A DNA stretch of 64,000 bases from Halogranum gelatinilyticum. GTDB lineage: Archaea > Halobacteriota > Halobacteria > Halobacteriales > Haloferacaceae. The notes under the pieces are model-generated. The model did not search any database. It was given only the letters and a program-made list of their open reading frames with translations, and was not told where the DNA came from. Both the position numbers and the translations under genes were made by a program. Positions within the stretch are counted from its first letter, which is position 1, and every line of letters starts with the position of its first letter. Where the stretch lies: the NCBI RefSeq assembly GCF_900103715.1, contig NZ_FNHL01000002.1:496001-560000 (forward strand), written 5' to 3'. Positions 1 through 64,000 of the stretch are shown piece after piece.

Positions 1-39
1 CAAAGAGCCTGTGTGTTTCGATGGGCTCTGACAGCCGCG

Positions 40-567
40 TTAGAGCAGCTCGTCGGCGATGATCTCGTACCCTGCCTCGCGCAGGCGGTACTCGTTCGGC
101 ATCGAGGCGATGCGAAGCACTCGATGACCGACAGCAGCGTTCACTCGCCGCGTGACCAGACTCCACCGGACGATCTCGTCGTCGGTGAAGCTGACCGACA
201 CGCCGTGTCGGTTACACACCTGGCTAACGATGGTTCGAATCTCACTGGGCGTAACTGCGGTGACTTTCTCGCCCTTGTCCTCGTCTGCTTCGTCGTCGAG
301 GATGAAACTCGTCTCACCGCCCTGCTGGGTCTTCTTGAGGTAACCGTCCTCTTCGACGATTTTGTTGAGGAGCGAGGTCGTCGTCTGGAGCGTGTCCTCT
401 TCCTCGTCGTCGTCCTCGTCGATGTGTTCGCTCACGTCGTTGTAGTAGAGGTGAGCGTTCAGCTGGCTGCGTGCGAACTCGGTGTTCGGAAGGTCGGCCG
501 CGATGACCTTCAGCAGCTTCGTTCGTTTCTCAGTCAATTCCTCGGTCGGGGTGGGATCTTCACTCAT
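40..567 (-). CDS. Acidic protein of unknown function
   Basis: A 175-residue soluble protein that I do not recognise. The ATG at 567 (MSEDPTP) is preferred over one five codons upstream because haloarchaeal proteins often begin this way. Residues about 50-58 are almost all Asp/Glu. The rest is charged with no membrane segment, and residues 105-175 look like a compact globular domain. It lies at the left edge of what looks like an accessory region, so it may belong to an integrated element. The reading frame is clean and acidic, which supports a real gene; its function is unknown. Confidence 0.6.
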   Translation of the reverse strand: MSEDPTPTEELTEKRTKLLKVIAADLPNTEFARSQLNAHLYYNDVSEHIDEDDDEEEDTLQTTTSLLNKIVEEDGYLKKTQQGGETSFILDDEADEDKGEKVTAVTPSEIRTIVSQVCNRHGVSVSFTDDEIVRWSLVTRRVNAAVGHRVLRIASMPNEYRLREAGYEIIADELL

Positions 568-876
568 TGCTGTAGCTCCCACGCCCGATTGACGACAGAT
601 TCAAGAAGCCGCCCACCAAATCGACTGATGAGCGGTGACAGTCCTGACTGTCGCCCGTCGGGCGTGCTGTTGTTGACCCGGCATCCAAGCCAACTTCCAC
701 ATTACCCTGGATGCAAACGGGTCCCGCGTCCGACTGCTTCTACGACGACCAACTTTGTCTGCACCTAGCTCTATCTAACTCCCCCCACTTAGTATTACCG
801 CAGCAACACCTACGACATCCACCAAAATGGTTAACAAGATAGCCCAATTAAACAATAGCATAGGTGGATACCGACT
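568..876. other. Intergenic gap between divergent genes
   Basis: This 309-base spacer separates two divergently read genes. Its right part (about 770-875) is clearly AT-richer than its left part. It carries an AATTAAACAAT stretch near 844 that could be a TATA element, and an AGGTGG ribosome-binding-like sequence at 863-868 ahead of the ATG at 877. Short reading frames here resemble no known protein. No tRNA or repeat is visible. Confidence 0.5.
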
Positions 877-1533
877 ATGGACGAGACAAAACAAATGATG
901 CCTTCGGATGATCGGGATAGGGGAATACTCACTCCAGATGATCGTAAGTTCCTGAAGGGAAAGAAAGAATTCTCGAGTGAACAATCTGAGCGGGATGCTC
1001 GCTACAGGATACGTAAGAGGGTCAAGAATTCGATATTGGACTTCAGTATCCTTCTACATCACCTTGACGAGAGAGATCGAAAGCAGGTATTCTCGAAGCA
1101 TATGGCGAAGTCTTCTGATGATGAGATATCTAGCGAGAAGCTACGCGAATTTGTTGAATCAACTATGTTCTCGCAAGGGATTTCCGACGCAATTTCTCTA
1201 CTATATCTGGGCGTCAGCGATGCTGGCGATTCATTTGAGGCGGTTCTCAAAGAAGGAGTTGCTGGTGCTGAGGAGAGTAAGGGATACTTGGTTGACAGCG
1301 TCTCGGTCGATATCGATGTTTCTCGTGGGAAGCCCGACATGGAAGATCTTGTTTCGAAGTTGAATAGTGGCGAACCCTTATCCGAAGAAGAGATTAGAGC
1401 AGTCATCAACTCTGGCCAATTTGACATCGATGCCGAGTCGCTTGATATGCTTCTCCAGCAGATATCATCTCAATTATCCGTAGAGTCTGAGGATGTCGAG
1501 ATTAATCTGAATTACGAACCAGATGACGAATAG
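877..1533 (+). CDS. Low-GC hypothetical protein
   Basis: A 218-residue acidic protein with no membrane segment and no family I recognise. A ribosome-binding-like AGGTGG precedes the ATG. The N-terminal 60 residues are charged and probably flexible. The middle (about 100-150) has hydrophobic helices, and the C-terminal third is rich in Glu/Asp/Ser. Codon use is much less GC-biased than in the housekeeping genes further right, which suggests transfer. It converges on the TGT-like/nuclease cassette, with 9 bases between the stop codons, so it may be a passenger of the same island. Confidence 0.6.
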   Translation: MDETKQMMPSDDRDRGILTPDDRKFLKGKKEFSSEQSERDARYRIRKRVKNSILDFSILLHHLDERDRKQVFSKHMAKSSDDEISSEKLREFVESTMFSQGISDAISLLYLGVSDAGDSFEAVLKEGVAGAEESKGYLVDSVSVDIDVSRGKPDMEDLVSKLNSGEPLSEEEIRAVINSGQFDIDAESLDMLLQQISSQLSVESEDVEINLNYEPDDE

Positions 1534-1542
1534 CGGTTAACT

Positions 1543-2814
1543 CTACGATGTCGTAGTGAGTGAGTAGTCAGACAACTCGCGCTGCTTCTCCTCTTCGACG
1601 TAGTGTTCTATCGCCGTTGCCCATTTCCGCAGGTGGTTCGCATTTGCAGCGTGGTCGGTGTCGTCCAACGCTTCCTGATACTTGTCGTCGCCGTCCCATA
1701 GTTCTCCAACGAGGTCATCGAGCGTCTCATTCGTGACAGTCTCGCGATGCCCGTCTCTGGTTGTGATATAGTGTTGGGCTCGAGCTTTGCGATCATCTGC
1801 GAGCTGGAATATGTCGCTCCAAGAGTTCATGACCGGGTCGCAGGCTTGACACTCACAGAGCGGGTCATCAAAGTCCGTGCCAAGGTCTTCGACGTCGTAG
1901 ACGTTGAGGAACTCCTTCACGGGGTTGTAGTAATATCGAACACTGTCACCACTGCCACCACCGGAGTCCGTTTTTTCCGATTTAGACTCGCCATGCTCGA
2001 TTCCAAAGCTTACACCACGGAGACCGAAGAAGGCCATTAGATTAGCGAAGTAGTCACTGTACATCATGTGCGGATCAACTCCTCGCTGGGAGACCCGTTC
2101 AACCAAGTCGAGAGCTTTGCAGAGTTCCCCGATAGAAACATCTCGCTTATCGAATCCATCAATCCACAGGAACACCTCTCGAACCGGAGCCTCCTCCACT
2201 GCACGTACAATCTCTCTTCTGTTGCTCTCGGTATGGATGAAGGATTTATCCACGTAGAAGCAGGGCTTGACGGGACAATCACTGTATTCGGCCGCGTAGT
2301 TGATAATCTCCTCATTCGCCCGGATATCTGGCCGACTATTGATCTTAACGTACCAAGGAACCAGGGCTCGAGGAGTTAGACTGGCAACGCTGTCGAGGTA
2401 GCGTCCTAGCTTGTTTTCGCTGGCCTCATCCAGCAAATCCAGTTGCAGGTCGCACGACTTCTCGATTATCTTCTTCTGGTCTTCGCGACTGAAGTCGAAG
2501 TAGTTGAGGTTGCTCCGATTTTCCAGCACGTCAGAGATTGGTGGCCCGTAGTATTCTGCCAGGTTACTCGCCCACGAGCGAAGCTCTCCGTTCGACTTTC
2601 GAAAGTTGTCTCCCTTCCTGAACTCGGGGAGGTACGGTTGAACGTAGAAGTCTATCTGCTGTTCCGGTTGGAGGTTGGACAGCGTCCCAGCGATCTTGTC
2701 TGTCTCTGTAACGACGAAATGAGACGAAACTATGAGAGAATCGTAGTAGGGTGCAGCACGCTCAATTTCTTTGTACTCGCCGAAGGTGTAGTAGTGGAGG
2801 CTATTTTCGAACAT
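1543..2814 (-). CDS. TGT/DpdA-like zinc-binding TIM-barrel protein
   Basis: This 423-residue protein carries Cys320, Cys322, Cys325 and His348. The spacing CxCx2Cx22H matches the zinc site of the tRNA-guanine transglycosylase (TGT) superfamily. Upstream, a YSDYFANLM...GLRGVSFGIEHGE stretch (about 252-276) resembles a late beta-alpha unit of a TIM barrel. TGT-fold enzymes exchange guanine for a 7-deazaguanine in tRNA; the DpdA branch does so in DNA. The ATG at 2814 overlaps the nuclease gene by 14 bases, so the two are translationally coupled. The superfamily assignment rests on the zinc motif. Base-exchange activity and a DNA target are inferences, and I could not place the catalytic aspartates. 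Confidence 0.6.
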   Translation of the reverse strand: MFENSLHYYTFGEYKEIERAAPYYDSLIVSSHFVVTETDKIAGTLSNLQPEQQIDFYVQPYLPEFRKGDNFRKSNGELRSWASNLAEYYGPPISDVLENRSNLNYFDFSREDQKKIIEKSCDLQLDLLDEASENKLGRYLDSVASLTPRALVPWYVKINSRPDIRANEEIINYAAEYSDCPVKPCFYVDKSFIHTESNRREIVRAVEEAPVREVFLWIDGFDKRDVSIGELCKALDLVERVSQRGVDPHMMYSDYFANLMAFFGLRGVSFGIEHGESKSEKTDSGGGSGDSVRYYYNPVKEFLNVYDVEDLGTDFDDPLCECQACDPVMNSWSDIFQLADDRKARAQHYITTRDGHRETVTNETLDDLVGELWDGDDKYQEALDDTDHAANANHLRKWATAIEHYVEEEKQRELSDYSLTTTS

Positions 2815-3196
2815 GGTTGCGGACGTATTCCTGCACCCGAGATTTCGCGTGTGTGCTAGGATCATTCCGCACAGGAGGTGATAAGCATTTCACATGAGTT
2901 CCTACTGATAGAAGACCTATCGGTGAATCATCAATCCGAGAGACGAGATCGTCGGTGATGTTCTCTTCCCAAACCGATAGGTAAGAGAAGTCCACGACTG
3001 AGGTGTTTCTCTCGGCTTGGTTGATTCCTCGCTTGAAGTCTCGAGATTTCAGTTCCACAGCGACCGTGGTATTGCCCTGTAAGGCGACGATGTCGATAGG
3101 GATAGAGTAGAGACGTGCCTCTGTTGCAAATTGGTACCCTTCTTCGCGGAGGTAGTCAGCGACAATGCCCAGTTGATATTTTTCCGACCAGTACAT
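2801..3196 (-). CDS. PD-(D/E)XK-type nuclease-like protein
   Basis: A 131-residue protein with a compact restriction-endonuclease-like core: Glu26 in TEARLY, Asp35 in IPIDIVAL, the VAVELK strand giving Glu48-x-Lys50, then Gln60 in the following helix. This is the usual E...D...ExK...Q layout of the PD-(D/E)XK fold seen in Holliday-junction resolvases and restriction enzymes. It sits between the YwgA-like gene (8-base gap) and the TGT-like gene (14-base overlap), so all three are probably one transcript. It could cut DNA according to base modification. Substrate and specificity cannot be read from the sequence. Confidence 0.65.
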   Translation of the reverse strand: MYWSEKYQLGIVADYLREEGYQFATEARLYSIPIDIVALQGNTTVAVELKSRDFKRGINQAERNTSVVDFSYLSVWEENITDDLVSRIDDSPIGLLSVGTHVKCLSPPVRNDPSTHAKSRVQEYVRNHVRK

Positions 3197-3203
3197 CAGA
3201 GAC

Positions 3204-3710
3204 CTACCCCAGAACGTCTTCCTTGATTTTCGACTTGTCGGTGTACTCTGGGTATTGCTCGTAAACGTACTCGAGGAGGTCGTCTAACTCCAGGTCATTG
3301 TATTTCTCGACGAGTGTCTCCAGATCTTCCTTCGTCTCGGGGTCAAGAACAGCGTCCAGCTCTTGGCTGATTTTGCGGCCTTTCTCAGTTATCACGAACT
3401 TCTTTCCGGCATGGTTGCTCCGATCCTCGGAGTCTCGGATGTAGTCATAGTCTTCGTCGGATTCAATTTCTTCGATGGCACCCAGAGAGATGAGGAACTC
3501 CAACGCGTCGAATGCACCTTCCGAAAAGGGACCGTAGTGGTAAGACTCGAATTCGAACGTGATGTCTTCGTAGAGGTTACTGAACTCGCTCTCGTGTTCG
3601 ATGAGGAAGAGTAGCTTCTGTAGGCGTGTGGTTCCCTCGATCTCGTCGGCATATCGGAAGAGCAGAAATGCGACGTCCTCTCTGCGGTCGATATCGTCGA
3701 TATTAGCCAT
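3204..3710 (-). CDS. YwgA/DUF4065-like helical protein
   Basis: A 168-residue protein starting MANIDDIDRRED. Residues 29-38 (RLQKLLFLIE) and 57-63 (YHYGPFS) are the hallmark of the YwgA/DUF4065 (Panacea-like) group, whose members appear in prophages, toxin-antitoxin pairs and defence islands. A winged-helix-like segment follows (about 64-125), then an acidic helical tail. It is the first gene of the cassette with the nuclease and TGT-like protein. By analogy it may be a regulator, antitoxin or specificity partner. The start at 3710 is chosen because an in-frame codon 32 residues upstream would add an atypical extension. Confidence 0.55.
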   Translation of the reverse strand: MANIDDIDRREDVAFLLFRYADEIEGTTRLQKLLFLIEHESEFSNLYEDITFEFESYHYGPFSEGAFDALEFLISLGAIEEIESDEDYDYIRDSEDRSNHAGKKFVITEKGRKISQELDAVLDPETKEDLETLVEKYNDLELDDLLEYVYEQYPEYTDKSKIKEDVLG

Positions 3711-3872
3711 ATCAAGCCTAATAGGGCGAGTATGGAATAGTGTTGTGGAGTGTGAATGTACGTTCTTCAATCTATTATATGGTGTCAATTGTGAACCGGT
3801 CCCCATCAGTCACTCGGGGTGAAAGCCCGTGAATACGTAATCAATTAAGTCCTACTTCATTGACTCTGGAAC

Positions 3873-4817
3873 CTACCACTCCTCTTCACGAACTGCTGTG
3901 TCTGGATCCATTTGCACATGACGTACTTGAATGTCTGGTGGGTTGGGGGAATTTTCTATTTGAGCCTTAGTGGCACCCATTTTAATCGCTGTTTCAAGAG
4001 ATGTTCTACCCTTGATTGGAACTATGAATTGGACGACTTCGGTCGAATAATTTGATCCATCCACTCCCTGATATTCAAGTCCTATCGAAAACGAATACAC
4101 ACCTATCCCAGACACCTCATGTAATTTCTGTGATATTAGCTCAAAAGCCCATGGTGAAAATCTATCGTTGCCATGTCCATATTCCTTTTTGACCAACACA
4201 CTTGGAGATATGATGAAAATATTCGACTGCTTAGGATGGAGATAGTTATCATCTGCTTGATACCAATCTAATTCACTTTCATCAAGAGTAACATCCTCAG
4301 TATGAGGTTTGAGAATCATGTCGTCTGATTTTGTATGTGGTGTGATCTTCACACGAATGTTGCTCGCAGGGCCGGTACCAATGTTCGAAATCTTCAGTTT
4401 AAATTGGCTACTTGGTTCGCTGTAAGGCCTTAATTTATCAACTACAAGATTCGGCTTTTGATTCAATGATAAGATTTCTTTTTGATCTCTCTGAATCTCG
4501 CTCTGGGAATCAAGAAGCGAAGTTTGTTTCTCTTGGAAGGAGGCCTGATCAGATAGTGACTCTGCTTGTGCAGAAAGGGCAGCCGCCTGATCGCTTAGGG
4601 CATCGGCTTGCTCTTGTTGTGTCTGTCCTGAACTCCAATACAGATACAAAAGCCCTAGGGTAAGGGTAGCGTCAATAATAATGCCAAATAGTTGGATTTC
4701 ATCCCCTTCCGGTGCCAACATTAGGATTAATATTGAAAGAATATAGAAACAGACCGTAGATAAGGCAAGAGCGAAGCTAGCATATACAAACTTATCAATT
4801 ATGTCTTGAATTTTCAT
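3873..4817 (-). CDS. Membrane protein with coiled-coil and soluble domain
   Basis: A 314-residue protein. Two transmembrane helices (about 12-35 and 45-63) are followed by a coiled coil (about 64-115) built from ALSDQA/ALSAQAESLSDQA repeats, then a beta-rich soluble domain of about 200 residues. The start at 4817 is supported by a CATATATG box about 28 nt upstream. Base composition is strikingly AT-rich and Lys/Asn/Ser use is higher than in neighbours, so the gene is probably of foreign origin. Similar two-TM plus coiled-coil designs occur in stress- or phage-related membrane sensors, but I recognise no family and assign no function. Confidence 0.65.
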   Translation of the reverse strand: MKIQDIIDKFVYASFALALSTVCFYILSILILMLAPEGDEIQLFGIIIDATLTLGLLYLYWSSGQTQQEQADALSDQAAALSAQAESLSDQASFQEKQTSLLDSQSEIQRDQKEILSLNQKPNLVVDKLRPYSEPSSQFKLKISNIGTGPASNIRVKITPHTKSDDMILKPHTEDVTLDESELDWYQADDNYLHPKQSNIFIISPSVLVKKEYGHGNDRFSPWAFELISQKLHEVSGIGVYSFSIGLEYQGVDGSNYSTEVVQFIVPIKGRTSLETAIKMGATKAQIENSPNPPDIQVRHVQMDPDTAVREEEW

Positions 4818-4841
4818 TAGAGGAGAAATTATAAGCATCAC

Positions 4842-4850
4842 ATATATGCC
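4842..4850 (-). promoter_or_regulatory. TATA box of the coiled-coil membrane gene
   Basis: CATATATG lies about 28 nt upstream of the ATG at 4817 on the minus strand, the spacing expected for a leaderless haloarchaeal transcript. It favours that start over the GTG/ATG codons at 4841 and 4838. Confidence 0.45.
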
Positions 4851-4948
4851 TGTTTGTCACACAGTTGTGAGCTGGTTTTCACGCCAGCATATATTGATAT
4901 CACAACTGAATTGTGGTCAATGAATTCACTTTTCCACTGAGGTTTTCA

Positions 4949-5284
4949 TTAAACAAACCCAGCCCACTCACTCGGTCTCACTTTATCCGGTGGCCGCGGT
5001 CTCGGCATCGGCCGCATCAACTCCGCGTTCACCTTCCCCTCGAGGTACAACTCGCCCCACACAGTAATCTCGAAGTGATCTGCATCGGCATCGTCGGAGA
5101 TCGGCGCGACCATCCCTGCGTGAGACAGTACACGACACCGCTCTCGCACGCGACGAGCTGAAGCGTCGGCACTCAACTCACGCGAGATGAACTCGGGTGA
5201 GCAGAGGCCTTCAGCTTGCAGCATCTCCAGTATCCGGTCATCTACAGCATTCTGCCACCGACCACTCTTCCTCGGAGCCGACAT
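4949..5284 (-). CDS. PhiH1-repressor-like winged-helix protein
   Basis: A 111-residue DNA-binding protein. Residues about 10-60 (AVDDRILEMLQAEG...RVRERCRVLSHAGM) form the helix-turn-helix of the phiH1-repressor-like family that is common in haloarchaeal proviruses. Residues 61-85 give the wing with FEITVWGELYLEG, followed by a Pro/Arg-rich tail. It lies 11 bases after the related gene at 5296-5595 in the same direction, a tandem repressor pair. It probably helps control the opposing recombinase operon through sites in the 5.6-5.8 kb spacer. Confidence 0.7.
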   Translation of the reverse strand: MSAPRKSGRWQNAVDDRILEMLQAEGLCSPEFISRELSADASARRVRERCRVLSHAGMVAPISDDADADHFEITVWGELYLEGKVNAELMRPMPRPRPPDKVRPSEWAGFV

Positions 5285-5295
5285 TGATAATTTTC

Positions 5296-5595
5296 CTACG
5301 AACCGGATTCAGCGACGCCATTGCTGTTTCCGTTATCGCCTTCATCTTCAACAGCGTTTACCGGACGGTCCTGCTCAGCATCCCACTCGCCGTCGAGATA
5401 CTGTTCACCCTTCTCGGTGATGATGTAGACACCGTTGCCGAGAGCGGTGAGCATCCCATTTTCGGCCAGTTTTTTCAGACGACGAGATACGTGGGCGCGA
5501 GATACGTGGATGAATCCGCTATCCGCCAACTGCTTCGGAGAGCCAGAACCCTCCTCACGAATCACCTCGAGGATTCTGTCGTCCCAAATAGTCAT
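5296..5595 (-). CDS. PhiH1-repressor-like winged-helix protein
   Basis: A 99-residue regulator beginning MTIWDDRILEVIREEG, the typical opening of the family. The helix-turn-helix covers about 1-50 and the wing reads GNGVYIITEKGEQYLDGEW, with an acidic tail. The ATG at 5595 is preferred over 5616 because the upstream TTTATT near 5630 is then at promoter distance. It is divergent from the zinc-finger/PadR/integrase operon. A perfect palindrome at 5696-5711 lies in the shared spacer. It is likely the repressor of the integrated element, or of its own promoter. Confidence 0.75.
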   Translation of the reverse strand: MTIWDDRILEVIREEGSGSPKQLADSGFIHVSRAHVSRRLKKLAENGMLTALGNGVYIITEKGEQYLDGEWDAEQDRPVNAVEDEGDNGNSNGVAESGS

Positions 5596-5695
5596 CCACG
5601 AACCCGAATGTCGCATTAGATGCGAATAAACACGGGCGTTGGGTATACAATTGGTTTCCTACCGATAGTATTCGGGCATACTGTTACGACACGTC

Positions 5696-5711
5696 GTTAC
5701 ATATATGTAAC
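5696..5711. promoter_or_regulatory. Perfect 16-bp palindrome, likely operator
   Basis: GTTACATATATGTAAC is perfectly self-complementary and lies in the spacer between the winged-helix pair and the recombinase operon. Just upstream at 5683-5700 is a second GTTAC copy, with an ACGAC/GTCGT inverted pair inside. The central ATATAT could also serve as a TATA element, so binding of a dimeric repressor here would block transcription. Confidence 0.55.
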
Positions 5712-5775
5712 AACGGTTCTACAGCGTAGATGCGGAGTTGTGAGACGAGCTGACGGCTGGTGATGATTTTGTAGG

Positions 5776-5808
5776 CCCCGCGGTGGTGCTGGAACCACCA
5801 CCACGGGG
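5776..5808 (+). other. GC-rich hairpin upstream of the zinc-finger gene
   Basis: CCCCGCGGTGGTG (5776-5788) pairs with CACCACCACGGGG (5796-5808) with a single mismatch and a 7-nt loop. It sits 18 nt before the start codon at 5826, in the probable leader of the zinc-finger/PadR/integrase operon. It could limit translation or transcription of that operon; no known riboswitch is recognised. Confidence 0.45.
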
Positions 5809-5825
5809 AAGCTCCGTCAACCGCT

Positions 5826-6242
5826 ATGACGGAAATTAAGACCGCGGGATTGCAGTCCCGCACGACAGTGGAGGCACCGCCCTTTGATAAGAGCGACGAC
5901 GCTGACTGCGCAGTCTGTGGCATCCGACCAGCCGAAGGGCTGGACGCACGGACCCGCGAGGGCGTCTGTTCTACGTGTGCGCGTCTCCGGTGCGACGGAG
6001 GACGCGACGAGTACGACTTCTTCGACCTCGAGGGAGAGACAGAAATCGACGTCCGGTGTACCACACCGTGTGGCGCGCCGGACCTCTGCGACGGCTGGAA
6101 CGAGACCGTCGAACTCGACGAACCAGCGTACATCGACGAGAACGAGCGCGTTCACTTCCCCGGCTTCGAGTGGCAGTGTCCCGAGTGTGGGAACCCGTAC
6201 GAGTTCGTCGTCAACGGTGTGGAGGTGAGCAACCTTGTCTGA
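5826..6242 (+). CDS. Zinc-ribbon protein of integrated element
   Basis: A 138-residue protein with several cysteine pairs. Cys28/Cys31 and Cys48/Cys51 form a treble-clef or HNH-like zinc knuckle, CTTPCGAPDLC follows in the middle, and a CPEC pair lies near residue 121. No catalytic residues are evident, so it is best read as a small zinc-binding, probably nucleic-acid-binding protein. It is the first gene of an overlapping operon: its last codons overlap the TTG start of the PadR gene by 8 bases. Such proteins are frequent in haloarchaeal proviruses and plasmids. Confidence 0.6.
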   Translation: MTEIKTAGLQSRTTVEAPPFDKSDDADCAVCGIRPAEGLDARTREGVCSTCARLRCDGGRDEYDFFDLEGETEIDVRCTTPCGAPDLCDGWNETVELDEPAYIDENERVHFPGFEWQCPECGNPYEFVVNGVEVSNLV

Positions 6243-6582
6243 AGCCACGCAGTCCCGTGAGGAACTGTTGGTCTCCGACCTCACCGCGTTCCAGACTAAC
6301 GCACTGTACGTTATCGCAGGTGAAGAGGACACTGAGCAGTGCTACGGGCTGGAAATCATGCGGCGTCTCAGAGAGGTCTACGGTAGGGTCATTCACCACA
6401 GCCGCCTCTACACGAACCTCGAGAGACTCGTCGACGATGACTTCGTCGCCAAAGGTCAACTCGACGAGCGCACGAACTTCTACGTCCTCACCGAGAAGGG
6501 ACAGTACGCGCTTCGTGAATACCTCGAGTGGCAGGCTCGTCACTTGGGTCCAGAAGTTTCCGAGGAAGGTGACGACGCATGA
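6235..6582 (+). CDS. PadR-family winged-helix regulator
   Basis: A 115-residue protein. FQTNALYVIAGEED...CYGLEIMRRLREVYG opens a PadR winged helix, and YTNLERLVDDDFV...RTNFYVLTEKGQ is its recognition helix and wing (about 18-95). The start is TTG at 6235, inside the preceding gene, because no ATG gives the full first helix. It overlaps the recombinase gene by 4 bases (ATGA), so the proteins are coupled. It probably regulates excision or integration of the element. Confidence 0.75.
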   Translation: MSEATQSREELLVSDLTAFQTNALYVIAGEEDTEQCYGLEIMRRLREVYGRVIHHSRLYTNLERLVDDDFVAKGQLDERTNFYVLTEKGQYALREYLEWQARHLGPEVSEEGDDA

Positions 6583-7595
6583 CCGACGACCTCGAGCCGC
6601 TCAAACCCCGCGAGGCGGTGAAGATGTATCTCGACTCTCGACGCAACGAGGTCAGCGACCAGACGCTGCAGTCGCACGACTATCGACTCCAGAAGTTCGT
6701 CGAGTGGTGCCAGGACAACGAGATTACCAACATGAACGACCTCGGCGGCCGCGACCTCCACTTCTTCCGCGTTCACCGCCGGGAGGAGGACGGGTTGAAG
6801 CCGGTCACGATGCAGGGACAGCTCTCGACACTCCGGCGGTTCCTGCAGTTCTGTGCGACGGTCGACGCCGTCGACTCCAACCTCGCCTCGAAAATCATCC
6901 TCCCGCGGCTCAAGCGCGGCGAGGAGGCTCGCGACATCAAACTCGAGCCCGACCACGCTGAAGCGATTCTCGAGTGGCTCGACACGTACCACTACGCGAG
7001 CCGGAAGCACGTCGAGGTACTTCTCGCGTGGCACACCGGGATGCGTATCGGTGCGATGCACGCCATCGATGTCGACGACGTCGACTTCGAGGACCTCTGC
7101 ATCGAACTCCGCCACCGACCGGAGAGCGACACGCCGCTGAAGAACGGTATCGACGGCGAACGTGACATCAGTATCACGCTGGAGATCGGGCAGGTGCTCC
7201 ACGACTACCTCGAGGTCAACCACTTCGACGTGACCGACGAGTTCGGACGGAAGCCGTTCCTCTCGTCTTCACACGGCCGCGTCTCGATTTCGAACATCCG
7301 CGGTGACTTCTACGCGTCCACTCGCCCCTGCAATTGGGGGAACTGTCCGCACGGACGCGAGCTCGCCGAGTGCGAGGCCATCAACCGTACCTCGGCGAGT
7401 CGCTGTCCGTCGTCTGTGAGTGCTCACCCGATTCGTCGTGGGTCAATCACTCACCAACTACGGCAGGACATCCCGACCGACATCGTGAGCGGCCGCGTGA
7501 ACGCGACGCCCGAGATCATCGACAAGCACTACGACCGTCGGACGAAGCGCGACCGGATGGAACAGCGTCGTCAGCACCTGGAGAAGCTGGAGTGA
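6579..7595 (+). CDS. Tyrosine recombinase (XerC/D-like integrase)
   Basis: A 338-residue site-specific recombinase. The N-terminal SAM-like core-binding domain covers about 5-110. The catalytic domain shows Arg156 in HTGMRIGAM, His283-x-x-Arg286 in HPIRRGS and the nucleophile Tyr318 in KHYDRRT. A Cys-rich insertion (Cys251, 256, 265, 276) lies between the beta hairpin and the HxxR box and may bind zinc. It is the last gene of a three-gene overlapping operon at the right border of the accessory region. It would cut and join the attachment site by a 3'-phosphotyrosine intermediate. All catalytic residues look intact. Confidence 0.85.
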   Translation: MTDDLEPLKPREAVKMYLDSRRNEVSDQTLQSHDYRLQKFVEWCQDNEITNMNDLGGRDLHFFRVHRREEDGLKPVTMQGQLSTLRRFLQFCATVDAVDSNLASKIILPRLKRGEEARDIKLEPDHAEAILEWLDTYHYASRKHVEVLLAWHTGMRIGAMHAIDVDDVDFEDLCIELRHRPESDTPLKNGIDGERDISITLEIGQVLHDYLEVNHFDVTDEFGRKPFLSSSHGRVSISNIRGDFYASTRPCNWGNCPHGRELAECEAINRTSASRCPSSVSAHPIRRGSITHQLRQDIPTDIVSGRVNATPEIIDKHYDRRTKRDRMEQRRQHLEKLE

Positions 7596-7924
7596 TTCTG
7601 GTGCGCTTTTTCACAACCCCAATTTCCCGCCCGAACCTGCCGGCCAGTTTCCGACTAGGTTCTTCGCCAGTCGCCGCGTTGGCCCATCCACTTTGCACTC
7701 GGCCCTTGGCCGAGTGCGGCTGGGGCCAGACAACTCCCCAGCCACTTAACTTCGTTACAACACCACCGAGAGACTTCTCGGTGCTGTCTTCTCGACTCCT
7801 CACCACCGGGAATGACGCCTGTTTCGTCCGTGGACGTCCACCGGAGCCTCGAAGACAACTGTCTGAAGCATAGGGTCTCCCGTTTAGCTAAATATTTAGA
7901 TGAGCATCTAAACGCAGCACCGTC
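7596..7924. other. Convergent gap with hairpins, possible att region
   Basis: This 329-base gap between the recombinase and photolyase stops holds no credible gene. It contains a perfect 10-bp stem with a CTT loop (GCACTCGGCC at 7695-7704 with GGCCGAGTGC at 7708-7717) and a perfect 8-bp stem (CACCGAGA at 7764-7771 with TCTCGGTG at 7776-7783). The short reading frames across it lack domain-like composition. As it lies directly downstream of an integrase it may hold the element's attachment site, but no matching direct repeat was seen at the left side. Confidence 0.4.
7883..7912. repeat. Two adjacent AT-rich palindromes
   Basis: TTTAGCTAAA (7883-7892) and the pair TTTAGATG/CATCTAAA (7895-7902 and 7905-7912, AG between) are both perfectly symmetric and share the TTTAG..CTAAA arms. 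They lie 12 bases beyond the photolyase stop codon. They may form its terminator hairpin, or be a protein-binding site at the border of the integrated element. Confidence 0.45.
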
Positions 7925-9592
7925 TCACTCGAAACTGCCCAGCGTCGCCTGGTCACTGTCGCCGCCTCCCTGCCCGTCACCCGCGTCGTCGTCTGCAACA
8001 GGTTCCGGGCCTCCACGTCGAGAGAACGACGCTCGGCGACGGATCTCCGGATCCGCCATCGCTTCGCTCGCTCGCTCCTGCAACTTCCCGAAGCGGTCCT
8101 GTGCCGACTGTCGTTTGGCCTCGTAGCCGACGATGGGCCGGGGGTAGTCCTCACCGACTTCGACGCCGCACTCCGACTGGACGTGGAGGGGTGTCTTTTC
8201 GGGTTGGTCGAGATAGTCGGCTGGGAGGTCGCGGAGTTCCGGTACCCATCGGTAGACGAACTCGCCGTCAGGGTCGTTGTCGCGGACCTGCTTGCGTGGG
8301 TTGTAGATCCGCATGGAGTGGACGCCGGTGACGCCGGTCTGCATCTGCCACTGGGTGTAGTTGATGGCCGGGTCGGCGTCGACGAGATGGTAGTAGAACC
8401 AGTCCGCACCGACCCGCCAGGGCTGTTCGAGGATATAGCCGAAAAAGGAGGCGCACATCGCCCGCATTCGGAAGTTGAGCCAGCCCGTCTCGCGGAGACA
8501 GCGCATCGAGGCGTCGACCATCGGAAACCCCGTCTCGCCGCGTTTCCATGTCTCGACGAGGTCGGCGTCGTGGTTCGAGCGGTTGAACCCCCGGAACACC
8601 GGGTTGACCGCGACGTCCATCCAGCCGGGCCAGTCTTCGAGTTTCTGGTTGTAGTGGCGGTTCCAGTAGAGTCGCGAGACGAACATCGACCGCCCGCTGC
8701 CGTCGGGTGCGTCGCGCTGGACGCGCTGGTAGACCTCGCGGACGGAGAGACAGCCGAAGCGCAGGTAGCCCGAGAGCCGACTGGTGCCCGTCTCTGCGGC
8801 ACTCGGCGAGGAGATAGACGACGGATACGACCGGATCACGTCGACGAAGCGGTCCAGCCGGGCGACCCCCGCCCGGCGGCCGCCCTTCGGGACGCCGGTC
8901 TTCTCGGGAGAGACGTCGTACTGTTCCTCGATTGCCGTGGTCGTGACCGTCGAGTCCACGCCGTGGTCGCCGAATCCGGAGTCGTCGGGTGCGACGGTGT
9001 CAGTCTCGAAGTAGGTCTCGACGTGGTCGCTCCAGTTCTCGCGGGGGTCGTCGACACCGCGACGAAGCCCGTCGCCGTCGACGAAGGTGACGCCGAAGCG
9101 GTCGGCGAGGCGGTCGTCGCGGCGGCGGCCGTAGCGGCCGGTCGGTTCGGCCGTGGTGACGACGTCCCAGCCGCGGTCGACGAACTGTCCGAGAATCGTT
9201 TCGGGGTCGCCGTGGGCGAGGACGAGGTCGACGCCGCGCTCGGCGTACTGCTCGCCGAGGTCGTCGAGCGACTCGTGGAGAAACCGGCGGCGGGCGTCGC
9301 AGGCGAGCGAGCCGTCGGTGTAGAACTGGGGGTCGAAGAGGAACAGCGGACAGACGGTGTCGTACTCGCGGGTGGCGTAGGTGACGGCCGGGTTGTCGGC
9401 GACGCGGAGGTCGCGGCGATGCCAGAGGACGCACGCGGTGCCGTCGCTCTCGCTCTCGTCGGTGACAGCGGTGCCGACGTCTTCGGCGTCGTCGACGTCT
9501 GTGATTCCGTCACCGTCTTCGGCGTCAGCAACGTCTCCGGTGTCGCCACCGGCGGGGCTGTCGTCCGGTGTCGGCTGCGTCTCGCGGGACAC
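7925..9592 (-). CDS. phr: Deoxyribodipyrimidine photolyase
   Basis: A 555-residue flavoprotein that repairs UV-induced pyrimidine dimers using light. The N-terminal alpha/beta antenna domain begins at VLWHRRDLRVADNPA. The helical FAD domain contains SRLSGYLRFGC, the GETGFPMVDASMRCLRETGW segment and WLNFRMRAM. The C-terminal tail is disordered and ends QATLGSFE, which resembles a PCNA-interaction peptide. A GTG start at 9592 (VSRETQ) is chosen because the farther ATG at 9706 would run into the rhomboid gene and add a low-complexity leader. Even so, about 50 acidic residues precede the domain. It belongs to the large CPD-photolyase/cryptochrome family; exact lesion specificity is not certain. 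Confidence 0.9.
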   Translation of the reverse strand: MSRETQPTPDDSPAGGDTGDVADAEDGDGITDVDDAEDVGTAVTDESESDGTACVLWHRRDLRVADNPAVTYATREYDTVCPLFLFDPQFYTDGSLACDARRRFLHESLDDLGEQYAERGVDLVLAHGDPETILGQFVDRGWDVVTTAEPTGRYGRRRDDRLADRFGVTFVDGDGLRRGVDDPRENWSDHVETYFETDTVAPDDSGFGDHGVDSTVTTTAIEEQYDVSPEKTGVPKGGRRAGVARLDRFVDVIRSYPSSISSPSAAETGTSRLSGYLRFGCLSVREVYQRVQRDAPDGSGRSMFVSRLYWNRHYNQKLEDWPGWMDVAVNPVFRGFNRSNHDADLVETWKRGETGFPMVDASMRCLRETGWLNFRMRAMCASFFGYILEQPWRVGADWFYYHLVDADPAINYTQWQMQTGVTGVHSMRIYNPRKQVRDNDPDGEFVYRWVPELRDLPADYLDQPEKTPLHVQSECGVEVGEDYPRPIVGYEAKRQSAQDRFGKLQERASEAMADPEIRRRASFSRRGGPEPVADDDAGDGQGGGDSDQATLGSFE

Positions 9593-9656
9593 GCGTCGGA
9601 CTTCGGAGCGAGAGCGAATAACCGTGTGGTGTGGAGCGGGGTCGCGGCACCACGGC

Positions 9657-10313
9657 TCAGACGCGAAGCAGCCTGAGTCGTCCGGCGACCAGCCCGAGTA
9701 CCGCACCGGTGAGATGTGCGACGAGCGCGCTGCCGGGCGCGCTGAACAGCAGCGTCAGCCCGCCTGCGACGACGGCGACGAGGAGGACCGTCACGCGTGG
9801 CGGGAGGCGAAAGCGGTCGAGCAGCGTCGACGAGACGGGATTGGCCGCGAGGACGTAGCCGACGAGTGCGAACGCCGCGCCGCTGGCACCGAGGACGCCG
9901 ACACCGGGAGCGAAGAGACCGCCGAGCCAGACCTGCGCGAGACCGGCGAGGACGCCCGTCGTGAGGAAGAAGGCGTGAAACCGCAGGCGCGTCGTCGACC
10001 ACGCGACGAGGCTGCCCGCGACGGCGACGACGACGGCGTTCGAGACCAGATGGCCCGGACCGGCGTGCGCGTAGACGCTCGTCACGAGTGCCCACGGTGG
10101 CGAGAGCACGGGCGGTGCGAGGACGAACAGCCCGGTGAGGCCGACGAGCGCGGCGGTCCACGTCAGAAGCGAGACGACGGCCATCGCCGCGAGCGTCTCG
10201 ACGACCGGGTTACCGAGCAGCGCGCGCGAGACGAGCGACCGGGAGTCGGGAGGGTCGGAGTCGACGCCGGGGCGGGTTCCGGCGTCGGTGGTGTGAGGGC
10301 GAGTGGAGGACAC
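9657..10313 (-). CDS. Rhomboid-family intramembrane serine protease
   Basis: A 218-residue membrane protein with six or more hydrophobic helices. HAGPGHLVSNAV is the conserved His/Asn helix. GASGAAF is the GxSG active-site serine helix, and AHLTGAVLGLVAG supplies the catalytic histidine in the last helix. It would cleave transmembrane substrates within the bilayer. A GTG start at 10313 is used, since the in-frame extension to 10394 is Arg-rich and unlike the family. It is followed after 64 bases by the photolyase gene in the same direction. Confidence 0.85.
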   Translation of the reverse strand: MSSTRPHTTDAGTRPGVDSDPPDSRSLVSRALLGNPVVETLAAMAVVSLLTWTAALVGLTGLFVLAPPVLSPPWALVTSVYAHAGPGHLVSNAVVVAVAGSLVAWSTTRLRFHAFFLTTGVLAGLAQVWLGGLFAPGVGVLGASGAAFALVGYVLAANPVSSTLLDRFRLPPRVTVLLVAVVAGGLTLLFSAPGSALVAHLTGAVLGLVAGRLRLLRV

Positions 10314-10435
10314 GGCTCTGGTGGCCCGTCGGTAGGGGTCGACCAAAACCCTTCGCCCAGGTAGAGAGCACACGCTGGGGTCACGCCTTCGCACAGTCCC
10401 TATCAGTACTTATCCGCTCGTCTCGTACTTCGAGC

Positions 10436-10735
10436 GTGGCAAAGGACGACTTCACAAGCATCACCGGTCTTCCGGAAGAACTCGGCATCGACGACGACCT
10501 CCAGCGCGCCCGACAGCTGCTCACGGTCCGTGTCGACAGCCGACGCTACGGAAAGCCGGTCACCCTCGTCGAGGGCTTCGACCGCAACACCGACGTCAAG
10601 TCGCTCGCGAGCGACCTCAAGCGGGCACTGGCCTGTGGCGGGACGGTCGAAGACGGCACCATCGAACTGCAAGGGAACCATCTCCGGCGCGTTCCGGACC
10701 TCCTGGCCGACCGCGGTTACGACGTGGTCCGCTAA
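10436..10735 (+). CDS. SUI1/eIF1-type translation initiation factor
   Basis: A 99-residue protein of the SUI1 family, which acts on the small ribosomal subunit in start-codon selection. The characteristic core runs from VRVDSRRYGKPVTLVEGF through DLKRALACGGTVEDG to IELQGNHLRRVPDLLADRGY. The start is GTG at 10436, with ACTTATC about 26 nt upstream. Length and motifs are complete. It is divergent from the rhomboid gene. Confidence 0.92.
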   Translation: MAKDDFTSITGLPEELGIDDDLQRARQLLTVRVDSRRYGKPVTLVEGFDRNTDVKSLASDLKRALACGGTVEDGTIELQGNHLRRVPDLLADRGYDVVR

Positions 10736-10868
10736 CCGACTCGTCGGTCGTCGTTCTCGTCGTTCTCGTCGTTGGTGCGTCGAGAGCGACGGCTCGGCTC
10801 CGTGCCCATGCGAGAGCCGTTCGAATAGCCCGATAGTTCAAATATCGCGAGGACCACAGCCAACGTAG

Positions 10869-12644
10869 ATGTTCCGCGACGTCGCCACCGACGGCCCGCT
10901 GTTCAAAGCCAAAGAGAGCGTCGGCGTGTTCGTCCGCAACGTCCCCTCGCTCGGGACCCTGCTGGCGAATCGAACCCAGCACTTCGAGCGCGCCCACGCG
11001 GTGCTCCCCTCGGACGCTGTCGTCGGCGAGTCCGTCGAGCTGACGGTGCAGGCGTGGGACCAGTGTGAACGGCTCGTCGACGACTTCCGCGGCTCGTTCG
11101 CGCTCGCCGCGACCGACCCCGACGCGGACCACCCAGAGGAGGTCCGCTTCGACCCGCACAACGGCGGGGTGACGAAACTCAGGGAGCTCTCCTTCGAGAC
11201 GCCGGGCGTCCACTATCTCGTCCTCACCCACGACGAGTCGGGCGAGCGGTTCGTCACGAACCCCGTCCGAGTACACGAGACCGAGCCTGACCGACGGCTC
11301 TACTGGGGCGACATCCACCTGCACTCACAGATCTCCGACGGCACGGGGAGCATGGCGAAGGGGATGCGCTTCGGGCGGGACGTGATGGCGCTCGACGTCG
11401 TCGCCTACACCGACCACGACACGATGGGCTTCTTCATCCCGCCGAGCTGGCAACAGAAGCGGATGCACCGCGACTACTTCGACCGGATGAAGTCCGTTAC
11501 CGACGACTTCCACGACCCCGGCGAGTTCGTCACGCTCATGGCCTACGAGTGGACGAAACAGCCCAACCGCGGCGGCCACATCAACGTCTACTTCGACGGC
11601 GTCGACGAGGCCGAGCTGTTCGACTCGATCGCGACGGAGACCGACACCTACGAGAAGCTCTGGGACCGCCTGCGCGAGTGGAACGAGTCGGGCGAGGGGC
11701 AGGCACTCACCATCCCCCACCATCCCGCGGAGAAGATGTATCCCTTCGACTTCTCGGCGATGGACTACGACGACGAGCTCGCGCCGCTCGTCGAGGTCTA
11801 CTCGCAGTGGGGGTCGAGCGAACGTCCCGGCAGCGACGGCAACCAATACCCGCTCGCCATGGGCCAGGGCGAGGTCGACGAACCGGGCCACTACGTGCAG
11901 GACGCGCTCGAACTCGGCTACCGCGTGGGGATGGTCGCCTCCGCGGACTACCACGGGCCGCATCCGGGCCACTCGCTCATCCACGCTGACGCCCATCTCC
12001 CGAGTCTCGCCGAGTGGCGCGAGGACGGCCTCGGCTGGGCCAACATCTGGCGCGTCTGGGACGAGGGGAGCTACCCCGGCGGTCTCAACGCCTTCTCGGC
12101 CACGGACCTCTCGCGTGACGGCATCTTCGACGCCCTCGCCGACCGGCGGGTCTACGGGACGACCCAGCCCCACCGCATCGTCGTCGACTTCGCGGTCGAC
12201 GGGACGCGCGTCGGCGAGAACGACAGCACGGTCGTCGTCGACGACGCGGAGACCGAGCGAACCGTCGAGGTCGACGTCGCCGGGACCGCGCCGCTGGAGC
12301 GCGTGGAGGTCGTCAAGAACAACGAGGTGCTCGCGGACGCGACCACCCTCACGAGCGCGACCGAGGGACTGGCGGCCAGCGACGGCGGGGTCGACGACGG
12401 CGACGGCGACGGCGACGAGTTCGCTGTCACCCATCTCGAAAACGGCAGCCTTGCCGAGTCCGTCGGCGACACGGTAGACCTCTCGGAGTACGTCTGCACG
12501 GCCACAGTCACCGACGACGAGCCGGTGACGGGGATGGCCTGGGACGAGGAGCGCGGCACCGACGCCGACGTCTACTACGTCCGGGTGACCCAGACCGACG
12601 GCGGGATGGCGTGGGTCGGCCCGGTGTGGGTCGAAGTCGCCTGA
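10869..12644 (+). CDS. DUF3604 PHP-like metallohydrolase
   Basis: A 591-residue protein of the DUF3604 family, related to PHP-type metal-dependent phosphoesterases. An N-terminal immunoglobulin-like part (about 1-140) precedes the metal-binding core. That core has YWGDIHLHSQISDGTG near 145-160, YTDHDTMG near 181, PHHPAEK near 283 and ASADYHG near 357. Residues about 500-520 are an Asp/Gly-rich linker, followed by a short C-terminal beta domain. The substrate is unknown; family members are found in heterotrophs degrading organic compounds. It stands alone, with a TTCAAATATC promoter-like element about 27 nt upstream. Confidence 0.85.
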   Translation: MFRDVATDGPLFKAKESVGVFVRNVPSLGTLLANRTQHFERAHAVLPSDAVVGESVELTVQAWDQCERLVDDFRGSFALAATDPDADHPEEVRFDPHNGGVTKLRELSFETPGVHYLVLTHDESGERFVTNPVRVHETEPDRRLYWGDIHLHSQISDGTGSMAKGMRFGRDVMALDVVAYTDHDTMGFFIPPSWQQKRMHRDYFDRMKSVTDDFHDPGEFVTLMAYEWTKQPNRGGHINVYFDGVDEAELFDSIATETDTYEKLWDRLREWNESGEGQALTIPHHPAEKMYPFDFSAMDYDDELAPLVEVYSQWGSSERPGSDGNQYPLAMGQGEVDEPGHYVQDALELGYRVGMVASADYHGPHPGHSLIHADAHLPSLAEWREDGLGWANIWRVWDEGSYPGGLNAFSATDLSRDGIFDALADRRVYGTTQPHRIVVDFAVDGTRVGENDSTVVVDDAETERTVEVDVAGTAPLERVEVVKNNEVLADATTLTSATEGLAASDGGVDDGDGDGDEFAVTHLENGSLAESVGDTVDLSEYVCTATVTDDEPVTGMAWDEERGTDADVYYVRVTQTDGGMAWVGPVWVEVA

Positions 12645-12686
12645 CCTGTCGACGCACTTATTCTCCCGCCCTCAGTGAGTGGGGAT

Positions 12687-12776
12687 ATGCCCTCCACACG
12701 TCCGAGACGACAGCGGCAGGTCCGACAGTCCGACGGCGATACCGATTCACCCAGCCGCCCAGCGGCAGGGCGGTGA
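12687..12776 (+). CDS. 29-residue Arg-rich leader ORF
   Basis: ATG at 12687 opens a 29-codon frame ending with TGA at 12774-12776, 6 bases before the GTG start of the next gene. A CTTATTC box lies exactly one promoter length (about 27 nt) upstream, so a leaderless message would begin at this ATG and not at 12783. The peptide is rich in Arg, Gln and Pro and has no known homologue to my knowledge. It could be a regulatory upstream frame coupling translation of the membrane protein, or the true start of a short separate protein. Confidence 0.4.
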   Translation: MPSTRPRRQRQVRQSDGDTDSPSRPAAGR

Positions 12777-12782
12777 CCCGTC

Positions 12783-13709
12783 GTGCCTGACTTCTTCACG
12801 CGACTCGACGACGGCTGGGACCGCGCGAGCGACGTGCTCGAACTCGCGTTCGTCCCGTTCGTCGTCGCGCTCCTGAACGTCGACGCGATACAGCGGATCT
12901 TCGCCCGCGAGAGCGACTTCTCGATCGGCGTGACGCTCCGCCCGCCGTCGGCCGTCGTCGACGTCTGGACGTTCGTCCAGCTCCCACAGCAGACGCTCTC
13001 GACCGGGACCGGCGGGACGAACGTGACCCTCGGCGGCCTGTTCGCGTTCCCCTCTATCCCCTTCTCGGTGGCGGCCGCGGGTCTCGTGCTCCTCCTCTGT
13101 CTCGAAGCCCTCCTGACCGCCGGCTTCCTCGGCAGCCTCAGACAGCAGCTGACGACGGGGTCGTACGACTTCGGCGTGGCCGTCGGCCGGTACACGGTCC
13201 CGCTTTTGGTCTACCGACTCGCCGTGACCGCGCTGGGCTTCGGACTCGTCGGGAGCGTCTTCCTCCTCGGCCCGAGCGGGCCGGGAGTCGTACTCATTCT
13301 CATCGCGATACCGGTCGGGCTACTGCTCAGCTATCTGTTCTATCCGATTCCGTATCTGGTCGTCCTCCGCGAACGCGGCCTCGCGGACGCCGTCGCCGGG
13401 AGTCTCGACCTCGCGACCGGGACGAAGGGCTACTTCGGCTACACGCTCGGCTTCGCCGGGTTCTCCGCGGTCGTCTCGCTCGTCGGCACGGCGGTCGTCG
13501 TCAACCTCGGCCTCGCCGGGATCCTCGTCGGTGCCGTCGCGGCCGCGCCGCTCGGACTGGCGTTGAGCACGACGACGCTGCGTTTTCTCGCCGACATTGA
13601 CGACGCGTCGCCGACGGTCGAGTGGCCCGCTGACGACGGCGGAAACCCGAGCGACGAGGGCGACGTTCCGACGGGTGGGCCAGCGGCGACGACCGACTCC
13701 GGGAGTTAG
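12783..13709 (+). CDS. Multi-pass membrane protein, unknown function
   Basis: A 308-residue integral membrane protein with about six transmembrane helices between residues 100 and 265, preceded by an amphipathic start and followed by an acidic cytoplasmic tail. It resembles haloarchaeal DUF7847/DUF4013-type membrane proteins in layout, but I cannot assign it firmly. The start is GTG at 12783. Its stop codon overlaps the convergent acetyltransferase stop by 4 bases. It may be translated after a 29-codon upstream frame. Confidence 0.75.
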   Translation: MPDFFTRLDDGWDRASDVLELAFVPFVVALLNVDAIQRIFARESDFSIGVTLRPPSAVVDVWTFVQLPQQTLSTGTGGTNVTLGGLFAFPSIPFSVAAAGLVLLLCLEALLTAGFLGSLRQQLTTGSYDFGVAVGRYTVPLLVYRLAVTALGFGLVGSVFLLGPSGPGVVLILIAIPVGLLLSYLFYPIPYLVVLRERGLADAVAGSLDLATGTKGYFGYTLGFAGFSAVVSLVGTAVVVNLGLAGILVGAVAAAPLGLALSTTTLRFLADIDDASPTVEWPADDGGNPSDEGDVPTGGPAATTDSGS

Positions 13710-14941
13710 AACCCTTCGCGGAGGAAGACCCGCTCCGAGGGGAACACAGCGGCCAAGCTGTCGCGAGCCGCGTCCGTCTCGATAGTCACGTCGCCGGTGC
13801 GTTCGAGATCCGCGACGGAGCGCGAGCCGACGACGAGCTGTGAGAGCGCGCCGATGCCGACAGTCACGTCCGCATCTTCCTGCCCGCCACCGTCGTGACG
13901 GCGACAGGTTACCCCGTCGCCGTCGACCGAGAGAACGAACAGCCCGTCGTTCCACGCGTACTGGTCGTCGGAGACGGCGAGGGCGACGGTCCCTGCCACG
14001 TCGCTGGGGGCGAGCGAGAGCGCGTCGACGGCGGCTTCGAGGTCGACGATACGGACCATCGGTCCGGGTTTGATGCGGACCTCGGCGGCGCGGGGGTCCG
14101 GGAGGCTATCGAGCAGCGTCGGCTCGTCGCGGTGGCCGTGGAGCCGTACCTCGTCGACCTGCGAGTCGTGGTCGCGGCAGAAGCGCAGGAGCTGGCCGCG
14201 GGCCGCCTCGTCCAGCCCGGCGAGTTCGTGGACGGTCATGCGTTTGTCGTCGCCGTCCTCGTCGACCGTGTAGAAGACGTAGCCGCGAAGCTCGCCCGAC
14301 TCGTCTTCCCAGCCGTAGGCGTAGGGGTCCTGCCGCCAGCCGCGGAAGGTGCGAGTCCGCCACCAGCCTTCGGTACGGTCGAGGCTCAGCGTCTCGGTGG
14401 CCCACTCGCGGTGGACGTCGTCGACGGCGGCCCAGTCGTCGGCAGCGAGGCGGCGGAACGATCCGGCGGGGGCGGGCACGACGGCCGCGAGTTCCTCCGG
14501 CGGCAGTCGCGTCTCGGTGGACTGGTTTGTCATCCCGTAGCCGAAGCGCTGGTAGAACTCGTACTCGAAGGGCCAGAGGACGGCGAACGCGATACCCTCT
14601 TCGCGGAGTTCGCGGTGGAGATGGGCCAAGAGGTCGCCGATGAAGCCCTGTCGGCGCGACTCGGGCGGGGAGGCGACCGCCGAGACGCCGCCGACGTGGT
14701 GGAAGTCGCCGCGGATGCGCGCCGTGAAGTCGTAGTAGGCGCACATGACCCGGAGGTCGTCGGCCGCGAGGTCCTCGTCGCTGGTGTCGGGGGCGACGTC
14801 GTACAGGCCGCGTCGGTGGTAGATGTCGGGGCGGGGATGGTCCTCGTTGTCGGGGTCCGGTCCGGCCTCGGGGCGGAAGGCGTAGGTGAGAAGCCGGTTG
14901 ACGCGGTCGTCGTGGGCCTCGGGGATGGGGCGGTAGTGCAT
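13706..14941 (-). CDS. Eis-like GNAT N-acetyltransferase
   Basis: A 411-residue protein of the Eis (enhanced intracellular survival) family. It has an N-terminal GNAT domain with the acetyl-CoA loop VASPPESRRQGFIGDLL near 90-107 and an AVLWPFEYEFYQRFGYG stretch. A second GNAT-like half follows (about 150-290). The C-terminal domain is sterol-carrier-like (about 300-411) and ends EGF, matching the family's usual free C-terminal carboxylate. Eis enzymes acetylate amines such as aminoglycosides or lysine side chains; the substrate here is unknown. A GGTTTTGACC box lies about 27 nt upstream. Confidence 0.85.
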   Translation of the reverse strand: MHYRPIPEAHDDRVNRLLTYAFRPEAGPDPDNEDHPRPDIYHRRGLYDVAPDTSDEDLAADDLRVMCAYYDFTARIRGDFHHVGGVSAVASPPESRRQGFIGDLLAHLHRELREEGIAFAVLWPFEYEFYQRFGYGMTNQSTETRLPPEELAAVVPAPAGSFRRLAADDWAAVDDVHREWATETLSLDRTEGWWRTRTFRGWRQDPYAYGWEDESGELRGYVFYTVDEDGDDKRMTVHELAGLDEAARGQLLRFCRDHDSQVDEVRLHGHRDEPTLLDSLPDPRAAEVRIKPGPMVRIVDLEAAVDALSLAPSDVAGTVALAVSDDQYAWNDGLFVLSVDGDGVTCRRHDGGGQEDADVTVGIGALSQLVVGSRSVADLERTGDVTIETDAARDSLAAVFPSERVFLREGF

Positions 14942-15062
14942 AACCGGGAGACGGCGGGGAGGGTCAAAACCTTCGTGGTGGCGTGTGGCTGCGTGTCACT
15001 GACCCCAGAGCCGACGGCGACGAACCGAGGGGTTCAGGTCGCTTCGGTCCCGAGGCGGTAGT

Positions 15063-15302
15063 ATGAGTGACGTGAGTGAGCAGAGTGAAGCGGATGGACT
15101 GCTGTCGGGCGACCGGCTGCTCGTTCTGGCCATCCTCTTCGTCGGCGTCGTCGGCTCGGGTATCGCCCGGTGGCTTCTCGGCAACGCGGGCTTCGAGACG
15201 CTCGGCATGGTCGTCTTCGTGCTCGGCTACGGGGGGATGGTGTTCACCCTCTGGTACGGCTGGCTCCGGCACATGGAGTTGACCGGACCGGGCGGGCAGT
15301 AG
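15063..15302 (+). CDS. Small two-TM membrane protein
   Basis: A 79-residue protein with a polar N-terminus (about 18 residues) and two hydrophobic helices (LLVLAILFVGVVGSGIARWLL and a segment around LGMVVFVLGYGGMVFTL), ending in a polar tail. It has no recognised domain. It is followed after 43 bases by another small membrane protein in the same direction. The frame is clean and hydropathy is well ordered, so the gene is credible. Confidence 0.65.
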   Translation: MSDVSEQSEADGLLSGDRLLVLAILFVGVVGSGIARWLLGNAGFETLGMVVFVLGYGGMVFTLWYGWLRHMELTGPGGQ

Positions 15303-15345
15303 AACGGAACTTTAATGCGGTATTCGCGGTGAGTTAGGAACAAGA

Positions 15346-15597
15346 ATGCTGCCGCTACAGGTCATCGACAGTTTCCTGCTCAACTACAACGTCGGGCAGG
15401 CACTGCTCTTGGGCTTCGTCGTGACGACACTCGGGGCACTGCCGCTGAAATCGCAGAAGATCGTCGCCATCAACACGGTACTGTTCGGCGTCATCTTCAT
15501 GCTCACGCCGCAGTCCATCGCTGCCGCACACTACCTGTTCCTCGGGCTTGCACTGCTCATCGTCGGCCCCCTGCTGTACGTCACGGCGAACAAGTAA
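15346..15597 (+). CDS. Small conserved haloarchaeal membrane protein
   Basis: An 83-residue protein with three hydrophobic helices: one near the start, one around KIVAINTVLFGVIFML, and one at the C-terminus. It appears to be a conserved haloarchaeal small membrane protein with no assigned role. ACTTTAATG lies about 30 nt upstream, so the ATG at 15346 is likely the transcript's first codon. It is adjacent to the similar small membrane protein at 15063. Confidence 0.7.
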   Translation: MLPLQVIDSFLLNYNVGQALLLGFVVTTLGALPLKSQKIVAINTVLFGVIFMLTPQSIAAAHYLFLGLALLIVGPLLYVTANK

Positions 15598-15753
15598 CTC
15601 TCCGACTCCGGACTCTCCGGCTCGGGACTTCCCGACTCCGTGGCCGCTCACGACGACGGTCCCGGTGACTCGTTTCGGCACTGACGTCCCGGCGCGGCCG
15701 GGATAATCTCCATCTTCGCTACCTTTTTGCTTCGACCTCAGAAACCGCAAGGC

Positions 15754-16635
15754 ATGATTACGGTGAGGGCCCCGGCGACGAGTGCCAACTTGGGGAGCGG
15801 ATTCGACGTCTTCGGTGTGGCCCTCGACCACCCGGCGGACGTGGTCAGTGTCGAGAAAGCCGACGAGACGACCATCGAGGTGACGGGCGCGGGCAGCCAG
15901 TTCATCCCCGAAGACCCCAAACGCAACACGGTCGGCGCGGTCGTCGAAGCACTCGACGCGCCCGCTCACATCAAGATCGACAAGGGCATCCGACCGGCCT
16001 CGGGACTCGGCTCGTCGGCTGCGAGCGCGGCCGCGGTCGCCGTCGGTCTCAACGAACTCTACGACCGCGGTCTCACGCGGGAGGAACTCGTCCCCATCGC
16101 GGGCGAGGGCGAGGCAGTCGTCTCCGGTGAGGCCCACGTCGACAACGTCTGCCCCTCCATCCTCGGTGGCTTCACCATCGCCGCGAACGGCGACATCACG
16201 ACGGTCCCGGCGTCGATTCCGCTCGTCGCCTGTCTTCCCGAAATCGCCGTCTCGACGCGCGACGCCCGGCGGGTCGTCCCCTCGGAGGCGTCGATGGACG
16301 ACGTCGTCCACACGGTCGGCCGTGCGGCGACGTTGACCGCCGGGATGTGTCGGAACGACCCCGACCTCGTCGGCAAGGGGATGCACGACCGGGTCGTCAC
16401 GCCCGTCCGCGCGGAACTCATCACGGGCTACGAGATGGTCCGCGAGGCGGCCTTCGAGGCGGGCGCGACCGGTGTGACCGTCAGCGGGGCCGGTCCGGGT
16501 ATCCTCGCGGCCTGCCACTCCGGGGACCGTCGGGAGATCGCCAGCGCGATGGTCGACGCTTTCGCCGACGCCGGCGTCGACTCGCGGGCCTACCAGACCC
16601 GCATCGGCGACGGCGCGGAAGTTCTCAGTCGCTGA
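15754..16635 (+). CDS. thrB: Homoserine kinase
   Basis: A 293-residue GHMP-family kinase that phosphorylates homoserine in threonine biosynthesis. MITVRAPATSANLGSGFDVFG is the family opening. RPASGLGSSAASAAA is the ATP-binding GHMP loop, and GVTVSGAGPGILA is the C-terminal GHMP motif. The ATG at 15754 is chosen over a TTG nine codons upstream because it begins directly at the conserved first strand. It stands alone, with a universal stress protein downstream. Confidence 0.95.
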   Translation: MITVRAPATSANLGSGFDVFGVALDHPADVVSVEKADETTIEVTGAGSQFIPEDPKRNTVGAVVEALDAPAHIKIDKGIRPASGLGSSAASAAAVAVGLNELYDRGLTREELVPIAGEGEAVVSGEAHVDNVCPSILGGFTIAANGDITTVPASIPLVACLPEIAVSTRDARRVVPSEASMDDVVHTVGRAATLTAGMCRNDPDLVGKGMHDRVVTPVRAELITGYEMVREAAFEAGATGVTVSGAGPGILAACHSGDRREIASAMVDAFADAGVDSRAYQTRIGDGAEVLSR

Positions 16636-16793
16636 CGTCGCTGTGAGTTCGGTGTCGTCTCGTACCGTGAGCCGTTGCTCTCGCGACTATGTCAGGCTCT
16701 CACCCGTGACAACCGCTACACGAGAGACACTGGCGTGGCCCGAGATGACAGTTCTCCGAGAATGTTCATCACCTCCCCACCCCTCTCTGAGAT

Positions 16794-17249
16794 ATGAACC
16801 GTGCACTCGTCGTCGTCACCGACACGGACCGTAGCGACCGCATCCTCCGCGAGGCTGGCGACATCGTCGCCGGCAACGGGGCAGAACTCGTGCTCCTCTC
16901 AGTCACGCCGACCGAGGAGTACGAGCGCACGCAGGACGCCGTCGCCGCCATCGGTTCCTCGGACGTCGTCTACACCATCGAACAGGCCGAGGAGTCTGCG
17001 ACACGAAAGCTGAAGAAAGCCGCCTCGCGGGCGTTCGACGGCCGCGACGTCGACTACCACACGAAGGTCGTCTTCGGCCGCAAAGTCGACAGCATCCTCG
17101 ACGTCGCCGACGCCTACGGCTGTGACCATCTCTTCATCGGCGGTCGCCGCCGCTCACCGACGGGGAAGGCACTCTTCGGCGACCTGACCCAGCAGGTGCT
17201 GCTCAGCTTCGACGGCCCGGTGACGGTGCTGCTCGGCGACGAAGAGTAG
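16794..17249 (+). CDS. Universal stress protein (UspA family)
   Basis: A 151-residue single-domain UspA protein, MNRALVVVTDTDRSDRILREAG. It carries the family's alpha/beta fold and ends with the ATP-binding type motif FIGGRRRSPTGKALFGDLTQQVL...PVTVLLG. Such proteins bind ATP and help under stress; the exact client is unknown. Transcription is probably ended by the hairpin and T-tracts immediately downstream. Confidence 0.9.
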   Translation: MNRALVVVTDTDRSDRILREAGDIVAGNGAELVLLSVTPTEEYERTQDAVAAIGSSDVVYTIEQAEESATRKLKKAASRAFDGRDVDYHTKVVFGRKVDSILDVADAYGCDHLFIGGRRRSPTGKALFGDLTQQVLLSFDGPVTVLLGDEE

Positions 17250-17310
17250 AGAACCGTCGCAGTGGCGGTGTTGTTGCTGTCGCAGTGCGGAAGCGTTCAA
17301 TAACGTTGTA

Positions 17311-17364
17311 CCGCGAGCGAGCGAAGCGAGTCTCGCGGGGCGGGTTTTTTCGCCGAGCTTTTTT
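17311..17364 (+). terminator. Terminator after the stress-protein gene
   Basis: CCGCGAG (17311-17317) pairs perfectly with CTCGCGG (17332-17338). This is followed by six T at 17345-17350 and a second run of six T at 17359-17364. A stem followed by T-tracts fits transcription termination for the plus-strand gene ending at 17249. Confidence 0.6.
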
Positions 17365-17365
17365 A

Positions 17366-17412
17366 GTGGGGTTGAGGCCGCCGTAGGCGGCCGAGGCCCC
17401 ACGCTGAAAAAA
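17366..17412 (-). terminator. T-tract and GC hairpin after pdxS
   Basis: On the minus strand, six T (A6 at 17407-17412) occur 9 bases after the pdxS stop. Next comes a strong stem (GTGGGG at 17366-17371 with CCCCAC at 17397-17402, and GGCCGCC with GGCGGCC inside, GTA loop). Archaeal termination can use T-tracts alone. The hairpin between the two opposing T-tracts may insulate the convergent genes. Confidence 0.55.
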
Positions 17413-17420
17413 GGTCGTTT

Positions 17421-18329
17421 CTAGACGCCGCGGCCCTGCAGCTTCTCCTCGTCCTTCATGTCGGTGTTCGACTGGCCCTTCATCCCCTTGCCGATGCCGG
17501 AGGCGATCTCGGCGAGCGTCTCGGGGTCGTCCCAGTTGTTGACGGCCTCGACGATGGCGTTGCCCATCTCGACGGGGTCCTCGGCACCGAAGATACCGGA
17601 GCCGACGAAGATGCCGTCACAGCCGTGGTGCATCATGAGTGCCGCGTCGGCGGGCGTGGCGATGCCACCGGCCGCGAAGTTGACGACGGGCAGCCGACCC
17701 ATCTCGGCGGTCTCGTGGACGAGGTCGGCGGGGGCCTCGTGCTCGCGGGCCCACTTCTCACGCTCCTCGTGGTTCATGCCGGTGAGCTGGCGAATCGCGC
17801 CCTTGATGGCGCGCTGGTGGGTGACGGCTTGGTTGACGTCGCCGGTCCCGGCCTCGCCCTTGGTGCGAATCATGGCCGCGCCCTCGTCGATGCGGCGGAG
17901 TGCCTCCTGAAGGTTGCGCGCGCCGCAGACGAACGGCGAGGTAAACTCGCGCTTGTCGATGTGGTATTCGTCGTCGGCGGGGGTCAGGACTTCCGACTCG
18001 TCGATCATGTCGACGCCGACGGCTTCGAGGATCTGTGCCTCGGTGTGGTGGCCGATGCGGGACTTCCCCATCACCGGGATGGAGACCTCGTCGATGATCT
18101 CCTCGACGGCTGCGGGGTCGGCCATCCGGGCGACGCCGCCGCGCTTGCGGATGTCGGCCGGGACGGCCTCCAGGGACATGACGGCGACCGCACCGGCGTC
18201 CTCGGCGATTCGAGCCTGTTCGCGCGTGACGACGTCCATGATGACGCCGCCCTTCTGCATCTGCGCGAACCCTCGTTTGACGAGTTCGGTTCCGCGCTTG
18301 AGGTCTTCGAGGTCAGTCTCCTCGGGCAT
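17421..18329 (-). CDS. pdxS: Pyridoxal 5'-phosphate synthase subunit PdxS
   Basis: A 302-residue TIM-barrel enzyme that makes vitamin B6 from ribose-5-phosphate, glyceraldehyde-3-phosphate and ammonia supplied by the PdxT glutaminase. Typical sequences include [48 protein letters not shown] and the GEAGTGDV phosphate loop. [15 protein letters not shown] and GIFVGSGIF follow. No pdxT gene is visible in this window. The ATG at 18329 (MPEETD) is used, with TTAAG about 27 nt upstream; an extension to 18353 is less likely. Confidence 0.97.
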
Positions 18330-18442
18330 AGCTGAGGCTTGGAGCGGACACACTTAACGGGTGTCTTTCCGGTGCTATCACGAGGCGTGAACCGCCGGCA
18401 CACAGCGGACGTTATTACCTCAGCGCGCGACATAATAGGTAG

Positions 18443-18865
18443 GTGATTCTCGTGTCAACAGTAACCAAGCAGCAGCCACAACGCAAGAGCACACTCGTCA
18501 ACGCCCTCATCGGCGCCGTCGTCACGGTCGTCGTGTCGTTCGTCCCGTTCTCGCCGATAATCGGCGGCGGCGTCGCCGGCTACCTCCAGCACGGCAGCCG
18601 TGAAGAGGGGGTGAAGGTCGGTGCCATCTCGGGTGTCATCGCGACCATCCCCGTCGTGCTCGCGGCCCTCCTGATCGCGAGCGTCTTCACCATCGTCCCG
18701 TCGGGGACGGGCGGCCTCGGACTCGCCGTCGGTGGTCTCGTGCTCGCGCTCATCGTGTTCCTCGTCGCCGGTCTCTACACGGTCGGTCTCGGTGCGGTCG
18801 GCGGCTACCTCGGTGCGTATCTCGCCGAGGAGCGCGTCGAGGACGAGAATCACATGGACGCGTAG
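18443..18865 (+). CDS. DUF5518 family membrane protein
   Basis: A 140-residue membrane protein with about four transmembrane helices arranged as two pairs. The glycine-rich PIIGGGVAGYLQHGSREEGVKVGAISG is typical of the haloarchaeal DUF5518 family (GGxxAGYL repeats). The start is GTG at 18443, with TTATTA about 28 nt upstream; a second GTG at 18452 is also possible. Function unknown. Confidence 0.75.
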   Translation: MILVSTVTKQQPQRKSTLVNALIGAVVTVVVSFVPFSPIIGGGVAGYLQHGSREEGVKVGAISGVIATIPVVLAALLIASVFTIVPSGTGGLGLAVGGLVLALIVFLVAGLYTVGLGAVGGYLGAYLAEERVEDENHMDA

Positions 18866-18938
18866 TCCGAGGACCGGACCGACTGACCCGGCTTCGGCGA
18901 CCGTCATCACTTTATCACCGCTCTCCTTCCGACTCGTC

Positions 18939-19685
18939 ATGTCTGTGACCGACAGGGACGGTCGGCTGTCCGACCCGGCCGACCTCCCGCGGTGGCTCGC
19001 ACCGCTGCCACGGTGGTTGGAGGACTTCGGACTCAGAGCCGCGTGGCTCATCGTCGCCATCAACCTCGCCGGGACGGCCTTCGGCTTCTGGTACTACGGT
19101 TTCCAGCCGATTCCGCTCTCGACGCCGCTCATCGGTCTGCAGTTCGCGAACGAGCCCGTCTCGATGTGGGCGTTCGTCCCCGACAGCCCGGTCGCGACGC
19201 TCTTCATCGGTCTCTCGCTCGCGCTCTGGAAACTCGGCCGGTCGAACGAGTACGTCAACGCCCTGGCCTTCTTCGGCTGTTGGAAACTCGGCTTCTGGAC
19301 GCCGTACGTCCTCACGGTCTTCTTCGACGGCTTCATCGGCGTCGGCTGGCCGATGTACGCCTTCCTCTTCGGCAGCCATCTCGCGATGGTCGTCGAGGCC
19401 TTCCTCATCCACCGCTACTCGGACTTCCCGGTCAAGGCCGTCGCCGTCGCATTGCTGTGGTACGGCTTCAACGACGTCGTCGACTACTTCGTCCCCATCG
19501 TCGGCACGCCGCACCACACGAACGTCCCCGGACAGATGATCGACGCGACGACCGGCTTCTTCACCCATCCCTCGCCGGCCCACGAGTACGCCGCTGCTGG
19601 CGCGGTGGTCCTGACGCTGACGGCGACGTTCTGGGCACTGTCGACGCGCGTGAAGAAACTGGAAGTCGGTGCAATCGAGGAGTAA
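18939..19685 (+). CDS. Haloarchaeal membrane protein, unknown function
   Basis: A 248-residue protein with a short polar N-terminus and about five transmembrane helices. These include a WLIVAINLAGTAFGFWYYGF segment and a Trp/Tyr-rich middle. Conserved-looking aromatic and His residues (SHLAMVVEAFLIH) suggest a conserved but uncharacterised family, possibly the DUF1405 group. TTTATC lies 27 nt before the ATG at 18939, which excludes the longer in-frame extension. Confidence 0.7.
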   Translation: MSVTDRDGRLSDPADLPRWLAPLPRWLEDFGLRAAWLIVAINLAGTAFGFWYYGFQPIPLSTPLIGLQFANEPVSMWAFVPDSPVATLFIGLSLALWKLGRSNEYVNALAFFGCWKLGFWTPYVLTVFFDGFIGVGWPMYAFLFGSHLAMVVEAFLIHRYSDFPVKAVAVALLWYGFNDVVDYFVPIVGTPHHTNVPGQMIDATTGFFTHPSPAHEYAAAGAVVLTLTATFWALSTRVKKLEVGAIEE

Positions 19686-19739
19686 CGAGCACTCGCCGGC
19701 GCACGTATTCTTAAACCGGAAGGGAGCGAAAGACGGCGC

Positions 19740-20813
19740 ATGAGCCTGTTCGACGCCGTCGCGGACCGTCCACTCACCGTCGAGTCGAGCGACCGCACGC
19801 GCCACGAGCGCGACACTTCCAGTGACTTCGTGCGCGTCTCGACCGTCTACGCGCTCCACGGCGACGGCGTCACCGGACAGGGCGAGGACGTCACCTACGA
19901 CGCCGAGGACCACGACGCGCTCGCGGACGCTCCCCCGCTCGTCGGCGACGGCGACGACCAACTGGCTCCCGGCGAGTACAGTTTCGCCGAGTTCTCCGAC
20001 GCGCTGGACGACGTCGACCTCTTTCCGACGAAGGACCCCGAGCGGAAGACGGGTCACGCCTACCGTCGCTGGGCCGTCGAATCGGCGGGCTTGGACCTCG
20101 CGCTCAAGCAAGCGGAGACGAATCTCGGAGCGGCACTCGGCCAGGAGTACGGGCCGCTCCGGTTCGTCGTCAGCACCCGCCTCGGCGAGCCACCGAGTAC
20201 CGACCGCGTCCACGACCTGCTCGACGCCTACCCGGACACGGAGTTCAAACTCGACCCGATCTCGGAGTGGGACGACGAGATCGTCGACGACCTCGCGTCG
20301 ACGGGCGCAGTACGTATCCTTGATCTGAAAGGCCAGTACGAGGGGACCGACGTGGACCAGCCGCCGGACCCCGAACTCTACCAGCGCGTCTTCGACGGCT
20401 TCGGCGAGGCGGTCGTCGAGGACCCTGGCTTCACCGACGGGACGGCCCTGCTCCTCGAAAACAACGTCCCGCGCATCTCGTGGGACTACCCCATCACCGG
20501 CGTCGACAGCATCGAAAAACTCCCCTTCCCGCCGCAGTGGCTCAACATCAAGCCCTCGCGGTTCGGGACGGTCGAGTCGCTGTTCGACACCCTGGAGTAC
20601 GCCGCCGAGAACAACATCACCCTCTACGGCGGCGGCCAGTTCGAACTCAGCGTGGGGAGAGACCACATCCAGGCACTCGCCTCGCTGTTCTACGCGGACG
20701 GCCCGAACGACGTCGCACCCGGCGTCTACAACGACCCCGAGATTCCCGAGGACGCCCCGACGAGTCCGCTCCAGCCCTCCGCAGAGCCGGACGGTCTGGG
20801 ATTCTCGTTCTGA
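19740..20813 (+). CDS. Enolase-superfamily (MLE-like) enzyme
   Basis: A 357-residue protein whose C-terminal two-thirds looks like a mandelate-racemase/muconate-lactonizing-enzyme barrel. LDLKGQYEG (about 194-202) would carry the first metal Asp. NIKPSRFGT (about 268-276) matches the Lys-containing strand, and YGGGQFELSVGRDH (about 297-310) matches the final strand. The N-terminal 100 residues form the capping part and are unusually acidic. The substrate is not predictable; some metal-ligand positions could not be assigned. It is convergent with the CARF-like regulator gene (1-base gap). Confidence 0.65.
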   Translation: MSLFDAVADRPLTVESSDRTRHERDTSSDFVRVSTVYALHGDGVTGQGEDVTYDAEDHDALADAPPLVGDGDDQLAPGEYSFAEFSDALDDVDLFPTKDPERKTGHAYRRWAVESAGLDLALKQAETNLGAALGQEYGPLRFVVSTRLGEPPSTDRVHDLLDAYPDTEFKLDPISEWDDEIVDDLASTGAVRILDLKGQYEGTDVDQPPDPELYQRVFDGFGEAVVEDPGFTDGTALLLENNVPRISWDYPITGVDSIEKLPFPPQWLNIKPSRFGTVESLFDTLEYAAENNITLYGGGQFELSVGRDHIQALASLFYADGPNDVAPGVYNDPEIPEDAPTSPLQPSAEPDGLGFSF

Positions 20814-20814
20814 G

Positions 20815-21708
20815 TTAGTTGTCGGCGTGGGCGCGGACCCACAGCTCGCCGATACGCGACAGCCGCGTCCGGTAGGACTTCCCGCGTTCTTCCTGTTCGA
20901 CGTAGCCCTTGCCGCCGGGACCGAGGCGGTCGACGTTGTAGATGACCTTCGAGCGGAAGCTGTCCGTGTACTCCTCGTTCAACTCGCGGGCGAGCACCTC
21001 TGCCAACTCCGAGACCGAGGCGAACTCGCCGTGGTCGCCGAGGAGAAAGAGGATGACCTCCTCGAAGGGCTTGACGTTCGAGAAGGAGGCGACCGGTAGC
21101 TCGACGATGTGGCCGTCACCGATCTTCTTCGCGCCGATGGTCGTCCCCCGCTCGTCGAACTCCTCCAACAGGTCGGAGATGCTGGCGAGATGGGTCGCGA
21201 TCTCCTCGTCGTCGGCGTCGAGGTCGCCGTCGCGGACGCCCGCGAGCAGGTCCTTCGCGGCGCGCAACTCCTCGGCCAACTCGGTCTCCAGATACTTCTC
21301 GGGGGCGGTGTAGTAGGTGTGGATGCGGTCGCGGTCCTCCTGCCGTTCGAGGGTGATGGAGTGCGCCGCCGTCGCGAAGGCGAAGGAGACGGGCCGCGGC
21401 ATCGCGCTGATGTTGACCCAGACCTCGCTTCCGGCGTCGAGTTCGGCGTTGATGAGGTCGTAGGCTTGCTCGAAAGCGGCGTCGTAGTCGTAGACACCGG
21501 CGACGACGACGCGCTCGGTTTCGGCACCGAGCAGGTTCGTGAAGTCCTTTTCGAGCTTCTTCGAGAGGTTCCGAGAGTATTCGACGTTGGCCTCGCTACC
21601 AACTGCGCCCTCCAAGAGGATGACGCGGTCCACGTCCAGTTGGTCGCGGATGAGCGGCGCGATGAGCCGGTCGTAATCGAAGCCGACCGGCACGATGTGG
21701 GTTTGCAT
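20815..21708 (-). CDS. HFX_2341-family regulator, CARF-like plus HTH
   Basis: A 297-residue protein of the haloarchaeal HFX_2341 regulator family. The N-terminal alpha/beta domain (about 1-150) opens MQTHIVPVGFDYDRLIAPLI and contains WVNISAMPRPVSFAFATA, similar to the ligand-binding loop of Csa3-type CARF domains. A helical linker follows, then a C-terminal winged helix (about 215-297). CARF domains sense cyclic oligonucleotides in CRISPR systems, but no CRISPR gene is near. The ATG at 21708 has CCTTTTG about 28 nt upstream. Confidence 0.8.
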   Translation of the reverse strand: MQTHIVPVGFDYDRLIAPLIRDQLDVDRVILLEGAVGSEANVEYSRNLSKKLEKDFTNLLGAETERVVVAGVYDYDAAFEQAYDLINAELDAGSEVWVNISAMPRPVSFAFATAAHSITLERQEDRDRIHTYYTAPEKYLETELAEELRAAKDLLAGVRDGDLDADDEEIATHLASISDLLEEFDERGTTIGAKKIGDGHIVELPVASFSNVKPFEEVILFLLGDHGEFASVSELAEVLARELNEEYTDSFRSKVIYNVDRLGPGGKGYVEQEERGKSYRTRLSRIGELWVRAHADN

Positions 21709-21741
21709 GGGCGTCGGTTCGCAAGACCCGGGCAAAAGGAT

Positions 21742-22785
21742 TCACTTCGCGGGCGTCGCGACGAGCAACGAGACGCCCGGTGCGGTGAGAAACGACTCCC
21801 GGTCGGTGACCTCGAAGCCGGCCTCGGCGAGCCACGCTACGACGTCGTCCACGTCGTGGGCACGGTGGCCGAGTGTGACGAGATAGGTGAGGCCGACGAA
21901 CCCGACCGTCGCACGGGCCAGCGTCGTCCGCCCCGTCCCGTCGAACTGGTCGAGGACGTACAGTCGGCCGCCGGGAACGAGCGCGTCGCGGACTCGCTCG
22001 AACAGGGCGACGTTCTCCGGGCCGTCGTGGGCGTGGACGACGTTGAACAGGAGGGCAGTGTCGTAGCCCTCACCCAGCTCGTCGGTCGTGTAGTCGCCGG
22101 CGATGAACGAGAAGCGGTCAACAACGCCCGCGTCACGGGCTGTCTCCAGTGCCACCGCTCGGGCAGGTTCGGTGTCGAACACCGTCACCAGCGCGTCGGT
22201 GTGGCGGTCGGCGAGCGTGGCCGCGTACAGCCCGTGACCGCCACCGACGTCGAGGACGCGGGCGTGGCTTGGGAGACTCACCTTCTCGACGACGGTTGGG
22301 GCGAGGACGGCCGCCGCAGCGCGAAAGCCCTCGTGAGCCAGCTGCCACCGCTCGGGGTGGTCGTCCAGCCACTCGTAGAGCGTCTGTTCGGGTGCTCCCG
22401 TCCGGACGGCGGTCGTCATGTTGGCCTCCCAGAACGGGAAGACCACCTCGTGCCAAAACGTCAGCCACGGGCCGACGCCGTCGGTGGCGAGTAGCCACCG
22501 CTCCGTCATCGGCGTGGTGGCGTAGCGGTTGCCGTCACGGGTGAGGTAGCCGAGGGCGGTGAGGAAGTCACAGAGCGGCTCGAGTCCAGCGGGCTCGCAG
22601 TCGAGCTGTGAGGCCACGTCGTCGAGGGTCGCCGGGCCTGTCGCGAGCGCCTCGAACAGTCCGAGGTCCAGTGCGAGGCCGACGGCCCGCTCGCCGCCCG
22701 CACCGACCAGATCGAGGACGGGTCCGGGTGCTCTGTTCAGTTGGAGCATGACGAACCGCTCGAAGAGATTGGGCGCGACGGGCAT
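21742..22785 (-). CDS. SAM-dependent O-methyltransferase
   Basis: A 347-residue protein with an N-terminal dimerisation/winged-helix domain (about 10-95, ALDLGLFEALATGPATLDDVA). The C-terminal Rossmann methyltransferase domain contains VLDVGGGHGLYAATLA as the SAM loop near 170-185, VVDRFSFIAGDY and ALLFNVVHAHD. This is the layout of hydroxyneurosporene/acetylserotonin-type small-molecule O-methyltransferases. Substrate unknown. It lies 33 bases upstream of the CARF-like regulator gene in the same direction and might share its transcript. Confidence 0.8.
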   Translation of the reverse strand: MPVAPNLFERFVMLQLNRAPGPVLDLVGAGGERAVGLALDLGLFEALATGPATLDDVASQLDCEPAGLEPLCDFLTALGYLTRDGNRYATTPMTERWLLATDGVGPWLTFWHEVVFPFWEANMTTAVRTGAPEQTLYEWLDDHPERWQLAHEGFRAAAAVLAPTVVEKVSLPSHARVLDVGGGHGLYAATLADRHTDALVTVFDTEPARAVALETARDAGVVDRFSFIAGDYTTDELGEGYDTALLFNVVHAHDGPENVALFERVRDALVPGGRLYVLDQFDGTGRTTLARATVGFVGLTYLVTLGHRAHDVDDVVAWLAEAGFEVTDRESFLTAPGVSLLVATPAK

Positions 22786-22847
22786 GGAACCGATACGTCA
22801 CCCGACAGCATCAGAGTTGTCAGCAGACGAACCCGACTACCGCTCGC

Positions 22848-23432
22848 TCAAATCCGGCCCAACACGTCCCGGCTCGACACGACCTGCGCGAACTCCCGAT
22901 GCAAGTGCGCTAACGCGGTCTTGTGCATCGTCTCCGCCGAGTAGTACTCACCACTCGGTCCCTCTCGGTCGAACGTCGCCGTCGCGTCGTCGACGAGAAT
23001 CGGCTCGAAACCGAGGTTCTCGGCCATGCGGGTCGTCGTCGACACGCAGTGGTCCGTCGTCAACCCGGCGATGACGACCGTCTCGTGGCCGTTCTCGTGG
23101 AGATAGTCCGCTAACTCCGTGCCGACGAACGCGCTGTTGACGCGCTTGACCAGCTCTTTCTCGCCCTCTTGCGGGACGAACTCGGGCTTGAACGCGAAGC
23201 CCGGCGCGTCACCGCGGAGCGGCGAGTTCTCCTCGGTCGAGTCGTGGCGAACGTGGACCACGGGGCGGTCGGCGGCGCGCCAGGCTTCGAGCAGATCCGC
23301 GAGTCGCGTCTCCAGGTCGGGGTTGTTGCGCTCGCCCCAGACCGGGTCGTCGAAGCCCTGTTGAAGGTCGACGAGGAGGAGAAGTGCGTCGTCGGGGAGC
23401 GCGTCGAGACTCACGCCTTCACCCGTTGCCAC
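22848..23432 (-). CDS. Isochorismatase-family cysteine hydrolase
   Basis: A 194-residue enzyme of the isochorismatase-like fold. The catalytic triad appears to be Asp22 (LVDLQQGF), Lys96 (LVKRVNSAF) and Cys129 (TTDHCVSTT), as in nicotinamidase-type and ureidoacrylate-type amidohydrolases. The zinc-binding residues of true nicotinamidases are not obvious, so the substrate is open. Its start overlaps the end of the YqcI/YcgG gene by 22 bases, so the two form an operon. Confidence 0.85.
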
Positions 23433-24220
23433 CGCTCCGGAACCGGAGCCTTCGGATGCTCACGCGAGATTTCGATGGGGCACTCGTCGGGGGCTTGGGA
23501 CTCGTCGGCCGAGAGCATATACTGGTGCCACTCGCGGTCGCCCTCGACGCCCCAGTCGCCGATCTTGGCGTGCGGACAGACGCCGTCGTAGGCTGCGAGA
23601 CGGTCTTGGATGACCTGGCGGGCCTGCTGACCCGCCTCGGTGTCGGCCGTGATGCCCTCGAACAGCTTGCGCGGCTGGAACGTGATTTCCAGCCCGAGCG
23701 GACAGTAGCGGCTCATCCGCTCCTCGTAGAACGGCGCGCGGCAGGTGGGGAACATCGACTCGCCGGCGAAGGAGAACTCCCAGTACTCGCTGTCGGGGTC
23801 TGTCGGGATGTCCTCGGGCCACGGCTCGGGGTCGTGGACGTGGAGGAACTGGAGGACGTGCCAGAGCTGTTCGTGGTACTCGCGTTCTGTGAGGTCCTCC
23901 TCGGGCGGCTTGAAGAACGTCACGAGCGAGCAGCGGTCGCTGAAGTCCTGGAACGTGTCGAGATATTCGATGAGCGTGTCCCGCAGTGCGAACAGCGCGT
24001 CCGGCTGGGTTGTCGACTCGACGAAGGTGTAGAGCGCGTCGCCGTTGCGCTCCGATTCGATGCCGAAGTAGCAGGGGAACGGTTCGCCGTCGCGCTCGTC
24101 GAGCATGGAGGCGTGGAACGTCTCGAAGTGGTCGACCGCCCAGTCGGGCAGGTCGCCGGAGTCGATACGGCCCATCACCGTCTCTTGGTCGAGGAGCGAC
24201 TGAACCCCCGGTTCGTTCAT
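23411..24220 (-). CDS. YqcI/YcgG-family protein
   Basis: A 269-residue soluble protein of the YqcI/YcgG family, with FPCYFG near 45-52, [12 protein letters not shown], and [17 protein letters not shown] near 150-170. The family is conserved, with fixed Cys/His residues, but has no established reaction. It is the first gene of an operon with the cysteine hydrolase and starts at 24220, with a CTAAATCG promoter-like element about 28 nt upstream. A role in small-molecule turnover is suggested only by this pairing. Confidence 0.75.
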
Positions 24221-24307
24221 AGTCGAAATCAGGGATGCGGAGCGATTTAGGTTTCGGTCCCGGCCGACCGTTCGAGTGCGAAAACAGGACGTAGCGTCGA
24301 CGACAGG

Positions 24308-25879
24308 TCAGTCGGCGCGCAGCCCGTCGGTAAAGCGCGTCGAGTTCTCCGCGGCCGACGGCGACGTGAACGCCGAGACAGCAACGGTGAGCAGCAGACC
24401 GAGTGCCATCCCGTAGAGCGCGAAGTCCCAGCCGAGATAGGTCGCCGGCAGCCCGCCACCGAGGCCGAGCAGGTCGGCGATGGCGGGTGAGAAAACGTGT
24501 GCGAGGTAGAAGGCTTGGCTGCCGACGAGTCCCGCAATCATCCCGTTTCGGTTCGTCCCGCTCCAGTAGAGCGCGACGATGACCGGCAGCGCGAGCTGTG
24601 CGTAGCCGCCGAAGGCCGTGTCGCCGACGGTCACGAGCGACCCCGGCCGGAACAGGCTGGCGACGAAGGCGATGACGGCGAAGGCGACGACGCCGAAGCG
24701 GGCCACCCAGCCCTCACGCTGGCTGCTGGCGGCGGGGTCGACGAGCGGCCGGTAGATGTCCCGCGTCAGATACGACGACCCCGAGAGGAGCATCGAATCG
24801 GACGAGGACATCATCGCCGCCATCGCACCGGCGATGACGAGCGCGGCGAACCACACTGGCGTATATTCGTTCAGGAGTGCCGGGACGACGTTGCCGCCCT
24901 CGGGCACCGTCACGCCGAGCCCCTGCGCCCACGACCCGAGCATGAACGCCGGAACGAAGAGGAGGACGACGAGCACGGGCCAGAGCGCGAACGACCGCTT
25001 CAGCACGCGGTCGGACTTCGCGACGAAGAACCGTTGGTTGATCTGCGGGAACATCGCGACGCCGAAGGCGATGGTGACCGCCGAGGAGATCATCCACTTC
25101 GCCGAGTACAGCCCCCCACCCGAGAGGGTGAAGAGGTCGAAGCTTCCCTCCCCGCCGCCGAGTGCGAGGAAGTCGGGGTTGTTCTGGGCGAGCGCGCTCG
25201 TGGCGGCACCCGGGCCGCCGACGGCGACGAGGACCCAGGCGACCGCCGCCCACGTCACGGTGAGCATGAACAGCCCCTGAATCGTGTCGGTCCAGGCGAC
25301 GCCCCGCAGGCCAGCGAGGACGACGTAGATGATCATGAAGACGGTGATGAGTGCCGCGCCAGCCCAATAGGGAATCATCCCGTCGGTGAGGCCGACGAGT
25401 GCCTCACCGGCACCCATCTGCTGGAGCATCACGTACGGGAACAGCCAGAACAGGGAGATACCGGCGACGAGCGCGCGGAGCCCAGTCGAGCCGAAGCGGT
25501 CGCCGAGCATCTCGCCGAGCGTGACGTAGCCCTGCGTGCGGCCGACGAGCCACTGTTTGTAGCCGATGACGTACCAGAGGATGGCGAAGAGGATGCCGTC
25601 CATCAGCCCCATGACGAGAATCCACTCGGGACCCGCGTTGAACGCGAGGTCCGGGCCGCCGAAGAAGGTGAACGCCGAGAGCAGCGTCGCGAAGGTCGTA
25701 AACAGGAGGACGACCGTCCCCATCGACCGGCTCGCGAGATAGTAGTCCTCGGCCTCGCGGCTCGTCACGCGGTAGGCGAGCAGCCCGACGCCGAGTGCGA
25801 CGACGAGGTAGAGACCGATGACGCCGAGTTGGATTCCGAGGTCACCCGACCCCGTCTGAATGGGTAACAGGTCAGCCAC
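24308..25879 (-). CDS. Sodium:solute symporter (SSS family)
   Basis: A 523-residue membrane protein with about 13 transmembrane helices. The N-terminal YYLASRSMGTVVLLFTTFATLLSAF and the GSWAQGL and SSSDSMLLSGSSYL segments are typical of Na+-coupled SSS transporters (pantothenate/proline group). It follows a DUF3311 gene with an 8-base overlap, the common arrangement in which DUF3311 and SSS act as a transporter pair. The solute is not predictable, though a carboxylate is common in this branch. Confidence 0.92.
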   Translation of the reverse strand: MADLLPIQTGSGDLGIQLGVIGLYLVVALGVGLLAYRVTSREAEDYYLASRSMGTVVLLFTTFATLLSAFTFFGGPDLAFNAGPEWILVMGLMDGILFAILWYVIGYKQWLVGRTQGYVTLGEMLGDRFGSTGLRALVAGISLFWLFPYVMLQQMGAGEALVGLTDGMIPYWAGAALITVFMIIYVVLAGLRGVAWTDTIQGLFMLTVTWAAVAWVLVAVGGPGAATSALAQNNPDFLALGGGEGSFDLFTLSGGGLYSAKWMISSAVTIAFGVAMFPQINQRFFVAKSDRVLKRSFALWPVLVVLLFVPAFMLGSWAQGLGVTVPEGGNVVPALLNEYTPVWFAALVIAGAMAAMMSSSDSMLLSGSSYLTRDIYRPLVDPAASSQREGWVARFGVVAFAVIAFVASLFRPGSLVTVGDTAFGGYAQLALPVIVALYWSGTNRNGMIAGLVGSQAFYLAHVFSPAIADLLGLGGGLPATYLGWDFALYGMALGLLLTVAVSAFTSPSAAENSTRFTDGLRAD

Positions 25880-26087
25880 GGCTGACCCCCATCACGCTGT
25901 CCCACCCGGTCTGTGTGAAGGCGTAGAACGTCGCCGTCGCGAGCACCATCCAGCCGATGTGCCACCAGAGCCACAGCGGCAGCCCGGCGACGACCTGCGA
26001 GTTACCCCACAGGAACCACGGGATGGCGAGTGCGACGAGGACGGCGAAGACGGCCGCCCAACGGATCGCGTCGGTATTCGGACGCAT
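25872..26087 (-). CDS. DUF3311 small membrane protein
   Basis: A 71-residue protein with two transmembrane helices: one near RWAAVFAVLVALAIPWFLW and another around WWHIGWMVLATATFYAF. DUF3311 proteins regularly precede SSS-family symporters and are thought to be accessory subunits. The ATG at 26087 is preferred, with TTTACG about 29 nt upstream; the extension to 26111 is polar and short. It overlaps the symporter gene. Confidence 0.8.
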   Translation of the reverse strand: MRPNTDAIRWAAVFAVLVALAIPWFLWGNSQVVAGLPLWLWWHIGWMVLATATFYAFTQTGWDSVMGVSRG

Positions 26088-26221
26088 ACATGAAGAGTAG
26101 CTCACACGCATACGTAAAGATTGCTAATAGTCGTTCTTCGGCCAGTATTGAAGACAAATTCTCTTCACAGGGGCGGGTGACTACCGTCGGAGCTAACTAC
26201 CGGCCCCTGACATCACATCTC

Positions 26222-26989
26222 ATGGACACTGCGATTCAGCTCTACTCGCTTCGCTCACTCGACGAACCGCTGGAAGAGACGCTCGCCCGCGTCGCCGACG
26301 CCGGACTCGACGGTGCGGAGTTCGCCGGGACCGGCGACGCCTCGCCGACGGAGTTGCGCGCGACGCTCGACGAGCAGGGTCTCGCCGCGGCGGGCGCGCA
26401 CGTCCCCATCGAGGTCATCGAGGACGACGTGGCCGACATCGTCCGGACCTGCACACTCCTCGGGACCGACACGCTCGTCGTCCCCATCCTCGACGCCGAC
26501 CGCTTCGCCGACGCCGACGCGGTGGCGGAGACGGCGACGATGCTCTCTGAACTCGCCGAGCGCGTCGCGGACGACGGGCTCCGGCTCGCGTACCACAACC
26601 ACGAGCTGGAGTTCGTCGCGGTCGACGGCGACGGTGCAGGCGACGGCGAGGAGTCGGAGACCGCCTTCGAGCGGCTGGTCGAGACGACCGAGGGCGTCGA
26701 CTTCGAACTCGACGTCGGCTGGGCGCACGCGGCCGGAGCCGATCCGGTCGCGCTCATCGAGCAGTACGGCGAGCGGATCTCGCGTGTCCACCTGAAGGAC
26801 GTCGCCGTCGACGCCGCCGCCGAGCGCGGTGGTCGGCCGGTCGACCTCGGTGTGGGCGACGTGCCGCTGGTCGAGTGCGCCGAGGCGGCCCGCGCCGCCG
26901 ACGTCGACTGGGCAGTCTTCGAGCACGACGCGCCGGAAGACCCGGTCGCGTTCGTGGAGAGCGCGGGCGAGTGGTCCGACCGCGTGTAA
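26222..26989 (+). CDS. Sugar phosphate isomerase/epimerase
   Basis: A 255-residue TIM-barrel protein of the xylose-isomerase-like (AP-endonuclease 2) superfamily. MDTAIQLYSLRSLDEPL opens it, and metal-ligand regions occur at LAYHNHELEF, FELDVGWAHAAG and RVHLKDV. WAVFEHDAPEDP ends the barrel. Such enzymes interconvert sugars or related polyols. The ATG at 26222 is chosen because the upstream in-frame part is unlike the family and AGCTAACTAC lies 26 nt upstream. It is divergent from the SSS/DUF3311 pair. Confidence 0.85.
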   Translation: MDTAIQLYSLRSLDEPLEETLARVADAGLDGAEFAGTGDASPTELRATLDEQGLAAAGAHVPIEVIEDDVADIVRTCTLLGTDTLVVPILDADRFADADAVAETATMLSELAERVADDGLRLAYHNHELEFVAVDGDGAGDGEESETAFERLVETTEGVDFELDVGWAHAAGADPVALIEQYGERISRVHLKDVAVDAAAERGGRPVDLGVGDVPLVECAEAARAADVDWAVFEHDAPEDPVAFVESAGEWSDRV

Positions 26990-27039
26990 GAGCGCGGGCG
27001 AATGGGTCAACCGTAGATAGGAGCGCGAATCAGCAGGTC

Positions 27040-27083
27040 GTCCGGTTGCCGTCCGGCGGCCGTCCGGCAGTCGTCGGGCGGTC
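27040..27083. repeat. Four tandem 11-bp repeats
   Basis: GTCCGGTTGCC, GTCCGGCGGCC, GTCCGGCAGTC and GTCGGGCGGTC follow each other without gaps between the isomerase and dnaG genes. They share GTCxGG at the start of each unit. An imperfect microsatellite is the simplest reading; a protein-binding array upstream of dnaG is possible. Confidence 0.5.
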
Positions 27084-27143
27084 GTGCGAATAGATTCCAG
27101 GGAGCTATCGCCAGTACGATAGGTATTTCCCCCGTGGCGGACG

Positions 27144-27212
27144 TATATAAGACGAGTGGGAGCGGCCCACATCACTATCACCATCATCACCCCCACGGAG
27201 GGGGATTCCATC
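27144..27212 (+). promoter_or_regulatory. dnaG promoter and leader with SD hairpin
   Basis: TATATAA at 27144-27150 is a clear TATA box, giving a start near 27172 and a leader of about 40 nt. The leader contains CCCCC (27190-27194) and GGGGG (27200-27204), which can pair and bury the Shine-Dalgarno-like GGAGG ahead of the ATG at 27213. Leaders are unusual in this window, so this arrangement may allow translational control of primase. Confidence 0.55.
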
Positions 27213-28769
27213 ATGGACGACACAGCAAAATACCTCATCCACGCAGCCATCACCGCCGACGGGGTGGTCGAGCGGAGCGACGTGGTCGGAGCCATCTTCG
27301 GGCAGACCGAAGGCTTGCTCGGCGACGACCTCGACCTCCGCGACCTCCAGCAGTCCTCGAAGGTCGGCCGCATTGACGTACAGATACAGAGCGAAAACGG
27401 TCAGTCCTACGGCGAGGTCACCATCGCCAGCAGCCTCGACAAGGTCGAGACCTCCATCCTCGCGGCCTCCCTGGAGACCATCGCCCGCGTCGGCCCATGT
27501 CAGGCCACCGTCGAGGTGACCGACATCGAGGACGTCCGGGCGGCCAAACGCCGCGAAGTGGTCGAGCGAGCCAAGGAACTGCTCGCGGACTCCTTCGACG
27601 AGAGCGTCATGACCAGCCGCGAGATCCTCGAAGAGGTCCGGGAGTCGGTCCGCGTCGGCGACATCACCGAGTACGAGGGCTATCCCGCCGGGCCGAACGT
27701 CGACAGCTCCGACGCCATCATCGTCGTCGAAGGGCGCGCTGACGTGCTGACGCTCCTGCGCTACGGCATCAAGAACGCCGTCGCCGTCGAGGGGACGAAC
27801 GTCCCCGACGTCGTCGCGTCGCTGACCCAAGAGCGCAACGTGACCGCCTTCCTCGACGGCGACCGCGGCGGCGAACTCATCCTGCGCGAACTCGCGCAGG
27901 TCGGGACCGTCGACTACGTAGCGTTCGCCCCGCGCGGCCGCTCGGTCGAGGATCTCGCCCGCCACGAGGTCATGTCGGCACTCCGCGACAAGGTGCCGTA
28001 CGAGACGCTCGACGACGAACCGGTCGACCGGGAGTCGCTCCCGACCACGGAGACCGCTGCGACGCCCACGCCGGAGGAATCGGTAGACCCTCGGGTGGAG
28101 CTGTCGGCGACGACTGAGTCGTCGCCAGCTCCCGCCTCGGAGCCTGACGAGTCCGAGGCCAGCGTCGCCGGGACGAGCGCGACGGCCGCCGAGACCGACG
28201 CGTCCGCAGTGAGCCGCGAACGGGCCGTCGGCTCCGACGTCTCGGCCAACGGGACGGCCGACGGCGCGGCCGACGACGCGGTCACCGTCGAACCCATCCC
28301 GCGTGAGACCGACACGGGCGAGCGCGACGAGACGGGACCGACGGACGGCCGTGACGAGACGGACGAAACTGGAGAACCCGACGCCGGTGCCGACGAAGCG
28401 GCGGCCGAGTCGGCCGAGTCGGATGAAGCAGATGAAGCGGACGAAGCGGATGCGGCTGTCGGGGACCCGACACCGTCGCTCCGCGAACACGTCCGAGAGG
28501 TCGTCGCAAGCGAGTCGTCGACTGTCCGACTGCTCGACGAGACACTCGCCCAACTCGGCGAGTCGCCCGCGGCCGACGCCTTCGACGCCGTCGTCGGGGC
28601 CGAGACCGCCCCCTACGCACTCGTCGTCGACGACGAGATCAGTCAACGACTCGTCGACATCGCCGCCCAGCGCGGCGTCGAACACATCGTCGGCCGCTCG
28701 GCTGGCGAGTTCGTCAAGAAACCCGTCGGCGTCCGCGTCCGGACGGCCGACCAGCTGTTGAACGACTGA
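27213..28769 (+). CDS. dnaG: DnaG-type primase
   Basis: A 518-residue archaeal DnaG. In archaea this protein associates with the RNA exosome as a Csl4-linked factor as well as carrying a bacterial-type Toprim domain. The N-terminal domain begins [17 protein letters not shown]. The Toprim core shows [13 protein letters not shown] and the metal-binding [15 protein letters not shown]. Residues about 270-430 are a long low-complexity acidic linker, longer than the core domains. A conserved C-terminal helical domain follows ([11 protein letters not shown]...VRTADQLL). The ATG at 27213 follows a GGAGG sequence. Confidence 0.95.
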
Positions 28770-28804
28770 GTAGCCAGTAGACTCTGAATCAGCGGACCGC
28801 TCTT

Positions 28805-29209
28805 TTATACCGTCTTCACGAACCACAGTGCCGGCGCGCCACCGAAGTAGTCCGGCCGCCGCTCGCGCTCCTCGAAGCCGATGGCACGGTAAAACGCCTG
28901 CGCCCCTTCGTTGTCGGGTTCGACCGCGAGCGTCACCTCCTCGCCCGCGGCGAGACCGTCCGTGACCGCGTCGAGCAGTGCCGTCGCGTGGCCCTCGCGG
29001 CGGTGGTCGTCGTCGACGACGAGTTCCGCGACGTGGACGCCGTCGCCGGGGACGGGCAGGACGTAGCCGACGACGTCGCCGTCCACGGTCGCGACGAGCA
29101 CGTCGCCGACGACGAGACCGTAGTCCAAGAGGTCCGGACTCTGGCGGGGAAGGAGCGACTGGAGTCGGGCGAGACGGCTGCCGTCGGTGGGTGTGGCGCG
29201 GCGAATCAT
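28805..29209 (-). CDS. GNAT-family N-acetyltransferase
   Basis: A 134-residue single GNAT domain resembling RimI. MIRRATPTDGSRLARLQ is the first strand and helix. VAELVVDDDHRREGHATALL is the acetyl-CoA pyrophosphate loop (motif A), and AVEPDNEGAQAFYRAIGFEER is motif B. The ATG at 29209 lies 7 bases after the DUF92 stop, so the gene belongs to that operon. The acceptor is unknown. Confidence 0.8.
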   Translation of the reverse strand: MIRRATPTDGSRLARLQSLLPRQSPDLLDYGLVVGDVLVATVDGDVVGYVLPVPGDGVHVAELVVDDDHRREGHATALLDAVTDGLAAGEEVTLAVEPDNEGAQAFYRAIGFEERERRPDYFGGAPALWFVKTV

Positions 29210-29216
29210 GCGTAGG

Positions 29217-30530
29217 TCAGAGGAGGACGACCGCGAGGACGACACTCACGACTGCACCGGCGAGCGTCGCGAGGAAGTTCACGCTCTGGTTGCCGATGCG
29301 GTCGCCTTCGACGGTTGCCCCGAGCAGGCTGTCGACGGTCATGCCGCCGAGACCGCCGCCGACGATGACGAGTGCGCCGAAGAGCGGGTCGGCGATAGGC
29401 AGGCTGACGACGGCGATGGCGGCGACGAGGGCCGCACCGGCGATACCGGCGAGTTCGCCCTGCCACGTCACCCCGCCGTCGGTGCCGGGCGGGACGCGTT
29501 CGAGCGTCGTGATGAGCCGCGGCGTGTCGAACAGGCCGCCGATCTCGCTGGAGAGGGTGTCGCTCATGGCCGTCGCGAGCGACCCGGTGAAGGCGAACAG
29601 AAACAGCGTTCCGGGCAGCATGACCATCTCGCTGGCCGCGAAGCCGATGACGGCAAAGAGGGCGACGGCGGCGTTGCCGAGGACGTTGCCGCTGCCGCGG
29701 GCACCCTCGTTGTCCTCGGCGACGCCGCGGTCCAGTTTGTCGTCGTATTTGAACTTCGTCGAGAGGCCGCCGACGCCGAAGAAGGCGATGAGGACGGCGA
29801 ACCAGCCGAAGCCGCCGAGGATGATGGTCAACACGCCGAGCAGCACACCCGCCAGCATCCCGGTGACGGAGGCCGTTCCGAGCGCGTAAGAAGCGTAGCC
29901 GAGGACGACCATCACGGCCAGCGCGCCGACGATCTCCAGCGGCGGAATCGTCGTGACGAGCTGGGCGAAGAACCACAGGAGTAGCCCCACGGAGAGCATG
30001 ACGAGCGGGTCGTCGCGCTCGTAGAGCACGGAGCGGAGCAGCGCGGCGACGAGCGCGCCGGTCGAGGCCAGAAAGGCGGCGACGGCGGGGTCGATACTCG
30101 TCGTGGTGACACTCGCGGTCGCGACCTGGCCGACCGTCCCGGCGAGGAAGCCGACGACGGTGAAGCCCAGCGTCCCGATGAAGGGGTCGTCGGAGTAGTC
30201 GCCGACGAACCGCTCGCCGAGGTTGCCGTAGGCGAGGACGAGCACCGCGGTCACGAACAGGCTCACCGGCATCGGGTCGGTGAGCACGGTCGCGAGCAGT
30301 GCGAGTCCGGTCGCGGCGAGCGAGAAGCCCGCCAGCCCATTGAGGCGGCGGTCCTCGTAGTCACCGGGACGTGCGAACAGCTCGAACAGCGGGCCGTCGT
30401 CGACGACAAAGGCCGCCAACGCCGCGATGACGGCGAACGGGACGGCCGCCGCGGCACCGAGTATCGGTGCCGCGAGCGACAGCGTCCCCACGGCGGCGAA
30501 CCCGCCTGCACGCCGGAGTGTCGAAGTCAC
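29217..30530 (-). CDS. DUF92 integral membrane protein (VTE6-like)
   Basis: A 437-residue membrane protein with about 12 hydrophobic segments. The DUF92/COG1836 block is seen from GFGWFAVLIAFFGVGGLSTKFKY through GTLFLFAFTGSLATAMSDTLSSEIG to GALVIVGGGLGGMTVDSLLGATVEG. Plant VTE6 of this family phosphorylates phytyl phosphate, so a lipid-phosphate kinase role is possible. The GTG start at 30530 is favoured by GGTTAAGTG about 28 nt upstream; the much longer in-frame extension has the composition of an antisense shadow of the opposite gene. It is divergent from the cis-prenyltransferase-like gene. Confidence 0.8.
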   Translation of the reverse strand: MTSTLRRAGGFAAVGTLSLAAPILGAAAAVPFAVIAALAAFVVDDGPLFELFARPGDYEDRRLNGLAGFSLAATGLALLATVLTDPMPVSLFVTAVLVLAYGNLGERFVGDYSDDPFIGTLGFTVVGFLAGTVGQVATASVTTTSIDPAVAAFLASTGALVAALLRSVLYERDDPLVMLSVGLLLWFFAQLVTTIPPLEIVGALAVMVVLGYASYALGTASVTGMLAGVLLGVLTIILGGFGWFAVLIAFFGVGGLSTKFKYDDKLDRGVAEDNEGARGSGNVLGNAAVALFAVIGFAASEMVMLPGTLFLFAFTGSLATAMSDTLSSEIGGLFDTPRLITTLERVPPGTDGGVTWQGELAGIAGAALVAAIAVVSLPIADPLFGALVIVGGGLGGMTVDSLLGATVEGDRIGNQSVNFLATLAGAVVSVVLAVVLL

Positions 30531-30638
30531 ATCTGCCGGTATCGCCGACGCACACTTAACCCTCCCGACACGCCCGACCGGGACGTGACCCGGGGTGACA
30601 CAGAAGGCGTTTAACGCTGCCACTCCGTCTCGCCGTGT

Positions 30639-31247
30639 GTGGGACTCTACGACGCCTATCTCGCGATGCGTCACCGCCGCGCCGAGGCCGAGCCACCGGC
30701 ACATATCGCGGTCGTCATCACCGAGCGCGACCTCCTGGAACAGGGCGCGTACGACACGCTGGAGGCCTTCCTCGGCTGGGCCTTCGAGTACGGTGCCGAA
30801 CGCGTCACGGTCTCGGTGAGCGTCCTCGACGAGGCCGTCGCGCCGACGCTCGAACGCGAACTCCGCGACGTCGACGCTCCCCGTCCGGTCGCGGTCCGCG
30901 GTCCCGGCGACACCGAGCGCGCCGACGAACCCATCCAGGTGAGCATCGGGCTCGGCGGCAAACACGAGTTCGCCGAGGCCGTCCGCGCGCTCGCAGAAGA
31001 GGTCGACGCGGGGCGGCTGGCCCCCAAGGACATCGACGAGAGCGACGTCGAAGACCGCCTCGTCTTCCCCGAGGAACCCGACCTCGTCATCAAGACCGGC
31101 GCGGAACGGCTCTCGGACTTCATGATCTGGCAGTCGGTCTACTCGGAACTCTACTTCACCGACGTCAACTGGCGAGATTTCAGGAAGCGCGACTATCTCC
31201 GCGCCGTCTTGGACTATCAAGATCGGCAGCGGCGGTTCGGCCGCTAG
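30639..31247 (+). CDS. cis-Prenyltransferase-like subunit lacking catalytic motif
   Basis: A 202-residue protein of the undecaprenyl-diphosphate-synthase family. The C-terminal half is clear: VIKTGAERLSDFMIWQSVYSELYFTD, then RDFRKRDYLRAVLDYQDRQRRFGR with the RxG motif. The N-terminal strand reads PAHIAVVITERD where active enzymes have an Asp in DGNRR; that Asp is replaced by Thr28. So it cannot be a complete enzyme alone, but resembles the non-catalytic NgBR-type partner. GTG start at 30639, with TTTAA about 27 nt upstream. Confidence 0.8.
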   Translation: MGLYDAYLAMRHRRAEAEPPAHIAVVITERDLLEQGAYDTLEAFLGWAFEYGAERVTVSVSVLDEAVAPTLERELRDVDAPRPVAVRGPGDTERADEPIQVSIGLGGKHEFAEAVRALAEEVDAGRLAPKDIDESDVEDRLVFPEEPDLVIKTGAERLSDFMIWQSVYSELYFTDVNWRDFRKRDYLRAVLDYQDRQRRFGR

Positions 31248-31292
31248 GCCGAGCCATCAAATCTCTGATTCGCGTGGTTCGGTCGCTGACGG

Positions 31293-31718
31293 TCACGTCC
31301 GCGCCGCCAGATATACCACCGCCAGCTCGTGGAGTGCGGGATGGGGCATCGCTCGCGGGCGAGCCTCCCAGACGAGTTCGAGTGTCTCACGGAGCGGGCA
31401 CTCCCTCTCGGTTGCGAGTGCCGTCGCGAGCACCGTCGCGCTCCGTGAGATACCGGCACTGCAGTTGACGAGGAGCGTCCCGTCGCGTCGGTGAAGTGTC
31501 CGGGCGGTGTCGACCGCTGCCGCGAACGCGGCCCAGTCGTTGCCGGGACCGTCGGTCAGCGGGTGGTGGTGCGTCGTAAGCGGAGACGGCTCACTCGACA
31601 CGGAGAGCACGGCGTCGAAGGTTCCCTCGGGCAGTCGGGTCGCTGCGTGACGGTTCCCGATGAAGAGTTTGTCGTCGATACGTCGGACGGTGATGTGGGT
31701 TCGGTCGTCTCCAGCCAT
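31293..31718 (-). CDS. Dual-specificity protein phosphatase-like
   Basis: A 141-residue phosphatase of the cysteine-dependent type. VNCSAGISRSATVLATAL gives the CxxGxxR active-site loop (Cys86, Arg92), preceded by Asp61 in the GNDWAAF loop as a candidate general acid. The usual His before Cys is Asn. It is likely a dual-specificity protein phosphatase, though members of this fold also dephosphorylate lipids or nucleotides. It lies between the two cis-prenyltransferase-like genes, 37 bases downstream of the catalytic one in the same direction, so they may be cotranscribed. Confidence 0.85.
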   Translation of the reverse strand: MAGDDRTHITVRRIDDKLFIGNRHAATRLPEGTFDAVLSVSSEPSPLTTHHHPLTDGPGNDWAAFAAAVDTARTLHRRDGTLLVNCSAGISRSATVLATALATERECPLRETLELVWEARPRAMPHPALHELAVVYLAART

Positions 31719-31754
31719 GGCTGTACGACCCGGCCGTGACCCGAGACGAGCGAG

Positions 31755-32684
31755 TCAGTCCGCCGTCTCGTTGCCCTGCCGCTCCAGCTCCGCCGACAGC
31801 TCCTCGGCACCGCGGTTCGACAGCTGCTCGCGCAGGCGACTGCCGACCGCGCGGGCCTCGTCGAGTTCGACGCTCGCCAGCGCGCGGACCAGCGCGACGG
31901 CGCGCTCCGTTCTGGTGCGCTGCCACGACGCCTCGCGGGACTCGTAGGTGCGGATGCCGCGCAGGAAGTCGACCTTCGAGAACTCCGGCCAGTAGGGAGC
32001 ACAGAAGTAGACGGCCGCCTCGTTGCCGTTGGCGTGCCACGGCAGGAAGTTCGAGGTGCGCTCGTCGCCGCCGGTGCGGATGATGAGGTCGACGTCGCGG
32101 ACGGGCTGGCGGTAGAGCCGCGATTCGACCGCCGCGCTGTCGATGTCTGCGGGGTCGAGGTCGCCCGCCTCGACAGCCTCGGCGACGTCGCGGGCGGCTC
32201 GGAGAAGTTCGTTGCGGCCGCCGTAGGCGAGCGCGATGTTCAATCTGAACTCCTCGTAGTCGGCAGTGCGGCGCTCGGCGTAATCGATGGCGTCGGTGAC
32301 GCGCTCGGGGAGGCGGTCGATGTCGCCGATTGCGCGGATGCAGACGCCGTTGTCGTGGACGCGCTCGGCGTCGGCGAACTCGTAGAGCTTGTCCTCCAAG
32401 AGGTCGAACAGCGGTTCGAGTTCGCCCTCGGGGCGGTTGAAGTTCTCCGTCGAGAAGGCGTAGAGCGTCAGCTCCTCGATACCGAGTTCCTCACACCAGT
32501 CGAGGACCTGTTCCGTGGTCTGGGCGCCCGCGCGGTGGCCGTCGGGGGCGTCCTCGCCACGGTTGCGCGCGTAGCGGCGGTTGCCGTCCTGAATGATGGC
32601 GACGTGGGCTGGCCCGTCGTTGAGTTCGCGGCGAAGCAGCCGCTCGTACCCGCGGGCGAACGCCGTCCGGAGCCACTGGCGCAT
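31755..32684 (-). CDS. uppS: Catalytic cis-prenyltransferase (UppS-like)
   Basis: A 309-residue enzyme that extends isoprenoid diphosphates with cis double bonds to make the polyprenyl/dolichol lipid carrier used in glycosylation. PAHVAIIQDGNRRYARNRG gives the catalytic Asp33 and phosphate-binding DGNRR. LYAFSTENFNRP and DLIIRTGGDERTSNFLPW are further family motifs. Where the family usually ends its domain with RRFGG, this protein has SREASWQR, so it lacks the RxG motif. The ATG at 32684 has GTATACG about 28 nt upstream. Confidence 0.9.
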   Translation of the reverse strand: MRQWLRTAFARGYERLLRRELNDGPAHVAIIQDGNRRYARNRGEDAPDGHRAGAQTTEQVLDWCEELGIEELTLYAFSTENFNRPEGELEPLFDLLEDKLYEFADAERVHDNGVCIRAIGDIDRLPERVTDAIDYAERRTADYEEFRLNIALAYGGRNELLRAARDVAEAVEAGDLDPADIDSAAVESRLYRQPVRDVDLIIRTGGDERTSNFLPWHANGNEAAVYFCAPYWPEFSKVDFLRGIRTYESREASWQRTRTERAVALVRALASVELDEARAVGSRLREQLSNRGAEELSAELERQGNETAD

Positions 32685-32880
32685 ACTGTCTGTGGCTGTC
32701 GCCGCCGACCCGTATACGTTTTGTGACCCGTCGGTGACGTGTCTCGCCGCCGTCGGTGCGCGTTTCCGCCCTAAACGGCGTCGTTGACGCTGAATAACCG
32801 CGTCCGTGTCGCATCGGCCTCCCACCGTCGCTCGCGACGGAACCGCCACCCGTATATCGGAGCACCGACGACGACGAGTT

Positions 32881-33279
32881 ATGAGCGACGCTGTCGACGA
32901 CGACCTCTATCAACGCACCCTCGCGCTGCTCGAACCGGGCGACATCGAACTCGTGGGCGCGATTGTCCATACGGACCTCGGTGGCCAAGAGGACCTAGAG
33001 ATGCACGAACTCACGGTCGAGTTGAACGACGTCATCGCCGAGCACGCGGGGAAGGGCGAGACGTACATCTACGCCGGAAACGACAATACGGACTTCGCCT
33101 CGAACCAGTTCCACGGGCTGACGCTCGACGGCGACGAGTTCGTCTGGGAGTGCCAACAGCTGCTCCGAAGCGGCACGTTCGACCTCGTGTTCTACTACGA
33201 AGCGATCGCCGACCAGGACGCCATCGTCGCCGCCATCGAGGAGACCGACCACGTCGACCGCGTGACGCCGGTCCCCTGA
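32881..33279 (+). CDS. DUF5778 family protein
   Basis: A 132-residue acidic soluble protein, MSDAVDDDLYQRTLALLEPGDIELVGAIVHT, typical of the haloarchaeal DUF5778 family; function unknown. It contains a WECQQLLRSGTFDLVFYYEAIADQD segment and looks like a compact alpha/beta fold. GTATATC about 26 nt upstream supports the ATG at 32881. It is divergent from uppS and upstream of the heme operon. Confidence 0.8.
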   Translation: MSDAVDDDLYQRTLALLEPGDIELVGAIVHTDLGGQEDLEMHELTVELNDVIAEHAGKGETYIYAGNDNTDFASNQFHGLTLDGDEFVWECQQLLRSGTFDLVFYYEAIADQDAIVAAIEETDHVDRVTPVP

Positions 33280-33392
33280 GCCGCGGCCCACGTCTCTTCT
33301 TCCTGCGAGCGACGCGAAACCTGCTCACCAGCGGTAGCCGTGCGTCGGTGTATCCCGCGCCGCTTATGCTTCGGCAGTCCTGACAAAGTGGT

Positions 33393-34454
33393 ATGAAACA
33401 GGTGGACGCGGACCTCTCTTCGCTCGACCGTGCCATCATCAACGCCTTCCAGGGTGGCTTCCCGGTCGTCGAACGCCCGTTCGAGCCAGCGGCCGCAGCG
33501 CTCCGCGAACGCGGCGTCGACGTCTCGGCATCCGAACTCTGCGAGCGTATCCGCGAACTGGACGACGAGGGTGTCCTGACGCGGTTCGGCGCGCTCGTCA
33601 ACGCCCAGGAGATCGGCGGCAACGCGACGCTCGTCGCGATGCACGCGCCGCCCGAACGCTTCGACGAGATCAACGAGCTGGTCAACGGTCACATCGAGGT
33701 CGCGCACAACTACGAGCGCGAGCATCCCCACCTCAACATGTGGTTCGTCGTCAGCGTCGCCGACGAGGACCGCATCGAGGAGGTACTGGCCGAAATCGAG
33801 GAAGAGACCGGCCAGCCGACCTACAACCTCCCCAAGGTTCGGGAGTTCCGCGTCGAGGCGAAGTTCCTCGTCGACGGCCCGGTTCCCGAGGGCGACGTCG
33901 ACCTCTCGCATCTCGGCCCGGACGTCGAACCGAGCGGCCGGACGACGCTCACACCGGAGGAGCGCGATCTGGTTCTGGAGATTCAGGGCGGGCTTCCCAT
34001 CACGGAGACGCCCTACGCCGACGTCGCCGACGCGCTCGGCGCGGAGACCGAGTGGGTCGTCGAGACCATCAAGCGGTTCAATCAGGAGGGGAGGGTCCGT
34101 CGCGTCGGCGTCATCCCGAACCACTACGCGCTCGGCTACACCGAGAACGGGATGACCGTCTGGAACGTCCCCGACGAGCTCGTTCCTGAAGTGGGCCCCG
34201 CCGTGGCCGGACTGGACTTCGTGACCCACTGCTACCAGCGGCCCCGCCACGAGGGCGTCTGGCCGTACAACTTCTTCGCGATGACCCACGGCCGCAGCGA
34301 GGAGGAGAGCCAGCGACGGATTCAGGAAGTGAAGGCGAAGATGGAGGAGTTCTGGGACGTCGGCGACGACGACTGGGACTCGCTGTTCTCGACGCGCATC
34401 CTGAAGAAGACGGGCATCCGTCTGGCCGAACGCGCCGACGCCAACACGGAGTGA
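33393..34454 (+). CDS. ahbB: Siroheme decarboxylase, fused AhbA-AhbB type
   Basis: A 353-residue protein made of two AsnC/Lrp-like halves, about 1-170 and about 185-353. Each half has a winged helix (SLDRAIINAFQGGFPV; ERDLVLEIQGGLPIT) and a ferredoxin-like part with the conserved NYEREHPHLNMWFVVS and CYQRPRHEGVWPYNFFAMTH stretches. AhbA and AhbB normally form a complex that decarboxylates siroheme to 12,18-didecarboxysiroheme in the archaeal heme route; here they are one chain. It starts an operon with precorrin-2 dehydrogenase (1-base gap) and hemA, which supports the role. Confidence 0.88.
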   Translation: MKQVDADLSSLDRAIINAFQGGFPVVERPFEPAAAALRERGVDVSASELCERIRELDDEGVLTRFGALVNAQEIGGNATLVAMHAPPERFDEINELVNGHIEVAHNYEREHPHLNMWFVVSVADEDRIEEVLAEIEEETGQPTYNLPKVREFRVEAKFLVDGPVPEGDVDLSHLGPDVEPSGRTTLTPEERDLVLEIQGGLPITETPYADVADALGAETEWVVETIKRFNQEGRVRRVGVIPNHYALGYTENGMTVWNVPDELVPEVGPAVAGLDFVTHCYQRPRHEGVWPYNFFAMTHGRSEEESQRRIQEVKAKMEEFWDVGDDDWDSLFSTRILKKTGIRLAERADANTE

Positions 34455-34455
34455 G

Positions 34456-35130
34456 ATGATTCCACTGGTCCACGACTTCAGCGGCGAGACGGTGCTGGTC
34501 TTCGGGGGCGGTCCCGTCGGCGCGCGGAAGGCCCGACGGTTCGCCCGCGAGACGCGGACCGTGGTGGTGAGTCCCGACTTCAGTGATCGGGATTTCGGCG
34601 ACGCCGAACTGGTCCGTGCCGCACCCGACCCCGACGACGTGGCCGACTGGGTCGCCCGCTTCGACCCGGTGCTCGTCGTCGCGGCGACGAGCGTCGCGGC
34701 GGTCAACGAGGCCGCAGAGCGAGCGGCGAGAGACCACGGCGCGCTCGTCAACCGCGCGGACCACAGCGGCGAGCGCGACCCCGGCAGCGTCGTCGTCCCC
34801 GCCACGGTGGAGGACGACCCGGTCTCGGTGGCCATCTCGACGGGGGGCGTGAGCCCGGCGCTGTCGAAGTATCTCCGCGAGCGAATCGAGGACGAACTGG
34901 CCGGTGCGGGCGGGATGGCCGAGCTGACCGCCGAGCTGCGGTCGACGTTGAAAGAGAGCGACCTGTCACCCAGTGAGCGGCGGGATGTTGTCCGGGCAGT
35001 GGTGCAGTCGTCGCCCGTTTGGAAGGCTTTACGTACAGGGGAATCCAACCCCCGCGAAGAGGCAGCGCGCGTGATAGGAACCCAGTTCGGAACCGACGTC
35101 AGCAAGCACGTTCGAGGTGAGACCCGATGA
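34456..35130 (+). CDS. Precorrin-2 dehydrogenase/sirohydrochlorin ferrochelatase
   Basis: A 224-residue protein equivalent to the N-terminal part of CysG (Met8/SirC type): IPLVHDFSGETVLVFGGGPVGARKARRFA is the NAD-binding Rossmann start. VVVAATSVAAVNEAAE and HSGERDPGSVVVPATVEDD give the conserved active-site region, and a helical dimerisation domain follows. It oxidises precorrin-2 to sirohydrochlorin and may insert iron, feeding siroheme to the AhbA-AhbB protein. It overlaps hemA by 4 bases, so translation is coupled. Confidence 0.93.
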   Translation: MIPLVHDFSGETVLVFGGGPVGARKARRFARETRTVVVSPDFSDRDFGDAELVRAAPDPDDVADWVARFDPVLVVAATSVAAVNEAAERAARDHGALVNRADHSGERDPGSVVVPATVEDDPVSVAISTGGVSPALSKYLRERIEDELAGAGGMAELTAELRSTLKESDLSPSERRDVVRAVVQSSPVWKALRTGESNPREEAARVIGTQFGTDVSKHVRGETR

Positions 35131-36482
35131 ACTACGGTGGTGTCATCTCGGCTGTGAGCGTGTCGCATACGAACGCGACCGTCGACGACATCGAGGCGGC
35201 CTGTCGCGACAGCGAACGGGCACTCGTCGAGGAGCTTCTCGCCCACGAGGGCGTCGACGAGGCGTTCGCCATCCAGACCTGTAACCGCGCGGAGGCGTAC
35301 GTCGTGACGGCGGACGCCGCCGTCGGCCGACGCGCACTTTCGAACTTCGCCCCCGACGTCCGCGACGGCGCGGTCGTCGAGATGGACCACGAGGAGAGCA
35401 TCCGGCATCTCATGCGAGTCGCCGCCGGACTCGAATCGCTGGTCGTCGGCGAAGACCAGATTCTCGGCCAGCTCAAGACGGCGATGGACGAGGCCCGAGC
35501 GGTCGGCGGCGTCGGCGAGATGCTCGACGACACGCTGACGAAGGCCATCCACGTCGGCGAGCGCGCCCGGACGGAGACAGCGATCAACGAGGGCGTCGTC
35601 TCGCTCGGCAGTGCCGCGGTCAGACTCGCCGAAGGGACGCTCGACCTCGACGGGACGACGGCACTCGTCGTCGGCGCGGGCGAGATGGGGACGCTCGCCG
35701 CACGAGCACTCGACACCACGTCGGTCGGGACGATTCTCGTCGCCAACCGGACCGTCCCCCACGCCGAACACGTCGCGAGCGAGATCACGACCGACGCGAG
35801 CGCGGTCGCGCTCGACGCGGTCCCCGCCGCGACGGCGGAGGCCGACCTCGTCATCACGGCGACCGGCAGCCCGGACTACGTGCTCGACGCCGAGACCCTT
35901 CGCGCGTCCGGCGAGACGCTCGTCATCGACCTCGCCCAGCCGCGCGACGTCGACCCCGAAGCGAGCGACGTCGACGGCGTCCGGTTCCACGACATCGACA
36001 CACTCGAAGCGGTGACCGCAGAGACTCGGGCCCGCCGACAGGCGGCCGCCGAGGACGTTCGAGCGATGATCGACGACGAATTCGAGCGCCTGCTGGACGC
36101 CTACAAGCGTAAGCGGGCCGACGACGCGATCAGCGCGATGTACGAGTCCGCCGAGGACGTGAAACAACGCGAACTCGACACCGCGATGACCAAACTGGAG
36201 GCACAGGGCGAGTTGACCGACGAACAGCGTCAGACGGTGGCGGCACTGGCGGACGCGCTCGTCGGCCAGCTGCTCTCGGCTCCGACCAAGAGCCTTCGGG
36301 AGGCGGCCGCCGAGGACGACTGGACGACCATCCAGACGGCGATGCAGCTGTTCGACCCCGAGTTCGGCGGCGACCTACCGGACCTGCCGTCGGGCGCGGA
36401 ACCGCGTGAGGGGAAGCCGAAAGACGTCCCCGAGGACGCCGACATCCCGAAGCGCGTGCTCGAACAGCTCTCCGACGACTGA
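35127..36482 (+). CDS. hemA: Glutamyl-tRNA reductase
   Basis: A 451-residue enzyme that reduces glutamyl-tRNA to glutamate-1-semialdehyde, the first committed step of tetrapyrrole synthesis. The catalytic Cys52 is in IQTCNRAEAYV. SLVVGEDQILGQ and the NADPH-binding ALVVGAGEMGTLAARAL follow. The C-terminal helical dimerisation domain is present, with a low-complexity tail ending VPEDADIPKRVLEQLSDD. It is the last gene of the ahbB operon, giving the start and the siroheme branch in one unit. Confidence 0.96.
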   Translation: MNYGGVISAVSVSHTNATVDDIEAACRDSERALVEELLAHEGVDEAFAIQTCNRAEAYVVTADAAVGRRALSNFAPDVRDGAVVEMDHEESIRHLMRVAAGLESLVVGEDQILGQLKTAMDEARAVGGVGEMLDDTLTKAIHVGERARTETAINEGVVSLGSAAVRLAEGTLDLDGTTALVVGAGEMGTLAARALDTTSVGTILVANRTVPHAEHVASEITTDASAVALDAVPAATAEADLVITATGSPDYVLDAETLRASGETLVIDLAQPRDVDPEASDVDGVRFHDIDTLEAVTAETRARRQAAAEDVRAMIDDEFERLLDAYKRKRADDAISAMYESAEDVKQRELDTAMTKLEAQGELTDEQRQTVAALADALVGQLLSAPTKSLREAAAEDDWTTIQTAMQLFDPEFGGDLPDLPSGAEPREGKPKDVPEDADIPKRVLEQLSDD

Positions 36483-36591
36483 TCTCCGACGACTGATTCT
36501 GCGGTGTTCCGACCCTCGACGACTCGGTTCACGAGCGGCCGCGACGGAACGGGCCAAAGCGTTTTCACGTCACCGAGAGAAAAAGTGAGGT

Positions 36592-36867
36592 ATGGCAGAG
36601 GTACTCGACGACGACGAGATCGAACAGAACCTACCCGAAGGGTGGGAACGCGACGGCGACGAAATCGTCCGGACGTACGAGTTCGACGACTACCTCCAGG
36701 GAATCTCCTTCGTGAGCGACGTCGGCGAGGTCGCCGAGGAGGAGTTCCACCACCCCGAGATCGTCGTCGGGTACAAGGAGGTCGAGGTGCGGCTGACGAC
36801 CCACGACGCGGGCGGCATCACGGACCTGGATATGCGGCTCGCGGACCTGTTCAACGACGAATTCTGA
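36592..36867 (+). CDS. Pterin-4a-carbinolamine dehydratase
   Basis: A 91-residue protein of the PCD/DCoH family that dehydrates 4a-hydroxytetrahydrobiopterin. The catalytic EEEFHHPEIVV motif (His-His-Pro-Glu) and VRLTTHDAGGITDLDMRLA are complete. A GAGGT sequence lies just before the ATG. It is followed after 4 bases by the LWR-salt gene, so they share a transcript. In haloarchaea it may serve a pterin cofactor pathway. Confidence 0.93.
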   Translation: MAEVLDDDEIEQNLPEGWERDGDEIVRTYEFDDYLQGISFVSDVGEVAEEEFHHPEIVVGYKEVEVRLTTHDAGGITDLDMRLADLFNDEF

Positions 36868-36871
36868 CGGG

Positions 36872-37249
36872 ATGAACGCCGCGTACGTCTTCCGGGTCCG
36901 GTTCCGACTCGACGCCTCGGACGTCCGCCTCGACCCGCAAGAGTTCGAGACGGTGCTGCGGCTTCCAGTTGTCGACCCCGACGACGAGGACGACCCCGAC
37001 GGCTGGCTGTTCTTCCGGGACAACCTCTGGCGCGGCGACGCCGCCGACGAACGGCATCTCCGGACGACCGCGAGCGACCTGCTCGGTGTCGACGTGACGA
37101 GCGTTCACTTCTCGGAGTTAGCGACCGACCGTGCCTCGCTGGAACGGCTGCGGGAGGCCATCGCCAGCGACCTGGAGGAGTTCAACGCCGACAGCGTCGA
37201 CGAGGTGCTCCACAAGTATCTCGGGAGTTCGATTCGCGTCACCGACTGA
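36872..37249 (+). CDS. LWR-salt family protein
   Basis: A 125-residue acidic protein of a haloarchaeal family named for the conserved LWR sequence, here DNLWRGDAADE near 49-59. The opening AAYVFRVRFRLDASDVRLDP is characteristic. Function unknown. It follows the dehydratase gene at a 4-base gap. Confidence 0.8.
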   Translation: MNAAYVFRVRFRLDASDVRLDPQEFETVLRLPVVDPDDEDDPDGWLFFRDNLWRGDAADERHLRTTASDLLGVDVTSVHFSELATDRASLERLREAIASDLEEFNADSVDEVLHKYLGSSIRVTD

Positions 37250-37443
37250 GCCGTGATAGGACAACCGAGACACCGAGAGAAACGAACCGAGAGAACGTGG
37301 CGGAGGGCCGAAGCGGGGCCGAGAGTGCCTGACGTCTCAACGAGCGTCACGGCCGATTAAATGCTTTCTGTTCCATCGGCTCGAAAAGAGGTCCCGAGAA
37401 GGCGGAAAGCACATACCATCCCACCGCCTAGAGCCATCTCCCT

Positions 37444-38079
37444 ATGGTCGTCGACAGCTACGACTTCTGGCTTTTCGACCTCGACGGCACGCTCGTCGAC
37501 GCCGAGTGGTCCTACACGCGGGACGTGTTCGACCGCGTCGGCGACCGACTCGGCCGCCGCTTCTCCGACCGCGAGGCCGAAATCCTCTGGCACGGACTGG
37601 GCGGTGCGAGAAACGCCCAACTCGTCGAGTGGGGCATCGCCCCCGAGGACTTCTGGCCCGCCTTCCACGCCGAGGAGGACCCCCAGACCCGCGCCGAGGC
37701 CACCTTCCTCCACGACGACGCCGCCGACCTCGTCGGCAGGCTCGACGCTCCGGTCGGTCTCGTCACGCACTGTCAGGCCTTCTTGACGGGTCCCGTCCTC
37801 CAGCATCTCGACATCCGCGACTGGTTCGACACGGTCGTCTGCTGTACGGAAGAACTCGGCTGGAAACCCGACCCCGCTCCCGTCCGGCACGCGATGCGCG
37901 ACCTGGGTGTCGAGGAGGGGAGTACGGGCGTCCTCGCCGGTGACGGCGCGAACGACATCGGTGCGGCGTGGAACGCCGGTCTCGACGGAATCCACGTCGA
38001 ACGTCACGGGCCGGAGCACCGCGGACAGTGCGTCCTCGGCGACTACCGCGTGGGCACGTTCCACGACCTCATCAACTGA
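37444..38079 (+). CDS. HAD-superfamily phosphatase
   Basis: A 211-residue HAD hydrolase. WLFDLDGTLVDAEW is motif I (nucleophile Asp and general acid Asp), GLVTHCQAF is motif II, and LGWKPDPAPV is motif III with Lys. VLAGDGANDIGAAWNAGL is motif IV. A helical cap lies between about 15 and 95, a phosphoglycolate-phosphatase-like layout. The substrate is probably a small phosphate ester; specificity is not determinable. Confidence 0.88.
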   Translation: MVVDSYDFWLFDLDGTLVDAEWSYTRDVFDRVGDRLGRRFSDREAEILWHGLGGARNAQLVEWGIAPEDFWPAFHAEEDPQTRAEATFLHDDAADLVGRLDAPVGLVTHCQAFLTGPVLQHLDIRDWFDTVVCCTEELGWKPDPAPVRHAMRDLGVEEGSTGVLAGDGANDIGAAWNAGLDGIHVERHGPEHRGQCVLGDYRVGTFHDLIN

Positions 38080-38141
38080 CAACTGACAACTGGCGACCGA
38101 GAAATAGCTCACGACGGCTTAGCGACTGCTCACGCGACCGC

Positions 38142-38873
38142 TCAGAGTGGACGGATACCGATGTCGCCGTCGCTCGTCACGACCAGCTCGTATCCGCGGT
38201 ACGGGAACCGCACCTGGATTCCCGGTCGCTCGCCGTCGAACGGCCGCGGTTCGAGAACCGCTTGCAGTGCCTCGGCGTCGATGCTCTCGAACAACGGTTC
38301 GAACGTTTCGAGATCCTCGTCCGTGTAGCTCTCGACAGCCTCTACCAAGGCCACGCCGAGTTCCTCCGTCTCCGTCCAGTCGTACCGACCGATGAGTTCC
38401 CACTCCCCGTCGAACGTCGCCGAGACTGCGAGCGACGAGACGGGTGCCACGCTCGACAGCGCGTCGCGACGGTCCTCACCGAGAACGAGCGACGCCCCGC
38501 GGGCAGCGGCGAGCTGTTCGACGTGTCGCTTGACCGCATAGATCTCGTCGACGCCGGACTTCTGGACGTATTCGGTGACGTTCGCCCGGATGGCGTCGTC
38601 GGCGACGGCGTCCCACTCCTTGCCGGTGAAGAGGACGATGGGGATGTCGGCAGTGAAATCGCGGGCAGCCGAGATGAAGGGGATACCCTCGGCGGTGACG
38701 ACGAAGTCGCTGACGATACAGTCGACTTCGTGTTCCTCCAGCAGCCGGAGACCGTCCTCCGCGGTTGGAGCGGTCAGCGTTTCGAACGCCTCACCGGTCG
38801 CAAAGAGTGCCGAAGAGACATCGAGAAAGTCCGGGTCGTCGTCGACGTGTAGGACGGTCATGTGTGGAGTCAT
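38142..38873 (-). CDS. Response regulator with HalOD1 output domain
   Basis: A 243-residue two-domain protein. The receiver domain (about 1-125) shows the acidic VDDDPDF pair, the phosphoacceptor Asp in CIVSDFVVT and the conserved Lys in YVQKSGVDEI. The C-terminal part (about 165-243; LVEAVESYTDEDLETFEPLFESIDAEALQ...VQVRFPYRGYELVV) matches the haloarchaeal output domain HalOD1, which has no established function. No histidine kinase is adjacent. The ATG at 38873 is close to the expected transcript start of a TATA box at 38899-38909. Confidence 0.85.
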   Translation of the reverse strand: MTPHMTVLHVDDDPDFLDVSSALFATGEAFETLTAPTAEDGLRLLEEHEVDCIVSDFVVTAEGIPFISAARDFTADIPIVLFTGKEWDAVADDAIRANVTEYVQKSGVDEIYAVKRHVEQLAAARGASLVLGEDRRDALSSVAPVSSLAVSATFDGEWELIGRYDWTETEELGVALVEAVESYTDEDLETFEPLFESIDAEALQAVLEPRPFDGERPGIQVRFPYRGYELVVTSDGDIGIRPL

Positions 38874-38898
38874 CTCCCTCTCATACGACCGGATGAGG

Positions 38899-38909
38899 TA
38901 TAAATAAAT
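38899..38909 (-). promoter_or_regulatory. TATA box of the HalOD1 regulator gene
   Basis: TATAAATAAAT (plus strand; ATTTATTTATA on the gene strand) lies about 27-30 nt before the ATG at 38873. It is the most canonical promoter element in this part of the window. Confidence 0.6.
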
Positions 38910-39074
38910 CGTGTATCACACTGGCATAGATAACAGTCCGTTTTACAATAATGTTCTGCAGCCACTCGTCGCGGCTGACGTGGGAGGATTCGGCCGACTG
39001 CGACGCGGTCGACCGCAACGCGCGGTGTCGTCTCGGTCCGTGAGATTCGCCTCAGTCAGCGTAATCCGCCTCGG

Positions 39075-40964
39075 TCAGCGTGATTCGAAGCCGTCGAGGT
39101 CGCCAACGACGTCCGAGACGGCGTCGAGAGCCGCCGAGACCGCCTGTACCCCGGCTTTGTCGACGCGAGCGGGGTTCGCACGGACGGCGACGTCCTGTGT
39201 GCCCAGCGGGACGAAGCCAAGTCCCAGCCGGGTCGCCGTCGCGCGCAGGCCGAGTCCGACGTCCGCCGACCCGCCGAGGACCTTCCGCGCGGGGCTCTCG
39301 TGGGCCTTCACTGTGAGGTCGAAGCCGTCGATAGCGTCGACGAGACTGTGGCGTTCGACCCCGCGCTCGTCGGCGAGGTCGGCCAGCGCGTTCGCGAGAC
39401 TCGTCCGCAGCCCGGAGTTGGTGTCGCGGTTGACGAACCGGAGGTCGCGGTCCACAAGGTCGGCCAGCCCCTCGACATCCGCGGGGTTGTCCGCGGGGAC
39501 GACCAGTCCCCACTCGCGCGTCCAGCCGCCGAGGTCGACGCTCTCGACGTCGCGGTCGGCGGGGCCGGCGACGACCGCGACGTCCGGAAGACCGTCACGG
39601 AGCCGTCGGAGGCCTTCGCGGCTCCCGAGGGGCAAGTATCGAGGATTGTCGACACGGTCGAGCAGGCGCGAGAGCGCGGGGTCGTCCTCGCCGACGCCGA
39701 GCAGCGACGGCAACCGGACGTCCGGCGAGAACAGCTGGACGGTCACGTCCTCGCCCTCGCTCAGATAGCTCGTGTCGGCACCGACCTCGACGACGCCGTC
39801 GGCCTCGACGAGGCTCGTGGTCGCGCCGCTGCCCTTGTCGACAGGGTAAACGAGGGTCTCGCCGTCCTCGTCTTCGAGTAGCCCGACCGGCATCAGCCGC
39901 ATCCGACCCTCCTCGTAGCGCTCGCGGGTCGCCATCTTCCCCGTCACTGTCGCCGTCCGCGGCTCCGGCAGTCCCGCCTCGCGGCGGATCGCGGGCGCGA
40001 CGAAGGTACGGAAGATGGTCAGCGCGGAGACGGGGTAGCCGGGCAGGCCGACGTAGGCACTGTCGCCGAGCGAGCCGACGAGCATCGGCTTGCCGGGCTT
40101 GACGGCGACGCCGTGGAGCAGGAGTTCGCCCTTGTCCTCGATGACGCGGTAGATGACGTCGACCGCGCTCGCGGAGGTCGACCCCGAGGAGAGCACGAGG
40201 TCGCACTCCTCGGCCGCATCCAGCAGGATACGCTCCATCTCGTCGTAGTCGTCGCCCGCGTGGGGGTAGAGCTTCGCCTCGCCACCGGCCTCCTCGACGC
40301 CCGCGGCGATGGTGTAGCTGTTGACGTCGTAAATCTGGCCGCGGCTGCTGTCGAGTTCGTCGCCGGGGCGGACGAGTTCGTCGCCCGTGGAGACGATGCC
40401 GACCGTCGGCGTTCCTCGAACCCTGACCTCGTCTACGCCGAGTGCCGACAGCAGGCCGATCTCCCGCGGCGTGATGCGCGTGCCGGGACCGAGCGCACGC
40501 GCACCGGCGGCGATGTCCGCGCCCGCGACCATGACGTGGTCGCCCGGCGCGACGGCCTTCCGAATGAGAATCTCGTCGTCACCCTTCTCGTCGGTTCGCT
40601 CGACCATCACGACGGCGTCCGCACCCGGCGGCATCACCGCACCGGTCGAGATTTCGGCGCAAGTCCCCGATTCGACGGTCACGTCCGGCTCCGCGCCGGC
40701 GTGGACCGCACCCGCGAGGTCGAGGGTGACGGGGTCGGCCTCGTCGGCCCCGAAGGTGTCCTTCGCGCGAACGGCGTAGCCGTCCATGCTCGCCCGGTCG
40801 AAGCCGGGGACGTCGAGGTCGGCGTCGAGCCGTTCGGCCAGCACGCGGCCGCGCGCCTCGTCCAGGGGGACGGTCTCGGCGTCGCCCGCGAGGGACAGCG
40901 AGGCGATGGCGGCGTGGGCCTCCTCGGGCGCGGCGAGGTCACGGAACTCTTTCCGCGAGCTCAT
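39075..40964 (-). CDS. MoeA fused to a periplasmic-binding-type domain
   Basis: A 629-residue protein for molybdenum or tungsten cofactor synthesis. Residues about 1-400 are MoeA, which inserts metal into adenylylated molybdopterin: FDRASMDGYAVRAKDTFG is the start, GTCAEISTGAVMPPGADAVVMVE the active-site region, and VGIVSTGDELVRPGDEL and LSSGSTSASAVDVIY follow. Residues about 420-629 are a substrate-binding-type domain (PF12727) with RFVNRDTNSGLRTSL, often found fused to archaeal MoeA. It overlaps the upstream moeA gene by 4 bases. Confidence 0.93.
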   Translation of the reverse strand: MSSRKEFRDLAAPEEAHAAIASLSLAGDAETVPLDEARGRVLAERLDADLDVPGFDRASMDGYAVRAKDTFGADEADPVTLDLAGAVHAGAEPDVTVESGTCAEISTGAVMPPGADAVVMVERTDEKGDDEILIRKAVAPGDHVMVAGADIAAGARALGPGTRITPREIGLLSALGVDEVRVRGTPTVGIVSTGDELVRPGDELDSSRGQIYDVNSYTIAAGVEEAGGEAKLYPHAGDDYDEMERILLDAAEECDLVLSSGSTSASAVDVIYRVIEDKGELLLHGVAVKPGKPMLVGSLGDSAYVGLPGYPVSALTIFRTFVAPAIRREAGLPEPRTATVTGKMATRERYEEGRMRLMPVGLLEDEDGETLVYPVDKGSGATTSLVEADGVVEVGADTSYLSEGEDVTVQLFSPDVRLPSLLGVGEDDPALSRLLDRVDNPRYLPLGSREGLRRLRDGLPDVAVVAGPADRDVESVDLGGWTREWGLVVPADNPADVEGLADLVDRDLRFVNRDTNSGLRTSLANALADLADERGVERHSLVDAIDGFDLTVKAHESPARKVLGGSADVGLGLRATATRLGLGFVPLGTQDVAVRANPARVDKAGVQAVSAALDAVSDVVGDLDGFESR

Positions 40965-42181
40965 GCCGACCACTCCCAGTCCTCGACGGCGACGGTCTCA
41001 CCTGCGGCGATGCCCTCGCGCTCTTCGGGGACGACGACCCAGCCGTCGGCGAGCGCGACGCTGGAGAGCACGCCCGAGCCGCTGGCGCGGGTCGGTGTCG
41101 CTTTCGGCCCCTCCTCGCTCTCTTCGACCTTCACGCGCACGAACGTCCGCGTGCCGGGTTCGCTCGTAATCTTCCGCGTCAGCGTCGCCTCGGTGGTCGG
41201 GTGAGGCTCGTCGGGGAGATGGCCCATCCGCTTGAGTACAGGACGGAGGAACTGCACGGCGTTGATGATGCAGGCGACGGGGTAGCCCGGCAGCATGAGG
41301 ACGGGCGTGTCCTCGACGACGCCGAGTGCGACCGGATGCCCCGGCTTGAGCGCGACGCCGTGAACCAGTACCTCGCCGAGTTCATCGACGACCTCGGGAG
41401 TGTAGTCGCGTTCGCCGACGGAGGAGCCGCCGGTCAGGACGACGACGTCCTTCGTCAGGTCCCGTTGGATAGCCGCGCGAATCGCCTCGGGGTCGTCGGT
41501 GACGACGTCCCGATAGGTGGGGACGCCGCCCCACCGGGACACCATGTGCGAGACGGTCAGCCCGTTGGTCTCGATGACCTCGCCCGGCTGGGGGTCCGCT
41601 TGCACCAACTCCTCGCCGGTCGGAATCACGCCGACGGTGGGGTGGTCGTAGACCTCGACCTCGCTCAGGCCGACGGACTTCAGCAGACCGAGGTCGGAGG
41701 GTCGCAGCCGGTGGCCGGGTTCGTACAGGCTCGTGCCCTCGGCGACGTCCTCGCCGACGGGACCGACGTTCTCGCCCTCGGCAACACCATCAAAAACCTC
41801 GACCTCGCTGCCGACGGCTTCGGTCTGTTCGACCATGACGACGGCGTCGGCTCCGTCGGGCAGCTCGCTGCCCGTGTGGACCCGAACGGCCTCGCCGGCG
41901 ACGACGCGCTCGTCGCCCTCGCGCAGGATCTTCGGCGAGCGGTCCGAGGCTCCGAAGGTGTCCTCGGCGCGGACGGCCCAGCCGTCCATCGCCGCGCGGT
42001 CGTAGCCGGGGACGGGGTTCGGGGCCGTGACCGTCTCGGCGACCGTCCGCCCGTCGGCGCGGCCGAGCGGGATTCGTTCGGTCCGCTCGTGCGGTGTCAC
42101 CGCCTCGAAGAGGGTATCGCGGGCGGCGGCGACGCGGGTTCGGTCCTTGAACCCGGCACGTCGCAAGTCATCGTGAGTCAT
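40961..42181 (-). CDS. moeA: Molybdopterin molybdenumtransferase MoeA
   Basis: A 406-residue MoeA without the fused domain. YDRAAMDGWAVRAEDTFGASDRSP, HTGSELPDGADAVVMVEQTE, VGVIPTGEEL and LTGGSSVGERDYTPE are typical. It starts at the ATG at 42181 (MTHDDLRRAG); the in-frame extension to 42286 is unlike the family. Two MoeA proteins in tandem are common in archaea and may separate metals or target enzymes. Its stop overlaps the start of the fused MoeA. Confidence 0.94.
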   Translation of the reverse strand: MTHDDLRRAGFKDRTRVAAARDTLFEAVTPHERTERIPLGRADGRTVAETVTAPNPVPGYDRAAMDGWAVRAEDTFGASDRSPKILREGDERVVAGEAVRVHTGSELPDGADAVVMVEQTEAVGSEVEVFDGVAEGENVGPVGEDVAEGTSLYEPGHRLRPSDLGLLKSVGLSEVEVYDHPTVGVIPTGEELVQADPQPGEVIETNGLTVSHMVSRWGGVPTYRDVVTDDPEAIRAAIQRDLTKDVVVLTGGSSVGERDYTPEVVDELGEVLVHGVALKPGHPVALGVVEDTPVLMLPGYPVACIINAVQFLRPVLKRMGHLPDEPHPTTEATLTRKITSEPGTRTFVRVKVEESEEGPKATPTRASGSGVLSSVALADGWVVVPEEREGIAAGETVAVEDWEWSA

Positions 42182-42327
42182 GAGAGGAGGTTGCGGCCGG
42201 AGGGTGAAAGCGTCTGCCCCTTCGGCTCTGCTCCCCACTGCCGTCGCCTCCTGTGCCAGCACCCCACACACCGGAGAACCCCTCACCTACCGCGGCCTTT
42301 TTCGACCCCCGGTCCTTAGAACGGTCC

Positions 42328-42684
42328 ATGTCAGCACTGCGTGACGCGCTGCGCGAACTCCCGGAGGCCGTCTTCGCCGACCTACTGGAGAGTGACGACG
42401 CGTACCTCATCGTTCTCGACCTGCCCGGCGTCTCGGCCGAGACGGCCGACATCGCCGTCGAGAACAAGAAGCTCGTCATCGAAGCCCGTCGCGAGAAGGC
42501 CCTCCCCCCGGAGTTCCGCTACGTCCGCGAGGACCGGTCGCTCTTCCTCGACGCCGAGATTCCCCTCCCGCCGGACGCGACCGGCGCGGGTGCCGAGGCG
42601 AACATGAGCCGCGGCGTCCTCGAAATTCGCCTCCCCAAGCGCGAAGCCGCCCCCGAGCAGACTATCGAGATCGAGGACGCGTAA
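42328..42684 (+). CDS. Hsp20/alpha-crystallin-like chaperone
   Basis: A 118-residue small heat-shock protein. DDAYLIVLDLPGVSAETADIAVENKKLVIEARRE is the alpha-crystallin first half, and EIPLPPDATGAGAEANMSRGVLEIRLPKRE is the second half with the conserved RGVLEIRLPK strand. It lacks a long N-terminal arm. A CCTTTTTCG element lies about 28 nt before the ATG at 42328. It lies 7 bases before the ABC1 kinase gene, suggesting cotranscription. Confidence 0.88.
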   Translation: MSALRDALRELPEAVFADLLESDDAYLIVLDLPGVSAETADIAVENKKLVIEARREKALPPEFRYVREDRSLFLDAEIPLPPDATGAGAEANMSRGVLEIRLPKREAAPEQTIEIEDA

Positions 42685-42691
42685 GTCCGGG

Positions 42692-44371
42692 GTGGTTAAC
42701 CTGGTCAATCTCCGCGCCTACTGGCGCTTTCTGATCGTCTTCTATCAGTTCCTCCCGCTCATCGTCGCCTACAGCCGCGACCGCAAGCGGTTCTTCGTCG
42801 TCGGCAGCGGCCGCTCGGTCACGCCCGAGATGCGGACCAAGCGGGCCCAGATTCTGCTCGACTCCCTCCTGACCCTCGGGCCGACGTTCATCAAGCTCGG
42901 CCAGCTGCTGTCGACCCGCCCCGACATCCTCCCGCGGGAGTATATCGAGGTGCTGTCGAGTCTGCAGGACGAGGTGCCCGCCGCCGAGTGGGCCGAGGCC
43001 AAGCAGGTGCTCGAAGCCGACCTCGGTCCCGTCGGCGACGTGTACGACGAGTTCGACACCGAGGCCATCAGCGGCGCGAGTCTCGGCCAGGTCTACCTCG
43101 CCGAGTACGGCGGCGAGAAGGTCGCCGTCAAGGTCCGCCGCCCCGGCATCGAGGAGTTGGTCGAGGCCGACCTCCGCGTGATTCGATGGTCGCTCCCGCT
43201 CCTCCAGCGGTTCATCGGCCAGGGGCGGGCGTTCTCCCTGGAGAACCTCTCCGACGAGTTCGCGAAGACCATCCGTCAGGAGATGGACTACACCCGCGAG
43301 GGCCGGATGCTCAACGAGATCCGCGAGAACTTCGCCGGCAACGACGACATCCGCATCCCGAACGTCGTCGACGAGGTCTCCGGGCCGCGTGTGCTCACGA
43401 TGGAGTATCTCCCCGGCGTGAAGATTACCGACCTGAAGACGCTCGACGAGATGGGCATCGACCGCACCGAACTCGCGACGCGCCTGCAAGAGATCTACCT
43501 CCAGATGATCATCGACGACGGCGTCTTCCACGCCGACCCCCACCCTGGGAACCTCGCGGTCGACGACGACGGCGCGGTCATCTTCTACGACTTCGGGATG
43601 AGCGGCCGCGTCGACTCGTTCATCCAGGACAAGATCGTCGAGTTCTACATCGCCGTCGCCAACCAGGACATCGACGCCATCCTGGACACGCTCGTCGAGA
43701 TGGGGACGCTCTCGCCGGAGGCCGACCGACAGGTCATGTCCGACGTGATGGAGTTGGCCATCGCCGACGCCCGCGGCGAGGACATCGAACAGTACCGCGT
43801 CAACCAGATCATCGAACAGGTCGAGTCGACCATCTACGAGTTTCCCCTCCGGCTCCCCCGAAATCTCGCGCTCGTGCTCCGCGTCGCCACCGTCGTCGAA
43901 GGCGTCTGTGTCACCCTCGACGAGAACTTCGACTTCATCACCGTCGCGACCGACTATCTGACCGCGGAGGGCTACCGCGAGGAGACCATCAAACGCGTCG
44001 CTGGCGAGGTGTCGAACCAGCTGCAGGCGACCACCCAGTCGCTCGTCCGGGTGCCACCGAAGCTCGAACGCGTCCTCGACCGTGCCGAGCGCGAGAGCCT
44101 GACGCTCAACGTCCGCATCGACGACAAGAACAAGGTGTTCGACAAGCTGGCGAAGCGCATCGCGCTCACCATCCTCTTGGCGGTCGGTGTGCTCTCGTCG
44201 GCCATCCTCTACGCCTTCGGGGCGTCCTGGCAGCCCGCCGTGGCGGTCGCGGCGGTCACGCTCCCCATCGGCTTCCTGCTCTATCGCTCCTTCCGGAAGA
44301 AGAAGAAGGGGCTTCGCGCCAGCCCGCAGTTCACCCGTCAGGGCCTCAAAGAGCAGCGTCGCAAGGACTGA
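42692..44371 (+). CDS. ABC1/UbiB-family atypical kinase (AarF)
   Basis: A 559-residue protein. PTFIKLGQLLSTRPDILP carries the family KxGQ motif. EKVAVKVRRPGIEE has the ATP lysine, GVFHADPHPGNLAVDDDG is the catalytic loop, and VIFYDFGMSGR has the DFG motif. Two hydrophobic helices at the C-terminus (about 490-540) anchor it to the membrane. Family members support lipid-quinone synthesis. GTG start at 42692. It is probably cotranscribed with the small heat-shock gene. Confidence 0.92.
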   Translation: MVNLVNLRAYWRFLIVFYQFLPLIVAYSRDRKRFFVVGSGRSVTPEMRTKRAQILLDSLLTLGPTFIKLGQLLSTRPDILPREYIEVLSSLQDEVPAAEWAEAKQVLEADLGPVGDVYDEFDTEAISGASLGQVYLAEYGGEKVAVKVRRPGIEELVEADLRVIRWSLPLLQRFIGQGRAFSLENLSDEFAKTIRQEMDYTREGRMLNEIRENFAGNDDIRIPNVVDEVSGPRVLTMEYLPGVKITDLKTLDEMGIDRTELATRLQEIYLQMIIDDGVFHADPHPGNLAVDDDGAVIFYDFGMSGRVDSFIQDKIVEFYIAVANQDIDAILDTLVEMGTLSPEADRQVMSDVMELAIADARGEDIEQYRVNQIIEQVESTIYEFPLRLPRNLALVLRVATVVEGVCVTLDENFDFITVATDYLTAEGYREETIKRVAGEVSNQLQATTQSLVRVPPKLERVLDRAERESLTLNVRIDDKNKVFDKLAKRIALTILLAVGVLSSAILYAFGASWQPAVAVAAVTLPIGFLLYRSFRKKKKGLRASPQFTRQGLKEQRRKD

Positions 44372-44378
44372 GAGACGC

Positions 44379-44418
44379 CGTCACACCACCGAACCACTCT
44401 TGTCAACACGGTGTGACG
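44379..44418. promoter_or_regulatory. 9-bp inverted repeat around the promoter
   Basis: CGTCACACC (44379-44387) is perfectly complementary to GGTGTGACG (44410-44418), with 22 bases between. The pair brackets the region where the TATA element of the downstream phosphoesterase gene (ATG at 44428) would lie, so it may be an operator. It could also terminate the upstream kinase gene. Confidence 0.4.
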
Positions 44419-44427
44419 ACACGGCAG

Positions 44428-45345
44428 ATGAAGCTCCTCGTCTTCGGCGACCTCCATCTCAAACCAAGCGGCCAGTCCGTCGACTACGACGCGCTGTCGG
44501 TGTCGACGGACATCGATGCGGTCGTCTCGCTCGGCGATCTCACCCACCGTGCCGAGGCGGCAGACCGCGAGACTGCGCGGGAGTTCCTCGCGCACGTCGC
44601 GGCCGACGACCGACCCGTCGTCTGCGTCCCCGGCAACCACGACCCACACGACCACTACACCGACCTGCTCGGGGAACTTGCGGCCGACGGTGTCGTCGAC
44701 GCCCACGACCGACGTGTCACCCCCGACGGCGTCGGTTTCGCGCTCGTCGGCTGGGGGTGTGAGGAGTTCCACTTCGAACCCGAACTGCACTACGCCGAGA
44801 TGGCCGCCCTCGACCCACGCGAGCGCGACGGTGACCGCCGACACGTCGCCGACGTGCTCGCGACCGCGTACGAGGACCTCCTCGTCGAGTACGGTCGCGG
44901 TGAACGGTCCCGTGAGGGTCTGCTGGACGGCTTGGTCGCCGTCGGCGACGAGGGCACGGCCGAGTTGACCCGTCGGGAGCGGGCCGCACTCCGAGAGCAA
45001 CTCGACGCCTTCGACGCCGCGTACGACCGGCTGACGGGACTGCTCGACGGGTCGGACGAGACGGTCCTCCTCAGCCACGTCCCCCCGTTCAACACGGCAC
45101 TCGACCGTCACCACTCCCACGGCACCCGCGAGGACGACCTCGAAGGGCTTCACTGGGGGTCGATGGTGCTCAAGACCGCCATCCGGACCCACCGGCCGCT
45201 CGCCGTGCTCTGTGGCCACTCACACACGCAGGGATACGACGTCTGTCGCGGCGACGGGGGCGAGACACAGCTTCTCAACCCCGGCTTCCGCGGCGTCGCG
45301 ACGGTCGACGTCAGTCGTGGCGGATTCGCCTACCAGTTCTTCTAG
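44428..45345 (+). CDS. Calcineurin-like metallophosphoesterase
   Basis: A 305-residue hydrolase with the full set of metal motifs: LLVFGDLHLK (D-x-H), VSLGDLTHRA, CVPGNHDPHD, LLSHVPPF and LCGHSHTQGYD. A helical insertion of about 100 residues (about 120-220) separates the third and fourth motifs. It cleaves phosphoesters of unknown type. The start at 44428 is the first ATG after an inverted repeat. It is convergent with the amine-oxidase-like gene, overlapping 4 bases at the stops. Confidence 0.88.
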   Translation: MKLLVFGDLHLKPSGQSVDYDALSVSTDIDAVVSLGDLTHRAEAADRETAREFLAHVAADDRPVVCVPGNHDPHDHYTDLLGELAADGVVDAHDRRVTPDGVGFALVGWGCEEFHFEPELHYAEMAALDPRERDGDRRHVADVLATAYEDLLVEYGRGERSREGLLDGLVAVGDEGTAELTRRERAALREQLDAFDAAYDRLTGLLDGSDETVLLSHVPPFNTALDRHHSHGTREDDLEGLHWGSMVLKTAIRTHRPLAVLCGHSHTQGYDVCRGDGGETQLLNPGFRGVATVDVSRGGFAYQFF

Positions 45346-46373
45346 AGGCCGTCGTCGATGCGTTCGCCCGTCTCGATTCCGTTCCACAGGGCTGCGCGCA
45401 CTCTCGCCTCGCCAGCGACCCAGTCACCCGCAAAGTAGAGCTTCGCGTCTTCGGCACTCGTGACGACAGACTCGACCGCCCCGTCGTCCGGCAGTGCGTA
45501 CCGCCAGCCCTGGTCGTCCACCCAGTCGGGGTCGGCCAGACGCTCGTCATCGAGGAGGTCGGCCACCTTCTCGGCGGCGACGCTCGCCGCCTCGTCGAGC
45601 GGGTCGTCGTAGTGTTCGGTCGACCACTCGGGCCCCATCTGTGCGATGAGCAGGCTCTCGCCGTCAGGGACGTGGCCGGGCTTGCACTCCTCGCGGGAGA
45701 CCCAGCCGACGTCGTGTTCCTTGCTGGTGTCGACGAGCGCGTAGTAGGGGACGTCAAGTTCGAAGGGGTAGTGCAGGACCAGCGTCCGGACGGTGCGGTA
45801 GGGGACCGCCCCGACTGCCTCGATGAGCGTCGTCAGCCGGTCGTCGTTCCACTTGGCTTCTGCGAGCAGGGATGCGGTCTGGGGGGCCGGTGGCGTCAGC
45901 AGCAGGCCGTCGAACGGGCCGTAGGTCTCGCCGTCGGTGTCGGTCAGCCACCAGCCGTCGCCGCGCTCGAAGGAAGCGATGCGCGTCGGCTGGTCGACCG
46001 TGGCGTCGCTCCGGGCGAGCAGCCGTTTCGCGAGTTGGGTCATCCCCTCGGTCCACGTCCACTTGCGGACGTCGCCGGGGTCGTCGCCCTCGCTGACCGT
46101 GCCGTCGGCGTCGAACGTCCAGACCGGCTCGTCGATGTCGACGAGACCCTCGTCGCCGAGCGTGTGCAGGAGGTCTGTCGTCCGGCCGCCGGCGTCCTTG
46201 ATGTAGTTCGCGCCGTGGTCGTAGCGACAGCCCTCCTTGCGGCGGGTTGCGGCCCGGCCGCAGACGCCACGGCTCTTCTCGAAGATGGTCACGTCGACGT
46301 CGCTGTCTCGAAGCGCGTACGCGGCCCCCGCGCCAGCGGCTCCCGCACCGACGACGGCGAGCGAACGGGTCAT
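45342..46373 (-). CDS. FAD-dependent amine oxidase-like oxidoreductase
   Basis: A 343-residue flavoprotein. MTRSLAVVGAGAAGAGAAYAL is the FAD-binding Rossmann motif, RKEGCRYDHGANYIK is the second, and LYFAGDWVAGEARVRAALWNG is the C-terminal FAD motif. The layout resembles renalase and related NAD(P)/FAD oxidoreductases. The substrate is unknown. The ATG at 46373 is chosen over a polar 33-residue extension. It is divergent from a HAD gene across a composite hairpin. Confidence 0.87.
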   Translation of the reverse strand: MTRSLAVVGAGAAGAGAAYALRDSDVDVTIFEKSRGVCGRAATRRKEGCRYDHGANYIKDAGGRTTDLLHTLGDEGLVDIDEPVWTFDADGTVSEGDDPGDVRKWTWTEGMTQLAKRLLARSDATVDQPTRIASFERGDGWWLTDTDGETYGPFDGLLLTPPAPQTASLLAEAKWNDDRLTTLIEAVGAVPYRTVRTLVLHYPFELDVPYYALVDTSKEHDVGWVSREECKPGHVPDGESLLIAQMGPEWSTEHYDDPLDEAASVAAEKVADLLDDERLADPDWVDDQGWRYALPDDGAVESVVTSAEDAKLYFAGDWVAGEARVRAALWNGIETGERIDDGL

Positions 46374-46437
46374 CGGTCTCCCTCTGTCTGTGTGTGCATC
46401 GTTCTCGTGAATGGGGTCGGACGCTGGACGCTTGATA

Positions 46438-46513
46438 GTGTTTGTTGTGGCTGTTTCCCGCCGGTTTGTCACCCCGTCCCGGCGAACCGGCGGGATTGAC
46501 TCACAACAAACAC
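46438..46513. repeat. 76-bp two-tier perfect inverted repeat
   Basis: The outer arms GTGTTTGTTGTG (46438-46449) and CACAACAAACAC (46502-46513) are perfect 12-bp complements. The inner arms CCCGCCGGTT (46457-46466) and AACCGGCGGG (46485-46494) are perfect 10-bp complements. Spacers of exactly 7 nt lie on each side and the loop is 18 nt, so the structure is symmetric. It lies in the divergent spacer between the amine-oxidase-like and HAD genes. It may be a tiny MITE, a double operator or a cruciform-forming element. Confidence 0.65.
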
Positions 46514-46617
46514 GATGAGCCTTCGTCCGGCGGCAGAGTGGGGCGGCGAGCGCGCACGGTCGGTGGGCGACCGGGAGGCAGTGGAACGCTTTTGTCCACC
46601 GCGTGCCGAGGAAGGCT

Positions 46618-47274
46618 GTGAGCTACGACGCAGTTCTCTTCGACAACGACGGCGTCCTCGTCGACCTCGTCGAGTACGACGTCCTCCAGCGGGCCGCCGC
46701 CGAGACCTTCCGGACGCTCGGTGTCGACCCCCATCCGGACCACGTCGACGACATCGCCGTCGGCGTGACGCCGGAGACGTTGCAGGCGATCTGTACGGCC
46801 TACGACCTCGACGCCGCGGAGTTCTTCGCCCTCCGCGACAGCACCTCCTCGAAGCACCAACAGCAGGAGGTCCACGCCGGCCGGAAGACGCTCTACGACG
46901 ACTTCGACGCCCTCTACGACCTCGAACATCCCCTCGGCATCGTCAGCTCGAACCAACAGGAGACGGTCGACTTCCTGCTCGACCATTTCGACATTGGCCA
47001 TCTGTTCGAGACGGCCTACGGCCGGGAGCCGACGCCCGAGAGCCTCCACCGCAAGAAGCCGAACACGCACTATCTCGACCGCGCGCTCGCGGACCTCGAC
47101 GCCGAGACGGCGCTGTTCGTCGGCGACAGCGAGACGGACCTCATCGCCGCCCACGAGGCGGGGCTGGACTCGGTGTTCATCCGCCGCCCCCACCGCGCCG
47201 ACGCCGACTTCGACACGGAGCCGACGTACGAGATCGGCGGGCTACACGCGCTCTCGGAGCTGACGACCGAGTAA
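46618..47274 (+). CDS. HAD-superfamily phosphatase
   Basis: A 218-residue HAD hydrolase. VLFDNDGVLVDLVE is motif I with Asn between the two Asp. LGIVSSNQQE is motif II, HRKKPNTHYL supplies the motif III Lys, and TALFVGDSETDLIAAHEAGL is motif IV. A helical cap spans about 20-90. The GTG at 46618 is chosen because CTTTTGTCC lies about 28 nt upstream; another GTG at 46603 is possible. It is a phosphoglycolate-phosphatase-like enzyme of unknown specificity. Confidence 0.86.
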   Translation: MSYDAVLFDNDGVLVDLVEYDVLQRAAAETFRTLGVDPHPDHVDDIAVGVTPETLQAICTAYDLDAAEFFALRDSTSSKHQQQEVHAGRKTLYDDFDALYDLEHPLGIVSSNQQETVDFLLDHFDIGHLFETAYGREPTPESLHRKKPNTHYLDRALADLDAETALFVGDSETDLIAAHEAGLDSVFIRRPHRADADFDTEPTYEIGGLHALSELTTE

Positions 47275-47340
47275 TCGGCGGTTTCAGCGGCTGACAGCCC
47301 AACCCCAACACCTTACCGTAGTGGCCGAGAAGCCGAGGCT

Positions 47341-47982
47341 ATGGCAATTATTCTCGAGCTTTCGCTTCCTGCAGAGTCGTTCGCGCTGGGGGACGTGCTC
47401 GAGGCCGTACCGGGTACCAAGCTCGAACTGGACCAGGTCGTCCCCACGGGAGGACGGAAGCTTCCGTATCTCTGGGTCGAGACCACCGACTTCGAACAGT
47501 TCGAAGAATACGCACAGGACGCGCCGAACGTCGCGGATCTCGAAGCCGTCGAGACGGCCGGTGACAAGCGGCTGTACCAGCTCCGGTGGCAGGGTCGCGT
47601 CGAGAACTTCACCACGGGCGTCGTCGAGGCCCAGGGAACGATACTCGCCGGTCGTGCGTCGAGCACGTGTTGGGAGTTCAGACTGCGGTTTCCCGACCGG
47701 AGCCACGCGAAGGCGTTCCAGTCGCACTGCGTCGAGACGGAGACACCGCTCGACCTCTCGAAGGTGTACGACCTCTCACAGGGCAGCGCGCGCAAGGAGT
47801 ACGGGCTGACTGAGAAGCAGTACGTCGCGCTCCAACTCGCCTACGAACGGGGCTACTTCCGCGAGCCACGTGGGGCCGACCTCGCCGACCTCGGCAGCGA
47901 GCTCGACATCTCGCCGCGGGCCGTCTCCTACCGACTCCGGCGTGGGGTGTCGAGTCTCGTCGAACACAGTATCGACCCCTGA
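47341..47982 (+). CDS. Bat-like helix-turn-helix regulator
   Basis: A 213-residue regulator of the haloarchaeal bat-type group. The N-terminal domain (about 1-150) is a ligand-sensing fold opening ILELSLPAESFALGDVLEAVPGTKLELDQVVP. The C-terminal HTH_10 domain is LTEKQYVALQLAYERGYFREPRGADLADLGSELDISPRAVSYRLRRG. Its effector and target genes are unknown. A CCTTACC element lies about 29 nt before the ATG. Confidence 0.88.
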   Translation: MAIILELSLPAESFALGDVLEAVPGTKLELDQVVPTGGRKLPYLWVETTDFEQFEEYAQDAPNVADLEAVETAGDKRLYQLRWQGRVENFTTGVVEAQGTILAGRASSTCWEFRLRFPDRSHAKAFQSHCVETETPLDLSKVYDLSQGSARKEYGLTEKQYVALQLAYERGYFREPRGADLADLGSELDISPRAVSYRLRRGVSSLVEHSIDP

Positions 47983-47986
47983 CCCT

Positions 47987-48115
47987 GCGAATTTATAGCA
48001 CGGTGACATAAACACGTGCAGACGTGAAGGGGAGCGTATAGCCCGTTCGTCGCCCAACATACGGTGAGGGTTGGCGGATGCTACTCTAGCCCACTCGTAG
48101 CGACGGCGTGCCGTC
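47987..48115 (+). ncRNA. Candidate structured RNA with its own TATA box
   Basis: GCGAATTTATAGC at 47987-47999 is a strong BRE/TATA promoter in a gap with no gene directly after it; transcription would start near 48021. The next about 95 bases can form three consecutive stems: CCAAC with GTTGG (48054-48058, 48070-48074), GCTAC with GTAGC (48080-48084, 48097-48101) and GACGGC with GCCGTC (48102-48107, 48110-48115). The downstream aldo/keto reductase has its own promoter-like CCTAAGTA near 48200. It matches no RNA family I know, so this is a hypothesis. Confidence 0.35.
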
Positions 48116-48226
48116 ACGCTGCGCGTTCCAGCCTCTGCGCGTGTGGGAGGTGACGCGCGCCGACACTCCGCCGGACTCTCCGCTTTCATACCCGACGCCT
48201 AAGTACGCCGACGGTCAGATGTCTCC

Positions 48227-48997
48227 ATGGACGAGACGCTTCCCCCGGTCGGTCTCGGGACGATGGGTATCGAGACGCCCGAACCGGTCACGACGGCCCT
48301 CGACGTGGGCTACCGCCATCTCGACACGGCCCAGATCTACCACAACGAGCACGTCGTCGGCGCGGGCGTCGCCGCCAGCGACGTCCCCCGCGAGGAGGTC
48401 TTCCTCGCGACGAAGGTCTGGGCGGACAGCCTCGCACCAGACGCCGTCCTCGCGAGCACGCAGGCCAGCCTCGCCCGCCTCGGCGTCGACACCGTCGACC
48501 TGCTCTACGTCCACCGGCCCATCGAGAGCTACGCCGCCGAGGCGACGCTTCCGGCCTTCGACGCACTCGTCGACGCGGGCAAGGTCCGGCACGTCGGCGT
48601 GAGCAACTTCACTATCGACGAACTGGACGAGGCGATGGCGACGCTCGACGCGCCGCTCTTCGCCCACCAGACGGAGTACCATCCGCTCTTCCAGCGGCCC
48701 GAACTCGTCGTCCACGCCCAGGAACACGACTACCACGTCGTCGCCTACTCGCCGCTCGCGGGCGGGCAGGTCTTCGAGAACGAAGTTCTGCAGGACATCG
48801 CCGAGAAACACGACACCACGGAGGCCGCCGTCTCCATCGCGTGGCTGCGCTCGATGCAGCACGTCGTCGTCATCCCGAAGGCCGCGAGCGAAGCACATCT
48901 CCGGGCGAACTTCGCGGCCCAAGACGTGCGACTCGACGCCGAGGACGTCACGCGCATCGAGGAGATCGAAGACGAAGTGGAGCTGTATCCCGAATGA
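48227..48997 (+). CDS. Aldo/keto reductase
   Basis: A 256-residue NADPH-dependent TIM-barrel oxidoreductase. LPPVGLGTMGIETPEPVTTALDVGYRHLDTAQIYHNEH carries the catalytic Asp and Tyr. VFLATKVWAD has the Lys, and DLLYVHRPIESY has the His. GVSNFTIDELDEA and VVVIPKAASEAHLRANF bind cofactor. The substrate is a small aldehyde or ketone, not determinable. It overlaps the MazG-like gene by 4 bases and forms an operon with it. Confidence 0.93.
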   Translation: MDETLPPVGLGTMGIETPEPVTTALDVGYRHLDTAQIYHNEHVVGAGVAASDVPREEVFLATKVWADSLAPDAVLASTQASLARLGVDTVDLLYVHRPIESYAAEATLPAFDALVDAGKVRHVGVSNFTIDELDEAMATLDAPLFAHQTEYHPLFQRPELVVHAQEHDYHVVAYSPLAGGQVFENEVLQDIAEKHDTTEAAVSIAWLRSMQHVVVIPKAASEAHLRANFAAQDVRLDAEDVTRIEEIEDEVELYPE

Positions 48998-49326
48998 GCG
49001 GCGGAGACGAGCGAGTCGTCGAGTACGACAAACTCGTCCGCGACGACATCCCCGAGATAATCCGTGCCGACGGCGAGAAGCCGGAGACGCACGTCGCCGA
49101 CGACACGGAGTACGCTCGTCGCCTGCGCGAGAAACTGGTCGAGGAAGCCGAGGAGTTCGCCGAATCGGGCGAGATCGAAGAACTCGCGGACGTCGTCGCC
49201 GTCGTCGACGCAATTGGTGAGAACCGGGGCGTCGGCTGGGAGGAACTGGAACGCCGTGCCGACGAGAAAGCCAGCGAGCGTGGCGGCTTCGCCGAGGGAA
49301 TCGTCCTCGAACGTGTGTGGAAGTAG
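48994..49326 (+). CDS. MazG-like phosphoribosyl-ATP-pyrophosphatase-type protein
   Basis: A 110-residue helical protein opening VVEYDKLVRDDIPEIIRADGEKPETHVADD, with REKLVEEAEEFAESGEIEELADVVAVVDAIGE carrying the ExxE...ExxD metal site of all-alpha NTP pyrophosphatases. Such proteins hydrolyse nucleoside triphosphates or related nucleotides. It is the second gene of the aldo/keto reductase operon (4-base overlap). The long non-coding region starts right after it. Confidence 0.85.
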   Translation: MSGGDERVVEYDKLVRDDIPEIIRADGEKPETHVADDTEYARRLREKLVEEAEEFAESGEIEELADVVAVVDAIGENRGVGWEELERRADEKASERGGFAEGIVLERVWK

Positions 49327-49332
49327 GGTTCT

Positions 49333-49687
49333 GGCGCGTGGCTTCGCGCCGTTTCGTCGTTTCCGCGAGGGGAGCGAGCGGAAGCCAGCAAGAACGAAGC
49401 TCTTGCGTCGGCGCGTGACACTCGTGCGAGGTTCTCGTGGACGGAGTGAACGAGAGCATGACAGCGCTTGCTCTGCCAAGGGAGCGAAGGAGTCGGTTGG
49501 GGAGGATGTGGCTGCGGCGGGTGTCCTCGTGAACCGTGCGGGACCGGAGGTCCCGCTGGAAGCCGGCGCACCGCGCCGGCGACGCAGTGAACGAGGGCTT
49601 GGAAGAGCAAGCTCTTCCAATGGGACTGAAAGGGGACGCGTCACCGGAAGCTTTGCTTCCGGTTGCTCGCGAGGGCTTCGCTCTCGC
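49333..49687. repeat. Array of perfect short hairpins, non-coding
   Basis: This GC-rich stretch carries no credible gene. It holds GGCGCG/CGCGCC (49333-49350), GCGGGACC/GGTCCCGC (49538-49556, GGA loop), GCCGGCGC/GCGCCGGC (49562-49580, ACC loop), TTGGAAGAGC/GCTCTTCCAA (49599-49620, AA loop), ACCGGAAGC/GCTTCCGGT (49643-49663, TTT loop) and GCGAGGGC/GCTCTCGC (49669-49687, one G-T pair). The stems are all different in sequence. It may be a degraded gene turned into hairpins or a structured regulatory region. The remainder to about 49813 shows nothing recognisable. Confidence 0.5.
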
Positions 49688-49813
49688 CCAGTTCTCGGCG
49701 AAGCACGACGAAGTAAGCACTGCAGGCCGAGGGCCGAGGAGCATGGCGAGTCGCGCGAGTTGAGAACGCGTGGGCTTTCGTGCTGTTCTCACACTCTGTG
49801 GAATCAAACAAGT

Positions 49814-50232
49814 GGCTCTGTTGAAATGCTCTATCACTGACAGTCTGTTGAGGCCGTGCTGAATAGAGCGCGCAAGTCGGTCACGAACCAATCGTCATCT
49901 GGTGGGGAGTAACGTGAGAGACACAGAGAATGAGTCCGTCACCGATTAACCCCGAGTCCCACTACAACAGTTCCAGCTACCACAAGGAGGATTCCAACCC
50001 CAAGAAGAGATCCCAGTCCCTCGATTCTCCCAAGAACTGCAAAGAAAATCGCAATCAGTGTCATCTGAGTTCCTGCAAATACGGCTTTCAGATTTAGTTC
50101 GTCTCTGCTCATGTGAACAGAAATCCATGGAGAAGGTAAATCAGTTCTGTTACGAAGAGTGGCGGATTGCTGAACTCACCCTCTATATTCAGCACGCGAT
50201 ATCTGTCACCCCTCGAGGATTTTGACAACACC
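49814..50232. mobile_element. MITE-like element enclosing a small membrane gene
   Basis: GGCTCTGTTGAAATGCT at 49814-49830 resembles the terminal repeat of IS6-type haloarchaeal elements and matches 11 of 17 bases of the reverse complement of 50216-50232. Inside, GTGCTGAATAGAG (49856-49868) is inverted as CTCTATATTCAGCAC (50181-50195), with one 2-base gap. About 420 bp lie between the outer ends, with a 57-residue membrane protein gene in the middle. No transposase is present, so it would be non-autonomous. The ends are degenerate and no clear target duplication was found. Confidence 0.45.
49939..50112 (-). CDS. 57-residue two-TM membrane protein
   Basis: The frame from the ATG at 50112 to the TGA at 49939-49941 reads MSRDELNLKAVFAGTQMTL, then two hydrophobic helices (about 18-28 and 34-52) joined by a short GRIEGLGS turn. 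TTTACC lies about 27 nt upstream, as expected for a leaderless message. It has a lower GC content than its surroundings and lies between inverted repeats. I recognise no family. It could be a mobile passenger or a small stress/toxin-like membrane protein. Confidence 0.6.
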   Translation of the reverse strand: MSRDELNLKAVFAGTQMTLIAIFFAVLGRIEGLGSLLGVGILLVVAGTVVVGLGVNR

Positions 50233-50319
50233 AAACAAGTCATAAGCGGACGAACAGGCATCGTGCTCAGCTAGTCATACCGAGCAAGGTCTATCCGCCT
50301 CCAGCCCCTTCCAGCCAGT

Positions 50320-50727
50320 ATGAGTAACCCTGAGAGCCAAAACGTCCCCAAGACCGACGAGGAATGGCGCGAGAAGCTGTCCGAGGAGGAGTACCGTATC
50401 CTCCGACAGAGCGGCACCGAGGCGCGCTTCTCCGGCGAGCACGTCGACCGCGACGACGCCGGCGTCTACAAATGCAAGGGCTGTGGGTCGGTCCTGTTCG
50501 AATCGGACACGAAGTTCGACTCGTCGTGTGGCTGGCCGAGTTTCTACGCCGCCGAGGAGGCGAACGTGACGAAACACGTCGACACGAGCCACGGAATGCG
50601 CCGCACGGAGGTCCGGTGTGCGACCTGTGACGGCCATCTCGGCCACGTCTTCGACGACGGTCCCAAGCCGACGGGCAAGCGGTTCTGTATCAACTCCGTC
50701 GCGCTCGACTTCGAAGCCGACGAGTAA
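50320..50727 (+). CDS. msrB: Peptide-methionine (R)-S-oxide reductase
   Basis: A 135-residue enzyme that repairs methionine-R-sulfoxide in proteins. The zinc ligands Cys52/Cys55 (KCKGC) and Cys100/Cys103 (CATC) and the catalytic Cys123 (RFCINSVAL) are in place. GWPSFYAA and LGHVFDDGP are conserved. It stands alone in the plus direction, with CTATCC about 28 nt upstream of the ATG. Confidence 0.96.
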   Translation: MSNPESQNVPKTDEEWREKLSEEEYRILRQSGTEARFSGEHVDRDDAGVYKCKGCGSVLFESDTKFDSSCGWPSFYAAEEANVTKHVDTSHGMRRTEVRCATCDGHLGHVFDDGPKPTGKRFCINSVALDFEADE

Positions 50728-50774
50728 TCGCAGTAACGCGAACGCTCTTTTCGGCCGCCCGCGACCGCAGAGAT

Positions 50775-51731
50775 GTGACCGACTCCCCACGGCTCCTGAT
50801 TCCGTACCACGTCCCGCCGAGCCGAACGAACGAACTCCTCGACGCCCTCGACGGCCACCTCCCGGCCGACAGCCTCGTCGTCGCCGACACACCCGCCGAG
50901 TCACGCGAACTCGCCCCGTCGGCCGACGGTATCGTGACCTACCATCTCGACGCCGACCTGCTCGACGCGGCCGAGAACCTCCGGTGGATTCAGTGTCTCA
51001 GTGCCGGTGTCGACCACTACGACTTCGACGCGCTCCGCGAGCGGGATGTCGTCCTCACCAACTCGTCGGGCATCCACGCCGAACCCATCGCCGAGCAGGT
51101 GCTCTGCTACCTGCTGATGTTCGAGCGCGGCCTCGTCCAGGCGGGCCGTCAGCAGGCCCGCGGCGTCTGGGAACGGTTCGAGGGCGGCGAGCTTCGGGGC
51201 AAAACGGTCGGCGTCGTCGGCGTCGGAGCCATCGGCGGGCGAGTCGCCCAGGTCTGCTCCGCGCTCGGGATGCGCGTCCTCGGCACCAAGCGCGACACCA
51301 GCGAGGTGCCCGGCGGCGTCGACGAACTCTACGCGGCCGACGAGTACCACCAACTCCTGCTCGACGCGGACTACGTCGTCCTCGCCTGCCCACTGACCGA
51401 CGAGACCGAGGGCCTGCTGGGCCGCGAGGAGTTCCGACTCATGTCCGAGGAGAGCGTGCTGGTCAACATCGCCCGCGGCGGCGTCGTCGACGAGGCCGCG
51501 ATGACCCGTGCACTCCAGAACCGGGCGATCCGCGGGGCTGCACTCGACGTGTTCGAGACCGAACCCCTACCCCCCGGGTCGCCCTTGTGGGACCTCTCGA
51601 ACGTCGTCGTCACGCCCCACATGGCCGGGTCGACCCCCAAGAAGCCCGAACGCTGGCGCGACATCATCGTCGGGAACTACGAGGCACTCGCGGCGGACGA
51701 CCGCGACGCGATGGTCAACCGGATCGTCTGA
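50775..51731 (+). CDS. D-2-hydroxyacid dehydrogenase
   Basis: A 318-residue NAD(P)-dependent enzyme. VGVVGVGAIGGRVAQVCSALG (about 142-162) is the dinucleotide-binding loop. CPLTDETEGLLGREEF and LVNIARGGVVDEAAM carry the catalytic Arg region, DVFETEPLPPGSPLWDL has the Glu, and TPHMAGSTPK the catalytic His. The GTG at 50775 is used, with CTCTTTTCGG about 27 nt upstream. Substrate (glycerate, phosphoglycerate or other hydroxyacid) is open. Confidence 0.92.
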   Translation: MTDSPRLLIPYHVPPSRTNELLDALDGHLPADSLVVADTPAESRELAPSADGIVTYHLDADLLDAAENLRWIQCLSAGVDHYDFDALRERDVVLTNSSGIHAEPIAEQVLCYLLMFERGLVQAGRQQARGVWERFEGGELRGKTVGVVGVGAIGGRVAQVCSALGMRVLGTKRDTSEVPGGVDELYAADEYHQLLLDADYVVLACPLTDETEGLLGREEFRLMSEESVLVNIARGGVVDEAAMTRALQNRAIRGAALDVFETEPLPPGSPLWDLSNVVVTPHMAGSTPKKPERWRDIIVGNYEALAADDRDAMVNRIV

Positions 51732-51786
51732 GCCGAAAAGCAGTCACGGCACAACCGCTTTCTCGGTCGGCGACGACGACTCCCGC

Positions 51787-51948
51787 ATGGTCTCTCGCGA
51801 TACGAAAGTGACCGCCGTCTTCGCCCTCCTCGGGACGGCACTGTGGCTCGTGGCGGGGCAACTGACGGACGTCCAGTGGATTCAGTGGGCCGTGTTGGTC
51901 GGCGTCGGCATCGTCGTGCCGACGCTCCTCAACGAACGCCGCGGCTGA
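51787..51948 (+). CDS. Small two-TM membrane protein
   Basis: A 53-residue protein, MVSRDTKVTAVFALLGTALW, with two hydrophobic helices (about 8-25 and 31-47) and a positive C-terminus. GCTTTCTC lies about 27 nt upstream of the ATG. Similar tiny membrane proteins are widespread in haloarchaea, without a known role. Confidence 0.6.
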   Translation: MVSRDTKVTAVFALLGTALWLVAGQLTDVQWIQWAVLVGVGIVVPTLLNERRG

Positions 51949-51985
51949 GACGACCCCGTCGCGCCCCGTACCGCCCTACCTGCCG

Positions 51986-52786
51986 TCAGCCACCGCGTCG
52001 CCGACACCGCCGAATCGCGTCGACGACCTCGCGGCCGTCGTCGTGCTCGGAGAGGTCACCGCGGTAGACCGTCGGAACGGGGAGTCTCCGGCGGACTCGC
52101 AGCGTATCTCCATGGTCGGCGTCGACGCGGCTGACCTGCCGCCACGGGACGAGCGTCTGCGGGTTTCCGCCTTCGGAGCGGACCAGTAGCCCGCTGTCGA
52201 GCGCGACGAGCTGGTACGTGTCGCGTCCGCGGAAGAGCAGCAGAGCGGCACTGACACCGCTAGCCGCCCCGAGTTCGAGCACCGAGTACGGCTCGCCGAA
52301 CGCGACAGAGACCGTCACGAGGACGACGACGCTCTCGGCGAACAGCAGCGGGAACTCGCCCCATCGGGACTTCGTGACCGTCGCGAGCGCGTGTGCCCGC
52401 TCGGCGTCGGCGACGACGCGCGCCCGCCGCTGTCTGCCGAGTATCCCCACGACCAGCGCGAGAAGGCTAGTCAGCGAGAACGGGACGTGAAGCGACTCGG
52501 GGAGCGCGAGACTGCCATCGAGGACGCTGAGACCGGCAAGCACCAGGGTCGCGACGGCAGCCGCAAGTGCCGGGAGGAGATGGAGTCGCCCGTCGAGCGC
52601 GGTGTCGACTCGGTCGGGGAACCGTTCGAGGACGGCCCAGACGGCGAGCGCGACGGCGAGACCGATGCCGACCACGACGCCGGACGTCGCTGAGACGGCG
52701 AGCACGAGACCGGAGGCGACTGCCGAGCCGACGAACAGGCCGGTGGCGGCAGCGAAGCCGTCGACAGCGGGGAGGGTGGGACGCAT
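51986..52786 (-). CDS. Membrane protein with PH-like tail, paralogue 1
   Basis: A 266-residue protein. Four or so N-terminal helices (about 10-120) are followed by two more, then a soluble C-terminal domain: YQLVALDSGLLVRSEGGNPQTLVPWRQVSRVDADHGDTLRVRRRLPVPTVYRGDL and a final VDAIRRCRRRGG. The tail looks like a bacterial PH/YdbS-type beta sandwich. A close paralogue lies directly upstream (33-base gap), so the pair arose by tandem duplication. Function unknown. Confidence 0.75.
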   Translation of the reverse strand: MRPTLPAVDGFAAATGLFVGSAVASGLVLAVSATSGVVVGIGLAVALAVWAVLERFPDRVDTALDGRLHLLPALAAAVATLVLAGLSVLDGSLALPESLHVPFSLTSLLALVVGILGRQRRARVVADAERAHALATVTKSRWGEFPLLFAESVVVLVTVSVAFGEPYSVLELGAASGVSAALLLFRGRDTYQLVALDSGLLVRSEGGNPQTLVPWRQVSRVDADHGDTLRVRRRLPVPTVYRGDLSEHDDGREVVDAIRRCRRRGG

Positions 52787-52819
52787 CGTCGAATCTTTCA
52801 CACCGCTCGTTTCAAATAA

Positions 52820-53632
52820 TCATCCACTGCCGCCGCCCCGCCGACATCGCCGTATCGCGTCGGCGACTTCGCGAGCGTCGTCGCGCGAGGAGAGGTCCGC
52901 GAGAAACGTCCGCGGGACCGGCAGTCCGCAGACGACCCGCAGCCTGTCGCCCTCGGCTTCGACCGTCCGAACCCGTTGCCACGGGACGAGCGACCGCGGC
53001 TTCCCGCCCTCGCTCCGGACGAGCAGGCCGTTGTCGATGACGGCGAGTTCCGTCGTCTCCGGGCCAGTGAAGAAGACGATAGCGAGCGTCCCGAGGACGA
53101 AGCCGACCACGGAGCCGATGCCGACCGTGCCTTCGAGGAGATACGACATGACCGCGAGGGTTGGGACGGCCCCGAGAAGCGGGTAGACGAGCTGTTGCCA
53201 GCGCGGCTGCTGTGCGGTGACGACGGCGTGAATCGGTACCCCGTCGGCGAGAGTACGGACGCGTCGGAACTCGCCGACCACGCCGACGAGGATACCGCCG
53301 ACTGCCAGGCCGACGAACGCCCACGTGGCGGTGAGACCGACGTCCGAGACAAGTCCGGCCAGCCGTCCACCGACGGCGACGAGGACCGGCAACAGCAGTA
53401 GCCCGGCGATAGCGACGTGAAGCCGCCAGCGGAGCGTCGCGTCGACTCGCTCGGGGATCTGTTCGAGGGCGGTCCAGACGGCGATGGCGACGACGACGCC
53501 GAGCGCGCCGAGCGGCTCTTCGACAGGGACGTCGACGCCGGGGGCGACGACCAGTGCCCCGACGACGGCGGCGGCGGTGACGATGCCGACGGTGAGACTG
53601 AAGCCGTCGGCGGAGGGGAGGCGGGGACGCAT
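52820..53632 (-). CDS. Membrane protein with PH-like tail, paralogue 2
   Basis: A 270-residue sister of the preceding protein. It opens MRPRLPSADGFSLTVG (the sister opens MRPTLPAVDGFAAATG), and the tails agree in LLVRSEGG.P..LVPW...R, RRLP/CGLPVP, D/SSRDD.REV.DAIRRCRR. The membrane part has about six helices. It starts at the ATG at 53632, with CTTTACC about 29 nt upstream; a longer in-frame extension is not supported. Unknown function. Confidence 0.75.
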   Translation of the reverse strand: MRPRLPSADGFSLTVGIVTAAAVVGALVVAPGVDVPVEEPLGALGVVVAIAVWTALEQIPERVDATLRWRLHVAIAGLLLLPVLVAVGGRLAGLVSDVGLTATWAFVGLAVGGILVGVVGEFRRVRTLADGVPIHAVVTAQQPRWQQLVYPLLGAVPTLAVMSYLLEGTVGIGSVVGFVLGTLAIVFFTGPETTELAVIDNGLLVRSEGGKPRSLVPWQRVRTVEAEGDRLRVVCGLPVPRTFLADLSSRDDAREVADAIRRCRRGGGSG

Positions 53633-53807
53633 CGGCCGAGAGTTCTCGTGGGTCGTGGTAAAGTCTTGACCCGTTTCCGACGACAGTCGGTCCACGCTGG
53701 GGTGGTGGAGAGACTGCCGTGGGCGAGAGACAGACGACGGTCTCGGGGCGCAGAACGTCCGTTTCTGCCGGACGAAGGTTAAGCCGACGCGTGTGGTATG
53801 ATACACC

Positions 53808-54329
53808 ATGGCAGACACATCGCCGGAGTTCGACGAGTCGTTCACGGAGGAGATCGAGATCGACGACGGCGAGTTCGACCAGCTGTTCGGCATCGTCGTC
53901 GACGGTGTCGTCGGCGCGGCGGGCGGGCTGGTCGGCACGGCGATGTTGACCGGCGTGTTGCTCGTCGCGGAGTCGGTCGGAGCCTTCTCGCGGGAGTCGT
54001 TCGCGTCGCTGGCGACGCTCGTCGGGCTGGAGGCGTTCGGCCCGGCAGTCGTCATCGGCTATCTCGTCTTCCTCGCGAACGGGATGGTGCCGTTTCCGCT
54101 GCTGTTCGCCTCGGTGATGGAGTATCTCCCAGGCGAGCGGCCGCCGGTCAGCGGGATGGTCTTCGGTGCCATCCTCTGGACCGGGTTCGTCCTCGCGTTC
54201 AACGAGGGCTTCACCGGCTTCGCGCTCGTCGGCTACGTCGTCCTGACGTTCGTCGCCCACCTCGCCTACGGCTTCGGTCTCGGGCTGGTCTTCGAGTATC
54301 TGTCGACCCGTCCCGATTCGCTCGTGTGA
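53808..54329 (+). CDS. Haloarchaeal four-TM membrane protein
   Basis: A 173-residue protein. An acidic cytoplasmic start (about 1-28) precedes four hydrophobic helices with Gly-rich contacts (VGAAGGLVGTAML, NGMVPFPLLF, GMVFGAILWTGF, LAYGFGLGLVFEY). It resembles the DUF6789 family of haloarchaeal membrane proteins, but the assignment is tentative. TTAAG lies 28 nt before the ATG at 53808. Confidence 0.7.
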   Translation: MADTSPEFDESFTEEIEIDDGEFDQLFGIVVDGVVGAAGGLVGTAMLTGVLLVAESVGAFSRESFASLATLVGLEAFGPAVVIGYLVFLANGMVPFPLLFASVMEYLPGERPPVSGMVFGAILWTGFVLAFNEGFTGFALVGYVVLTFVAHLAYGFGLGLVFEYLSTRPDSLV

Positions 54330-54428
54330 GCCGCGGTCGCGATTCCTGAGGATTCCCGACCGTGTCGGGAGAGTGGTGTTGCCGCGAATCGACGACTGAG
54401 TTTTGCCGTCGCCGACCCTCTCTCGGCT

Positions 54429-54812
54429 ATGACGGTGGACCCCGAGGTCGAGCGACTCCTGACGAGCGAGCCGGTCATGGCACATCTGGCGACGTGTTCC
54501 GACGGCCGCCCCCACGTCGCGCCGGTCTGGTACGACTACGCCGACGGCGTGGTCGAGATACTGACGACGGGCCGGAAACTCGCCAACATCCGCGAGAACC
54601 CGCTAGTCGCGCTGTCGGTGCAGAAAGACGAGGGGGGACAGGCGGAGTGGATGGTGTCGCTACTCGGGACGGCGGAAGTCGTCGAGGACGAGGAAGCGAC
54701 GCGGGCGGCGGAGAGCCGTATCAACCCGAAGTACGGCGCGCCCCCCGACGCGTGGACCGGCAACACGTTGGTCCGCGTCGAGGTCGGGTCGGCGTCGTCG
54801 CGGACGTACTGA
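54429..54812 (+). CDS. Pyridoxamine 5'-phosphate oxidase-like flavoprotein
   Basis: A 127-residue split-barrel flavin-binding protein. MAHLATCSDGRPHVAPVWYDYADGVVEILTTGRKLANIRENP is the typical FMN/F420-contacting start. ALSVQKDEGG and LLGTAEVVED are further strands. Such proteins reduce or oxidise small substrates using FMN or F420; which one is not known. It is convergent with nhaC (4-base gap). Confidence 0.85.
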   Translation: MTVDPEVERLLTSEPVMAHLATCSDGRPHVAPVWYDYADGVVEILTTGRKLANIRENPLVALSVQKDEGGQAEWMVSLLGTAEVVEDEEATRAAESRINPKYGAPPDAWTGNTLVRVEVGSASSRTY

Positions 54813-54816
54813 CCGC

Positions 54817-56286
54817 TCAGTCGTCGGCGGTGCTCGCAGCCGGGGTCGGTCCGTCGCCCTCGGCCGACGCGCCGGGTTCGGGCAGACCGATGCCCGTCGC
54901 CGCGACGGCGAAGAGGATGAGCGGCGAGAGAATGCCGAAGAAGTAGAACGGCGCGTAGGCGGTCGTCGCCACGCCCGTCACTTCGGCCATGTAGACCGCG
55001 CCGGCGTGCCACGGGATGAGCGCGCCGGTCGGCGTGCCCGCCGACTCGATGGCCTGCGAGAGGTCGTCGGTGTCCAGTCCGTACTCGTCGTAGACGTCAC
55101 GGAGCGTGAGACCGGGGACGACGATGCTCATGTACTGCTGGGCGGTGAGGACGTTCGTCAGGATGGCGGCCGCACCCGTCCCGGCGACGAGACCGGCGAC
55201 CGAGCTGACGGACTGGGCGAGTTCGTTGGCGAGGACGGCGAGGACGCCCGTCTTCTCGAGGAGGCCGCCGAGCGAGAGCGCGGCGACGACGACGGTGATG
55301 GTCCACGCCGAGCCGGTGAGACCACCGGAGCCGAGCAGGCCGTTCACGAGGTCGCTGCCCGTCTGCGGCGACGTGCCGTACATGAAGACCTCCCAGGCTT
55401 CGACGAAGCCTGCGCCCTGGAAGACGATGGTCGTGAAGACCCCGGCGAGGACGCCCGCGACGAGCGTCGGAATCGCCGGGAACTGCCGCAGTGCGAGACC
55501 GAAGGTCACGAGCAGCGGCAGGAAGACGAGCGGCGTCAAGTTGTAGCTGCCCGAGAGCGCGGACTGGATCTCCGCGACCGTGCCGGGGGGCGACCCGCCG
55601 CTCGCGACCTGCAGCCCGAGGACGACGTAGATGGCCGCCGCGAGACCGAACGCCAGAAGCGTGCTGTTGCGCATCGCGCGGATGTGGTCGTAGAGGTCGG
55701 TGTTGGTGACACCCGCTGCGAGGTTGGTCGTATCGGAGAGCGGCGACTGCTTGTCACCGGCGTAGGCACCGGAGAGCACCGCGCCAACGGTCATCGCCCC
55801 GGGAATACCCAGCCCGGAGCCGATGCCGACGAAGGCGACGCCGAGGGTGCCGACCGTCGTCCACGACGAGCCGATGGCGAAGGCGACGGCGAAGGCGAGC
55901 ACCGCGGCGACGGGCAGGAAGACCTGCGGGGAGAGCAGTTCCAGCCCGTAGGACATCAGCGCGGGAATCGTCCCCGCGCTGACCCACGTCGCGATGAGCG
56001 CGTAGATGACGAAGATGATGAACAGTGCCTGACGGCCCATGAGCAGGCCGCGGGCGAGACCGTCGCCGACGTCGTCCCACGACAGGCCGAGTTTGCGCCG
56101 GGCGAGGACGGCGGTGAAGATGATGCTCCAGAGCAGTGGCACGTGCGGGTCGAGCTTGAGCACGGCCGAGCCGACGCCGAGAAAGAGGACGACCGCCAGG
56201 ACGGGTAGGAGTGCCGTCCGGAACGACGGTCGGTGCTCGGGGTCGATGTCGTCGACCGTGAGTGGTGTGATGTCGAGCGTTCCCAT
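54817..56286 (-). CDS. nhaC: Na+/H+ antiporter NhaC
   Basis: A 489-residue antiporter with about 12 transmembrane helices. SGAYAGDKQSPLSDTTNLAAG is the NhaC signature with the conserved Asp residues, GSSWTTVGTLG is a second, and IPWHAGAVYM lies near the end. It exchanges cytoplasmic Na+ for H+, important at high salinity. The ATG at 56286 is preferred, since CTTTTATGC lies 27 nt upstream; the extension to 56358 is not needed. The promoter is flanked by repeated TATGCGCA elements. Confidence 0.95.
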   Translation of the reverse strand: MGTLDITPLTVDDIDPEHRPSFRTALLPVLAVVLFLGVGSAVLKLDPHVPLLWSIIFTAVLARRKLGLSWDDVGDGLARGLLMGRQALFIIFVIYALIATWVSAGTIPALMSYGLELLSPQVFLPVAAVLAFAVAFAIGSSWTTVGTLGVAFVGIGSGLGIPGAMTVGAVLSGAYAGDKQSPLSDTTNLAAGVTNTDLYDHIRAMRNSTLLAFGLAAAIYVVLGLQVASGGSPPGTVAEIQSALSGSYNLTPLVFLPLLVTFGLALRQFPAIPTLVAGVLAGVFTTIVFQGAGFVEAWEVFMYGTSPQTGSDLVNGLLGSGGLTGSAWTITVVVAALSLGGLLEKTGVLAVLANELAQSVSSVAGLVAGTGAAAILTNVLTAQQYMSIVVPGLTLRDVYDEYGLDTDDLSQAIESAGTPTGALIPWHAGAVYMAEVTGVATTAYAPFYFFGILSPLILFAVAATGIGLPEPGASAEGDGPTPAASTADD

Positions 56287-56296
56287 CGACTCGATG

Positions 56297-56335
56297 TATG
56301 CGCATAGAGCATAAAAGCTCGTTGGATTATGCGCA
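56297..56335 (-). promoter_or_regulatory. nhaC promoter with duplicated TATGCGCA
   Basis: The octamer TATGCGCA occurs at 56297-56304 and again at 56328-56335, with the TATA element (CTTTTATG on the gene strand, around 56314) between the copies. Two identical copies 31 bp apart, about three helical turns, suggest a regulator binding both sides of the basal promoter. Confidence 0.5.
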
Positions 56336-56428
56336 CAGGTCATGCGGTCTGGTGACACGACCCGTGAGGAGACGGGGCAAATGAGCCGACGGCGACAGGT
56401 CGCTGCGGCGACACGCCGGACTACCGAA

Positions 56429-56563
56429 CGAGTCGTTCGCGTGCGGAAACGAGCCGTTAGTCGGCGAAAACGAGTAGTCGGGGCTAGTGGGCAATGCGAG
56501 CAGTCGAGGTCAGTGGAGACAACGAGCAGTCGAGGCTAGTGGGTCAAGACGAGCAGTTGGTCG
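56429..56563. repeat. Degenerate 21-27-bp tandem repeats
   Basis: Units starting CGAGTCGTTC (56429), CGAGCCGTTAG (56450), CGAGTAGTCG (56471), CGAGCAGTCG (56497), CGAGCAGTCG (56523) and CGAGCAGTTG (56550) recur with spacings of 21, 21, 26, 26 and 27 bases. The units at 56471, 56497 and 56523 each continue GGGGCTAGTGG or a close variant. The array ends in the 3' end of the small zinc-knuckle gene, which uses part of a unit as its stop codon. Confidence 0.55.
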
Positions 56564-56781
56564 TCGGTGCGGGCGAGACAGATCGGGCCGTTGGGCGCGC
56601 TGTTGAACGTCACTTCCGACTGCTCGGAAACGAAGAGTCGTTCGAACGGTCGGTCGCAAGCGGGGCACAGACAGTCCTCGCGGTTCTCCAGATACATCGT
56701 TCCGCGGTCCTGCTTGACGAGTTTGAGCTTCGTCCGGTAGTCGTGGACGTCGAAGCCGTCGGAGACGTCGAGGCGGGTCAT
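56536..56781 (-). CDS. Small CxxC-motif protein (DUF7385-like)
   Basis: An 81-residue protein, MTRLDVSDGFDVHDYRTKLKLVKQDRG. CLCPACDRPFERLF is a zinc knuckle (CxCxxC) and PNGPICLARTDDQLLVLTH forms the C-terminus. It matches a haloarchaeal family sometimes annotated with the flagella cluster, but I cannot confirm this. CTACTTTTCGG about 27 nt upstream supports the ATG at 56781. Its stop codon lies within the tandem repeats. Confidence 0.65.
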   Translation of the reverse strand: MTRLDVSDGFDVHDYRTKLKLVKQDRGTMYLENREDCLCPACDRPFERLFVSEQSEVTFNSAPNGPICLARTDDQLLVLTH

Positions 56782-56811
56782 AGCGAGGGGACGGGAGAGA
56801 CCGAAAAGTAG

Positions 56812-57060
56812 CTACGGGTCGTGCGGCGTCGGCATCGCGTGGTTCTCGTCGTCGACACAGTTCCGGAGTCGGTCGGTGTTGTGGGCGGCGAACTGCTGTT
56901 GGCACCGGGCGATGCCCGAGGCGGTGTCGCGGTCGGATGACGTGTCGAGCGGGCCGTCCGACCGTGTCGGCTCGTCCGTGGGCTGGCTGTCGGTTCGCGG
57001 CTCGGTTTCGATCTCTGTCGGCTGTCGGCTGTCGGTCGTCGGGTAGGTGTGTGTGCTCAC
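56812..57060 (-). CDS. Possible small Thr/Asp-rich protein
   Basis: An 82-residue frame from GTG at 57060 to the stop at 56812. The first half is Thr/Ser/Asp/Pro-rich and disordered. The C-terminal half, ARCQQQFAAHNTDRLRNCVDDENHAMPTPHDP, has two Cys and a non-random look. No promoter is convincing, so the gene is tentative. The rest of the gap to 57278 shows nothing beyond a TATAAG box near 57244. Confidence 0.4.
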   Translation of the reverse strand: MSTHTYPTTDSRQPTEIETEPRTDSQPTDEPTRSDGPLDTSSDRDTASGIARCQQQFAAHNTDRLRNCVDDENHAMPTPHDP

Positions 57061-57278
57061 TGTCGGTTGGTGTCGAAATCGGTCGTCCGTGTCGGTGCGC
57101 GGGTCGAAGGGGAGAATCAGACGCGTACGGATACGACCGACATGATGTACTCGGGGGGAGACACCCATCCATCATAAATGTTCATGTTGGAACAGACGTT
57201 GCGGTGAGGGGCGACGCTCCGGACTGTCTGCAACGACACCATGTATAAGATAACCGTTCGCGTACTGACTACTCTCTC

Positions 57279-59027
57279 ATGACGTGGCAGTCGACACCGG
57301 CAGTGTTGGTGTTGTTCGTAGCGGGTCTTGCCGCGCTCTCGTGGGCGGTGTACGGCTTCGCGAGCCGACGGCCACACGGCGACGCGCACGTCACGGTCCT
57401 GTCGTTGCTCTGTCTCGCCGTGGCCGGCTGGGCCTTCGGCTACGGCGTCCAGCTCTCCGCCACCGACTTCCGGACGCAACTCGCCGTCTACAAGCTGCTC
57501 CACGTCGCGGCGGCCTTCGTCGCCCCGCTGTGGTTTCTGTTCGGCGTCGCCTACGAGGGACGGTCCGGACTGCCGAGCCGTCGCCGCGTCGCCCTCCTCT
57601 GTGTCGTCCCGGTGGTGCTGTTGCTCGCGCTCCCGACGAATCCGGGGTCGCTGGTCCTGACCGCCGCCTCCCAGCAGTCGGTCGGGGGTCTCGTCACGCT
57701 CGTCACCGACAGCGGCCCGCTCTATCAGCTCTTCTTGGCCTACAGCTACGTCCTCCTCCTCGTCGGCTGCGGGCTCGTCGGCCGCCACGCGCTCCGGTCG
57801 GCCCCGCACGTCCGCGGGCAGGCGACGCTCGTGCTCGCCGCGGCACTCGTCCCCTTCGCCGTGAGCGTGCTGGATACGTTCGACGTGCCGCCTGTCGGCA
57901 CGCTCCCGATCAACCTGACGCCGGTGTCGCTCTCGCTGTCGGTCGTCGTCTTCGGTCTCGCCGTCTTCCGGAACCGGCTGTTCGACCCGACGCCGGTCGC
58001 CCGGACGACCGTCTTCGAGACGATGCGCGAGGGCGTAGTCGTCGTCGCCGCCGACGGTCGGGTCGTCGACGTCAACCCGGCTGCACGGACACTGCTTGAC
58101 CTCCCGGACGACGTCGTAGGACGACAGGCGTCCAGCGTCGTCCCTGGCGTCGAGAGCGGCGACGGTGCCAGCGTCGACGCCGAGTTGGTGGTGTGCCCCG
58201 AGGATGGGAGCGGCGAACGACACACGCTGCAAGTGACGCGCTCACCGCTCGACCCCGACGGGACCGCCGGTGGGTCGGTTCTGCTCTACCACGACGTGAC
58301 CGAGCGGGAGGCACACCGGCGGCTGCTCGAACGCCGCAACGACCGTCTCGACACGTTCACCACGACCATCTCCCACGACCTGCGTAACCCGCTCAGCGTC
58401 ATCTCCGGCTACGTCGCACTGACGCGCGACACGGGGAACCTCGACCATCTCGACACCGTCGACCGGACGGTCACCCGCATCGCCGACTTCCTCGACGACC
58501 TCCTCACGTTGGCCCGCCAGGGACGGACCATCGGCGACCCGGTCCGCGTCTCGCTCGCGGCACTCGTCGACGAGACGGTCGCGGCCGCCGAGACCGAGCT
58601 GACCGTCGAGGCGACGACGGACAGAGACCTCCTCGCGGACCCCGACCGGCTCAGACAGGTCTTCGAGAACCTGCTCCACAACGCGGCCGACCACGGCGGC
58701 GCGACGACGGTCCGCGTCGGCGACCTCCCCGACGGGTTCTTCGTCGAGGACGACGGGACGGGAATCTCGGCCGAGAAACGGGAGACGGTGTTCGACTACG
58801 GCTACACGACGAGTGCCGGTGGAAGCGGCTTCGGACTCGTCATCGTCCGCGAGATCGTCGAGGCCCACGGCTGGGAGATCGCGGTCACCGAGGGGTCGAC
58901 GGGGGGCGCGCGCTTCGAGGTGACGGGCGTCGACTCGATGACCCCGATTGCGGCCTCGTTGTCGACGGAACCGCCACGGACGGAGCCGTCGCAGGCGTCC
59001 GCCGAGGAGAGCGGAGTCGACGACTGA
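57279..59027 (+). CDS. 7TM sensor histidine kinase with PAS domain
   Basis: A 582-residue membrane-bound sensor. The first about 230 residues form seven hydrophobic helices (histidine kinase N-terminal 7TM region). A PAS domain follows (about 245-350; MREGVVVVAADGRVVDVNPAARTLL). Then come HisKA with the phospho-accepting His near 367 (TTISHDLRNPLSVISG) and the HATPase with the N box FENLLHNAADHGG and DDGTGIS. It probably senses a membrane or extracellular signal. No response regulator is adjacent. A disordered C-terminal tail ends the protein. Confidence 0.92.
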   Translation: MTWQSTPAVLVLFVAGLAALSWAVYGFASRRPHGDAHVTVLSLLCLAVAGWAFGYGVQLSATDFRTQLAVYKLLHVAAAFVAPLWFLFGVAYEGRSGLPSRRRVALLCVVPVVLLLALPTNPGSLVLTAASQQSVGGLVTLVTDSGPLYQLFLAYSYVLLLVGCGLVGRHALRSAPHVRGQATLVLAAALVPFAVSVLDTFDVPPVGTLPINLTPVSLSLSVVVFGLAVFRNRLFDPTPVARTTVFETMREGVVVVAADGRVVDVNPAARTLLDLPDDVVGRQASSVVPGVESGDGASVDAELVVCPEDGSGERHTLQVTRSPLDPDGTAGGSVLLYHDVTEREAHRRLLERRNDRLDTFTTTISHDLRNPLSVISGYVALTRDTGNLDHLDTVDRTVTRIADFLDDLLTLARQGRTIGDPVRVSLAALVDETVAAAETELTVEATTDRDLLADPDRLRQVFENLLHNAADHGGATTVRVGDLPDGFFVEDDGTGISAEKRETVFDYGYTTSAGGSGFGLVIVREIVEAHGWEIAVTEGSTGGARFEVTGVDSMTPIAASLSTEPPRTEPSQASAEESGVDD

Positions 59028-59105
59028 CCGCCGGACGGTCGACGTGCGCGACTCGCAGTGTGCGCGACCCGCAGTGTTTTCTACGCGCTCACCCTCGCGT
59101 GACGC

Positions 59106-60245
59106 ATGTCGACAGACAGAGACCGCGTCGTCGTGGTCGGCGCGGGCGTCTCGGGGCTGGCTATCGCCCGCGAACTCGCCCCCGACCACGACGTGCTCGT
59201 GCTCGACAAGGGCGGCGTCGCCGCCGACACCTCCTCGCGCGCCTCCGGGATGATCTCGCTCTCGCTTGAACCGTTCCCCGACGGCTGGGCCGAGTTCGCC
59301 TTGGAGGAGTTCCGCGCGCTCGACGGGCAGGGCGTCTTCTCGTTCACCGAGGAGGAGACCGTCCGACTCGTGCCCGAGTCAGAGAGCGAGCGATACACCG
59401 ACGACGCACCCGACGGCGGGGAGTTCCTCGCGCGCGACGAACTCGAAGCCCGCTACCCCGACTCCTTCGGTGACCTCTCGGCCTACGGCGGCGGTCTCGT
59501 CTACGACGGGACCGGCTATCTGGACGCGCTGGACTACGCGATGACCCTGAAGTGGGCGGCAGAGACGGCCGGAGCGGGCGTCTTCCGCGACCACGAGGTG
59601 ACGGACCTCCGCGTCGAGGATGGGCAGGTCACGGGCGTCGAGACCGAATACGGCCCGATCGACGCCGACCACGTCGTCTACGCGACGGGCTGGAAGACCC
59701 GCGACCTCCTCGCCGAGTACGTCGAACTACCCGTGCGGCCGCTCCGGTGGAACGCGCTCGTCGTCGAACCCGACGAGCCGCTGCCGCCGGACTGCCCGCT
59801 CGGCTCGGAGCCGACGATGCGGGTCTACTGGCGACCCACTCGTCGGGGCGACGTCCTCATCGGCGGCAACGAACACCTCCTCGCAGACCCCGAAGGGACG
59901 GAGATGGCCGTCGACGAGGCCTTCCACGACATGGTGATGGAGGAGATCGCGCCGCTGTTGAACGGCGTCGCGGAGGGGACAGTCCGGCGAGAAGACTGCT
60001 GTCCGACGGCCGACTGTGCCTCGCCGGACGGCCTCCCCATCATCGACGCACCCGAGGAAGCACCGGACGGGTTGGCCCTCGTGACAGGGCTGCACGGTCG
60101 CGGCGTGATGCTCTCGCCCGTGACGGGGCGGGCAGTCCGGTCGCTCGTGACGGGTGAGGACGCGCCGTTCCCAACGGGAGAGTTCGAGCTCGACCGGTTC
60201 GACGACCGCTCGGCGGACTTCGAGTACCGGAGCCACTGGAATTAG
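59106..60245 (+). CDS. FAD-dependent oxidoreductase (DAO family)
   Basis: A 379-residue flavoenzyme of the D-amino-acid-oxidase/glycine-oxidase type. VVVVGAGVSGLAIARELA is the FAD loop, SSRASGMISLSLEP follows, DHVVYATGWKTRDLLAEY and GLALVTGLHGRGVMLSPVTGRAVRSLVTG end the FAD site. The oxidised substrate is unknown. It stands after the histidine kinase in the same direction with a 78-base gap and its own GTTTTC promoter element. Confidence 0.9.
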   Translation: MSTDRDRVVVVGAGVSGLAIARELAPDHDVLVLDKGGVAADTSSRASGMISLSLEPFPDGWAEFALEEFRALDGQGVFSFTEEETVRLVPESESERYTDDAPDGGEFLARDELEARYPDSFGDLSAYGGGLVYDGTGYLDALDYAMTLKWAAETAGAGVFRDHEVTDLRVEDGQVTGVETEYGPIDADHVVYATGWKTRDLLAEYVELPVRPLRWNALVVEPDEPLPPDCPLGSEPTMRVYWRPTRRGDVLIGGNEHLLADPEGTEMAVDEAFHDMVMEEIAPLLNGVAEGTVRREDCCPTADCASPDGLPIIDAPEEAPDGLALVTGLHGRGVMLSPVTGRAVRSLVTGEDAPFPTGEFELDRFDDRSADFEYRSHWN

Positions 60246-60248
60246 AGC

Positions 60249-61094
60249 TTAATCCCGCGAGTCGAACTCCTGGTAGATGACGTGGCCGCAGGCCTTGCAG
60301 TGGGAGGCGTCGGGGTCGTGGTACGCGAGCCCGCAGTCCGGGCAGGTCACCTCGACTTTCTCCTTGTTCGTCCACTCTCTGACGATGCGGCTGGCCTGCC
60401 ACGGGATGAGGATGATCGCGGCGAGAACGCTCGCGACGGTGACCCACCGCCCGGCCTGTGTGGCGGGGATGATGTCGCCGAAGCCGACGGTCGTCAGCGA
60501 GACGACGGTGAAGTAGAACGCGTCACCGAAGGTTCGGATGTTCGGGTTGACGGCTTGCTCTGCGGTGTAGAACAGCCCCGCCGAGACGAAGAGCAGGCTG
60601 AGAACGGTCAGGAGGAGCTTCATGACCCGGAGCGTCTCGCTTGAGACCGTCCCGAAGAAGAACTCCTCGTCGTCGGTGAACCGGTAGAACCGGAGGACGC
60701 GGATGACGCGGAACACCCGGAGGAAGCCGATGTTGATACCGATAATGGAGGCACCGGGCACGAAGGCCGTGGCCAGCGTCGGGAGAATCGTGAGCAGGTC
60801 GACCATCGTGTAGCCGTTGAGGAACTCCGCGAGCCGGTCGGGCGCGCCGTAGAGCCGCAGCACGTACTCGACGATGAACACCGCGACGATGGAGAGTTCA
60901 AGGAGCCACAGGAGGTCGGCAGCCGCCTGCGAGAGAGGATACGTCGCGAGGACGTAGACCCCGATAAACACGAGGTTGAGCACGAACAGGCCGATGTCGA
61001 TGGCCTTCCCCAGCGTCGTCCGGTGGTCCAGCAGGTAGAACTCGATCGTCTCGCGGACGCTCGTCTGCGACGAACGCGACGCCTGCCCAGCCAT
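60249..61094 (-). CDS. Voltage-gated-type K+ channel with zinc ribbon
   Basis: A 281-residue six-transmembrane channel. The S4-like segment FLRVFRVIRVLRFYRF carries regularly spaced Arg. The selectivity filter TTVGFGD lies between the last two helices in a pore loop VSLTTVGFGDIIPAT. After S6 the protein ends in a zinc ribbon CPDCGLAYHDPDASHCKACGHVI, an unusual cytoplasmic addition. It would be a tetramer, gating K+ by voltage or other signals. CTTTGTATC lies about 27 nt upstream. Confidence 0.9.
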   Translation of the reverse strand: MAGQASRSSQTSVRETIEFYLLDHRTTLGKAIDIGLFVLNLVFIGVYVLATYPLSQAAADLLWLLELSIVAVFIVEYVLRLYGAPDRLAEFLNGYTMVDLLTILPTLATAFVPGASIIGINIGFLRVFRVIRVLRFYRFTDDEEFFFGTVSSETLRVMKLLLTVLSLLFVSAGLFYTAEQAVNPNIRTFGDAFYFTVVSLTTVGFGDIIPATQAGRWVTVASVLAAIILIPWQASRIVREWTNKEKVEVTCPDCGLAYHDPDASHCKACGHVIYQEFDSRD

Positions 61095-61137
61095 ATCCTA
61101 CTGGTAGAGACGGTGATACAAAGCGGCTGCGAGTCTC

Positions 61138-61386
61138 CTACTGGCCGCGCTTGCGACGGAACCAGACTCGGGAGCCGACCGGCGACTCGTCCGCCGCGAG
61201 GTCGAGTCGACCGACGAAGAGGTCCCGAACCGCCAGCGTCACCACGAGTTCGACCGTCTCACCGTCCTCGTCGGCCACGTCGACGACGCAGTGGCCGTCG
61301 CGCTCCCGAATCCGCTCGATGGTGCCGACCTCCCAGCGGTCGACGTGGTGACTCGGCTCCCTCGCGTGGATGCGGTCGTGTTTCAT
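61138..61386 (-). CDS. Small beta-rich acidic protein
   Basis: An 82-residue protein, MKHDRIHAREPSHHVDRWEVGTIERIRERDGHCVVDVADEDGETVELVVTLAVRDLF. It has alternating hydrophobic strands and looks like a small OB- or SH3-like beta barrel, typical of a conserved haloarchaeal hypothetical. It lies 13 bases after the MBL-fold gene, likely in its operon. Confidence 0.65.
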   Translation of the reverse strand: MKHDRIHAREPSHHVDRWEVGTIERIRERDGHCVVDVADEDGETVELVVTLAVRDLFVGRLDLAADESPVGSRVWFRRKRGQ

Positions 61387-61399
61387 CGTTCTTCATCGT

Positions 61400-62134
61400 T
61401 CATCGCGGGAGGTCGACGCGCTCGCCGTCCTCGGGGACGACGGCGTCGGGGACGGTCTCCCGCAGCTCCTCGCGTGTCAGCAGACAGTGGTTGATGGCGC
61501 CCATGTGGACTGCGACGACCGGACAGTCGGCGTGGTCGACGGTCGCCTGCACGCCCGCTTCGTCCATCGTGATGGGCTCACCCTCGACGAACCGCGCCGC
61601 ACCGGCGTTGACGACGACGAGGTCCGGCTCGAAGCGGTCGATGGTCGCCGGAACCTCCTCGTACCAGACCGTGTCGCCGGCGACGTAGACCGTCTCGTCG
61701 CCGGACTCGAAGACGAACCCCGCCACGGGAGCCATCGCCTCGGCCAACTCGCCGTGGCCGTGGCGGGCGGGCGTCCGGGTGACGCTCACGTCGCCGACGA
61801 CCAGCGAGGTCTCGACCGGCCGGACGTCGGTGAAGCCCTCCTCGCGGAACGCGTCGGCCTCCTCGGGCTGACAGAAGAGCGGGACGTCGTCGGCGAGTGC
61901 CTCGCGGGCGGCGTCGTCGAAGTGGTCGTTGTGACGGTGGGTCACGAGGACGGCGTCGACGCCCTCCATGGGGTCGAACTCGGGCAGCGGAATCAGGGGG
62001 TTGCGGCGGTCGTTCGGCGTGTTCTGGACCGGCGGGTCGACGCCGACGTCGCCGAACATCGGGTCGACGAGGACGGTCGTCTCGTCGAACTCGACGAGCA
62101 GCGTTGCGTGACGGACGAGACGGAGGCTGGCCAT
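61400..62134 (-). CDS. MBL-fold metallohydrolase (UlaG-like)
   Basis: A 244-residue metallo-beta-lactamase-fold hydrolase. LVTHRHNDHFDDA is the HxHxDH metal motif, ARHGH provides a further His, and VYVAGDTVWYEEV the bridging Asp. VAVHMGAINHCLL lies near the end. It resembles UlaG-type lactonases or phosphodiesterase-like hydrolases. Substrate unknown. TTTATC lies about 27 nt upstream of the ATG at 62134. It is the first gene of a two-gene unit. Confidence 0.87.
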   Translation of the reverse strand: MASLRLVRHATLLVEFDETTVLVDPMFGDVGVDPPVQNTPNDRRNPLIPLPEFDPMEGVDAVLVTHRHNDHFDDAAREALADDVPLFCQPEEADAFREEGFTDVRPVETSLVVGDVSVTRTPARHGHGELAEAMAPVAGFVFESGDETVYVAGDTVWYEEVPATIDRFEPDLVVVNAGAARFVEGEPITMDEAGVQATVDHADCPVVAVHMGAINHCLLTREELRETVPDAVVPEDGERVDLPR

Positions 62135-62211
62135 ATCCCGTGTTTCCGCCGCGAACCGATAAACGCACGTCTCACGGCGAACGGGACCGCCTCGCCGGGA
62201 GCGGCCGAGAA

Positions 62212-62237
62212 TTAGACTAATCTAAACTTAGACTTAG
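62212..62237. promoter_or_regulatory. Overlapping TTAGA/TCTAA palindromes, metal-regulator operator
   Basis: TTAGACTAATCTAA (62212-62225) and TCTAAACTTAGA (62221-62232) are interlocking near-perfect palindromes with TTAGA/TCTAA arms, followed by one further ACTTAGA. They lie 40-66 bases before the metal-binding lipoprotein gene. DtxR/MntR-type repressors of archaea bind such AT-rich repeats, so this is probably the metal-responsive operator of the importer operon. Confidence 0.6.
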
Positions 62238-62277
62238 AGCGGCAGTATTATCAACCGGGGTCGCCCAAATACAGATA

Positions 62278-63381
62278 ATGACGAACGGTACCAACCAGCC
62301 GGGCGATAGCCATCGGCTCTCACGTCGGCAGCTGTTGGCAGCGAGCGGGAGTCTCGCACTCGCCGGAACCGCGGGCTGTCTCGGCGGCAGTGCCGAGATG
62401 GCCGGTGGCGGTGCGGACGGGTCGAACAGCGGATCGAACAGCGACGACTCCGGCGACGGGCCGGTCGCCGTCGCCTCCTTCTTCAGCTTCTACGACTTCG
62501 CGCGGAAGGTCGCCGACGGGACGCCCGTCACGGTCCGGAACCTGATTCCGACCGGGCTGCACGGCCACGGCTGGGAGCCGAACGCGAGCGTCACGCGCGA
62601 CATCATCGAGGCGGACGCGTTCATCCACGTCGGCAAGGACTTCCAGCCGTGGGCCGACCGGGCGATTCAGACGCTGAAAGACGACGACATCGACACGCAG
62701 CTCATCAACGTCCGCGAGGGCATCGAACTCGTCGAACTGGCCGCCAGCCTGGATCGGGAAGAAGAAGGCGTCGGCGAGGGCCGCGGCAGAGACCCCCACT
62801 TCTGGCTCGACCCCCAGCGCGCGAAGGTGAGCGTCGACAACATCACCGAAGGGCTCGTCGAACTCTCGCCCGAGCACGAGGAGACGTTCCGCGACAACGC
62901 GGCGACGTACAAGACGGACGTGTTGGACCGCATCGACGCGGACTACCAGGACATCTTCGACCGCGCCGACCGCGACGTGGTCCAGCTGGCCGCCCACAAC
63001 GCCTTCCAGTACATCGGCGTCCGCTACGGCGTCCAGATGCGGCCGCTCGTGGTCAACCTCGCCGCCAGCGGCGACGTGAAGCCCTCCGACATCACGGAGG
63101 CCAAGCGCGTCATCGACGAGAACAACATCAAGTACGTCGGCGCGGGCGTCTTCGAGACGCGCAAGCCTGCCAAACAGCTCGTCGCCGAGACGGCCGTCGA
63201 GGCCTACTTCCCCGTGACGCCCTACGCGGGCGTCCGCGAGGACTGGGTCGAGAACGACTGGGGCTACGAGGAGATCGCCTACAACATCAATATGCCCACC
63301 TTCGAGGTCGTCCTCGGCAACAAAGCACCCGAGGAGGTCGGCCCCGACGGCTGGCACGAGCAGTGGAGAAACTTCGAATGA
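62278..63381 (+). CDS. Zinc/manganese ABC importer substrate-binding lipoprotein
   Basis: A 367-residue ZnuA/TroA-type solute-binding protein. A Tat signal (SRRQLLAASGSLALAGTAGC) puts the lipobox Cys at about 34, followed by a Gly/Ser/Asp linker. Metal-ligand segments include LIPTGLHGHGWEPN, RDPHFWLDPQRAKVS, AAHNAFQYIG and the C-terminal Glu region VGAGVFETRKPAKQL. It captures metal at the outer membrane face and feeds the ABC ATPase gene that overlaps by 4 bases. The TTAGA palindromes lie upstream. Confidence 0.93.
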   Translation: MTNGTNQPGDSHRLSRRQLLAASGSLALAGTAGCLGGSAEMAGGGADGSNSGSNSDDSGDGPVAVASFFSFYDFARKVADGTPVTVRNLIPTGLHGHGWEPNASVTRDIIEADAFIHVGKDFQPWADRAIQTLKDDDIDTQLINVREGIELVELAASLDREEEGVGEGRGRDPHFWLDPQRAKVSVDNITEGLVELSPEHEETFRDNAATYKTDVLDRIDADYQDIFDRADRDVVQLAAHNAFQYIGVRYGVQMRPLVVNLAASGDVKPSDITEAKRVIDENNIKYVGAGVFETRKPAKQLVAETAVEAYFPVTPYAGVREDWVENDWGYEEIAYNINMPTFEVVLGNKAPEEVGPDGWHEQWRNFE

Positions 63382-64000
63382 GTCGGCGCGAGGCACGCGC
63401 CAGAAACGGCGCGGCCGGCGGAACGAAGCCGGTCATCGAACTCTCCGACGTCGCGTTCGGCTACACGGCGAGCCCGGTCGTCGAAGACATCTCGCTGACC
63501 ATCGACGAGGGCGAGTACGTCGCCGTCGTCGGTCCCAACGGCTCGGGGAAGTCGACGCTGATGCGGCTCATGCTCGGCCTGCTGCGGCCCGACTCGGGGG
63601 TCGCCAAGCTGTTCGGCGAACCGTCGCACACGTTCGACGACGGCGCGCGCATCGGCTACGTCGCCCAACACGCCAGCGCGTCGAAGAAGATGCCCATCAC
63701 CGTCCGTGAGGTCGTGAAGATGGGCCGGTTTCCCCACGTCGGCTTCGGCCGCCTCTCGGCCGACGACTGGGCCATCGTCGACGACGCCCTGGAAACGGTC
63801 GGGATGTCGGCCTTCGCCGACCGCCGGGTGACGCAGCTCTCCGGCGGCCAGCGTCAACGGGCCTTCATCGCCCGCGCGCTCGCTGGTGAGGCCGACCTGC
63901 TCGTCCTCGACGAGCCGACCGTCGGCGTCGACGCCGAGTCGGTCGAGGCGTTCTACGACCTGTTGGAGTCGCTCAACGACGACGGAATCACCGTGCTGCT
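63378..64000 (+). CDS. Metal ABC transporter ATP-binding protein (partial)
   Basis: The frame from the ATG at 63378 runs off the right edge (207 codons visible). VIELSDVAFGYTASPVVEDISLTIDEGEYVAVVGPNGSGKST holds Walker A, RVTQLSGGQRQRAFIARAL the ABC signature, and LLVLDEPTVGVDAESVE Walker B and D loop. Q-loop YVAQHAS is also present. It is the ATPase of the ZnuC/MntB-type importer. It overlaps the substrate-binding gene by 4 bases, so the operon continues beyond the window, probably with the permease. Confidence 0.93.
   Translation, partial: MSRREARARNGAAGGTKPVIELSDVAFGYTASPVVEDISLTIDEGEYVAVVGPNGSGKSTLMRLMLGLLRPDSGVAKLFGEPSHTFDDGARIGYVAQHASASKKMPITVREVVKMGRFPHVGFGRLSADDWAIVDDALETVGMSAFADRRVTQLSGGQRQRAFIARALAGEADLLVLDEPTVGVDAESVEAFYDLLESLNDDGITVL

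Follow-up and report, generated by a model that had tools for sequence, protein, structure and literature searches.

A co-inherited haloarchaeal gene trio combines a Panacea-type protein, a predicted PD-(D/E)XK nuclease and a putative TIM-barrel protein with a TGT-like zinc signature

A 64,000-nucleotide stretch of the Halogranum gelatinilyticum genome (contig NZ_FNHL01000002.1; hereafter the window) carries, at 1543-3710 on the minus strand, a SocA/Panacea (DUF4065) gene, a PD-(D/E)XK nuclease gene and a gene for a protein with a C-x-C-x2-C-x22-H signature, in that order (genes 1 to 3). We find these three genes to be a co-inherited, tightly packed unit, and tentatively favour reading it as a mobile, defence-type nuclease cassette, that is, as a restriction or abortive-infection module restrained by its Panacea protein and not as a modification-restriction system. 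The unit is compact, extends from haloarchaea to an actinobacterial plasmid and includes a protein family that is named in no library.

Three genes in a low-GC island

An original prediction made from the sequence of the window had placed three overlapping or nearly adjacent ORFs of one direction at this site, and all three are present: genes 1 and 2 are separated by a gap of 7 bp, and genes 2 and 3 overlap by 14 bp (Table 1). Gene 1 starts with the ATG at 3710, a Met shared by its homologues (MP.ID.IDRR), and gene 3 starts at 2814, its homologues beginning MFE[NT]; the longer ORF starts listed for the trio genes, such as the extension of gene 3 to 2865 by the ORF tool, were rejected because the homologues back 3710 and 2814. 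The low-GC island beside an integrase that had been noted earlier is likewise visible, with a GC content of 0.41-0.52 across the cassette and just upstream, as against about 0.66-0.70 beyond 8.5 kb. No tRNA gene was found. The membrane protein gene immediately upstream was considered as a fourth part of the cassette and rejected, its homologue being absent beside the other trio copies.

A gene that the original prediction did not include, convergent with gene 3, is conserved with the trio in the window's own subclade: in loci L020, L021 and L022, the closest three relatives, its homologues (50-56% identity) adjoin gene 3 at the 3′ end, and more distant relatives occur in 255 of 391 haloarchaeal genomes. 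This family has no Pfam name and is present also on the H. volcanii plasmid NC_001375; its trio-linked subfamily is distinct from the rest.

Table 1. Coordinates of the trio, its key residues and neighbouring genes in the window
Feature	Position	Strand	Basis
Convergent fourth gene, 218 aa, trio-linked subfamily of a widespread haloarchaeal family	877..1533	+	
Gene 3, 423 aa, with TGT-like zinc signature and predicted TIM barrel	1543..2814	-	family of 15, AlphaFold
C-x-C-x2-C-x22-H: Cys320 (1855-1857), Cys322 (1849-1851), Cys325 (1840-1842), His348 (1771-1773)	1771..1857	-	
Most conserved gene 3 segment: Glu276 (1987-1989), Glu280, Arg293-Tyr294-Tyr295	1930..1989	-	
Gene 2, predicted PD-(D/E)XK nuclease, 131 aa	2801..3196	-	core conserved in 15 relatives
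Gene 2 core codons: E5 (3182-3184), D35 (3092-3094), E48 (3053-3055), K50 (3047-3049), Q60 (3017-3019)		-	
Gene 1, SocA/Panacea (DUF4065), 168 aa, putative antitoxin or regulator	3204..3710	-	PF13274, PADLOC
Membrane/coiled-coil protein upstream of the trio, 322 aa, 2 predicted TM	3873..4841	-	
Recombinase of the phage-integrase family, next to the low-GC island	6579..7595	+	PF00589 + PF02899

The three genes travel together

Gene 3 was found in 12 of the 391 haloarchaeal genomes, and strong matches to the nuclease (E<1e-57) occur in exactly these 12, the next best match among the 391 genomes being short (4.5e-11). A weak thirteenth match to the gene 3 profile, in genome G118, was rejected as a helicase-like protein. 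Three further copies lie on plasmids. Two of these are from Haloarcula sinaiiensis (pHsi540) and Haloarcula sp. JP-L23, and the third is on pSI-1 of Arthrobacter sp. AK-1, an actinobacterium whose copy shows 18-31% identity to the window proteins. Co-occurrence of the three genes, by which the original prediction had proposed to judge itself, is thus conserved in other genomes.

Arthrobacter pSI-1 and the 13 haloarchaeal trios other than that of the window all have the same gene order, and several copies are plasmid-borne. Between the three genes, the protein distance matrices are correlated (r=0.71, 0.79 and 0.58), with none of 2000 permutations as high. In one of the 13 trios, that of genome G226, gene 3 is split across two contigs (L030 on C4, L031 on C11), each half bordering a 381-aa ORF of one family, apparently reflecting an IS insertion with rearrangement.

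Searched directly against genome contigs and viral contigs, the gene 3 protein of the window found no relatives; an alignment used as the query recovered three named loci in the genome contigs and no relative in the viral contigs.

A Panacea-type protein precedes a predicted nuclease

Gene 1 matches PF13274 with E=1.8e-5 and 26.0 bits, just above the gathering cut-off of 25.7, and the PADLOC model PDC-M19A with E=1e-14; its homologue at locus L023 scores 33.5 bits against PF13274. The YHYGPFS motif, from which the protein had been called DUF4065/YwgA-type, is present, while the YwgA name had to be given up, since among named families only the SocA/Panacea type matches. Panacea is a versatile antitoxin domain, as shown experimentally in other systems, and the putative toxin domain combinations with which it pairs number at least 88 (PMC8832971). 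One plasmid-encoded Panacea protein listed in that study, WP_049938427.1, is the gene-1 homologue of the same trio on Haloarcula marismortui pNG400. With an antitoxin-type domain in its first gene, the trio fits nuclease control better than restriction-modification.

For gene 2, the E-D-ExK-Q nuclease core seen earlier is conserved throughout the family: E5, E48, K50 and Q60 are invariant in 15/15 members and D35 is kept in 14/15, the exception being Arthrobacter, where an alignment shift seems to be at work. Gene 2 matches the UPF0102, REase_MTES_1575 and Hjc profiles weakly; the motif itself suggests that gene 2 encodes an active nuclease.

Gene 3 carries a specific zinc-type signature

The C-x-C-x2-C-x22-H signature is present at the four residues originally named. 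Among 352 non-overlapping haloarchaeal ORFs, the pattern C.C..C.{18,32}H is confined to the gene 3 family and two proteins encoded at other TGT loci, and is therefore not a common chance pattern. Within the family, the Cys residues are found in 13/15 members and the His in 15/15. Since His348 stays invariant even in the two members that lack the Cys cluster, L023 and L017 (Arthrobacter), it is more than a zinc ligand, and the zinc reading is incomplete. Also invariant in all 15 members, Arthrobacter included, are E276, R293, Y295 and W398, and E276 and E280 could form a different active site.

The same two Cys-less members are the only ones with an extra protein of ~200 aa between genes 1 and 2 (L023 7532-8119, L017 4314-4916). 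Both proteins have three predicted TM segments arranged alike (one TM, a coil and two further TM) and are dissimilar in sequence; they are possible membrane effectors.

Database searches with gene 3 returned no relatives in Pfam, PADLOC, PHROG, NCBIfam or PDB sequences, the one weak Pfam match being noise, and the DpdA family model NF041059 gave no match at E<=1. Matches of the gene 3 profile to PDB sequences (designed PPR proteins, Rpb6) were rejected as low-complexity noise. In profile comparisons by hhalign, gene 3 aligned with TGT, DpdA-like and TgtA alignments at scores of 39-47 (E 5e-4 to 3e-5), as compared with at most 30 for shuffles, and its zinc site was placed on the TGT zinc site; against a small set of bacterial-type TGTs the signal was absent. 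Once the three Cys and the His were masked, or when the barrel part was used alone, the signal fell to the shuffle background, and we no longer regard TGT homology of gene 3 as supported by sequence. Like the archaeosine enzymes TgtA and ArcS, gene 3 has a C-x-C-x2-C-x(~22)-H zinc signature, which in gene 3 follows the predicted TIM barrel; it differs from them in that the similarity is confined to these Cys/His residues and in lacking the FDSA/FDCV nucleophile.

A predicted TIM barrel with altered catalytic positions

AlphaFold, given four sequences with the Halovenus homologue first, predicted a TIM barrel of moderate confidence (pLDDT 58.6, pTM 0.61), best for residues 1-255 and with the zinc region poorly modelled. 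Foldseek matched this model to many TIM barrels, showing no preference for TGT. A model with the window protein first was poor (pLDDT 46), and its Foldseek matches were discarded, including Z. mobilis TGT at rank 38 (E=0.15).

Mapping the TGT positions by strand order and the zinc-site anchor on this moderate-confidence model, we would place the nucleophile at residue 272, where the 15 gene 3 members have I, T, P, V or S and never Asp. The other catalytic Asp would correspond to residue 59, where most members have D or E, the two Natrialba copies N and the window protein Q. Membership of gene 3 in the TGT superfamily is plausible because of the predicted fold type, the order of barrel then zinc site, and the specific signature. 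The assignment of gene 3 as TGT/DpdA-like in the original prediction thus survives in part: the zinc signature stands and a TIM barrel not specific to TGT is predicted, whereas sequence homology was not supported and the mapped nucleophile position holds no Asp.

Defence genes beside other trio copies

Within about 5.5 kb of the trio, 12 of 19 large neighbours match PADLOC models, compared with one weak match in 10 window proteins in a control that was small and drawn from one region. These neighbours occur at 7 of the 13 other haloarchaeal trio copies and comprise type I, IIG, II and IV restriction proteins as well as SIR2/ThsA-like and LmuB/SMC-like proteins. At the window copy, no recognised defence gene was detected among the flanking ORFs scanned with PADLOC. 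Probes for QueD and QueE revealed no preQ0 genes beside any trio copy, while a different haloarchaeal TGT locus carries adjoining QueD and QueE. The host itself has separate TgtA and ArcS genes.

Candidate modes of action

The reading we tentatively favour is a nuclease cassette that would serve defence or addiction. As a Panacea-restrained restriction or abortive-infection module, the trio would have the PD-(D/E)XK protein as its nucleic-acid-cutting effector. Recognition would fall to the TGT-like barrel, which would bind the DNA or RNA target, or a guanine-type base within it, and bring or license the nuclease; we infer this role because the canonical TGT catalytic residues are absent. The Panacea protein would bind one or both of its partners and silence the unit until it is released by a virus or plasmid. 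If the trio is indeed a defence module, the TGT-like barrel would join the known recognition or effector parts, and the module would be testable in model haloarchaea.

In line with the earlier statement that no described system with this exact trio was known, the openly accessible literature searched yielded no description of a Panacea, PD-(D/E)XK and TGT-like trio, and no paper treating DUF4065/Panacea together with a tRNA-guanine transglycosylase or DpdA. The trio is absent from the closest systems on record, namely Panacea toxin-antitoxin operons, Dpd and the TGT-containing BREX-related capture systems (PMC12839542).

A rather unlikely alternative, overlapping with the preferred explanation, is a classical toxin-antitoxin system. 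Here the Panacea protein would neutralise the nuclease (or gene 3), the main effect of the unit would be to stabilise plasmids and islands, and gene 3 would be an accessory or a second toxin. The domain's at least 88 putative toxin combinations, with WP_049938427.1 among the listed proteins (PMC8832971), and the plasmid location of several trio copies are what this scheme would lead one to expect. Panacea (DUF4065/SocA, PanA) toxin-antitoxin systems share with the trio a SocA/Panacea protein as gene 1 of a short operon. The trio departs from those systems by two further conserved genes downstream, one for a PD-(D/E)XK nuclease and one for the large TGT-like barrel. That third protein is large and always present and so is not an optional extra, and the neighbours of the trio are virus-defence genes, which also speaks against this alternative.

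The original prediction had proposed a minimal modification-restriction system acting on DNA. In such a system, gene 3 would be an active DpdA-like transglycosylase placing preQ0, which the host makes for archaeosine, into self DNA, and the nuclease would cut unmodified DNA. We consider this improbable, DNA modification being the weaker reading in view of the missing partners and canonical catalytic residues. The TGT-type zinc signature, specific to the gene 3 family and TGT-type proteins among the sampled ORFs, and the TIM-barrel prediction are compatible with it, and given TgtA and ArcS, preQ0 should exist in the host. The majority clade keeps Asp or Glu at one TGT catalytic position, but on the mapping above the nucleophile Asp is missing in 15/15 members, and the window protein and both Natrialba proteins have lost the two Asp positions. 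The installation of 7-deazaguanines inferred for the trio is thus not supported, given the lost nucleophile, the Gln at the other catalytic position in the window protein and the preQ0 genes not found nearby. Dpd modification-restriction systems (DpdA-DpdC and partners) resemble the trio in that one protein has a TGT-type zinc signature and a nuclease is encoded close by; the trio, with its three small genes, differs in lacking an NCBIfam DpdA match, its sequence signal being confined to Cys/His and the Cys cluster absent in two members, and DpdB/DpdC-like partners were not seen.

Quite improbable, too, is a type IV-like restriction of 7-deazaguanine virus DNA, in which a TGT-fold reader devoid of the catalytic Asp would recognise preQ1, preQ0 or G+ and direct the nuclease under Panacea control. 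In DNA of the halovirus HVTV-1, about 30% of Gs are preQ1 (PMC6884629), and a preQ0/G+ pathway is encoded in all Druskaviridae (PMC8651126). The trio is found in species of Haloarcula, the genus of the HVTV-1 host. It shares with type IV (modification-dependent) restriction a nuclease and a possible base-recognition subunit in a cassette free of a methyltransferase, and differs from it in having neither a known reader domain (PUA/EVE/YTH etc.) nor a McrB-type GTPase. If the barrel does read 7-deazaguanine, the system would be aimed at a modification widely used by haloviruses to escape restriction.

An RNA-level system, with the TGT-like barrel binding tRNA or other RNA and the PD-(D/E)XK protein cleaving upon an infection-changed tRNA modification, is highly improbable: the majority of TGT-superfamily proteins act on tRNA, and haloarchaeal tRNA carries archaeosine, but no PUA domain was found, the usual substrate of PD-(D/E)XK enzymes is DNA, and DNA-targeting systems dominate the trio neighbourhoods.

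Other TGT and Panacea-like loci

Several other loci came to light alongside the trio. Locus L103 (4992-8061, Haloarcula sinaiiensis pHsi139), and also L104 and L105, encode a TGT (344 aa, with FDSS and the zinc site kept) together with a 293-aa protein and a BrxC/D-type ATPase; QueD/QueE and a 969-aa DUF6884-type protein lie nearby. In contrast with gene 3, these TGTs keep the FDSS and HN motifs, and that of L103 stands beside QueD/QueE, making this type of locus a better candidate than the trio for real 7-deazaguanine DNA modification. A TGT-type protein in an archaeal defence setting is known from BREX-related capture (BRC; PMC12839542), a setting shared by the TGT-BrxC/D loci on haloarchaeal plasmids (L103-L105) and by the trio with its TGT-like protein; unlike the trio, BRC has PglZ, HerA/FtsK and STAND/AAA proteins.

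Genome G002 has two further loci of this kind. At L097 (1887-5151), one operon encodes a DpdA-like protein of 413 aa with FDSS and CxCxxC, a 157-aa protein without a name and a MutL/MORC-type ATPase that is similar to BbrUII restriction enzymes. At L098 (2808-4805), a TGT-type protein of 665 aa has an ArcS-like C-terminal part, with a transposase-like ORF near.

Panacea-like proteins, finally, were seen in other company. On two haloarchaeal plasmids (L108 4962-6146, L110 4983-6160), they are convergent with DUF6338 proteins, possibly forming a separate toxin-antitoxin pair. On a viral contig (L036 5557-12334), a 298-aa protein with a Panacea-like domain and a longer C-terminal part is encoded in an operon whose other products are a type III-like methyltransferase, a helicase-type Res subunit and a protein of 276 aa.

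Follow-up and report, generated by a model that had tools for sequence, protein, structure and literature searches.

A pair of neighbouring genes in the haloarchaeon Halogranum gelatinilyticum raises the question whether two members of the cis-prenyltransferase family (Pfam PF01255) work as two enzymes or as the two subunits of one. The genes lie on opposite strands of the 64,000-nucleotide stretch of DNA that was analysed (hereafter the window; positions 496,001 to 560,000 of contig NZ_FNHL01000002.1) and are the only PF01255 genes in the source genome, which is 99.7% complete. Pfam and NCBIfam place both under undecaprenyl diphosphate synthase, and given this shared label the pair is likely annotated as two separate enzymes. 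A sequence-only reading had proposed that the two products form an obligate heterodimer, one having kept the catalytic aspartate and lost the C-terminal RxG motif, and the other having done the reverse.

Both precedents on which that reading drew are found in the literature. MM_0618 and MM_1083 of Methanosarcina mazei are a reported heteromeric enzyme making C45-50 chains (cited in PMC8131916), and the human structure agrees with donation of the RxG motif by NgBR to the active site of DHDDS across the dimer (PMC7573591). No description of a haloarchaeal heteromeric cis-prenyltransferase was found in the open-licence PMC literature. The phylum-wide distribution of such enzymes is unstated in the open-licence papers found; it may already be described in Emi et al. 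2019, reportedly the primary paper on the M. mazei heteromer, or in Grabinska 2017.

We conclude from the motifs and their conservation that the two genes very probably encode a single heteromeric cis-prenyltransferase making the dolichol precursor, with the RxG of the partner completing the active site.

Complementary motif losses in the two genes

The features of the locus are listed in Table 1. The catalytic protein matched PF01255 with a score of 237 bits over profile positions 1-216 of 219, while the partner scored 93 bits over positions 117-219 only. Thus, the limits of the profile matches alone indicate complementarity, the catalytic protein lacking the last residues and the partner the first half. 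Translation of the open reading frames bore out the motifs as first read, with Asp33 (codon 32588-32586) lying inside QDGNRR and SREASWQR standing in place of RRFGG in the catalytic protein, and Thr28 and the RQRRFGR end being present in the partner. The nearest solved relative of the catalytic protein is human DHDDS (phmmer, 2.4e-48). The diphosphate-binding loop is missing from the window partner, and the loop columns are gapped in nearly all partners (68/71 at catalytic column 49). The partner translation (202 aa, starting MGLYDAYLAMRHRRAEAEPPAHIAV) contains no hydrophobic segment that would provide an N-terminal membrane anchor. Among the best 80 of 485 loci, the closest named relatives are from Halogranum (90% for the partner).

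Table 1. Position, strand and character of the features at the gene pair (window coordinates)
Feature	Position	Strand	Remarks
DUF92/TIGR00297 membrane protein, start codon uncertain	29217..30530	-	PF01940, 191 bits; divergent from partner
Non-catalytic partner, NgBR-like in role (proposed)	30639..31247	+	202 aa; GTG at 30639
Thr28 codon, at the catalytic Asp position	30720..30722	+	Thr in 80/80 named haloarchaeal partners
Tail RQRRFGR-stop, RxG = R199-F200-G201	31224..31247	+	One residue after the motif, then TAG
Dual-specificity-phosphatase-like gene between the pair	31293..31718	-	PF00782, 36.9 bits
Catalytic subunit, DHDDS-like	31755..32684	-	309 aa; ATG at 32684
C-terminal extension, residues 259-309	31758..31910	-	Predicted helices 274-285 and 290-305
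SREASWQR (residues 249-256) in place of the expected RRFGG	31917..31940	-	Inside the continuous predicted helix 237-270
D33-G-N-R-R37, Mg and allylic diphosphate site (predicted)	32574..32588	-	Invariant in 51/51 aligned catalytic proteins

The DUF92 gene is a regular neighbour of the pair, being present in 57 of the 63 full 20-kb named haloarchaeal loci; the window protein has ∼200 extra N-terminal residues. An earlier study, which handles uppS as one gene family (arCOG01532), connected DUF92 with uppS and with a kinase-type step in isoprenoid metabolism (PMC5898192). The phosphatase-like insert was found in 2/63 full named loci and, being this rare, lies outside the conserved core. Further along the window, a 353-aa open reading frame at 33393-34454 (+) matches the NCBIfam families of both AhbA and AhbB, apparently a fusion of the two siroheme decarboxylase subunits, and the adjoining reading frames read as SirC- and HemA-like. 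Window positions 1-8000 have a G+C content of 0.51-0.55, compared with 0.64-0.69 elsewhere, suggesting acquired DNA.

Distribution of the pair in haloarchaea and across the phylum

Co-occurrence across haloarchaea, which the sequence-only reading had asked about, was surveyed in 242 genomes, each at least 90% complete. PF01255 matches were found in all 242, with exactly two genes in 232, three or four in 9, and a single match in one draft (G072), which has the partner only; neither family nor profile search found a catalytic gene in G072. Searching with the partner protein gave matches in 242/242 genomes, and inspection of the three weakest identified two divergent true partners and one 43-aa fragment at a contig end (G235), preceded by sequence that we take to be an adapter-read artefact. 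The divergent partners of family f11 (n = 3) still end in RRYGR or RRFGR. Eight of the nine multi-copy genomes have extra catalytic-type genes (G061, G068, G097, G104, G147, G148, G194 and G225), and G194 has a second partner besides. The ninth, G002, has a normal pair together with a 622-aa open reading frame (L275, 1489-3354, minus strand) that matches PF01255 weakly and is without DGN.

Residue-level counts for haloarchaea come from 80 named loci, which are the best-scoring of 485 and lean to close relatives. Within these best 80, T28, R196, R198, R199 and G201 are present in every partner, and all 80 partners end in R[RK]xGx-stop. A catalytic gene lies at most 10 kb from the partner in 68/80 loci, and the two genes are convergent in all 68. 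DGNxR without RRxG is found in 65/68 of these catalytic proteins; the remaining three are also without RRxG, their N-terminal part being missing from the reading frame used (those of L067 and L114 reach the contig end, and that of L066 is split over two reading frames).

Beyond haloarchaea, one genome per genus was searched in full for 50 genera. In 49 of them, a full-length match is accompanied by a second one that reaches the end of the profile but not its N-terminal part; the fiftieth genus has neither subunit, profile search included. All 49 partners end in R[RK]xGx-stop and have no DGN, while DGNxR is present and RRxG absent in 50/50 catalytic proteins (49 genomes plus one plasmid copy; the counts use all from L150-L234). 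The exact complementarity of the losses, initially read from a single pair, thus holds in haloarchaeal and non-haloarchaeal genomes alike. Outside haloarchaea, extra catalytic copies lie on G259:C2 and NC_014254; contig C2 of G259 has the same catalytic copy as the Methanohalobium evestigatum plasmid record. In an even sample of the phylum (Halobacteriota in GTDB terms) comprising 119 genomes, there were exactly two PF01255 matches in 112, three or four in 5 and none in 2. The split trait is therefore not special to haloarchaea and runs through the phylum sample. The two genomes without a match, G248 and G256 (genus g81, family f18; ∼91% complete), yielded no gene for either subunit in family or profile searches. 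Viral contigs contained no relative of either subunit.

Wherever sequences from the whole-genome searches were inspected, no catalytic gene was without a partner, so that the situation named at the outset as contrary to a heterodimer, the partner being absent where the catalytic protein lacks RxG, did not occur in these genomes. Losses are almost absent, however, and co-occurrence therefore says little on the dependence of one subunit on the other. Since this test is nearly powerless, it is the complementary motifs and the constraint on them that carry the case for a heteromer.

Outside haloarchaea, the two genes lie within ∼3 kb of each other in 17/49 genomes, convergent in 17/17, and are non-adjacent in the other 32. 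The 3′ ends of some of the tail-to-tail pairs overlap (L150, L154). A convergent layout is unusual for genes that function together.

Alternatively, the partner could have a function separate from that of the catalytic subunit, such as that of a regulatory or prenyl-binding pseudo-enzyme that forms homodimers, and its full conservation, its own gene on the opposite strand and the 32 non-haloarchaeal genomes with separated genes all fit such a role. It would then be difficult to see why the partner keeps an active-site motif without the site that uses it, why both genes are jointly absent in two genomes of one genus, and why adjacent genes are always tail to tail (17/17 and 68/68). We regard an independent function as very improbable.

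Opposite constraint on the two motifs

Constraint was measured on alignments of partners (A3, 56 rows: 51 of 59 extracted proteins, the window partner and four named haloarchaeal rows) and of catalytic proteins (A4, 51 rows: 46 of 63 extracted proteins, the window protein and four named haloarchaeal rows), drawn from L150-L248 and L003 with odd lengths and near-copies omitted. The catalytic and partner counts exclude three MM_0014-like proteins as well as three neighbouring open reading frames that scored weakly (18-41 bits) against the partner profile. A joint alignment combined 75 catalytic and 71 partner rows.

In the joint alignment, R or K at position 199 together with G201 occurs in register in 71/71 partner rows and 0/75 catalytic rows; 6/75 catalytic proteins have an out-of-register RxG near the C-terminus. 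Asp is present at the catalytic column in 15/71 partners, but without the DGN context. Phylum-wide, the Asp/loop region has a mean entropy of 1.38 bits in catalytic proteins versus 2.31 bits in the corresponding stretch of partners, and the tail region shows the opposite, with 1.04 bits in partners versus 2.72 bits in catalytic proteins. The tail is the most conserved stretch of the partner, having the lowest mean entropy among the six measured. On the catalytic side, conservation is lost phylum-wide at columns 246-258 (the same 2.72 bits), whereas the preceding columns 198-245 retain it (0.79 bits). The alignments thus indicate that selection is maintaining each motif once, and not both in the same protein.

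Among haloarchaeal catalytic proteins, the SREASWQR stretch is fairly conserved, with R250 and R261 invariant and S253 and W254 at least 90% conserved, so that the replacement has probably acquired another role; on the structural model, it may perhaps contribute to the long helix predicted for residues 237-270.

The tail conservation also bears on a second alternative, in which the catalytic subunit needs no RxG and works by itself as a homodimer, with the partner as an accessory acting on chain length, stability or membrane docking from outside the active site. An enzyme of the family can dispense with the motif, since MM_0014, the third M. mazei enzyme, is RxG-less, ends in TLGG and is active (PMC8131916), and yeast Nus1 is without a canonical RxG (PMC7573591). 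Proteins of the MM_0014 type, however, form a separate short class ending in TLGG that occurs beside the pair in L167-L169, and an accessory role gives no reason for the conservation of the partner tail or for its end one residue past the motif in 49/49 and 80/80 partners. An accessory partner is accordingly an unlikely explanation, and we favour the heteromeric enzyme, in which mutual need of the two subunits would be expected.

Comparison with human and bacterial enzymes and a proposed active site

The best solved relative of the catalytic profile is human DHDDS (2.5e-72), with E. coli UppS close behind (8.1e-70), and Foldseek ranks 1-8 for the catalytic model are all DHDDS chains. From the phmmer alignment, catalytic D33 corresponds to DHDDS D34, and R36, R37, E80, N81, R84, R203, R209 and S211 correspond to DHDDS R37, R38, E81, N82, R85, R205, R211 and S213. 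The DHDDS substrate ligands named in the human structure thus have identical counterparts in the archaeal catalytic protein. In the 51-row alignment, D33, R36, R37, N81, R84, R203, R209 and S211 are invariant, and E80 is at least 90% conserved. By analogy, the catalytic subunit would bind Mg and the allylic diphosphate via D33, R36, R37 and R84, and isopentenyl diphosphate via R203, R209 and S211.

What the partner would supply to this site is suggested by NgBR, where the phosphate of the isopentenyl diphosphate site is held by the backbone nitrogens of L291 and G292, whilst the C-terminal carboxylate of K293 meets DHDDS R37 and R85 (PMC7573591). We propose that the partner no longer has an active site of its own but has kept the dimer-forming C-terminal half, and that its R199-F200-G201-R202 would cross the interface into the catalytic pocket in the way NgBR R290-L291-G292-K293 enters that of DHDDS.

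Like DHDDS, the window catalytic subunit has the Asp, no RxG and helices after the core; those of the model that lie beyond the catalytic core span residues 237-270, 274-285 and 290-305. In DHDDS, a C-terminal helix-turn-helix builds the tetramer, a dimer of heterodimers (PMC7573591), and the window subunits may likewise assemble into a higher oligomer. Like NgBR, the window partner has its RxG one residue before the C-terminus; unlike NgBR, it shows no sign of an N-terminal anchor, and its profile score is nearer to bacterial UppS (124 bits) than to NgBR, which scores far lower (52 bits). A special kinship of the partner to NgBR is therefore unsupported. The partner AF2 model (mean pLDDT 84.4) has the family fold, and VIA-align gave Z-scores of 13.9 to 15.5 for UppS, plant enzymes, DHDDS and NgBR alike, so that the fold comparison cannot separate NgBR from UppS.

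Bacterial UppS shares fold and family with the window proteins, but 7/7 UppS controls have both motifs in one chain, whereas in the window the Asp and the RxG are split over two proteins. A parallel is found in M. mazei, which is of the same phylum and has two paralogous family proteins beside the RxG-less MM_0014; the same three classes are found in the sampled genomes. Family f13 pairs (including G259) fall in the catalytic and partner tree groups described below. Elimination suggests that the window pair may be orthologous to MM_0618/MM_1083, and we would class it as a haloarchaeal example of the heteromer type known from M. mazei and eukaryotes.

Age of the split

A tree of 86 rows (39 catalytic, 39 partner, 7 bacteria and one eukaryote) separated a catalytic group (support 100/93) from a partner group (100/100), although it includes three very long partner rows and its bootstrap had not settled. 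With two separate groups, the split appears older than the phylum radiation, and the data support a heteromer that is the ancestral, near-universal dolichol-chain enzyme of the phylum, split once before its radiation.

DHDDS joined the archaeal catalytic clade in the 86-row tree (99/90). In a stricter tree, with the C-termini cut, the partners removed and 26 of the 39 catalytic rows used, DHDDS fell between archaea and bacteria, with support of 94/79 for its grouping with archaea and 97/92 on the opposite side, and its kinship to the archaeal catalytic clade is at most suggested by these trees. That the same split, before the phylum radiation, also gave rise to eukaryotic DHDDS/NgBR, in place of a separate origin, is possible but not likely. 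As the pair is near-invariant in the phylum sample, the origin of the eukaryotic complex is testable with Asgard and other archaea.

Product and significance

The product of the heteromer would be a linear cis-polyprenyl diphosphate, to be converted to the dolichyl phosphate sugar carrier. In Haloferax volcanii, N-glycans are assembled on dolichol phosphate (PMC3871713); together with the DUF92 neighbour, this makes a precursor of dolichyl phosphate the most likely product of the pair. If the two genes do encode one enzyme, they would together form the unit for the dolichol step in archaeal N-glycosylation, in a group that is genetically tractable and includes H. volcanii. Mutations in human DHDDS and NgBR lead to disease (PMC7573591), and the archaeal pair would, as one enzyme, offer a soluble, anchor-free model for the human complex.
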